Part shown: piece after piece, positions 1-32,497 of the stretch
Position numbering within the stretch: position 1 is the first letter of the stretch
How the letters are laid out: each line of letters starts with the position of its first letter
Assembly (NCBI GenBank): GCA_013519935.1
Contig: JACDUA010000052.1
Span: 1 to 32,497 of the forward strand
Direction of reading: 5' to 3'
Length of the DNA: 32,497 nucleotides
Source: Ectothiorhodospiraceae bacterium WFHF3C12
GTDB taxonomy: Bacteria > Pseudomonadota > Gammaproteobacteria > Nitrococcales > Nitrococcaceae
Translations under genes and position numbers: made by a program
Notes under the pieces: model-generated
What the model saw: only the letters and a program-made list of their open reading frames with translations
Databases searched by the model: none
What the model was told of the DNA's origin: nothing

Positions 1-701
1 AGGCCGCCCGGGACGTGCGGACGACCCAGCGGGACCGGGCGCGTCAGGAACTCGACCGCGTCGAACCGATGGCCCGCAAGGGCCTGGCCTCGGACCAGGA
101 ACAGGATGACGCGCGGCATGCCGTGGCCGAGGCCGTGGAGCAGCTCAAGCAGGCCGAGGCCGAGCGGGCCGAGGCGCAAGCCGCGCTTGCGGAGGCCCGG
201 GTGGCGGTGCGCGAGCCGGAGGTGCTGCGCCGGCAGCAAGCCGTGGTCTCGGCCCGGTTGGCCGAGGCGCGCGCCGAGGTCGCCCTGCAGGAGGTGAACC
301 TGGCCGATCGTGTGGTGCGCAGCCCCATCGACGGCGTGGTGGACAAGGTCTTCGTGGAGGCCGGGGAATACGTCGACGCGAGCCGCTACCTGATCATGGT
401 CCACGAGCCCGGCCGGGTCTGGGTGGAGGCCCGGATCAAGGAAACGCGGCTGGCGCCCATCGCGGTGGGACAGCCCGTAAACGTGTCCGTGGACGCCTAT
501 CCGGATCGCGTCTACCAGGGGCGGGTCAAGCGGGTGGTGCGCGCGGCAACCAGCCAGTTCGCGCTGCTGCCGGACCCCAATCCCAGTGGCAACTTCACCA
601 AGATCACCCAGCGCCTGCCCGTGCGCATCGCCCTCGATGACCCCGACGAAAGGCTTGCACCCGGCATGATGGTCGAGGTGGCCATCCATGTCGGAGGTTG
701 A
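1..701 (+). CDS. HlyD/EmrA-family efflux adaptor (5' end outside window)
   Basis: This is the C-terminal part of a periplasmic membrane-fusion protein, which links an inner-membrane exporter to an outer-membrane channel. The reading frame is already open at base 3, so the start and N-terminal membrane anchor lie upstream. What is visible is a long Ala/Glu/Arg-rich helical hairpin (roughly the first 90 residues), then a lipoyl-like half-motif (VVRSPIDGVVDKVFVEAGEY), then a beta-barrel ending in the HlyD-type stretch NFTKITQRLPVRI. The gene ends at a TGA that overlaps the start of the following MFS exporter by 14 bases. This indicates a translationally coupled EmrA-EmrB pair. The substrate cannot be read from the sequence; family members export hydrophobic toxic compounds or organic acids. 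Confidence 0.9.
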   Translation, partial: AARDVRTTQRDRARQELDRVEPMARKGLASDQEQDDARHAVAEAVEQLKQAEAERAEAQAALAEARVAVREPEVLRRQQAVVSARLAEARAEVALQEVNLADRVVRSPIDGVVDKVFVEAGEYVDASRYLIMVHEPGRVWVEARIKETRLAPIAVGQPVNVSVDAYPDRVYQGRVKRVVRAATSQFALLPDPNPSGNFTKITQRLPVRIALDDPDERLAPGMMVEVAIHVGG

Positions 702-2271
702 TCAGCTCTTCGAGCGCTACGGCGCGGGCTACAAGTGGCTGGCCACCGCCACGGTCATGCTGGGCACGTTGTCCATGGTGATGGCCACGACCATCATCAA
801 CGTCGCCATCCCCGAGATCCGGGGCACCTTCGGCCTGGGCCAGGACCAGGTGCAGTGGCTGTCCACGGGCTACCTGGCGGCCATGACGGCCACCATGCTG
901 GCCAACGCCTGGTGCGTGGAGGCGCTGGGCCAGCGGCGGACGTACATGACCGCCATGATGATCTTCGTCTTCTGCAGCTTTCTCGGTGGCCTGAGCCCCA
1001 ACGCGGAGTTGCTGACCCTGGCGCGGGTGGGGCAGGGGGCTATGGCGGGCATCATCCAGCCGCTGGCGGCCATCACCATCTTCCAGGTCTTCCCGCCCAA
1101 CGAGCGGGGCCGGGGCATGGGCATCTACGGCCTGGGGGTGATCCTGGGACCCGCCATCGGCCCGACCCTGGGCGGCGTGCTGGTGGACCTGTTCAACTGG
1201 CGCGCCGTGTTCTTCCTGGCGCCGCCATTCTGCGTTCTGGGCTTTCTCATGGCCACGGCCTTCATGCCCCGGCGCATGTCCGAGGACCCGCCGCCGCGAT
1301 TCGATTTCTTCGGCTTCGGGCTGCTGTGCGCGGCCCTTGTCATGATCCTCTGGGGCCTGTCCAATGGGCCACGCCACGGATGGGACAGCGTCGCCGTGGA
1401 GGCCGCGCTCGCCGGTGGCGTGCTGTCCGGTTTCGGCTTCGTCCTGCGCTCCTTGCTGGCGGATCATCCCGTGCTGAATCTGCGGGTATTCACCAATCCC
1501 GGCTTCCTTTCCGGTTCGCTGGTGGCCTTTCTGCTGGGCGCGGGGCTTTTCGGGTCGACCTATCTGGTCCCGGTGTTCGTCCAGGAACTGCTGGGCTATA
1601 CGGCGACGCAGAGTGGTCTCGTGCTCATGCCGGCCGGTCTGGCCATGGCGGCGGTCTTCCCGCCGGTCGGCCATCTGACCGACCGGGTCATGCCGCAGCG
1701 GCTGGTCATGCTGGGGTTGGCGTTGTTCGCCTTCTCGTCCGCGTTGCTGGCCGGGGTCGACATGAATACCGCGTTCTGGACCCTGGCGATATGGATTCTC
1801 ATAGGCCGTGTCGGCCTGGGTTTGATTCTGCCGCCGGTAACGGCGGGCTCCCTGGACCTGTTGCCCGGCGGGCTGTTGCCCCACGGCTCCGGCGCGATCA
1901 ACTTCTCACGGCAGCTGGGCGGGGCCTTCGGGGTCAACCTGTTGGCGATTTTTCTGGACGAGCGCACGCGCGTCCATACCCGCGAGCTCATTCAGGCCCA
2001 GACCCCGGGTACGCCGGCGGCCCGTGAAGCCACGTCGGAGCTGCTCAAGGTCCTGGAGCGCGCGGGGGTGCCGGACGTCCACCTGGGACCGGGTGCGCTT
2101 CACGTGATTGGCCGGGGCATCCACGGCCAGGGCTATGTCATGGGCTTCCAGGACAGCTTCATGTTGCTGGCGGCCGTGTTCGTGCTGGCGCTGGTCCCGG
2201 CCCTGGTGATGGGGCGCTATGTGCGCCGACACCGCCACGAGGGGCAACCCTACGCGGCGGTTTCTGAGTGA
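688..2271 (+). CDS. DHA2-family MFS exporter (EmrB/QacA type)
   Basis: A 527-residue inner-membrane drug:H+ antiporter of the 14-helix DHA2 subfamily. Hydrophobic segments run from about residue 20 to the C-terminus. The antiporter motif C is clear in GLGVILGPAIGPTLGG (about residues 149-164), and the helix-1 region VMATTIINVAIPEIRG is typical of EmrB. Length matches the family (about 500-530). The ATG lies inside the end of the adaptor gene, so the two are co-translated; the partner outer-membrane channel, if in the operon, would lie upstream of the window. A pantothenate-type reductase follows 25 bases later. The exported compound is unknown. Confidence 0.94.
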   Translation: MSEVDQLFERYGAGYKWLATATVMLGTLSMVMATTIINVAIPEIRGTFGLGQDQVQWLSTGYLAAMTATMLANAWCVEALGQRRTYMTAMMIFVFCSFLGGLSPNAELLTLARVGQGAMAGIIQPLAAITIFQVFPPNERGRGMGIYGLGVILGPAIGPTLGGVLVDLFNWRAVFFLAPPFCVLGFLMATAFMPRRMSEDPPPRFDFFGFGLLCAALVMILWGLSNGPRHGWDSVAVEAALAGGVLSGFGFVLRSLLADHPVLNLRVFTNPGFLSGSLVAFLLGAGLFGSTYLVPVFVQELLGYTATQSGLVLMPAGLAMAAVFPPVGHLTDRVMPQRLVMLGLALFAFSSALLAGVDMNTAFWTLAIWILIGRVGLGLILPPVTAGSLDLLPGGLLPHGSGAINFSRQLGGAFGVNLLAIFLDERTRVHTRELIQAQTPGTPAAREATSELLKVLERAGVPDVHLGPGALHVIGRGIHGQGYVMGFQDSFMLLAAVFVLALVPALVMGRYVRRHRHEGQPYAAVSE

Positions 2272-2296
2272 CGAGCAGGAGTCGAGGAGATCGATC

Positions 2297-3238
2297 ATGA
2301 GTGAAAATCCCAGCGTGCTGGTGCTCGGCGCCGGCGCCATCGGCGCCTTTTACGGCGCCATCCTGAACCGCGCCGGTTGCGAGGTCTCCGTGGTGCTGCG
2401 CTCCGAGTACGAGGCCGTCAACGAAAACGGCTTCGAAATCAGCAGCGAGCTCGGCGATCTCTCCTTCCGGCCCGCCGCCGTGTACCGCAGCGCGGCGGAA
2501 TGTCCCACGCCCCCGGACTACCTGGTGGTGGGCCTGAAGGTGGTGGACGGCATCGATCGGGTCTCGGCCATGCGTCCGGCCGTTGGCCCCGATACGACCA
2601 TCGTGTTGATCGAAAACGGCATCGACATCGAGCCGGAGATCGCCGAGGCGTTTCCGGATAACCGGCTGATCAGCGCGCTGGCCTATGTGGCGGTCAGCCG
2701 CGTGGCGCCGGGACGGGTGGTGCACAAAGCCTACGGCCAACTCGTCTTCGGCAATTTCCCGCGAGGCGTCGATGGGGTGACCGAGGCCTTCGGCGAGCTG
2801 CTGCGCAGTGGCGGCGTGAAGACCAAGGTGACGGATACCGTGGTCCGCGAGCGCTGGCGCAAGTGCGTCTGGAACGGCGCCTTCAATCCCGCCTCCGTGG
2901 TGGCGGGTGGGGCCGACACCCGCACCATGCTGGATGTCGCCGACGGCGAGGCGTTCATGGCCGCGTTGATGAACGAGATCATCGCGGTGGCCGCCGCGGA
3001 TGGCCATGAGTTCCCCGCGGAAATGGTGCAGACGAGCCTGGAGCAGACGCGCAAGATGCCCGCCTACCGCAACAGCATGGCGCTGGACTACCTGCACGGC
3101 CGGCCGCTGGAGCTCGAGGCCATGCTGGGCAACGTGATCCGCCTCGCTCGCCGGCTGAACGTGGATGTGCCGCATCTGGAGACGGTGTATACGCTGGCGC
3201 GGATGCTGCTGGCGGAGAAGCCGCCGCTGGACGAATAA
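2297..3238 (+). CDS. 2-dehydropantoate 2-reductase family protein (ApbA/PanE)
   Basis: A 313-residue cytoplasmic NADPH-dependent reductase. The ATG at 2297 is preceded by a GAGGAG ribosome site (2284-2289); an in-frame ATG at 2219 lies inside the upstream gene and is less likely. The Rossmann motif VLVLGAGAIGAFYGA is at the N-terminus. The C-terminal half has the family Lys-x3-Asn block (RERWRKCVWNGAFNPAS) and the Glu-containing RPLELEAMLGNVIRLA segment near the end. Known family members reduce ketopantoate to pantoate for CoA synthesis, but many paralogues act on other 2-oxo acids. Its position behind an EmrAB-type exporter, not next to panB or panC, makes a non-pantothenate substrate quite possible. 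Confidence 0.88.
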   Translation: MSENPSVLVLGAGAIGAFYGAILNRAGCEVSVVLRSEYEAVNENGFEISSELGDLSFRPAAVYRSAAECPTPPDYLVVGLKVVDGIDRVSAMRPAVGPDTTIVLIENGIDIEPEIAEAFPDNRLISALAYVAVSRVAPGRVVHKAYGQLVFGNFPRGVDGVTEAFGELLRSGGVKTKVTDTVVRERWRKCVWNGAFNPASVVAGGADTRTMLDVADGEAFMAALMNEIIAVAAADGHEFPAEMVQTSLEQTRKMPAYRNSMALDYLHGRPLELEAMLGNVIRLARRLNVDVPHLETVYTLARMLLAEKPPLDE

Positions 3239-3249
3239 GGGTCTTTTCG

Positions 3250-3660
3250 GACCTCACGCCAAGGCGCAAAGGGCGCGAACGCAAGGCGGGGTGGAGGCCA
3301 TTGGTGGGGGCGGCTGCCCGGCATGCCGTGGCGGCACCTGCAGGAGCGCCGCCAGGCGCGATTGCCTCGGTCTGGCGGGGCTGACCGAGGCTCGCGCCGC
3401 TCCTGCAGGTGGCTTCGATGGTCTGGTGTAGGAGCGGCCCCTGGCCGCGAACGGTGGCTTCGTTCCGGTAAGGCTGTTTTCGCCCGCCTGGCGGCGGCCG
3501 AAACCACAGTTGAGGTTAGGATCTGCCGATCGGCACAGGCGATCCTTGATGCGTTGCCGGATGGCAAGCCCATTCGACGTACGCGCGAACCTGTTCGCGG
3601 CCAGGGGCCGCTCCTACGGCCCCGAGGCTGCTCCTTGTAGCTCGGATCCTGGTTGTCCAG
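3250..3660. repeat. Direct repeat unit A, interrupted by a REP doublet
   Basis: The first copy of the island unit. It matches units B and C from GACCTCACGCC through the palindromic segment ending near CTCGCGCCGCTCCTGCAG (about 3418). It is then interrupted by about 200 bases carrying a 25-bp perfect inverted repeat. It resumes at the aldolase-end fragment (3631-3660, 30 bases identical to the aldolase 3' end). The A-to-B spacing is 461 bases against 296 for B to C, in line with the inserted segment. Confidence 0.85.
3428..3617. repeat. REP doublet with perfect 25-bp inverted repeats
   Basis: Bases 3428-3452 and 3593-3617 are exact reverse complements (25 of 25). Each arm begins with GTAGGAGCGGC and is itself a hairpin (GCGGCC-CCT-GGCCGC). 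Two palindromic REP sequences facing each other around about 140 bases is the layout of a REPIN or BIME-type non-autonomous element. It sits within unit A and accounts for the extra length of that unit. Confidence 0.8.
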
Positions 3661-3673
3661 TGCACGCGTGGAT

Positions 3674-3700
3674 GTCGGATGGCAAGGCCATCCGACCTAC
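3674..3700. repeat. Small palindromic repeat (TCGGATGGC-AAG-GCCATCCGA)
   Basis: A 9-bp perfect palindrome with a three-base loop, followed by CCTAC. A second, slightly diverged copy is at about 3971-3996 (TCGGATGGCAAGGTCGTCCGA), and a more degenerate one at about 3555-3580. It forms the linker between repeat units A and B. Confidence 0.7.
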
Positions 3701-3710
3701 ATGCGTTTTG

Positions 3711-3921
3711 GACCTCACGCCAAGGCGCAAAGGACGCGAACGCAAAGCGGGGTGGAGGCCAATGGTGGGGGCGGCTGCCCGGCATGCCATGGCGGACCTG
3801 TAGGAGCCCCGCAAGGCGCGATTGCCTCGGCCTGGCGGGGCTGACCGCGGCTCGCGCCGCTCCTACGGCCCCCGGGCTACTCCTTGTAGCTCGGATCCTG
3901 GTTGTCCAGCATCCGCAGCAG
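3711..3921. repeat. Direct repeat unit B with relic of the aldolase 3' end
   Basis: The second copy. It is nearly identical to unit C with an offset of 296-297 bases (one single-base indel). Bases 3877-3921 match the last 45 bases of the aldolase gene (4174-4218), including its stop codon. The identity ends exactly where the linker ACGTAGGTCGG begins. Confidence 0.88.
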
Positions 3922-3998
3922 ACGTAGGTCGGCACCGGCGTAGCCGGCGCCGACGGTGCATGCGTGGATGTCGGATGGCAAGGTCGTCCGACCTACGT
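3922..3998. repeat. REP-type linker with 11-bp perfect terminal inverted repeats
   Basis: ACGTAGGTCGG (3922-3932) and CCGACCTACGT (3988-3998) are exact reverse complements. Inside are a near-perfect palindrome GTCGGCACCGGC-GTA-GCCGGCGCCGAC spanning about 3928-3954 and the diverged TCGGATGGC hairpin. It separates units B and C and resembles a second kind of REP doublet, different in sequence from the one at 3428-3617. Confidence 0.7.
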
Positions 3999-4006
3999 GC
4001 GTTTTG

Positions 4007-4218
4007 GACCTCACGCCAAGGCGCAAAGGACGCGAACGCAAGGCGGGGTGGAGGCCAATGGTGGGGGCGGCTGCCCGGCATACCATGGCGGCACCTGAAG
4101 GAGCGCCGCCAGGCGCGATTGCCTCGGCCTGGCGGGGCTGATCGCGGCTCGCGCCGCTCCTGCGGCCCCCGGGCTACTCCTTGTAGCTCGGATCCTGGTT
4201 GTCCAGCATCCGCAGCAG
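4007..4218. repeat. Direct repeat unit C, running into the aldolase gene
   Basis: The third copy of the unit. Its last 45 bases (4174-4218) are the genuine 3' end of the aldolase gene, so the repeat unit crosses from non-coding into coding sequence. This fixes the likely origin: the unit at the aldolase end was copied outward to make A and B. Confidence 0.87.
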
Positions 4219-4944
4219 CGCCGGCCAGGCGAACTGGCCCACCTGGGGCAGGCCCTGGGACTGCTCCAGGGTCGTGTCGATGGCCTGCTGGCTGGGCATG
4301 TGCAGCTCCTTGCCGGCCGTCAGGGCCTGGACCTGGATCTCGCAGGCGCGGACCAGGAAGTGGCTCCAGATAAAGGCCTCGGCGACATTGTTGCCGATGG
4401 TCAGCGTGCCGTGGTTGCGAAGCATCAGGATGTTCTTCTCGCCCAGGTCGTTGATGAGCCGCTCCCGCTCTTCGAGGTTCAGGGCGACGCCCTCGTACTC
4501 GTGCCAGGCGATGTGGCCGCGCACGAGCATCGCGGTCTGGCTCAGCGGCATCAGCCCCTCTTCCTGTGCTGAGACGGCCACCCCCGGCGCGTAGTGCAGG
4601 TGGATGACAGCACCGGCGTCCTCGCGGGCCATGTGCACCGCGCTGTGGATGGTGAAGCCGGCGGGATTGATCTTCTTGCTCTGGTCCGGGTCCACGACGT
4701 TGCCGTCCTGGTCCACCTTCACCAGGGAAGACGCGGTGATCTCGCTGAACAGGCGGCCGTACGGATTGATCAGGAAGTGGTGATCCGGTCCGGGAACCCG
4801 CGCCGAGAGATGGGTGAAAATCAGGTCATCCCAGCCGTAATGCGCAACGAGGCGGTAGCAGGCGGCTAGGTCCACGCGGACCTGCCATTCGTCCTGGGTC
4901 ATCTCCCCAACCCCGGGGGCGAGGTCTGCAGTGCGCTGGCTCAT
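4174..4944 (-). CDS. Class II aldolase/adducin family protein
   Basis: A 256-residue cytoplasmic protein of the class II aldolase/adducin fold, which includes L-fuculose-phosphate aldolase. The ATG at 4944 is chosen because a GGAGGAG ribosome site lies just upstream (4951-4957 region). An in-frame longer start at 5070 would run through an AT-rich putative control region. Metal-binding histidines are visible: HLHYAP in the first half and RNHGTLTIG in the second, with HLSAR near the N-terminus. The C-terminal WPALLRMLDNQDPSYKE is typical of the subgroup annotated simply as class II aldolase/adducin family, whose substrates are mostly unknown. Its 3' end is duplicated in the adjacent repeat island. 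Confidence 0.9.
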   Translation of the reverse strand: MSQRTADLAPGVGEMTQDEWQVRVDLAACYRLVAHYGWDDLIFTHLSARVPGPDHHFLINPYGRLFSEITASSLVKVDQDGNVVDPDQSKKINPAGFTIHSAVHMAREDAGAVIHLHYAPGVAVSAQEEGLMPLSQTAMLVRGHIAWHEYEGVALNLEERERLINDLGEKNILMLRNHGTLTIGNNVAEAFIWSHFLVRACEIQVQALTAGKELHMPSQQAIDTTLEQSQGLPQVGQFAWPALLRMLDNQDPSYKE

Positions 4945-4999
4945 GGTCGTCTCCTCCAGATCGATGTGTCCCGTCGGCAGGACACGGCGGTGTGCGGTA

Positions 5000-5026
5000 C
5001 TATTAATTAGCTGGCTATCTATTAGC
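5000..5026 (-). promoter_or_regulatory. AT-rich direct repeats upstream of the aldolase gene
   Basis: Two 12-bp direct repeats, CTATTAATTAGC (5000-5011) and CTATCTATTAGC (5015-5026), differ at two positions and have a 15-bp period. They sit in an AT-rich patch that stands out from the GC-rich surroundings, 56-82 bases upstream of the aldolase ATG. This looks like a promoter or regulator-binding site, but no convincing -35/-10 pair can be assigned. Confidence 0.4.
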
Positions 5027-5135
5027 GTGACACCTGATAGTCCATCGGGTCCAAGAAGGACGCCGTCCACTTTAACACCAGGGCCGATATTGCACGAGGT
5101 AACGTCACCGTTGTTCCACGCCGCAATACCGCGTG

Positions 5136-5157
5136 CCCGCGGGCTTCGGCCCGCGGG
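5136..5157 (-). terminator. Strong 9-bp hairpin downstream of the quinone oxidoreductase gene
   Basis: CCCGCGGGC-TTCG-GCCCGCGGG is a perfect 9-bp stem with a tetraloop (CGAA when read on the minus strand). It begins 14 bases beyond the minus-strand stop at 5171. There is no T-tract, so it may be a hairpin terminator of the GC-rich type or an mRNA 3'-end stabiliser. Confidence 0.5.
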
Positions 5158-5170
5158 TGCCGCGTGCCCG

Positions 5171-6157
5171 TCACAAGGTCAGAATGATCTTGCCCAGGTG
5201 CTCGTTGGCGGCCATGGCCTTGTGGGCGCTGACGGCGTCGTCGAAAGCGAAACGCCGGGAGATGCAGGGCCGGAGCCGGCCCGACGTGAACATGGCCGCC
5301 AGGCGATTGTTGAAGACCTGGGCAACGCGGATGCGTTCCTCCAGTGGCTGGGCGCGCATGGTCATGGCCTTGATGCCGCGCCGGCCCATGAGCAGCGCCC
5401 CGAGGTTGATCTCGCCCTTGCGGCCCCCCATCAGCCCGACGATGATCGCCCGGCCCTCGGTCCGCAGGGTGGCGATAGTGTCGTTCAGCCGGTCGCCGGC
5501 GACCATCTCCACGGCCACGTTGATACCGCCCGTGGCCCCGGTGACGGCTTCGGCCACACCGTCCTCGCCGTCGATGGCGTCCAGGTCCAGCTCCAGGCCG
5601 AGGGCCTTGGCCTGGTCGAGCCGCTCGCGGGAACGGCTGGTTCCCACCACACGGGCGCCGGCCGCCCGGATCAGCTGCGCCGCAGCCATGCCCACGCCGG
5701 AGGTCACCGGCCGGACCATCGCCCATTCGCCGGCCTGAAGGCCGCCTTCGATGAACAGGGCCCGGTAGGCGGTGAGGAAGTCCTCGGGCAGGGCGGCGGC
5801 GTCGGCCGCGTCGATGCCTTCGGGGATGCCGATCAGCTCCCGCTCGGTGGTGACGATGTACTCGGCATAGGCGGCACCCGGAACCAGACCCATGACGCTG
5901 TCACCGACTTGATGGCCGAGCACCTTGTCGCCAACCGCGTCGACCACGCCGGCGTATTCCAGCCCGGGGATGCGCGGGTCGAAGCCCGGCGGGGCGGGGT
6001 AGAGGCCCTGGACCTGAAGCAGGTCGGCGCGATTGATGCCGACGGAGCTCACGCGCACGCGGACCTCGCCGGGTCCGGGAGTCGGCGTCTCGGTTTCGGC
6101 AAGTTGCATTTTGGGACTTTTTTGGTCGCTATCTTCCGCGATCAGCCAGGCTTTCAT
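5171..6157 (-). CDS. Zinc-free quinone oxidoreductase-like MDR protein (PIG3 type)
   Basis: A 328-residue NAD(P)H-dependent medium-chain dehydrogenase/reductase. The N-terminal GroES-like half shows the family stretch VGINRADLLQVQGLYPAPPG (about residues 38-57), which is typical of the PIG3/quinone oxidoreductase group. The nucleotide-binding half follows (GVGMAAAQLIRAAGARVVG). The zinc-binding cysteine cluster of alcohol dehydrogenases is not seen. The start ATG at 6157 has GGGGAG about 9 bases upstream. It likely reduces quinones or alpha,beta-unsaturated carbonyls; the exact substrate is unknown. It lies upstream of, and on the same strand as, the aldolase, but 226 bases and a hairpin separate them. 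Confidence 0.9.
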   Translation of the reverse strand: MKAWLIAEDSDQKSPKMQLAETETPTPGPGEVRVRVSSVGINRADLLQVQGLYPAPPGFDPRIPGLEYAGVVDAVGDKVLGHQVGDSVMGLVPGAAYAEYIVTTERELIGIPEGIDAADAAALPEDFLTAYRALFIEGGLQAGEWAMVRPVTSGVGMAAAQLIRAAGARVVGTSRSRERLDQAKALGLELDLDAIDGEDGVAEAVTGATGGINVAVEMVAGDRLNDTIATLRTEGRAIIVGLMGGRKGEINLGALLMGRRGIKAMTMRAQPLEERIRVAQVFNNRLAAMFTSGRLRPCISRRFAFDDAVSAHKAMAANEHLGKIILTL

Positions 6158-6243
6158 CAGTCAGTACTCCCCTCGTTATTTGTGGGGTTCGGAGCCGATA
6201 CCGTATCGGCTGCGCCCCGCCCTGGAAAGAGTCAGAGGTGATC

Positions 6244-7272
6244 ATGAGCCAGTCGCTCAACTATCCGTTTCCCGAGCCGCCCGCCGAGGGCGCGACTCTG
6301 GAGGTCGCGCCCGGCATTCACTGGTTGCGTCTGCCGCTGCCCTTCGCCCTGGACCATATCAATGTCTGGCTCCTGGAAGACGGTGATGGCTGGACGCTAG
6401 TGGACACCGGGCTCGGGACGGATCAGACCCGCGAGCACTGGCAAGCAGTGGCGGGCCTGGTCCTCGATGGCCAGCCGGTGCGGCGCATCGTCGTTACCCA
6501 TTACCACCCGGACCATATCGGTCAGGCCGCGTGGCTGGCCGAGACCCACGACGCGGTGGTCCACCTCACCGATGGCGAGATGGCCCATGCCCGGCGGGTT
6601 CATGGAATGGCCGACGAGGAGGCCGGCGCCCGGCTCGCCGAGCTGTTTGCGCACCACGGCCTGGATACGGACAGGGCCAACGCGCTGCGCCAGCGGGGCA
6701 ATACCTATCGGCGGCTGGTCCCGCGGATCCCGGATCGGCACGTCACCCTGGGCGACGGGGACACGCTCGCCATCGGCGATCGGCACTGGCGGGTCGTCGT
6801 CGGGCGCGGTCACTCGCCGGAGCATGCCTGCCTGTACAGCGAATCGGGTGATCAGCCCGTGCTGATCGCGGGAGACCAGGTCCTGCCGAAGATCTCCAGC
6901 AACGTCAGCGTCCGCCCGGAGGCCGAGCACGAGGATCCCCTGGGCGAGTTTCTCGCGTCGCTGGAGCGGCTCGGAGCGCTGCGCTCCGGGACCCGTGTCC
7001 TGCCGTCCCATGGCGGTGTCTTCGAAGGCCTGCCCGAGCGCTGCGCGGCGCTAATGCACCACCACGAGGCGCATCTCGAGCGGCTGCTGGGTGTGTTGTC
7101 CCAGCCCGGAACGGCGGCAGACATGCTGCCGGTACTGTTCCGGAAGGGCCTCGACAATCACCAGATCATGTTCGCCATGGGCGAGAGCGTCGCCCATCTG
7201 CGTCACCTGGAGGTGCGGGGTCTGGTTGAGAGAGACGGTGACGAGCCGGTGCGGTTCCGCCGCGTGGATTGA
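6244..7272 (+). CDS. MBL-fold metallo-hydrolase with C-terminal winged-helix domain
   Basis: A 342-residue cytoplasmic metallo-beta-lactamase-fold hydrolase. The metal-binding HxHxDH motif is THYHPDHIG (His86, His88, Asp90, His91). Later ligands are plausible in GRGHSPEHACLY, in LIAGDQVLP and in LPSHGG. The last 70 residues look like the small winged-helix domain seen in the LACTB2-like subgroup (LRHLEVRGLVER). The ATG at 6244 is preferred over an in-frame GTG at 6238 because of the AGAGGTG ribosome site. It is divergent from the quinone oxidoreductase (86 bases apart). Substrate unknown; relatives hydrolyse thioesters or nucleic acids. Confidence 0.88.
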   Translation: MSQSLNYPFPEPPAEGATLEVAPGIHWLRLPLPFALDHINVWLLEDGDGWTLVDTGLGTDQTREHWQAVAGLVLDGQPVRRIVVTHYHPDHIGQAAWLAETHDAVVHLTDGEMAHARRVHGMADEEAGARLAELFAHHGLDTDRANALRQRGNTYRRLVPRIPDRHVTLGDGDTLAIGDRHWRVVVGRGHSPEHACLYSESGDQPVLIAGDQVLPKISSNVSVRPEAEHEDPLGEFLASLERLGALRSGTRVLPSHGGVFEGLPERCAALMHHHEAHLERLLGVLSQPGTAADMLPVLFRKGLDNHQIMFAMGESVAHLRHLEVRGLVERDGDEPVRFRRVD

Positions 7273-7394
7273 TTCCGGTTGCGCTCAGCGGTTGTCACGA
7301 AAAATTCACGGAGTCCAGGTCTCTTCCCCGGCCGGTACCGGGTATCGTCTTAGCTCGCCAGATTCGGCAGTGACACGCGCCGGGGGACAAGATC

Positions 7395-7673
7395 ATGGAA
7401 GTGGACAACCAGGACCTGCAGGGCCTCGTTCGGGCGGTCTCGCGGGATTGGCAGGATCTGGAGCTCCCGCCGGTGACGGACTGGGATCTGTTCGAGGTTC
7501 TGCTGGAGGCCATGCAGCACCAGGGCGGGGATCGCCACGCCCGCCAGGCGGTCCTGGCCGCTCTATTGGCCGCCCGCAGCAAGCTTGCCCAGGCCGGTAA
7601 CGCCGAACGAGTGGCGGATTATCTCGCGGCCATCGACGACCACGTCGTGCGCCTGCGGGCCGCCGCACACTGA
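7395..7673 (+). CDS. Hypothetical protein, 92 residues
   Basis: I do not recognise this protein. It starts at an ATG with GGGGGA about 8 bases upstream and ends at TGA. It appears soluble and mainly helical: an acidic N-terminus (MEVDNQDLQGLVRAVSRDW), a Trp-rich patch (DWDLFEVLLEAM), and an Ala-rich second half ending VRLRAAAH. There is no signal peptide, membrane segment or cysteine. It lies 122 bases after the MBL hydrolase on the same strand and convergent with the CoA transferase. The ribosome site and codon use make it a likely real gene. Confidence 0.65.
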   Translation: MEVDNQDLQGLVRAVSRDWQDLELPPVTDWDLFEVLLEAMQHQGGDRHARQAVLAALLAARSKLAQAGNAERVADYLAAIDDHVVRLRAAAH

Positions 7674-7825
7674 GCCGCGGTGGCCTCGGCCATGCCCCCT
7701 TGGCCTTGTCCGCGGGGGGCTTCAAAGGCCGGAGATTCCGCGCGGCAAGGCGACGCGATGGGTAGCCGGCGGCGGCGTCGATCCGCCGCCACGCCCGGCC
7801 CCATTTCGATCAGGGGCAGTCCGTG

Positions 7826-7861
7826 ACCCGGCTTGCTGCGTCGCAACGTAACAAGCCGGGT
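7826..7861. terminator. 10-bp hairpin between convergent genes
   Basis: ACCCGGCTTG (7826-7835) and CAAGCCGGGT (7852-7861) are perfect reverse complements around a 16-base loop. The hairpin lies in the 262-base gap between the plus-strand small gene and the minus-strand CoA transferase gene, which end towards each other. This suits a bidirectional transcription stop. There is no clear T-tract, so confidence is moderate. The rest of the gap shows nothing else recognisable. Confidence 0.45.
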
Positions 7862-7935
7862 AGGGGTTCTCCAGCTGCAACCGGGCCTTACAACAAAAAG
7901 TTCATGAACCGGTCATGTTGGCGTTAGCCACCGGG

Positions 7936-9147
7936 TCAGCCAATCGCGCCGTCCTCGCGCAGGCTGCGAAGGTCTTCGCTGGTCAGGCCAAGCAGGCCAC
8001 CGAGCACGGTATCGGTGTCCTGTCCGAGGGACGGCGCCGCGTCGACCTCGCCAACGGATGTGCCCTGAAAATGAATGGGATTGGCAACGCCCGGCACGCT
8101 GGTACCGTCGGGCCGCGGATATTCGCGTTGCATGCCCCGGGCCTGGACCTGGGGGTCGGCGAAGACTTCGCCCACGTCGTTGATGGGCCCGCAGGGCACC
8201 CCCACGGCCTGCAGGGCTTCCAGCCATTCAGCGCGGTCGCGGGCGCGAAGCCGCTCCTCGATCCTGGCTATCAGCGCGTCCCGGTTGGCGACGCGCTGGG
8301 CGTTGGTGGCGTAGTCCGGGTGCTCGGCCAACGTCTCCAGGCCCACGACATCGCAGAAGCGGCGGAACTGGTCATCGTTGCCAACGGCCAGCACCAGGTG
8401 GCCGTCGGCGGCGGGAAAGGCCTGGTAGGGCACGATGTTCGGGTGGCTGTTGCCGAGCCGGCCGGGGACGTTGCCGGACACCAGGTAGTTCATCGCCTGG
8501 TTGGCCAGGGTGGCGACCTGGACGTCCAGCAGGGACAGGTCGATATGCTCGCCCTCGCCGGTACGGTCCCGGCGCCGCAGGGCCGCCAGCACGGCCGTGG
8601 AAGCGTACATGCCCGTGAAGACGTCCGTCAGCGCGACGCCAACCTTCAGCGGTCCCCCGCCAGGCGCCTCGTCCGGCTGGCCGGTCACGCTCATCAGGCC
8701 CCCCATGGCCTGGATGAGCAGATCGTAGCCGGCGCGTTCCCGGTAGGGACCCGTCTGGCCGAAACCGGTAATGGAGCAGTAGATCAGCCCGGAGTTGACC
8801 GCCCGAAGGCTGTCGTAGTCCAGCCCGTAGCGCGCCAGGCCGCCGGCCTTGAAATTTTCCAGCAGGACGTCCGACTGCGCGGCGAGATCGCGAATGAGCG
8901 CCTGGCCGCGCGCGGAGCCGATATCCACGGCCACGGAGCGTTTGCCCCGATTGCAGCTGTGGAAATAGGCGGCTTCGCCGGTGGGAAGGAAGGGCGGGCC
9001 CCAGCCGCGGGTGTCGTCACCCCGGCCGGGCCGCTCGATCTTGATAACCTCGGCACCGAGGTCGGCAAGCAACTGGCCGGCCCAGGGGCCGGCCAGTATT
9101 CGGCTCATGTCCAGCACGCGGATGCCGTCGAGGCAGGAATCCTTCAT
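7936..9147 (-). CDS. Family III CoA-transferase (CaiB/BaiF type)
   Basis: A 403-residue cytoplasmic CoA-transferase that moves CoA between acyl-CoA and a free carboxylate. The N-terminus VLDMSRILAGPWAGQLLADL and the segment IERPGRGDDTRGWGPPFL are hallmark family III sequences. The catalytic aspartate is Asp175 in KVGVALTDVFTGMYA. It lies 23 bases downstream of etfA and appears to be the third gene of an etfB-etfA-CoA transferase operon. A glutaryl-CoA dehydrogenase is encoded in the same island, so a succinyl-CoA:glutarate CoA-transferase role (as in the SUGCT/C7orf10 branch) is a reasonable inference. The substrate is not proven by sequence alone. Confidence 0.92.
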   Translation of the reverse strand: MKDSCLDGIRVLDMSRILAGPWAGQLLADLGAEVIKIERPGRGDDTRGWGPPFLPTGEAAYFHSCNRGKRSVAVDIGSARGQALIRDLAAQSDVLLENFKAGGLARYGLDYDSLRAVNSGLIYCSITGFGQTGPYRERAGYDLLIQAMGGLMSVTGQPDEAPGGGPLKVGVALTDVFTGMYASTAVLAALRRRDRTGEGEHIDLSLLDVQVATLANQAMNYLVSGNVPGRLGNSHPNIVPYQAFPAADGHLVLAVGNDDQFRRFCDVVGLETLAEHPDYATNAQRVANRDALIARIEERLRARDRAEWLEALQAVGVPCGPINDVGEVFADPQVQARGMQREYPRPDGTSVPGVANPIHFQGTSVGEVDAAPSLGQDTDTVLGGLLGLTSEDLRSLREDGAIG

Positions 9148-9170
9148 ACCGCTGTGCCGGCCGGGCCGTC

Positions 9171-10112
9171 TCAGTCGAGCTTGCCGACTGCTTCGGTCAG
9201 CTCGGGGACCGCCTGGAACAGGTCGGCCACCAGACCGTAATCGGCCACGTCGAAGATCGGTGCCTCTTCGTCCTTGTTGATGGCGACGATGACCTTGCTG
9301 CCCTCCATGCCGGCCAGGTGCTGGATGGCGCCGGAGATGCCGCAGGCGATGTACAGGTCAGGCGCGACGATCTTGCCCGTCTGGCCGACCTGGTAATCGT
9401 TGGGCACGAAGCCGGCATCCACGGCGGCGCGGGAGGCGCCGATGGCCGCGTTGAGCTTGTCGGCCAGCTTCTCCAGGATGGCGAAGTTCTCGCCGCTGCC
9501 CATGCCGCGGCCGCCCGAGACGACGATCTTGGCGCTGGTCAGCTCGGGGCGCTCGGACTCGGTCAGCTCCTGGCCGACGAACTCCACGCGCGGCGAGACG
9601 GATTCGGCATCGACGTTCTCCACCTCGCCGCTGCCACCCTCGGCGGCTGCGCGCTCAAAGGCAGTGCCACGAACCGTGATGACCTTGATGGCGTCGGAGG
9701 ATTTCACCGTGGCCAGGGCGTTGCCCGCATAGATCGGGCGCACGAAAGTGTCCTCGGATTCCACCTTGGTGATGTCCGAAACCTGCTGGACGTCGAGCCG
9801 TGCGGCGACACGGGGCATGAGGTTCTTGCCGAACGTGCTGGCCGGCGCCAGGACATGGCTGTAGTCCTTGCCCTCGCGCGCGATCAGCGGCGCCAGGTAT
9901 TCGGCGACCGGATGCTCGTAGCTGTCGTCGTCGGCGAGCTTGACCTTCTTGACGCCGGCGACCTTGGCGGCCTGGTCGGCCACGGCCTGGCAGCCCTTGC
10001 CGGCCACCAGGACGTGAATGTCGTCGCCGATCTGGCTGGCGGCGTTGATGGTCGTCAGCGTGCCACCCGCCAGGGCGCTGTTGTCGTGTTCTGCGATGAC
10101 GAGAATGGCCAT
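9171..10112 (-). CDS. etfA: Electron transfer flavoprotein subunit alpha
   Basis: A 313-residue FAD-binding subunit of the soluble ETF heterodimer. ETF takes electrons from acyl-CoA dehydrogenases and passes them to ETF-quinone oxidoreductase. The C-terminal FAD domain is unmistakable: [20 protein letters not shown] followed by [20 protein letters not shown] and [20 protein letters not shown]. The length is standard. The start ATG directly abuts the etfB stop (10113-10115), so the two subunits are co-translated. Partners are in the window: two acyl-CoA dehydrogenases and ETF-QO. Confidence 0.97.
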
Positions 10113-10862
10113 TTAAATCACCTTCGCTTCGTTGTGGAGCTTCTCCACCAGCTCCTGGACGCTCTCGACCTTGACGCCGCCCTTGCGCTTCGGCGGCTCC
10201 TCGACCTTTACCGTGCTCAGCCGGTGCTCGACGCTGACGCCGAGCTCGTCGGGGGTCATGGTGTCCAGCGGCTTCTTCTTGGCCTTCATGATGTTCGGCA
10301 GCTTGGCGTAGCGCGGCTCATTGAGGCGCAGGTCGGTGCTGACCACCGCGGGCAGCTGGACGGAGAGCGTTTCGAGGCCGCCGTCGATCTCCCGGGTCAC
10401 CTTGAGCTTGCCGTCCGCCGGCTCGATCACCGAGGCGAACATGGCCTGGGGCCAGTCGAGCAGCTCGGCCAGCATCTGGCCGGTCTGGTTCGCATCGTCG
10501 TCGATGGCCTGCTTGCCGAGGATCACCAGATCCGGCTGCTCCTTCTCGACCACGCCCTTGAGCAGCTTGGCCACGGTGAGGGATTCCAGCTCCGTCTCGG
10601 TCTCGACCAGGATGCCGCGGTCACCGCCCATGGCGAGGCCGGTCCGTATGGTCTCCTGGGACTGGGTGGCGCCGATGGAGACCACCACGACTTCCTCCAC
10701 CGCGCCGGATTCCTTCATCCGGACGGCTTCTTCAACCGCGATCTCATCGAACGGGTTCATGGACATCTTGACGTTGGCCGTCTCGACGCCCGACCCGTCT
10801 GCCTTGACGCGGATGCGGACGTTGTAGTCCACGACCCGCTTCACAGGAACCAGTACTTTCAT
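10113..10862 (-). CDS. etfB: Electron transfer flavoprotein subunit beta
   Basis: A 249-residue AMP-binding subunit of ETF. The N-terminal [20 protein letters not shown] and the region [20 protein letters not shown] (which includes the recognition loop for dehydrogenases) are characteristic. It is the first gene of etfB-etfA-CoA transferase. A well-formed sigma70 promoter lies upstream on the minus strand (10933-10961), with an operator-like 19-mer between promoter and gene (10900-10918) that matches sites near iclR and the TAXI gene. This suggests that this ETF is a dedicated copy induced with the catabolic genes. Confidence 0.97.
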
Positions 10863-10899
10863 GGCTGTCGTCTCGTCGTTTTAAGGGTTTATTTCGCTA

Positions 10900-10918
10900 T
10901 GCAAAAAGTAATTCCGCA
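10900..10918. promoter_or_regulatory. Putative IclR operator in the etfBA leader
   Basis: On the minus strand this reads TGCGGAATTACTTTTTGCA. It matches the perfect site at 16184-16202 at 14 of 19 positions and keeps the outer TGC...GCA and the central AA...TTT. It would lie at about +9 to +27 relative to the transcription start expected from the promoter at 10933-10961. Confidence 0.5.
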
Positions 10919-10932
10919 AAAAAGGCAGCGGG

Positions 10933-10961
10933 AGCATAGGCTTGCGCGTATAACGTGTCAA
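10933..10961 (-). promoter_or_regulatory. sigma70 promoter for etfBA-CoA transferase
   Basis: On the minus strand: TTGACA (10956-10961), 17-base spacer, TATGCT (10933-10938). The -35 is a perfect consensus match with ideal spacing, and the -10 matches 4 of 6. The expected start point is near 10926, giving a leader of about 64 bases before the etfB ATG. Confidence 0.75.
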
Positions 10962-11069
10962 GGATACCCGCCTAGCGCTCGGCTGACTAACCGGCTGACA
11001 GAAATCATGGCGCTGCCCGCGCGGGAAATCTGTACCCCGTGGAGTATTCGGCCGCGGGTGCGTCAACGT

Positions 11070-12473
11070 TCAGCCCGCCCACGCTCCGTAGGCCGTGGCC
11101 GCAAGCCACAGCAGCAGGCAGGTGGCGACGACGTAGGGGCCGTTCCATCCATAACCCACCGTGTAGGGCGATGTCCGGGCCAGCCGTGCCGTCATCAGCA
11201 TGGAGGCCGTCAGCGGTGAGGTGACCATGGCCAGACCCCAGCCCGCCATGAGCCCCGCGGCCATTATCGGCACTGGAATGCCGAGGGCGGCGGGGTCCCG
11301 GAGCACCGAGGCCAGCAGCGTGACGCTGACAATGGGGTTGAGCCCGACCTGGGCGGCGATCACCACCAGGACCGTGGCCCCGGCGGCCAGCCCCGCCCCC
11401 GCCAGACCCAGCCCGAGGATCTGCTCGGCGACCCAGCTGCGCGGCAGCATCTCGGCGAGAACCACGCCGATGAAGCCCGCGCTGCCAAGCACCGCGACCT
11501 CCGTGCGCATGCCCGGGAAAAAGGTGAGCGAGCGGCGCCGGAACGCCGTTGCCGCCCGGCGCAGGCCCAGCCCTCCGCCCAGGCGGTGACGCTGAACGGC
11601 CATCCAGACGAAGGCGCTGACCGGCACGGTGAACAGCACGGCCGTCGGCAATCGCGTCCCGGCCACCCAGGCCGCGCCGAAGGTGAACAGCACGATCGCG
11701 GCCAGCACCGCCACGAACCGCAGCAGCGGGCGCAGGGGCGTGCCCGTGGTTTCCGGTACCAGCGAGGCCAGATGGCGGGGCGCGGCGATGCGGTCCTGGG
11801 CCCAGCCGGTCAGGAACAGTATGGCGGCCGTAGCGGCGGTGTACGGCAGCAGCGTGACCCAGCGCAGGGTCGGGTAATTGGACAGGATCACGGCCAGCGC
11901 GATGCCCAGCGGAGAGATGATCGGTGCCAGCGAGAAGCCACGCAGGATGGCCGTGAGCATGCGCCTTGTCCTCGCCTGCTGGACCTCGCTGTGGCCTCCG
12001 GCGGCCTGAAGGGTGTTGCCCTTGAGGCTCATGACGCCGAGCAGCGCGATCACGCCCAGGTTGAGAATCAGCCCGAACGCCGCCGACCCGAGGGACAGCG
12101 TGGCGTAGCGCCAGCGCGGCGGCTGGCGGATGAGCGCCGCGCCGCAGCGCTTGACCAGTGGGGAGTGGGCGGCGGCCATGCGCAGCGTGCCCAGGCAGGT
12201 AATGAACGTGGCGAAGAAGGCGGCGCGGTCCAGTGCGTCGGTGAGCAGCGGGGCCGGGGTCGGTGCGCCGGGATAAAGCACGACGGCCGTCAGCACCGCC
12301 GCGCCGCCGAGCATCAACCGCGCCGTGAGGGACTGCCGTCGCCATTCCAGTACCACGAACACCAGCAGGGCGGCGCCGGCGATATAGCTCAGCCACGACG
12401 GCGCGCCCAGCAGCCCGGCCAGGGTGCAGAGGATGACGATCTGTAAGGGCAGGGCGCGTGCCGCGGCGGCCAT
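11070..12473 (-). CDS. Polytopic inner-membrane protein, probable transporter of unknown substrate
   Basis: A 467-residue integral membrane protein with about 12-13 hydrophobic segments and no family I can name with certainty. Two inverted-looking halves contain loop motifs reminiscent of ion-transporter-superfamily carriers: LAPIISPLGIALAVILS in the first half and GLNPIVSVTLLASVL plus MVTSPLTASMLM in the second. The ATG at 12473 is preferred because GGGGGG lies just upstream; an in-frame TTG at 12494 is the alternative. It is the last gene of the iclR-dehydrogenase-ligase run (57 bases after the ligase), so it may import or export an acid handled by that pathway. That role is inference only. 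Confidence 0.75.
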   Translation of the reverse strand: MAAAARALPLQIVILCTLAGLLGAPSWLSYIAGAALLVFVVLEWRRQSLTARLMLGGAAVLTAVVLYPGAPTPAPLLTDALDRAAFFATFITCLGTLRMAAAHSPLVKRCGAALIRQPPRWRYATLSLGSAAFGLILNLGVIALLGVMSLKGNTLQAAGGHSEVQQARTRRMLTAILRGFSLAPIISPLGIALAVILSNYPTLRWVTLLPYTAATAAILFLTGWAQDRIAAPRHLASLVPETTGTPLRPLLRFVAVLAAIVLFTFGAAWVAGTRLPTAVLFTVPVSAFVWMAVQRHRLGGGLGLRRAATAFRRRSLTFFPGMRTEVAVLGSAGFIGVVLAEMLPRSWVAEQILGLGLAGAGLAAGATVLVVIAAQVGLNPIVSVTLLASVLRDPAALGIPVPIMAAGLMAGWGLAMVTSPLTASMLMTARLARTSPYTVGYGWNGPYVVATCLLLWLAATAYGAWAG

Positions 12474-12530
12474 GGACCCCCCGGAAGTCGGCAAAAAGGG
12501 CGGGCAGTTTAGCGGCGCCGCGCGTCCGCG

Positions 12531-14105
12531 TCAGGCGCTGCGCCCGGCAGCCGCCTGGTCGCGCAGCTTGCCCTTGAGAATCTTGCCCGTGGCCGTGGCG
12601 GGCAGTGTCTCCATGAATATGATGGTCGTCGGGCGCTTGTACGCGGAAAGCCGCTCGGCCGCGAAGGCCTTGAGCGCCTCGGCCGTGAGTCCGGACCCGG
12701 GTACCGGTTGAATGAAGGCGACCACTTCCTCGTTGTCCTGGACCTGCCGTCCGACGACCGCGGAGAGGGTGACGTCGGGGTGCTCGTTGAGCACCGCCTC
12801 CACGTCAGGGGGGTAGACGTTGAACCCGGAGCGGATGATGAGCTCCTTGGAGCGGCCGACGATGAACAGATTGCCGTGCTCGTCGATGCGAGCGAGATCA
12901 CCGGTATTCAGCCACCCGTCCTCGGTCAGCACCTCGGCCGTGGCCTCGGGCCGGCGGTAGTAGCCCTTCATCAGATTCGGACCGCGGACCCAGAGCTCGC
13001 CCACCGCGCCGTGGTTCACCTCCTGCCCGTTGTCATCGAGCAGCCTGTAGTCCAGGCCCGGCAGCACCTTGCCCACCGTGATGGTGTCGTGGTGCTCGCC
13101 GATACGGGTCTGGCTGATGGTGGGGCTGGCCTCCGTGAGGCCGTAACCGTTGTGCAGGGTGGTGCCGAAGACCGGCTCCACCCGGCTCTTGAGGTCCAGG
13201 TCCAGGGGCGAGCCGCCAGCGGACGTGTACTCCAGCGCATCGGCCCGCAGGGTGTGGTCCTGGGCCTTGAGGTATTCCAGTGTCCTCGCGTACATGGCGG
13301 GTACGCCCTGCAGGACGTTAATGGCTTCGTTTTCCAGCGCCGCCACGAGCTCGGCCGGGTCGAAGCGCGGGACCGCGTAGAGGCACGCGCCATTCGCCAG
13401 GGCCCCCAGGCAGACCGACGACAGCCCGAATACATGGGACGTCGGCAGCACGCCGTAGACGCGTTTTCCCGGCTTGAGATTGCGCATGCCGCCGGACACC
13501 CGGGCGATGAAGAGCACGCCACGGTGGGTCAGCATGACCCCCTTGGGCGCGCCGGTGGTGCCGGAGGTATAGATCATGGCCGCGACCTGGTCGGCACCCG
13601 CGGCCTCGACCGGGGCTGGCTCGACGTCCGCCAGCGGCTCGACGGCCAGCTCACCGATGAGCGGTGCCGTGATGCGTTCCGCGCCGTTGCGTTCGGCGTG
13701 CTCCCGGGCGGCCGGGGAAACCTCCACCGTGTAGAGGACGCGACGCGGTTGACAGTTGTCGCGGATGTGGTCGATTTCCGACCCGCTCAGTCGGGCATTG
13801 ATGATGGCCACCCAGACGTCCAGGTCGCCGGCGGCCAGCAGCAGGCTGACCAGGGCCCGGCCGTTTTCGCTGACCACCATGATGCGATCGCCCCGGCGCA
13901 CGCCCATCCGTTCCAGCCATTCCCGCGTGGCGTCGATGGCTTCGCCGAGCTCCCCGTAGGTCCAGCGCACCTGCGGGTCCACCAGCGCCGGAGCTTGGGG
14001 CTCGCGCTCGATCCATTCCCGGACGGCCGTGGTGACGCGGTCCGGGAGGCTGGCCGTGATTTCGCTGGCCCAGCGGCCGTCGACTCGTTCGTCCGGTGCC
14101 CGCAC
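12531..14105 (-). CDS. Acyl-CoA synthetase / AMP-forming ligase
   Basis: A 524-residue ANL-superfamily enzyme that activates a carboxylic acid to its CoA thioester through an acyl-adenylate. Motifs in order: P-loop YTSGTTGAPKG (179-189), NGYGLTEASP, GWLNTGDLARID, GRSKELIIRSGFNVYP, and the C-terminal catalytic lysine in TATGKILKGKL (Lys508). The GTG start shares one base with the TAG stop of the acyl-CoA dehydrogenase (TAGTG), so the genes are translationally coupled. The coupling suggests the ligase makes the substrate for that dehydrogenase. Chain length and whether it prefers mono- or dicarboxylates cannot be told by eye. Confidence 0.93.
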   Translation of the reverse strand: MRAPDERVDGRWASEITASLPDRVTTAVREWIEREPQAPALVDPQVRWTYGELGEAIDATREWLERMGVRRGDRIMVVSENGRALVSLLLAAGDLDVWVAIINARLSGSEIDHIRDNCQPRRVLYTVEVSPAAREHAERNGAERITAPLIGELAVEPLADVEPAPVEAAGADQVAAMIYTSGTTGAPKGVMLTHRGVLFIARVSGGMRNLKPGKRVYGVLPTSHVFGLSSVCLGALANGACLYAVPRFDPAELVAALENEAINVLQGVPAMYARTLEYLKAQDHTLRADALEYTSAGGSPLDLDLKSRVEPVFGTTLHNGYGLTEASPTISQTRIGEHHDTITVGKVLPGLDYRLLDDNGQEVNHGAVGELWVRGPNLMKGYYRRPEATAEVLTEDGWLNTGDLARIDEHGNLFIVGRSKELIIRSGFNVYPPDVEAVLNEHPDVTLSAVVGRQVQDNEEVVAFIQPVPGSGLTAEALKAFAAERLSAYKRPTTIIFMETLPATATGKILKGKLRDQAAAGRSA

Positions 14106-15262
14106 TACTGGGCCTCGCGGATCATGTTGCGCGCGACGACGATCTGCTGGATCTGGGTCGTGCCCTCGTAGATACGGAACAGCCGCACATCGCGATAGAA
14201 ACGCTCCACGGCGTACTCGTTGATGTAACCCGCGCCGCCGTGGATCTGCACCGCGCGGTCGGCCACCCGGCCCACCATCTCGGCGCAGTAGAGCTTGGCG
14301 CAGGAGGCGAGCATGCTGACGTTCTCTTCGGCGTCCTTGCGCCGGGCGGCGTCCATCACCATGCAGCGGGCGGCGTAGGCCTCGGCCTTGCTGTCGGCCA
14401 GCATGGCCTGAATGAGCTCATGCTCGGCGATGGGCTTGCCGAACTGCTTGCGGTCCATGGCGTAGCGCAGGGCGTCGTCGATAAGGCGCTCGGCAACGCC
14501 GACGCAGACGGCGGAGATGTGCAGCCGGCCGCGGTCGAGCACCTTCATGGCGGTCTTGAAGCCCTGGCCTTCCTTCTCCGGGCCGCCGATCATGTTCTGC
14601 GCGGGGACGCGGCAGTCCTCGAAGATGATGTCGCAGGTGTGCGCGCCCTGCTGGCCCATTTTCTTGTCGGGCTTGCCGCGGTGGATGCCGGGGGTGTCGC
14701 CGTCCACCAGGAACGCCGAGATGCCGCCGGCGCCCTTGTTCTCGGGGTTGGTACGGGCCATGACGGTGAACACGCCGGCCTCGGGCCCGTTGGTGATGTA
14801 GCGCTTGGTGCCGTTGAGCACGTAATGGTCGCCGTCACGGATGGCCGTGGTACGCAGGGAAGCGGCGTCGGAGCCGACGTCCGGCTCGGTGAGGCAGAAC
14901 GAGCCGATCAGCTCGCCGGTGGCCATCTTCGGGACATACTGCTGTTTCTGCTCGTCGGTGCCGTCGATGAGCACGCCCTGCGAGCCGATGCCGTTATTGG
15001 TGCCGAAGATGGAGCGGAAGGCGGGGGAGGTGTGGCCGATCTCGAAGGCGATCAGCGCCTCCTCCTCCATCGTCAGGCCCAGGCCGCCGTACTCCTCGGG
15101 GATGGACAGGCCGAACAGCCCCATGTCCTTCATCTCCTGGAGGATGTCCTCGGGGATCGCGTCCTCGCTGGCGACCTGCTCCTCGGCCGGAATCAGCCGT
15201 TCGCGGACGAAACGGCCAATGGTGTCGATAAGCTGGTTGATCGTTTCCTGATCTCTAATCAC
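14105..15262 (-). CDS. Acyl-CoA dehydrogenase
   Basis: A 385-residue FAD enzyme introducing the 2,3-double bond into an acyl-CoA and passing electrons to ETF. Family signatures are GSFCLTEPDVGSDAASLRTTA (FAD/substrate region) and the C-terminal catalytic glutamate in RIYEGTTQIQQIVVARNMI (Glu366). Length and order match the short/medium-chain ACAD fold. It is distinct from the glutaryl-CoA dehydrogenase at 19028, so two dehydrogenation steps are encoded. It follows iclR by 24 bases on the same strand and overlaps the ligase start by one base. It likely oxidises the ligase product, upstream of glutaryl-CoA. Confidence 0.95.
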   Translation of the reverse strand: MIRDQETINQLIDTIGRFVRERLIPAEEQVASEDAIPEDILQEMKDMGLFGLSIPEEYGGLGLTMEEEALIAFEIGHTSPAFRSIFGTNNGIGSQGVLIDGTDEQKQQYVPKMATGELIGSFCLTEPDVGSDAASLRTTAIRDGDHYVLNGTKRYITNGPEAGVFTVMARTNPENKGAGGISAFLVDGDTPGIHRGKPDKKMGQQGAHTCDIIFEDCRVPAQNMIGGPEKEGQGFKTAMKVLDRGRLHISAVCVGVAERLIDDALRYAMDRKQFGKPIAEHELIQAMLADSKAEAYAARCMVMDAARRKDAEENVSMLASCAKLYCAEMVGRVADRAVQIHGGAGYINEYAVERFYRDVRLFRIYEGTTQIQQIVVARNMIREAQ

Positions 15263-15286
15263 GATGACCCCCTGTGCGGTTTCCGC

Positions 15287-16093
15287 TCACATGCGGCTCA
15301 TGGCCGCCTGGACATTCTGTACAAGCTGTTTCAGCCGCGGCCCCAGCTCGGCATCGAGACGGTGCTCGGGGAGCAGGAAGGACGGGCCGCCGCAGTTGAA
15401 TCCGTATACATAGCCGTTCTCGTTCTGGACCAGCGGCACGCCGACGGCGTTGACGTCGCCGTCCCAGTCGCCGATGACCTTCACGTAGCCGTGCTCCATG
15501 TAATAGTCGCAGGCTTCCTCGATGGCGTCGCGCAGTTGCGGCCATTCCGGACCGGTGCGCTTCTCGATGTGCTGCATCAGGTATTCGCGCTCCCCCAGGG
15601 GCAGGGCGGCGAGAAAAGCCCGGCCCATGGCCGTCGTTGCAATGGGTATGCGCGAGCCGATATCCAGGCGCAGCGTCACGGCCCCGCTGCCGCGGCAGTT
15701 ATCCAGGTAGATCATGGACAGCCGCTCGCGGGCGCCCAGGGCCACGGCGGCGTTGGCCTCGTCGGCGAGCTCCTGCATCAGCGGGCGTGCCACCTGGCGG
15801 ATGCCGAAGGTGGACAGGGTCGCGTAGCCGAGCGCCAGGACGCCGGTGCCGAGCTGGTAGCGCTCGAGCCGTTCGGAGTAGGAGAGGTAGCCGAGCTTGG
15901 TCAGGGTGTAGGTCAGCCGCGTGACGGTGGGCTTGGGCAGCCCGGTGCGCCGGGCGATCTCCTGGTTACCCAGGAAGCCGTCCCCCGGCTTGAAGGCACG
16001 CAGCACCTCGAGCCCGCGTGACAGGGCCGTGACGAACTTGCGGTCCTTCGGTTCGTTTTCGTCCGTAAATGGATTCGATGCGCTCGCGCTCAC
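15287..16093 (-). CDS. IclR-family transcriptional regulator
   Basis: A 268-residue DNA-binding regulator. The N-terminal winged helix (about residues 20-85) contains FLGNQEIARRTGLPKPTVTRLTYTL, followed by the IclR effector domain with RLSMIYLDNCRGSG, IPIATTAMGRAFLAAL and a C-terminal VGVPLVQNENGYVYGFNCGG. I place the start at GTG 16093; a TTG at 16180 is possible in frame, but that stretch has no ribosome site and contains an operator-like sequence. Known relatives (PcaU, PobR, PcaR) control aromatic and dicarboxylate catabolism from divergent promoters, as here with paaH. A TATAAT box at 16210-16215 and palindromes at 16184 and 16121 suggest autoregulation. Confidence 0.93.
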   Translation of the reverse strand: MSASASNPFTDENEPKDRKFVTALSRGLEVLRAFKPGDGFLGNQEIARRTGLPKPTVTRLTYTLTKLGYLSYSERLERYQLGTGVLALGYATLSTFGIRQVARPLMQELADEANAAVALGARERLSMIYLDNCRGSGAVTLRLDIGSRIPIATTAMGRAFLAALPLGEREYLMQHIEKRTGPEWPQLRDAIEEACDYYMEHGYVKVIGDWDGDVNAVGVPLVQNENGYVYGFNCGGPSFLLPEHRLDAELGPRLKQLVQNVQAAMSRM

Positions 16094-16120
16094 CGCGGTG
16101 ACCTGACTGGCGTTCTGAGA

Positions 16121-16139
16121 AGCGGAACAGTGTTTCGCC
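16121..16139. promoter_or_regulatory. Putative IclR operator, second site in the iclR leader
   Basis: AGCGGAACAGTGTTTCGCC is an imperfect palindrome with the same layout (7-base arm, 5-base spacer, TTTCGC arm) as the perfect site 63 bases away. It lies between the putative iclR -10 box and the GTG start chosen here. Confidence 0.45.
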
Positions 16140-16183
16140 GTATTGCGTCGGACTCTGTCACGGCCTATCCTGAGTGTCAATAT

Positions 16184-16202
16184 TGCGAAATCAAGTTTCG
16201 CA
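16184..16202. promoter_or_regulatory. Putative IclR operator, perfect palindrome
   Basis: TGCGAAA-TCAAG-TTTCGCA: perfect 7-bp arms with a 5-base spacer, in the divergent iclR/paaH region. It would cover about +1 to +20 of the iclR transcript expected from the TATAAT at 16210-16215. It also overlaps the position of a -35 box for rightward transcription with a TTATAC -10 (16211-16216). Related sequences occur at 16121, 22179 and 10900. Confidence 0.65.
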
Positions 16203-16209
16203 TAGCGGA

Positions 16210-16215
16210 ATTATA
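16210..16215 (-). promoter_or_regulatory. -10 box of the putative iclR promoter
   Basis: On the minus strand this is the exact consensus TATAAT. No good -35 hexamer is present at the usual distance; that position is occupied by the palindrome at 16216-16237, which suggests a regulator-dependent or regulator-blocked promoter. Confidence 0.5.
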
Positions 16216-16237
16216 CCGTCAAGCAGCGACTTGACGG
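16216..16237. promoter_or_regulatory. Second palindrome in the iclR/paaH divergent region
   Basis: CCGTCAAG (16216-16223), six bases, then CTTGACGG (16230-16237): perfect 8-bp arms. Its sequence is unrelated to the TTTCGCA sites. It directly abuts the TATAAT box on the iclR side and sits just upstream of the paaH ribosome site, so it could bind a second regulator or form a hairpin in the paaH leader. Confidence 0.5.
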
Positions 16238-16262
16238 GGCATGGTTGGAGGGCAACACGTCA

Positions 16263-17789
16263 ATGGCGCAGGAAGAGGTCGCCGAGGGGCTTCGCTTCGG
16301 AATCGTCGGCGCTGGCGCAATGGGGCGCGGCGTGGCGCAGATCGCGGCCCTGGCGGGCTGCGAGGTCGCGCTCTTCGACGTTCGCGAGGGCGCGGTAACC
16401 GAGGCCGTGGACTTCGTGCATGGCATGATCGGCCGGCTCGCGGACAAGGGCAAGGTGGATGAAGCCGCCGCGGCCGCGGCAAAGGCACGCATTCGCCCGG
16501 CCACCGAGCTCGGGGCGCTCGCCGGCTGCGGCCTGGTGCTGGAGGCCATTATCGAGGAGCTCGAGGCCAAGCAGACGCTGTTCCGGCAGCTGGAAGACAT
16601 CGTCTCCGCCGACGCCATCCTGGCCACCAACACTTCGTCGCTGTCCGTGACCGCCATCGCCTCCGCGTGCCGGCGACCGGAGCGCGTGGCGGGGTATCAC
16701 TTCTTCAATCCCGTGCCGCTGATGCGCATCGTCGAGGTGATACGCGGCGTGCGTACCGAACCGTCCGTGGCCGACCGGCTCGCCACCCTGGCGCGGGAGA
16801 TGGGGCATTTCCCCGCCCGTACGACGGATACGCCGGGTTTCCTGGTCAACCACGCCGGGCGCGGGTACGGCACGGAGGCCTTGCGGATCGTCGACGAGGG
16901 CATAGCGGACGTCCATACCCTGGACCGGTTGCTGCCGGCCGTCGTCGGGTTCCGCATGGGCCCCTTCGAGCTGCTGGATCTGACCGGCCTGGATGTCTCC
17001 CACCGGGTCATGGAGTCCATCTATCATCAGTTCTACGAGGAGCCGCGGTTCCGACCGTCCACCATTACCCGACAGCGGCTCACCGCCGGCCTGCTGGGCC
17101 GCAAGACCGGCGAGGGCTTCTACCGCTACGAGGACGGCAAGCCGGTGGCGCCACCGTCGCCCGAGCCGCCGCGGGCGGAGCCCCGCCCGGTATGGGTCAG
17201 CTCCGCGGACCCGGCAGCGGCCGGGCAGGTCCGTGCCGTACTGGAGCAGGGCGGCGTCGAGGTCGAGCTCGGCGAGGCGCCGGGTGATCGTGCGGTGTGC
17301 GTGGTCACGCCGCTGGCCGGCGACGTCACCACCGCCGTGACCGAGCAGGGGCTCGACCCGCGCCGCAGCGTGGGCGTCGACACCTTCGCGGGGCTCGAAA
17401 CCCGGCGCACGCTGGCCACTACCCCGGTTACCGATCCGGCCTTCCGCGACAGTGCGCTGTCGGCCTTCGGCGCCGACGGCGGGACGGTGGAGCGAATCCA
17501 CGACAGCGCCGGATTTGTGGTGCCGCGCGTAGTGTCTACCATTGTTAACATCGGCTGCGACATCGCCCAGCAGCGCATCGCCGATCCGGACACCATCGAT
17601 CGTGCCGTGGAGCTGGGGCTGGGCTATCCTCGAGGGCCGCTCGCCATGGGCGATCACTTTGGGGCGGAGCGGGTTCTCGCAGTGCTGGAAGGGCTGTACG
17701 CCTTCTACGGCGACCCCCGCTACCGGCCAAGTCCATGGCTCAAACGCCGGGCCCGTCTCGGCGTCTCGCTAACCACCCCGGAGAACTGA
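16263..17789 (+). CDS. paaH: 3-hydroxyacyl-CoA dehydrogenase (PaaH/PaaC type, two-domain)
   Basis: A 508-residue NAD-dependent enzyme oxidising 3-hydroxyacyl-CoA to 3-oxoacyl-CoA. The Rossmann motif GIVGAGAMGRGVAQIA is at residues 13-28. The family block YHFFNPVPLMRIVEVI contains the catalytic histidine region, and a helical domain follows (GFLVNHAGRGYGTEA). Unlike the 280-residue single 3-hydroxybutyryl-CoA dehydrogenases, a second C-terminal helical domain is present (SAGFVVPRVVSTIVNIG), as in PaaH of phenylacetate catabolism. The start is ATG 16263 with GGAGGG 10 bases upstream; an in-frame TTG at 16245 overlaps that site. It is the first gene of the paaH-thiolase-gcdH run, divergent from iclR. 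The substrate may be 3-hydroxyadipyl-CoA or 3-hydroxybutyryl-CoA. Confidence 0.93.
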   Translation: MAQEEVAEGLRFGIVGAGAMGRGVAQIAALAGCEVALFDVREGAVTEAVDFVHGMIGRLADKGKVDEAAAAAAKARIRPATELGALAGCGLVLEAIIEELEAKQTLFRQLEDIVSADAILATNTSSLSVTAIASACRRPERVAGYHFFNPVPLMRIVEVIRGVRTEPSVADRLATLAREMGHFPARTTDTPGFLVNHAGRGYGTEALRIVDEGIADVHTLDRLLPAVVGFRMGPFELLDLTGLDVSHRVMESIYHQFYEEPRFRPSTITRQRLTAGLLGRKTGEGFYRYEDGKPVAPPSPEPPRAEPRPVWVSSADPAAAGQVRAVLEQGGVEVELGEAPGDRAVCVVTPLAGDVTTAVTEQGLDPRRSVGVDTFAGLETRRTLATTPVTDPAFRDSALSAFGADGGTVERIHDSAGFVVPRVVSTIVNIGCDIAQQRIADPDTIDRAVELGLGYPRGPLAMGDHFGAERVLAVLEGLYAFYGDPRYRPSPWLKRRARLGVSLTTPEN

Positions 17790-17799
17790 GGGAACCCAC

Positions 17800-19002
17800 A
17801 TGCTGGATGCCTACATCTACGACGGCATACGCACGCCGATCGGCCGCCATGCCGGCGCCCTGGCGCCGGTGCGTCCCGACGACATGTACGCGCACGTGCT
17901 GCGCCATCTCGTCGAGCGCAACGATTTCGACGTCACCGAGTACGAGGACGTGATCGCCGGTTGCACGAACCAGGCGGGCGAGGACGCCCGCAACGTGGCC
18001 CGGCACGCGGGCCTGCTTTCGGGGTTGCCGGTGGATACGGCGGGCCTGACGGTGAATCGCCTGTGCGGCAGTGGTCTCGCGGCTATCGTCGACGCCGCCC
18101 GCGCGGTGACCTGCGAGGAAGGCGGCCTCTTCCTGGCCGGCGGCGTGGAGAGCATGAGCCGCGCGCCGTTCGTCATGGCCAAGGCCGAGACGCCCTACAG
18201 CCGAAACTTTCGCATGTTCGACAGCACCATCGGCGCGCGCTTCCCGAACCCGAAGGTGGAGGCGGAGTACGGCTCCGATACCATGCCGCAGACCGGTGAC
18301 AACGTCGCCCGCGACCATGACATCGGCCGTGAGGCGTCCGACGCCTTCGCTGCCCGTTCCCAGGCGCTCTACGAGCGGGCGCGGCAGGACGGCTTCTACG
18401 ATGGCGAGCTGCTGCCCATCGACGTGCCCCAGGGCCGCAAGAAGCCGCCGGTGACCGTCAGCGCCGACGAGCATCCACGCCCCGGTAGCGATGCCGACAA
18501 GCTCTCCGGGCTGCCGAGCCTGTTCGACGGCGGCGTCGTGACCGCCGGCAACGCCAGCGGTGTCAATGACGGTGCCGGCGCCGTGATCGTCGGTTCCCGC
18601 GCCATGGGCGAGAAATACGGGGCCAAGCCCCGGGCGCGCATCGTTTCCGCCGCGGTGGCCGGCGTGCCGCCGCGGGTCATGGGCCTGGGCCCGGTCTATT
18701 CCTCCCGCAAGGCGCTGGAGCGGGCCGGGTTGTCCCTGAACGACATGGATGTCATTGAGATCAACGAGGCCTTTGCCTCCCAGGTGCTTGGCTGCCTCAA
18801 ACTGCTGGAGATCGACGCCAACGACGAGCGCGTCAATCCCAACGGCGGGGCCATCGCCGTGGGGCATCCGCTGGGCTGCTCGGGGGCGCGTCTTGCCCTG
18901 ACGGCCATGCGGCAGCTCGAGCGCATCGAGGGCCGGTACGCGCTGGTGACCATGTGCATCGGCGTGGGCCAGGGTATCGCTGCAGTGATCGAGCGGGTCT
19001 GA
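17800..19002 (+). CDS. Acetyl-CoA acyltransferase / 3-oxoadipyl-CoA thiolase-like
   Basis: A 400-residue degradative thiolase that cleaves 3-oxoacyl-CoA with CoA to release acetyl-CoA. The catalytic residues are all present: Cys89 ([11 protein letters not shown]), His356 ([16 protein letters not shown]) and Cys386 (TMCIGVGQG). The N-terminus [19 protein letters not shown] and the stretch [14 protein letters not shown] are closest to PaaJ/PcaF-type 3-oxoadipyl-CoA thiolases. It starts 10 bases after paaH with a GAGGG ribosome site. It would act directly on the PaaH product, yielding acetyl-CoA plus a shortened acyl-CoA, or two acetyl-CoA from acetoacetyl-CoA. Confidence 0.94.
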
Positions 19003-19027
19003 ACCCGAACAATCCGGAGGAAATCCA

Positions 19028-20197
19028 ATGTCATCCTTTAACTGGGACGATCCGCTTCGGCTGGAGGAGCGGCTCACCGAGGAGGAGCGCATGGTGCGCG
19101 ACTCCGCCCACAGCTACTGCCAGGAGAAGCTCTTCCCGCGAGTGCTGGAGGCCAACCGTCACGAGATCTTCCACCGGGAGATCATGAACGAGATGGGCGA
19201 GCTCGGCTTTCTGGGCCCGACGATTCCCGAGGAGTACGGCGGCGCGGCGGTCAACCACGTCTGCTATGGGCTCATCGCCCGCGAAGTCGAGCGGGTCGAC
19301 TCCGGCTACCGGTCGGCCATGAGCGTGCAGTCCTCCCTGGTCATGCATCCGATCAACGAGTTCGGCTCCGAGGAGCTCAAGCAGAAATTCCTGCCCAAGC
19401 TGGCCACCGGTGAATTCGTCGGCTGTTTCGGGCTGACGGAGCCGGATCACGGCTCCGACCCGGGCAACATGTCCACCAAGGCGAAGCGGGTGGACGGCGG
19501 GTTCAAGCTCAGCGGCGCGAAGACCTGGATCACCAACTCGCCCATCGCGGACGTGATGGTCGTGTGGGCCAATCTGGAGGGCAAGATCAACGGCTTTGTC
19601 CTGGAGCGGGGCATGGAAGGGCTGAGCACGCCCAAGATCGAGGGCAAGTTCTCTCTGCGTGCGTCCATCACCGGCGAGATCGTCATGGACGAGGTGTTCG
19701 TCCCCGCGGAGAACCAGCTCGACGTCGAGGGGCTGAAGGGGCCCTTCAGCTGCCTGAACAAGGCCCGTTACGGCATCGCCTGGGGGTCCATGGGCGCGGC
19801 GGAATTCTGCTGGCACCAGTCCCGGGACTACACGCTGCAGCGCAAGCAGTTCGGCCGTCCCCTGGCCGCGACGCAGTTGATCCAGAAGAAGCTCGCCGAC
19901 ATGCAGACCGAGATCACCCTGGGCCTGCAGTCGGTGGTGCAGCTGGGCCGGTTGATCGATTCGGGCAACTGGGCCCCGGAGATGGTCTCGCTGCTCAAGC
20001 GCAACAACTGCGGCAAGGCGCTCGACATCGCCCGCGTTGCCCGCGACATGCACGGCGGCAACGGTATTTCGGACGAGTATCACGTCATACGCCACGTGAT
20101 GAACCTGGAGGCCGTGAACACCTACGAGGGTACCCACGACATCCACGGCCTGATCCTGGGCCGGGCGCAGACGGGCATTCAGGCGTTTACGGGTTAG
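19028..20197 (+). CDS. gcdH: Glutaryl-CoA dehydrogenase
   Basis: A 389-residue FAD enzyme that oxidises and decarboxylates glutaryl-CoA to crotonyl-CoA, passing electrons to ETF. The N-terminus [20 protein letters not shown], the segment [20 protein letters not shown] (containing the arginine that binds the glutaryl carboxylate) and [17 protein letters not shown] are diagnostic. The catalytic base is Glu367 in [20 protein letters not shown]. It starts 25 bases after the thiolase with a GGAGG site. This gene fixes glutaryl-CoA as an intermediate of the island. Crotonyl-CoA would need an enoyl-CoA hydratase, not present in the window, before PaaH and the thiolase. Confidence 0.96.
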
Positions 20198-20213
20198 CAC
20201 CGCTCCTGTCCGC

Positions 20214-20241
20214 CGGCCGCGGCCCCGTGTGGCCGCGGCCG
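20214..20241 (+). terminator. Perfect 11-bp hairpin after gcdH
   Basis: CGGCCGCGGCC (20214-20224), loop CCGTGT, GGCCGCGGCCG (20231-20241). It begins 16 bases after the gcdH stop. There is no T-tract, so it may be a GC-type terminator, an attenuator or a 3'-stabilising stem. A TAGAAT (20250-20255) just beyond could serve as a -10 box for the next gene, but no good -35 accompanies it. Confidence 0.45.
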
Positions 20242-20321
20242 TAATTGGGTAGAATCGGCCGCCGGCGTGCCGCCGGACCCGCTCTGGCGCAATGAATTCA
20301 ACTGGTCCCGAGGAGGCATCA

Positions 20322-21995
20322 ATGGATCCCCGACATCCCAACCATCAGCAGGACGTTGAACGCGAGCCGATGGAGGTGGACGTATTGATCGTCGGTGGCG
20401 GCCCCGCCGGGCTGTCGGCTGCGATCCGCCTGCGTCAGCTGGCCGAGGAGCGGGGCGAGGACCTGGCGGTCGTCGTCATCGAAAAGGGCAGCGAGGTGGG
20501 TGCCCATATCCTCTCCGGCGCCGTGATGGACCCCAAGGCGATCAACGAGCTGATTCCGGACTGGCAGGACAAGGGCGCGCCGCTGAACACCCCGGTCACC
20601 CGGGACGAGTTCCTGTTCCTGACCGAGAAGAAGGCCTACAAGTCGCCCATACTGCCGCCCCAGATGAAGAACCACGGCAACTACATCGTCAGCCTGGGCA
20701 ACGTCTGCCGCTGGCTGGCCGAGCAGGCGGAGGCGGCCGGCGCCGAGGTCTATTCCGGGTTTGCCGGCGCCCAGGTGCTGTACAACGAGGATGGCTCGGT
20801 GGCCGGCGTCGCCACTGGCGACATGGGGCTGGACGAGGAAGGCAAGCCGGGCCCGAACTACGAGCCGGGCGTCGAGCTGCGGGCGAAGATGACGCTGTTC
20901 GGCGAGGGCTGCCGAGGCTCTCTCACCAAGGAGGTCCTGGACAGGTTCGATCTATGCGAGGGCCGCGATCCGCAGACCTATGGCATTGGCGTCAAGGAGC
21001 TGTGGGAGGTGGATCCCTCCAAGCACGAGCAGGGCAAGGTGGTGCACACCGCCGGCTGGCCGCTGGACAACGACACGTATGGCGGGTCGTTCATCTATCA
21101 CCTGGAGGACAACCAGGTGGCCATCGGCTTCATCGTCGGTCTGGACTACAAGAACCCGCATCTCTCGCCCTTTGACGAGATGCAGCGCCACAAGCTCCAT
21201 CCGGCGGTGAAGCCGCTGCTGGAGGGCGGCCGGCGCATCAGCTACGGCGCCCGTGCGCTGGTCGAGGGCGGCGTGCAGTCCCTGCCGAAGCTGGGTGCGC
21301 CGGGTGCGCTGCTGATCGGCGACTCCGCGGGCTTCCTGAACGTGCCGCGCATCAAGGGCTCCCACAATGCCATCAAGACCGGCATGCTGGCTGCGGAGGC
21401 CACCTATGACGCGGTAACCGGCGGCGGCAACGACGCCACGCAGGCCTACGAGAGCGCGGTGCGCAACAGCTGGGTGTGGGACGAGCTGCAGCGGGCGCGC
21501 AACGTCCGGCCGGCGTTCGCCCGGTGGGGTCTGATCGGCGGCACGCTGTATACCGGCATCGATACCGTGGTCCTGCGCGGCAAGGCGCCCTGGACCTTGC
21601 ATCACAAGCATGCCGACAACGAGACGCTGATCCCCAAGGACAAGGCGAAGAAGATCGAGTATCCCAAGCCGGACGGGCAGATCACCTTCGACAAGCTCTC
21701 CTCGGTGTTCCTCTCGAGCACCAACCATGAGGAGAAGCAGCCGGTGCACCTGCGCCTGAAGGAAGAGTCCATACCGGTGGATCACAACCTGGAGCTCTAT
21801 GACGCCCCGGAACAGCGTTACTGCCCGGCGGGTGTCTACGAGATCGTCCGCGACGACGATGGCTCCAACCCACGCCTGCAGATCAATGCCCAGAACTGCG
21901 TGCACTGCAAGACCTGCGACATCAAGGACCCGAAGCAGAACATCAACTGGGTGGTACCCGAGGGGGGTGGCGGCCCCAACTATCCGAACATGTGA
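20322..21995 (+). CDS. Electron transfer flavoprotein-ubiquinone oxidoreductase
   Basis: A 557-residue membrane-associated FAD and 4Fe-4S protein that passes electrons from reduced ETF to ubiquinone. The FAD motif [19 protein letters not shown] is near the N-terminus. The 4Fe-4S ligands are Cys501 ([10 protein letters not shown]) and Cys526, Cys529, Cys532 ([13 protein letters not shown]). The ATG at 20322 with AGGAGG at 20311-20316 is preferred over an in-frame ATG at 20292. Size is normal. With EtfAB and two acyl-CoA dehydrogenases nearby, the island encodes a complete electron route to the quinone pool. A clear intrinsic terminator follows. Confidence 0.96.
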
Positions 21996-22021
21996 TGTTC
22001 CGGCTCCACGGAGTCCACCGG

Positions 22022-22047
22022 AGGGGCGTCCAGGGCGCCCCTTTTTT
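22022..22047 (+). terminator. Intrinsic terminator after ETF-QO
   Basis: AGGGGCG (22022-22028), 7-base loop, CGCCCCT (22036-22042) running into six T's (22042-22047). This is a textbook rho-independent terminator ending the paaH-to-ETF-QO transcription unit. Confidence 0.88.
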
Positions 22048-22137
22048 GTGGCAAACGGTTCCGGGCGCCGATCAGTCGCGCAACTTTTGCGAAACGGACG
22101 TACGCCTGCGAATGGCGCCTGGAGCGGCTTTCGCGCG

Positions 22138-22166
22138 TTGACAGGCCCCCGGGCCCCCTCTAGTCT
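22138..22166 (+). promoter_or_regulatory. sigma70 promoter for the TAXI-TRAP genes
   Basis: TTGACA (22138-22143), 17-base spacer, TAGTCT (22161-22166). The -35 is consensus with ideal spacing, and the -10 matches 4 of 6. The expected start is near 22173, leaving a leader of about 74 bases with the operator-like site at +7 and a short GGCCG-N5-CGGCC stem before the ribosome site. Confidence 0.72.
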
Positions 22167-22178
22167 GGTCGAACAAAG

Positions 22179-22197
22179 TGCAGAACTAAGTTTCGCA
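22179..22197. promoter_or_regulatory. Putative IclR operator upstream of the TAXI gene
   Basis: TGCAGAACTAAGTTTCGCA matches the perfect iclR/paaH palindrome at 15 of 19 positions, including the whole right-hand AAGTTTCGCA. It lies at about +7 to +25 from the expected start. GTGCAGAAC recurs at 22198-22206, giving two direct half-sites 20 bases apart. Another half-site, TGCGAAAC, lies upstream at 22088-22095. Confidence 0.6.
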
Positions 22198-22246
22198 GTG
22201 CAGAACAAAAGGCCGGACAACGGCCGGTTTCCAACGGAGGAGAACC

Positions 22247-23422
22247 ATGATGCGCAAGACTCTTATAAGCCTCGCCGCTAGCGCGCTGGTGGGCGTCACG
22301 TCCCTGGGCGCTACCGCACAGGCCCAGGTGGAGGGTGTCGATCTGCCCGACACGCTGGCAATGACCGCTTATGGCACCGGTTCCAGCGGCTACACGCAGA
22401 TGGCCGCGGTGGGCAACATGCTCCAGCAGCGCTATGGCACGTCCGTGCGCATTCTGCCAGGCGAAAACGACGTCTCACGCATGACGCCGCTGAAGAGCGG
22501 CCGCGTGGATCTGTGCGCCTGTGGCATCGCCAGCTATTACGGTTCAGAAGGCGTGTTCCTGTTCGCCGACCCGGACTGGGGCCCACAAAAGATCCGCGTC
22601 GTCATTACCTCCATCGGCAGCTTCGGCCTGGGCGTCGCCGTGGCCGGCGACATCGGCGTCAAGACCCCGGCCGACCTCAAGGGCAAGCGGGTGGCCTATG
22701 TGCGCGGCGCCCCGGCGCTCAACGTCGGTACGGAGTCATATCTGGCCTACGGCGGGCTGACCTGGGATGACGTGGAACGGGTCACTTTCCCCGGCTACGG
22801 TCGCGCCTTCGAGGGCATTATCGGTGATCAGGCCGACGCCGCCTTCACCATGAGCGTGGCGCCGCCGGCGAAGCAGCTGGCCGCCAGCCCGCGGGGTATC
22901 GTCTGGCCCACGCTGGATCCCAACAACAAGGAGGGCTGGAAGCGGCTGAACGAAAAGGCCCCGTATTTCCAGCCGCACACGGTAACCTCCGCGGCCGGCG
23001 ACCAGTACGGCAAGGACAATCCCTGGCAGGGTTCCAGCTACCCTTACCCCATCCTGGTGGCCAACGCGGGTACCCAGCCCGAGATGGTCTACGACCTGCT
23101 GAAGGTCATGATCGAGGATCACGACGCCTATAAGGATTCGGCGCCGGGCACTGACGGGTATGCCCTGGAGAACCAGAACATGCAGTGGGTCGTGCCCTTC
23201 CACGAGTCGGCGGTCAAATATTACAAGGAGATCGGGCACTGGACCGAGGACATGCAGGCCCACCAGGACATGCTGGTGCGCCGCCAGGAGGTTCTCGCCC
23301 AGGCCTGGGAAGAGTTCATGGCGTCCAACCCCCCGGCAAAGGACGACGGCTTCGCGGAGGCCTGGATGGAGGCCCGTGCCGAGGCGCTGGAAGCCGAGGG
23401 CATGAATCCGGTTTTCCGGTAG
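22247..23422 (+). CDS. TAXI-family TRAP transporter solute-binding protein
   Basis: A 391-residue periplasmic binding protein that captures an organic acid for a TRAP permease. The signal peptide is MMRKTLISLAASALVGVTSL with cleavage likely after AQA (about residue 26). The mature N-terminus has the TAXI pattern AYGTGSSGYTQMAAVGNML. Next comes a segment in which a binding site is set by polar residues (RVDLCACGIASYYGSEG), then LKGKRVAYVRGAPALNVG. The ribosome site GGAGG is 6 bases before the ATG. TAXI substrates are mostly uncharacterised; reported ones are C5-type acids such as glutamate and 2-oxoglutarate. Being under the same putative operator as the glutaryl-CoA genes suggests glutarate or a related dicarboxylate, as inference. 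Confidence 0.93.
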   Translation: MMRKTLISLAASALVGVTSLGATAQAQVEGVDLPDTLAMTAYGTGSSGYTQMAAVGNMLQQRYGTSVRILPGENDVSRMTPLKSGRVDLCACGIASYYGSEGVFLFADPDWGPQKIRVVITSIGSFGLGVAVAGDIGVKTPADLKGKRVAYVRGAPALNVGTESYLAYGGLTWDDVERVTFPGYGRAFEGIIGDQADAAFTMSVAPPAKQLAASPRGIVWPTLDPNNKEGWKRLNEKAPYFQPHTVTSAAGDQYGKDNPWQGSSYPYPILVANAGTQPEMVYDLLKVMIEDHDAYKDSAPGTDGYALENQNMQWVVPFHESAVKYYKEIGHWTEDMQAHQDMLVRRQEVLAQAWEEFMASNPPAKDDGFAEAWMEARAEALEAEGMNPVFR

Positions 23423-23448
23423 TCCGCAACGCGTGAGCGGCACGTCGT

Positions 23449-23477
23449 GGTCCCGGGGCGTCCTGCGCTCCGGGACC
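23449..23477 (+). other. Intercistronic hairpin between binding-protein and permease genes
   Basis: GGTCCCGG (23449-23456) pairs perfectly with CCGGGACC (23470-23477), with inner GCG/CGC pairs, followed by TTT. It lies in the 179-base gap between the two TRAP genes. Such stems often leave more message for the abundant binding protein than for the permease, by partial termination or by 3'-end protection. That role is inferred. Confidence 0.55.
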
Positions 23478-23601
23478 TTTCCGTGAACGGGAGCGTCGGG
23501 GCGAAGACGGACCAGGTACGGTCGACGGCGTAAGCCGGACGCAGTGGAGGGCGTCACACCCACCCGATGACCGGATCAGTTAATCCACCTGGGTCGAAAG
23601 C

Positions 23602-25596
23602 ATGAGCCAATCGCAGTCCGACGGCGTTGCCGAAGAGGAAGTGTTCGCCCTGCGCCAGCTCAGCGGCTTCTGGAAGTGGTTGCCGCGGGTAAGCACCGTG
23701 GTGCTGACCTTCCTGAGCCTTACCTATCTGCTGAACATCAAGATCTTCGGGGACTTCACGTTCCTGGAGAATCAGCACTACTACGTGATCGTGGGCCTGA
23801 TGATGCCCCTGGTGTTCGTCATCTGGCCCGCCGGGTCATGGGCGGCCCGGGACCGGGTGCCGTGGTACGACGTGGTTCTCTTCCTGCTCGGCGTAGCCAC
23901 CTGCGCCTTCTTCGCGTTCAACGCCGAGCGCATCCTCAACGAGGGGTGGGAGTACAGCGCACCTGGGTATGCCGTCGCCATGAGCGTGCTGCTCTGGGCG
24001 CTGGTGCTCGAGGCGGCACGACGGGCGGGCGGCTGGCCCATTGCGATCATCGTGGGCCTGGCGTCGATCTACCCCATCTTCGCCGGCGTCATGCCCGGAC
24101 CCATTCAGGGGTTCCCGTCCAGCTTCGACCAGACCGCGATATACCATGCCATGAGCCGCGAGAGCATCATGGGCATACCCATGCGGGCTTTCGCCGGGCT
24201 GGTGATCGGCTTTCTGCTGTTCGGCGTGGCGCTGCAGCATACGGGCGGTGGCAAGTTTTTCATCAATCTCGCGTTTTCCATGCTGGGGCACGTACGCGGC
24301 GGCCCGGCCAAGGTGGCCATCTTCTCCAGCGGCTTCATGGGGTCCATGAGCGGCAGCGTCATCACCAACGTTCTCACCACCGGGGTGCTGTCGATACCGG
24401 CCATGCGCCGGGTGGGCTTCTCCCGCACCTATGCCGGCGGCGTGGAGGCCTGTGCATCCACCGGTGGCGTGCTCATGCCGCCGATCATGGGCGCCACGGC
24501 CTTCGTCATGGCGACTTTCCTTGGTGTGCCGTACTCGGAGATCGCGCTGGCCGCAGTCGTGCCGTCAGTGCTGTACTTTCTCGGTCTTTTCATGCAGATC
24601 GACTCCTACGCGGCGCGCTACCGCCTGAAGGGTCTCCCCAGGGACGAGCTGCCGTCCTTCAAGCGGACGGTGAAGGAAGGGTGGTATTTCATCTTCGTCT
24701 TCGCGCTGCTGATCTGGATGCTGTTCTTCCTGCGCCGGGAAGCCATCGCCCCGTTCTACGCGGCGGCGTTGCTGCTGGTGATCAACCAGGTCCTGCCCTA
24801 CCAGCGCTGGGGGTGGGAGGATCTGTGGAACTTCCTGTCCGCGGCCGCCAAGCTTTTCGCCGAGCTGACGGGGATCCTGGCGGGCATCGGTCTGCTGGTG
24901 GGGGCGCTGTCGGTGACGGGGATGTCCGGCACCATCGCCAATGACCTGATCTTCCTGGCCGGCGGCAGCACGCTGGTGCTGATCTTCATGGGCGCGGCCA
25001 CCAGCTTCATCCTGGGTATCGGCATGACCGTCACGGCGGCCTATATCTTCCTCGCGGTAGCGCTGGCGCCGGCCCTGATACAGGGCGGCGGCATGAATCC
25101 GATGGCCGTGCATCTGTTCATCCTATACTGGGGCATGCTGAGCTATATCACGCCGCCCGTGGCGCTGGGCGCCTTCGCCGCCGCCAGTATCGCCAATGCC
25201 AGGCCCATGGAAACGGGGCTGGCGGCCATGAAACTGGGCAGTGTCATCTACTTCATCCCGTTCCTGTTCGTCATCAATCCGGCCCTGATCTTCCAGGGCG
25301 GGTGGCAGGAGGTCGCGGCGGTGGTCGGCCAGGCGGTGCTTGGGGTGATCCTGATCGCCAGCGCCGTGCAGGGCTACCTGGTGTTCGTCGGCGACCTCAA
25401 CCGGCACGGGCTGCTGCAGTGGCCGATACGTGCCGCGCTCATCATCGCGGGTATTGCCATCGCCATCCCCGGTGGTGGTCTGATCCCGTACAGCAACACG
25501 CAGCTGTTGCTGATCAGTCTCGCCAGCGGCATTCCCGCGGCGGTGCTTGCTCTGCTCGTCAATCGCTGGCGACCGGAGCCTGCCGCACCCGGATAG
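23602..25596 (+). CDS. TRAP transporter fused permease (TAXI type, 4TM plus 12TM)
   Basis: A 664-residue inner-membrane secondary transporter in which the small (DctQ-like) and large (DctM-like) subunits are fused, as is usual for TAXI systems. The first about 170 residues hold four hydrophobic segments. From about residue 200 on the large subunit shows FSSGFMGSMSGSVITNVLTTG and ACASTGGVLMPPIMGATAFV (the repeat-1 binding loop). The matching second-half loop is GMTVTAAYIFLAVALAPALI, with YWGMLSYITPPVALGAFAAA after it. The ATG at 23602 has only a weak ribosome site. It follows the TAXI binding protein and forms a complete two-gene transporter. Confidence 0.93.
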   Translation: MSQSQSDGVAEEEVFALRQLSGFWKWLPRVSTVVLTFLSLTYLLNIKIFGDFTFLENQHYYVIVGLMMPLVFVIWPAGSWAARDRVPWYDVVLFLLGVATCAFFAFNAERILNEGWEYSAPGYAVAMSVLLWALVLEAARRAGGWPIAIIVGLASIYPIFAGVMPGPIQGFPSSFDQTAIYHAMSRESIMGIPMRAFAGLVIGFLLFGVALQHTGGGKFFINLAFSMLGHVRGGPAKVAIFSSGFMGSMSGSVITNVLTTGVLSIPAMRRVGFSRTYAGGVEACASTGGVLMPPIMGATAFVMATFLGVPYSEIALAAVVPSVLYFLGLFMQIDSYAARYRLKGLPRDELPSFKRTVKEGWYFIFVFALLIWMLFFLRREAIAPFYAAALLLVINQVLPYQRWGWEDLWNFLSAAAKLFAELTGILAGIGLLVGALSVTGMSGTIANDLIFLAGGSTLVLIFMGAATSFILGIGMTVTAAYIFLAVALAPALIQGGGMNPMAVHLFILYWGMLSYITPPVALGAFAAASIANARPMETGLAAMKLGSVIYFIPFLFVINPALIFQGGWQEVAAVVGQAVLGVILIASAVQGYLVFVGDLNRHGLLQWPIRAALIIAGIAIAIPGGGLIPYSNTQLLLISLASGIPAAVLALLVNRWRPEPAAPG

Positions 25597-25687
25597 CGGC
25601 GCCGCACGCCATTGGCCGGTAGCGGGCTTTTCCGGAAGGTGGGTATGATGACCCTCATCATGTCCACGGACCAGGGAGTATCCAGGT

Positions 25688-26062
25688 ATGACCACGCGCA
25701 TGGAAATCGCCGGCCTGGCGGCGTTCGTTCTGGCATGGGCAGGCGTTGCGGTTGCCGGTCAGGCCCATGTGGAATCAGCGCGAATGGAACGGGTCAGTGA
25801 TGGCACCTATACGGTCATCGTCACCGTCCGTCACGCCGACGAGGGCTGGAACCATTACGCCGATGCCTGGCAGGTGCTGGCGCCGGACGGTACCGCGCTC
25901 GGAACCCGCGAGCTGGTTCACCCTCACGTTGACGAGCAGCCGTTCACGCGCTCCCTTCGGGACGTCCGGGTGCCGGAGGGCGTCGACGAGGTGCGTATCC
26001 GTGCCCGCGACAAGGTTCACGGCTATGGCGGCCGCGAAGTGACGGTTACGGTGCCGCGGTAA
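25688..26062 (+). CDS. Small exported protein of unknown function
   Basis: A 124-residue protein with an N-terminal signal sequence (hydrophobic core IAGLAAFVLAWAGVAVAG, cleavage likely near residue 24). The mature part is about 100 residues, rich in beta-strand pattern, and contains the conserved-looking segments DEGWNHYADAWQVLAPDG and RIRARDKVHGYGGREVTVTV. I do not recognise a named domain; the pattern resembles a small immunoglobulin-like beta sandwich. No cysteines remain in the mature form. It lies 91 bases after the TRAP permease and 18 bases before the patatin-like gene, so it may be co-transcribed with the latter. Confidence 0.8.
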   Translation: MTTRMEIAGLAAFVLAWAGVAVAGQAHVESARMERVSDGTYTVIVTVRHADEGWNHYADAWQVLAPDGTALGTRELVHPHVDEQPFTRSLRDVRVPEGVDEVRIRARDKVHGYGGREVTVTVPR

Positions 26063-26080
26063 CGCTGCGGATCCCGGGCA

Positions 26081-27022
26081 ATGCAGCAGGACATCCGCAT
26101 CGGGCTGGCCCTGGGCAGTGGCTCGGCGAGGGGCTGGGCGCACATTGGCGTCATCAAGGCGCTGCTGGAAAACGGTATCCGGCCCGACGTCGTAGCCGGC
26201 ACCTCCGTGGGCGCCATCATTGGCGCGGTGCACGCGAGCGGGAATCTCGAGGGTTTCGAGCGCTGGGTGCGGAAGCTGGGCCGTCGCCAGATCATGTCCT
26301 ACCTGGACGTGGCGCTGGTGAGTGGCGGCTTCTTCGAGGGCAAACGCCTCGCCGACCTGTTTCTGGAGAATTTCGGCGACGTGGCCTTCAGCGATCTGGA
26401 GCTGCCTTTCGCCGCCGTGGCCACGGAGCTCTACTCGGGGCGGGAACGCTGGCTCACGGAAGGTTCCGTCGTGGAGGCGCTGCGCGCGTCCGTTTCCCTG
26501 CCGGGGCTGTTCACGCCGGCGGAGATCGACGGCCGGATGCTCGTGGACGGCGGGCTGGTCAACCCCGTGCCCGTCTCCCTGTGCTACGCCCTGGGTGCCG
26601 ACGTGGTATTCGCGGTCAACCTCAACGGCGACCTGGTGGGTCGTCACCTGCAACGCCGCCGGGAACGCACCGCGGCCCGTGAAGGCGGCGATCCGGTCAC
26701 CGCGCAGGCGGAGGGCGGGCCCAATGTCCTGGACCGGATAACCGACAGCCTGAAGGAGCGCGCCTCCGGATTCATGGCGCAGTTCCGGCAGGGCAGCGAG
26801 GTGCCGGGTATGTTCGACGTCATGGCCACCGCGCTGAACATCATGCAGGATCGGATAACCCGGAGCCGCATGGCGGGCGATCCGCCGGATGTTGTGCTCA
26901 GCCCGCGGCTGTCGCATATTGCGTTGCTCGAGTTCGACCGCGGCGCGGAGGCGATCGAGGAAGGGCAGGCCAGCGTGAACCGCATGCTGCCCGCCCTCAA
27001 CTACGCCCTCGGCCGCGACTAG
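26081..27022 (+). CDS. Patatin-like phospholipase (RssA type)
   Basis: A 313-residue cytoplasmic serine esterase of the patatin family. The oxyanion-hole motif is LGSGSARGWAHIG (residues 11-23), the nucleophile elbow is GTSVG with Ser42, and the catalytic aspartate is Asp156 in LVDGGLVNPVPVS. A longer linker follows, then a C-terminal helical part (VMATALNIMQDRITRSRMAG) that resembles RssA-like proteins. It is probably a lipid acyl hydrolase, with unknown physiological substrate. The ribosome site is weak. It may be coupled to the preceding small exported protein. Confidence 0.92.
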   Translation: MQQDIRIGLALGSGSARGWAHIGVIKALLENGIRPDVVAGTSVGAIIGAVHASGNLEGFERWVRKLGRRQIMSYLDVALVSGGFFEGKRLADLFLENFGDVAFSDLELPFAAVATELYSGRERWLTEGSVVEALRASVSLPGLFTPAEIDGRMLVDGGLVNPVPVSLCYALGADVVFAVNLNGDLVGRHLQRRRERTAAREGGDPVTAQAEGGPNVLDRITDSLKERASGFMAQFRQGSEVPGMFDVMATALNIMQDRITRSRMAGDPPDVVLSPRLSHIALLEFDRGAEAIEEGQASVNRMLPALNYALGRD

Positions 27023-27145
27023 ACTGCGGCCAGGCCGCGCCGGCGCTCGCGGATCCGCGGGATCGACGTCATGGCCGGATGCCCGCGACCCCCGACAAGC
27101 AGGCGGGCAGCCCCTGGAACGGCTGCAATGGGAGGCGATTCAACG

Positions 27146-28447
27146 GTGACTGAAACGGGATGCGATTACGATGTGCTGGTGATCGGCGGCGGGCCGGCCG
27201 GTGCCACCATGTCGACCTTTCTGGCCGATCGAGGCCGCGGCGTGGCGGTGATCGAGAAGGACGTCCATCCCCGTTTTCACATCGGCGAGTCGCTGCTTCC
27301 CTTGAGCATGCCCGTATTCGAGCGCCTGGGCGTCGTGGACAAGGTAGCCGACATCGGCATGATCAAGTACGGCGCCGAGTTCGTCTCGCCCTGGCACAGA
27401 AAGACGCAGACCTACTATTTCGGCGGGGCGCTGGACAAGGCGTACCCCTACGCCTATCAGGTCAAGCGCGAGGATCTGGACCGCATTCTCATCGACAATG
27501 CCGCCGACAAGGGCGTCGCGGTCAGCCAGGGCAGCCGTGTCGTGGATGCGCACCGGCACGGCGGGCGCTGGGACGTGGCGGTCGAAGACCGCGATGGCGG
27601 CCGGCGCTCCCTGACGGCCCGCTACCTGGTGGACGCCAGCGGGCGCGACACCTTCATGGGCAAGAAGCTGGGTATCAAGCAGCGCAACCCGAATCACAAC
27701 AGCGCGGCTATCTTCAGCCATTTCGAGAACGCCGAGCGCCTCGGCGGTATCGACGAGGGCAACATCAGCGTCTTCTGGTTCGATCACGGCTGGTTCTGGT
27801 TCATCCCGTTCAGGGACGGCAGCGTCAGCGTGGGCGCCGTGTGCTGGCCGGATTACCTGAAGACGCGGAACACCGACGTCGACAGCTTCCTGCTGGAAAC
27901 CATTCAAAAGTGTCCACCGCTGGCCGAGCGGCTGCGCGACGCGCGCATGACCATGCCCGCGCGGGCCACGGGGAATTTCTCCTACCAGGCGGACCGCATC
28001 TTCGGCGACGGTTACATGCTGCTGGGCGACGCCTACGCCTTCGTGGACCCGGTGTTCTCCAGCGGCGTTCACATTGCCCTGAACAGCGCCACCCATGCGA
28101 CGGAAGTCGTGGAAGCGGCGCTGCGGGAGGATCCGGAGCTGGCGGATATCCAGGCACGGTACGAGGAGAGGATCCACCAGGCGCTGGAGGATTTCTCCTG
28201 GTTCATCTACCGGATCACGCAGCCGGCGATGCGGCGCATGTTCCTCAAGCCGCGCAACGTGCTCCGCGTGAAGGAGGCGATCCTCTCCCTGCTGGCCGGC
28301 GACCTTTTCCGCGACACACCGGTGCGCTGGCGGCTGCAGCTGTTCAAGGCCTTCTACGCATGGACCTACCTGATCCATCTACCTAGCAACATAGCCGCCA
28401 AACGCCGCCGCCAGCGGGCGGTGGCCCTGGCAGCCGAGGCGGGATAG
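27146..28447 (+). CDS. Flavin-dependent halogenase-like oxidoreductase
   Basis: A 433-residue FAD enzyme of the tryptophan-halogenase/geranylgeranyl-reductase-like group. The FAD motif is VLVIGGGPAGATMSTFLA (GGGPAG at 14-19), followed by the characteristic HPRFHIGESLLPLSM. The halogenase signature WxWxIP is present as WFWFIP (216-221), and a candidate catalytic lysine is Lys74 (GMIKYGAEF). A second FAD segment is GDGYMLLGDAYAFVDPVFSSGVH. I chose GTG 27146 because GGAGG (27130-27134) precedes it by about 11 bases; an in-frame ATG at 27128 is the alternative. No carrier protein, NRPS/PKS or flavin reductase is nearby, so it is an orphan whose reaction may be halogenation or a related oxidation. 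Confidence 0.8.
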   Translation: MTETGCDYDVLVIGGGPAGATMSTFLADRGRGVAVIEKDVHPRFHIGESLLPLSMPVFERLGVVDKVADIGMIKYGAEFVSPWHRKTQTYYFGGALDKAYPYAYQVKREDLDRILIDNAADKGVAVSQGSRVVDAHRHGGRWDVAVEDRDGGRRSLTARYLVDASGRDTFMGKKLGIKQRNPNHNSAAIFSHFENAERLGGIDEGNISVFWFDHGWFWFIPFRDGSVSVGAVCWPDYLKTRNTDVDSFLLETIQKCPPLAERLRDARMTMPARATGNFSYQADRIFGDGYMLLGDAYAFVDPVFSSGVHIALNSATHATEVVEAALREDPELADIQARYEERIHQALEDFSWFIYRITQPAMRRMFLKPRNVLRVKEAILSLLAGDLFRDTPVRWRLQLFKAFYAWTYLIHLPSNIAAKRRRQRAVALAAEAG

Positions 28448-28455
28448 TGCGTTTC

Positions 28456-28633
28456 AGCCACAGATGAACACAGATGGACACAGATAAATTGCGCTTGCCG
28501 CCGCGTTGTCGCTTAGCCGGTACGGTTTAGTCATTCGCGCGTCGGGTCGAAATCGAGAACCCAATGCGGTGACAACTCGGCCGGTTGCCAAGGCTAAATC
28601 GGTATCTGTGTTTATCCGTGTTCATCTGTGGCT
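28456..28633. repeat. MITE-like element with 31-bp inverted repeats
   Basis: Bases 28456-28486 (starting AGCCACAGATGAACACAGAT) and 28603-28633 (ending TTCATCTGTGGCT) are reverse complements at 28 of 31 positions, around about 116 bases. The CACAGATGAACACAGAT type of sequence is widespread in intergenic regions of many bacteria. The element fills the gap between the convergent halogenase-like and dctM genes, where a transcript from either side would fold into a long hairpin. There is no transposase. Confidence 0.8.
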
Positions 28634-28642
28634 AAACGAGAA

Positions 28643-29923
28643 CTATCGGAACGCCAGGTCCCGCAGGAAAAGGGCGATCTGGGGGAAGGCGATCAGCAGG
28701 ATCGTCGCCAGGACGAGTATGGCGATGAACGGCGGTGTGCCGCGGATGACGTCCAGGTAGGGCCTTCGGAACACCGCGATCGCCGTGAAGATGTCGCAGC
28801 CGAACGGCGGCGTCGCGGAGCCGATCGCCACCTGCAGCGTCACCAGCGTTCCGACGAGAACCGGATCGACGCCGGTGGCCTGGATGGCCGGGGCGAAGAT
28901 CGGGGTGAGTACCAGGATCACCACGATGGGATCCACGAACATGCAGCCGACGAAGTAGGCGAGACAGATGATCGCCAGCAGCATGGTCGGGTCCTGGCCC
29001 ACGGCGGCGAGCACGCCGGTGAGGATCTCGTTGGGGATGCGGGCAAAGGAGATGGCCCAGGAGAAGGCGTTGCCCGCGGCGACCAGGATGAATACCACCG
29101 CCGTAATCAGTCCCGTGGAAACGGCCACCCCAGGGATTTCACGCCACGGGATCACGCGGAAGATCAGCACCTCCAGTATCAGGGCGTAGAGCACTGAAGC
29201 AGCCGCGGCCTCGATGGGACTGAGCAACCCGAGGTAGATGCCGCCCACCACGATCACCGGAAACCCCAGGGGCAGGATGGCACGGACCAGCGCGCGCCCC
29301 CGCTCGCTCCAGTTGACCCTGGGCAGGCGTTCAATGCCGTGGTATCGGGCGTTGAAATAGCAGTACACCGAGAACAGCACCAGGATCATCAGGCCCGGGC
29401 CGATACCCGCGATGAACAGCTCCCCAACCGAGGTGCCGGAGACCACGCCATAGATGATCATGCCGATACTCGGCGGGATCATCAGGGCGATGTCGCTGGC
29501 GTTGATGATCAGCGCCAGGGCGAAGCTGTCCTTATAGCCGGCCTCCAGCAGCTTCGGGCGAAGGGGCGTGCCCATGGCCACTACGGTTGCCTGGGTGGAG
29601 CCGGAAACCGCACCGAAGAGCGTGCAGCTGGCCGCCGTGGTAATCGGCAATCCGCCGCGCAGATGGCCGACGAAGCTCATGACCAGGTCGAGCAGCCGGC
29701 TGGCGGTGTGGCCGCGGGTCATGATGTCGGCGGCGAAGATGAACAGCGGCACCGCCGTGAGCACCGTGGGTTTCACCCCGGCGACCATCTGCGAGACCAG
29801 AAGCTCCGGCCCCAGGCCCAGGAAGCCGAGAGCCAGGACCAGCGCGCCCACCACCAGCGGCACCATCATGGGGAAACCCAGCAGCAGCAGGAGCACCATG
29901 ACCGTTACGAGTACGGTAATCAA
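28643..29923 (-). CDS. dctM: TRAP transporter large permease subunit (DctM)
   Basis: A 426-residue, 12-helix inner-membrane subunit that carries the transport path of a DctPQM-type TRAP system. Typical signatures are PLFIFAADIMTRGHTASRLL, LFGAVSGSTQATVVAMG, NASDIALMIPPSIGMIIYG and the second-half VGCMFVDPIVVILVLTPIFAP. The start is a TTG at 29923, with GGAG 9 bases upstream; no ATG or GTG fits better at the family's normal N-terminus. It lies 70 bases after dctQ on the minus strand, while the binding protein gene is divergent. Confidence 0.94.
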   Translation of the reverse strand: MITVLVTVMVLLLLLGFPMMVPLVVGALVLALGFLGLGPELLVSQMVAGVKPTVLTAVPLFIFAADIMTRGHTASRLLDLVMSFVGHLRGGLPITTAASCTLFGAVSGSTQATVVAMGTPLRPKLLEAGYKDSFALALIINASDIALMIPPSIGMIIYGVVSGTSVGELFIAGIGPGLMILVLFSVYCYFNARYHGIERLPRVNWSERGRALVRAILPLGFPVIVVGGIYLGLLSPIEAAAASVLYALILEVLIFRVIPWREIPGVAVSTGLITAVVFILVAAGNAFSWAISFARIPNEILTGVLAAVGQDPTMLLAIICLAYFVGCMFVDPIVVILVLTPIFAPAIQATGVDPVLVGTLVTLQVAIGSATPPFGCDIFTAIAVFRRPYLDVIRGTPPFIAILVLATILLIAFPQIALFLRDLAFR

Positions 29924-29993
29924 AGGTCAGCGCTCCGTCCCGCATGGTGATGACCCCGGTGGTTTCGGTCCGGTCATTCTCCTCCGGGGGTTG

Positions 29994-30569
29994 CTACAGG
30001 GATGCCGGGGGCTGCATCTCATCGTAGCTCTCCTCGTGGGTGAAGGAGGTGTGAACGCCCGGCGTGCTCAGATTGCGCAGAGCAGCGAGGGCGAACTGCA
30101 GCCCGCCCAGGAAGAATCCGACGGGTACCACGAGGTTTATGAGGTACCAGGGAATGCCCAGAGCCGGCGTGGAGCCGCCGAAGTCCATCTGGCCGACGAC
30201 GAACTGCCAACCGAAATAGGCCAGGGTGAAGAGCAGCGCCGCGGTGCCCAGGGTGGAGAGCACCTGCAGCGTCTTCCGGGGCGTGCCGGAGAGCTGGTCG
30301 TAGATGGCGGTCATGCGGATATGACGGCCAATGCGCGCGGCAAAGCCGATGCCCATGAAGGTTATGAAAATCAGCAGGATCTGGTTGGCTTCTTCGGCGA
30401 ACGTCAGGCTGTTGTTGAAGATGGTGCGGCCGATGGCATTGGCGATGTTGATCGTGGCCATGGCGATCACGCTGACCGCCAGGATGAACCGTTCCAGGCG
30501 CTCGACCAAACGGTCGAGGAACCTCGCACCCGCTGAGAGCCCGTCGAGTAACTGCACTGAGCGTTCCAT
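29994..30569 (-). CDS. dctQ: TRAP transporter small permease subunit (DctQ)
   Basis: A 191-residue four-helix membrane subunit that pairs with DctM. The first helix region is FILAVSVIAMATINIANAIG. The family motif follows in FAEEANQILLIFITFMGIGFAARIGRHIRM, and two more hydrophobic segments end near residue 165. Length is normal to slightly long, with an acidic C-terminal tail. The ATG at 30569 has no strong ribosome site. It is the first gene of the minus-strand dctQ-dctM pair and is divergent from dctP across 134 bases. Confidence 0.92.
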   Translation of the reverse strand: MERSVQLLDGLSAGARFLDRLVERLERFILAVSVIAMATINIANAIGRTIFNNSLTFAEEANQILLIFITFMGIGFAARIGRHIRMTAIYDQLSGTPRKTLQVLSTLGTAALLFTLAYFGWQFVVGQMDFGGSTPALGIPWYLINLVVPVGFFLGGLQFALAALRNLSTPGVHTSFTHEESYDEMQPPASL

Positions 30570-30600
30570 TATCCGCTTTTAGCCCCCATCGTACAGTTAA

Positions 30601-30629
30601 GGGCCCGGTATTTCACCGCTGCCGGGCCC
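30601..30629. promoter_or_regulatory. Inverted repeat in the dctQ/dctP divergent region
   Basis: GGGCCCGG (30601-30608) and CCGGGCCC (30622-30629) form perfect 8-bp arms around 13 bases, in the middle of the 134-base divergent intergenic region. It may be a shared operator or a leader hairpin. I could not assign a convincing sigma70 or sigma54 promoter to either side. Confidence 0.4.
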
Positions 30630-30703
30630 GGGTACCGATGTGTTACGGTCGACGCGATCATTCTCGACAAGAAACCCGCGCACCGGCTCCAAGGGAGGAT
30701 GCA

Positions 30704-31729
30704 ATGACCAGGATTCTCGGGCTGACGTTCGCGCTTTGCGCGCTGGTGTTCTCGGCCACCGTCTCCGCCGCGGAGTATGAGTGGAAATTCGCTCTGGAAG
30801 AGATCGACGGCTCGGTCCAGGACCGTTATGCCGAGAAGTTCGCCGAGCTGATGAAGGAGAAGACCGACGGCCGGGTCGACATCACCATCTATCCCTACGG
30901 CAGTCTCGGCACGTCGACCCAGCTCACGGAGCTCATCCAGAAAAGGGCTATCCAGATGGCCTTCGCATCGCCGGGGCACCTGGGATCGATCGTGCCGGAG
31001 GTACAGGTGCTGACCATTCACTTCCTGTTCTCCGACGACAGCCGTGTGAACAAGGAGGTCCTGGCCAGTAGCGACGCGCTTTACGGTCCGCTGGCCGAAG
31101 CCTACACCGACAAGAACCTCAAGCTGATCTCCCTCATCAACGAGGGCTGGATGGTGTGGACCGCGAACAAGCCGCTCACCGAACCGTCGGATTTCGACGG
31201 GCTGAAGATCCGCACCATGGTCTCGCCGCTGCTGCTCAAGGCGTACGAGGCGTACGGCGCCAATCCCACGCCCATGGCGTACTCGGAGGTCTACAGCGGG
31301 CTGCAGCTCGGCACCATCGATGCACAGGTCAACCCGGTGTTCGCCATCGAAGAGATGAGCTTCTACGAGCAGCAGGACTACATGACCTTTGCCGGGCACC
31401 TGCCTTTCATCGCCAGCGTCGTGACCAACCCCGGCTTCTACGAGGAGCTGCCCGACGACATCAAGCAGGCGATCAGCGAGGCCCGCGCGGAGGCCGACGA
31501 TTACATCTTCCGCGAGCAGCAGGAACTCAACGACAAGCGGCTGGCGTTTATCAAGGAGAACAGCGACACGGAGATCGTCCAGCTCAACGACGAGCAGCGT
31601 AAGGCCTTCCGCGAGCTCGCCATGCCGGTACGCGAGCAGTACAAGGAAATGGCCGGCGACCGGGGCGCCAAGATCCTGGACGGCCTGGTAAAGGATATTG
31701 AGCAGGCCGAAGAAGCAATGGCCGAGTAG
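30704..31729 (+). CDS. dctP: TRAP transporter solute-binding protein (DctP family)
   Basis: A 341-residue periplasmic binding protein for a DctQM permease. The signal peptide is MTRILGLTFALCALVFSATV with cleavage likely after SAA (residue 23). The conserved carboxylate-binding arginine is in DFDGLKIRTMVSP, and the family segment AYSEVYSGLQLGTIDAQVNP follows. GGGAGG lies about 6 bases before the ATG at 30704; an in-frame ATG at 30638 has none. The ligand is likely a C4-type or other organic acid, not determinable here. It is transcribed away from its dctQM partners. Confidence 0.94.
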   Translation: MTRILGLTFALCALVFSATVSAAEYEWKFALEEIDGSVQDRYAEKFAELMKEKTDGRVDITIYPYGSLGTSTQLTELIQKRAIQMAFASPGHLGSIVPEVQVLTIHFLFSDDSRVNKEVLASSDALYGPLAEAYTDKNLKLISLINEGWMVWTANKPLTEPSDFDGLKIRTMVSPLLLKAYEAYGANPTPMAYSEVYSGLQLGTIDAQVNPVFAIEEMSFYEQQDYMTFAGHLPFIASVVTNPGFYEELPDDIKQAISEARAEADDYIFREQQELNDKRLAFIKENSDTEIVQLNDEQRKAFRELAMPVREQYKEMAGDRGAKILDGLVKDIEQAEEAMAE

Positions 31730-31733
31730 GTCC

Positions 31734-32309
31734 ATGGCACGGACCGAGTCCAGTATGCGTCCCCTCGGCACCCCGGCGCCGGCCTTCCGGCTGCCGGACG
31801 CCGAGGGGCGCGAGTGGTCGCTCGCGGATTTCGGCGATGCACGGGCCTTGGTCGTGGCCTTTATCTGCAACCATTGCCCATTCGTCAGGCACATCCTGCC
31901 GGCGCTGGCGGATTATGCCCGGGAGCTGGCCGGCCGGGGTGGGGCGCTCGTGGCCATCAATGCCAATGACGTGGAAGCCTATCCGCAGGACGCGCCCGAG
32001 CACATGGCGGCGTTGATGGCCCACTACGGGCATCCCTTCGTGTATCTCTTCGACGCCAGCCAGTCGACCGCCAGGGCCTATGGGGCGGCCTGCACCCCGG
32101 ATTTCTTCCTCTTCGATGCCCAGCGCCGGCTGGCGTACCGCGGCCGGTTCGATGGCAGTTCCCCGGGCAACGACGTGCCCGCGGACGGAGCGGCACTGAG
32201 GGCGGCGACCGACGCCGTTCTGGCCGGTGAGGCCGTTCCGGGTGATCAGGTCCCGAGCATCGGCTGCAATATCAAGTGGCGGCCCGGCAACGCACCGTCC
32301 GGCGCTTGA
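31734..32309 (+). CDS. Thioredoxin-fold redoxin-domain protein (AhpC/TSA-like)
   Basis: A 191-residue cytoplasmic protein with a thioredoxin-like fold of the peroxiredoxin-like group. The N-terminus LGTPAPAFRLPDAEGREWSL is typical of AhpC/TSA/redoxin domains. The active-site region is FICNHCPFVRHILPAL with a CxxC pair, and the later AYGAACTPDFFLFDAQRRLAYRG supplies the cis-proline loop and strand. The ATG at 31734 lies 4 bases after the dctP stop, so it is probably co-transcribed. A further in-frame ATG at 31755 is possible. It is probably a thiol oxidoreductase; substrate unknown. Confidence 0.87.
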   Translation: MARTESSMRPLGTPAPAFRLPDAEGREWSLADFGDARALVVAFICNHCPFVRHILPALADYARELAGRGGALVAINANDVEAYPQDAPEHMAALMAHYGHPFVYLFDASQSTARAYGAACTPDFFLFDAQRRLAYRGRFDGSSPGNDVPADGAALRAATDAVLAGEAVPGDQVPSIGCNIKWRPGNAPSGA

Positions 32310-32324
32310 GGCCATGCCACGCGG

Positions 32325-32497
32325 TCAACCCCGGTGCTTCTTCAGCCGGTAGGCGAGCTGGGGACGGGTCATGCCCAGCATCCGGGCCGCCTGGCTGAGA
32401 TTGCCCCGGGCGCGTTCGACCGCCCGCTCGATCAGGCTCGATTCCAGGTCCTCGAGGGATTCGGTCTCGCTGAGCAGGCGGTCCACCAGGTCATGGC
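32325..32497 (-). CDS. C-terminus of a sigma54-dependent regulator (Fis-type HTH; cut by window end)
   Basis: The final 56 codons of a minus-strand gene end at TGA (32325-32327). The visible peptide includes SSLIERAVERARGNLSQAAR followed by MLGMTRPQLAYRLKKHRG. This is a Fis-type helix-turn-helix as found at the end of NtrC/NorR/NifA-class enhancer-binding proteins. The AAA+ and sensory domains lie outside the window, so its signal is unknown. It is convergent with the thioredoxin-fold gene (15 bases apart). Confidence 0.85.
   Translation of the reverse strand, partial: HDLVDRLLSETESLEDLESSLIERAVERARGNLSQAARMLGMTRPQLAYRLKKHRG

Follow-up and report, generated by a model that had tools for sequence, protein, structure and literature searches.

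The spacer that separates convergent genes for ketopantoate reductase and a class II aldolase/adducin-family protein holds an ordered REPIN cluster, which most likely arose by a tandem duplication that had one of its endpoints in the aldolase gene. The stretch of DNA analysed, here called the window, is a whole contig of 32,497 bases from a 4.6 Mb genome represented by 168 contigs. The reductase–aldolase spacer is 935 bases long and contains three direct-repeat units, A, B and C, together with REP doublets of two types that we have named REPIN1 (GTAGGAGCG type) and REPIN2 (GTAGGTCGG type). The features are:

2219–3238, + strand: ketopantoate reductase (ApbA/PanE) gene, the convergent left neighbour, with Pfam ApbA and ApbA_C above the cut-off
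3245–3334, + strand: leader of unit A, 95% identical to 3999–4095; strong copies are found only in this array
3335–3411: REPIN1 of unit A, a REP doublet and inverted repeat (arms 3335–3360 and 3386–3411) with matches elsewhere in the genome
3412–3606: further REP-type sequence inside unit A; its arms, 3428–3452 and 3593–3617, form a 25 nt perfect inverted repeat
3607–3660, + strand: end of unit A, comprising the REPIN1 edge and a shortened aldolase tail copy with 30 identical bases at 3631–3660
3661–3705: REPIN2 between A and B, right half only, with 41/45 positions matching 3957–4001
3706–3921, + strand: unit B, comprising leader, REPIN1 and a tail copy at 3877–3921 with an intact stop codon
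3922–4001: REPIN2 between B and C, with GTAGGTCGG at 3924 and CCGACCTAC at 3988
4002–4218, + strand: unit C, comprising leader, REPIN1 and the authentic aldolase 3′ end at 4174–4218
4174–4941, − strand: class II aldolase/adducin-family gene (Pfam Aldolase_II, 164 bits), the source of the copied tail

The start of the aldolase gene at 4941 was chosen here from an open reading frame that extends to 5070, and a further frame at 3877–4086 was dropped as spurious.

The original prediction described A, B and C as direct repeats, and repeats were located at 3245–3406, 3706–3867 and 4002–4163. Read in the + orientation, each unit is made up of a leader of approximately 90 bases, then REPIN1, then the end of the aldolase gene, and the period from B to C is 297 bases. 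The segments 3660–3921 and 3956–4218 share 95.4% identity, and the alignment of B with C has 12 differences in 262 columns, a likeness far beyond chance. The leader gave three matches with E < 1e-30, while the next best had an E value of 0.0025 over 26 bases. The start proposed for the repeat, 3250, lies about 5 bases inside it. When the three units were aligned they proved to be diverged direct repeats. Unit A is not continuous, as approximately 195 bases of REP-type sequence (roughly 3412–3606) that are absent from B and C interrupt it. Its tail copy ends at 3660, leaving out the final 15 bases of the 45, and the REPIN2 that follows is without its left half. REPIN2 is present between the units, yet there is none to the left of unit A.

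The aldolase gene's final 45 bases (4174–4218) recur exactly at 3877–3921 in unit B, stop codon included, as had been claimed, and the uninterrupted identity of B and C extends to 55 bases, taking in the last 14 aldolase codons and the stop. Beyond 3921 and 4218 the sequences diverge at once (ACGTAGGTCGG and CGCCGGCCAGG, respectively), so the boundary is as sharp as it was said to be. Unit A carries 30 of the 45 bases (3631–3660), identical in all three units. However, the stop codon was not left in the spacer twice, as first thought: the triplet at 3628–3630 in unit A is CAG on the gene strand, and TAG is intact only in unit B and the gene itself. A search for the 30-mer that allowed up to three mismatches found three places in the 4.6 Mb assembly, all of them in this array, and a reversed control pattern found none. 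Of 369 genomes of the class, one, that of the window itself, contained a 33-base version of the tail. The view that the tail is an aldolase relic rather than a general repeat is therefore upheld.

The REP sequences, in contrast, are dispersed. When 3250–4300 was used to query the genome, at least 135 matches were returned, four of them inside the window (40 of 303 candidates scored), and among the matches listed outside the window none covers the first 78 bases of the query. REPIN1 and REPIN2 both have many matches elsewhere, at least 35 of which, whole or partial, are to the REPIN2 part (3922–4001). Seeds ending in GTAG or CTAC start at 3428, 3609, 3692, 3858, 3924 and 3988, and degenerate GCAG/CTGC seeds are found at 3340, 3398 and 4155. 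Four pieces were folded and compared with shuffled sequences. Three folded better (z −2.6, −5.7 and −6.3), including the DNA hairpin at 3330–3411 (z −6.3) and that of REPIN2 at 3922–4001 (z −2.6; 3 of 200 shuffles were as good), and 4089–4176 did not clearly do so (z −1.25). The array thus contains short GTAG-tagged palindromic elements that are arranged as inverted doublets and have dispersed copies in the genome, as in REPINs and GTAG REP clusters. At many REP2 elements, e.g. L083 19631, L084 12967 and L100 1997, CAG is found shortly before the GTAG tag. Among the 60 exact GTAGGTCGG elements in the sample, which are not independent of one another and include the window's three, 20 have CAG within the 8 bases preceding the tag, compared with 13.5% of random 8-mers. 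A possible reason is an insertion-site preference or a shared flank.

Six matches to Y1_Tnp (L069–L074) were found in the genome. Four of these (L069–L072) were scanned with the NCBIfam model for REP-associated tyrosine transposases. L070 and L071 exceeded the cut-off of 80 bits, and L069 (74.9) and L072 (57.8) fell below it, so the genome includes a RAYT transposase, as in REPIN/RAYT systems. Exact GTAGGAGCG and GTAGGTCGG were sought on both strands of the six loci of approximately 3.2 kb around the Y1_Tnp matches, and there were none. As no exact REP seed adjoins these matches, we do not claim a RAYT-driven pair. In this respect L070 and L071, which are RAYT-type but have no exact REP1 or REP2 seed within about 1.5 kb, differ from the RAYTs of Pseudomonas fluorescens SBW25, where clusters lie adjacent.

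Other gene ends in the same genome have been copied. In 41 stretches (659,163 bases), mostly picked for their REP matches, we asked which gene ends recur no more than 3 kb away in DNA that had not been called as a gene. Genes were called by a simple GC3 composition rule, giving 497 after one spurious call was removed. Three cases were convincing, the window and two others:

L102 (G000:C111), 9679–10286: second case and the cleanest, at a glutathione S-transferase gene (9060–9710)
L089 (G000:C112), 14883–15158: third case, a REP array after a DUF2835 gene (15149–15391)

The L102 segment is repeated head-to-tail with a period of 303 and 95.6% identity. It begins 32 nt inside the glutathione S-transferase gene, the stop codon has been copied, and the join is at a short GGAGG-type match. 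In L089, 98 bases that reach 10 nt into the DUF2835 gene, stop included, are repeated at a spacing of 178 with 96.9% identity, and the copy is followed by ACCGTAGGTCGG, with the join 3 bases from a GTAG. Convincing tail copies were found for 3 of 140 genes with a REP-type motif no more than 300 bases downstream and for 0 of 357 without one, a rough contrast, given how the stretches were picked and the genes called, and because the cases were judged by reading the match list.

The remaining candidates were set aside. Inverted matches account for L079, L086 (four), L090, L094 and one of the two in L105; the other L105 match is a direct one and involves a hairpin repeat of the CCCCTCTCC type at a distance of 2.6 kb. 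Direct repeats at called gene starts in L078, L086, L087 and L093 are wholly or mostly dispersed, the L088 match is 25 bases at a gene start, and a match at 9008–9142 in L083 contains REP2 and lies at a doubtful gene start. In L076 the match is 20 nt inside a gene, its copies are 3.6 kb apart and 14 other stretches have matches to it, while a further L090 match is 32 bases shared by two gene ends. L083 (G000:C35) also contains a real 120-base repeat (7740–7858 and 6050–6168, 88%) whose copies are 1.7 kb apart and not in tandem; it stops 12 nt within an alpha/beta-hydrolase-like gene. None of the other stretches matched it, and a look at the surrounding DNA revealed no further copy of the gene.

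We propose that REP doublets settled in a convergent-gene spacer whose ancestral length was perhaps 60 to 90 bases. Two head-to-tail duplications would then have followed, each of approximately 300 bases made up of REPIN2, leader, REPIN1 and the last 45 aldolase bases. With one endpoint in the gene, tail copies would be left in the spacer and the gene would stay intact at unit C. Later, parts of unit A, as well as the leftmost REPIN2, would have been lost or interrupted. The original prediction attributed the array to slippage or recombination between REP elements. The order, orientation and period of the units bear out its tandem nature, and a part for the REPs fits, since both doublets have matches elsewhere and one sits exactly between units. 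We infer the causal process, which was likely either misaligned replication or illegitimate recombination between short matching sequences, helped by hairpins; L102 shows tandem duplication from within a gene in its simplest form. REPIN2 may have been part of the duplicated segment and been lost at the left, or may have arrived at the join. Its presence between the units but not before them calls for either one more loss or an independent insertion. A short match may have served the window join, where the gene reads GCAGCAG and the REPIN2 at 19631 in L083 is preceded by CAGCAGAC. As far as the sequences go, the CAG data would fit a short match or a cut near CA alike.

An alternative is that a transposase made the copies, with RAYT/TnpA-REP acting at REPIN2 by its GTAG tag and joining REPIN2 and its flank to the aldolase tail. 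The genome does encode two proteins, L070 and L071, above the NCBIfam cut-off, and at two of the three loci the join lies 2–3 bases from a REP2-type GTAG (CAG/ACGTAGGTCGG in the window and AGC/ACCGTAGGTCGG in L089). Where REPs are dispersed, homology stops at their edges in any case. According to the accessible text of PMC8266576, the usual cut site is CT beside the REP, distant sites have also been observed and the Marinomonas enzyme also cuts at CA. CA is found 1 and 2 bases before the window and L089 joins, but the nearest upstream CT is 22 and 8 bases before them, respectively. Moreover, the L102 join resembles a plain tandem duplication at microhomology, flanking cargo of 200 bases is not described in the accessible text, and no exact REP1 or REP2 seed is near the Y1 transposase matches. 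We consider this explanation unlikely, and tandem duplication at short matches remains our preferred reading.

Repeats of around 300 bases are hard for short reads, and in a draft of 168 contigs an assembler might have multiplied a single unit. However, B is separated from C by 12 differences in 262 columns, A is more divergent, and the three are not alike in structure. A doubled assembly would not yield copies so different, and such an artefact is very unlikely. Ten of the 12 B–C differences fall in the REP parts and two in the leader, with none in the last 55 bases. Using approximate lengths, this is 10 of about 124 positions in the REP parts versus 2 of about 138 in the rest (Fisher p 0.015). 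Differences between 3661–3921 and 3957–4218 cluster in the REP palindromes, as if these had been swapped with other REPs or mutate faster. Mismatches in the tail region number 1 for B–C, 3 for A–B and 4 for A–C, and those in the leader 2, 3 and 4, respectively. In REPIN1 the same pairs have 5, 6 and 4, and A is not an outlier there. As the tail region and leader differ least between B and C, this suggests that A split off first and that B and C are the younger pair, though the numbers are small.

Relatives were identified by protein search and 29 loci were compared, some of them being the same place under two names (L022/L041 and L024/L042). The 59 relatives covered include none of the same genus, and the states before and between the duplications were therefore not seen. 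No related stretch was found in the plasmid collection searched. The same convergent gene pair was present in two distinct places in the relatives, L042 and L023, where the spacers are 62 and 60 bases, respectively, compared with 935 bases here. In L023 the reductase frame is broken, and when an earlier TGA is taken as its end, by eye, the spacer is 92 bases. By eye, the spacers of L042 (5727–5788) and L023 each resemble one strong hairpin, and the window spacer is without a terminator-like pattern.

The short hairpin spacer that these two relatives carry instead of an array might suggest that the tail copies persist because they serve a function, e.g. as decoy 3′ ends or in transcript protection. 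B and C have no differences in the last 55 bases and 12 in the other 207 columns, which also favours this. Nevertheless, the leader is nearly as conserved, the differences gathering in the REP parts, and unit A lacks the stop codon and 15 bases of the tail. No terminator or promoter pattern was found in 3100–4300, nor any Rfam match at the gathering score in the window. Retention for function is thus extremely improbable, and the tail copies in the spacer probably have none.

The direction of copying, from gene to spacer as predicted, is supported by the relatives. The aldolase ends ...MLDNQDPSYKE here, ...MLDRTQPSYKE in L022/L041, ...MLDRTQPDYKE in L024/L042 and ...LLDRKDPSYKD in L023; the L022 tail, ...IRMLDRTQPSYKE, is closely similar to that of the window's aldolase. 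C-termini differ more in more distant relatives. Because the nearest relatives share a closely similar C-terminus, we take unit C to be the original and the spacer copies to be derived from the aldolase gene; that the tail DNA does not occur as a general repeat also supports this. The reverse, that the repeat is older and the aldolase gained its tail and stop codon from it, would also leave identical bases in gene and array, but is contradicted by the C-termini alike at the protein level in L022, L023 and L024 (recurring as L041 and L042) and by a search of the class in which 368 further genomes did not yield a 33-base stretch of the DNA tail; we give it practically no credence.

The array is a known kind of repeat cluster. 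In the accessible text, Bertels and Rainey 2011 (PMC3116915) describe 16 ordered REPIN clusters in P. fluorescens SBW25 in which the tandem units comprise a flank, a REPIN and a shorter flank, usually with a short non-repeated stretch between units. Similarly, Di Nocera et al. 2013 (PMC3733652, accessible text) report that most large REP clusters hold tandemly reiterated elements plus flanking DNA. The window array resembles the SBW25 clusters in that leader and tail repeat together with REPIN1 in A, B and C, which places flanks on both sides of the REPIN within tandem units, and it is like the GTAG-tagged clusters of Di Nocera et al. in having tandem elements with flank. It differs from the SBW25 clusters in that the shorter flank (f2) is formed by the end of a protein gene, which is its special point, and in that the stretch between units, usually non-repeated in SBW25, is a dispersed REPIN of another family, present twice and shortened once. 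Copied gene ends find no mention in the accessible text of PMC3116915, PMC3733652 or PMC8266576, subscription literature lying outside the search.

No change is expected to the aldolase or the other genes themselves. REP clusters built from anonymous spacer DNA cannot show the direction or endpoint of a duplication, whereas a tail of known source reveals, for each one, which way it ran and where one of its ends lay. The three gene-tail loci in this one genome thus form a small set that bears on how ordered REPIN clusters form. It appears quite unlikely that REPIN amplification regularly captures the 3′ ends of neighbouring genes as a side effect, at joins dictated by the GTAG tag of a REP. If it did, gene-tail fossils beside REPs would preserve the sites and manner of REP cluster growth, and might bring to light RAYT-driven copying of flanking DNA.
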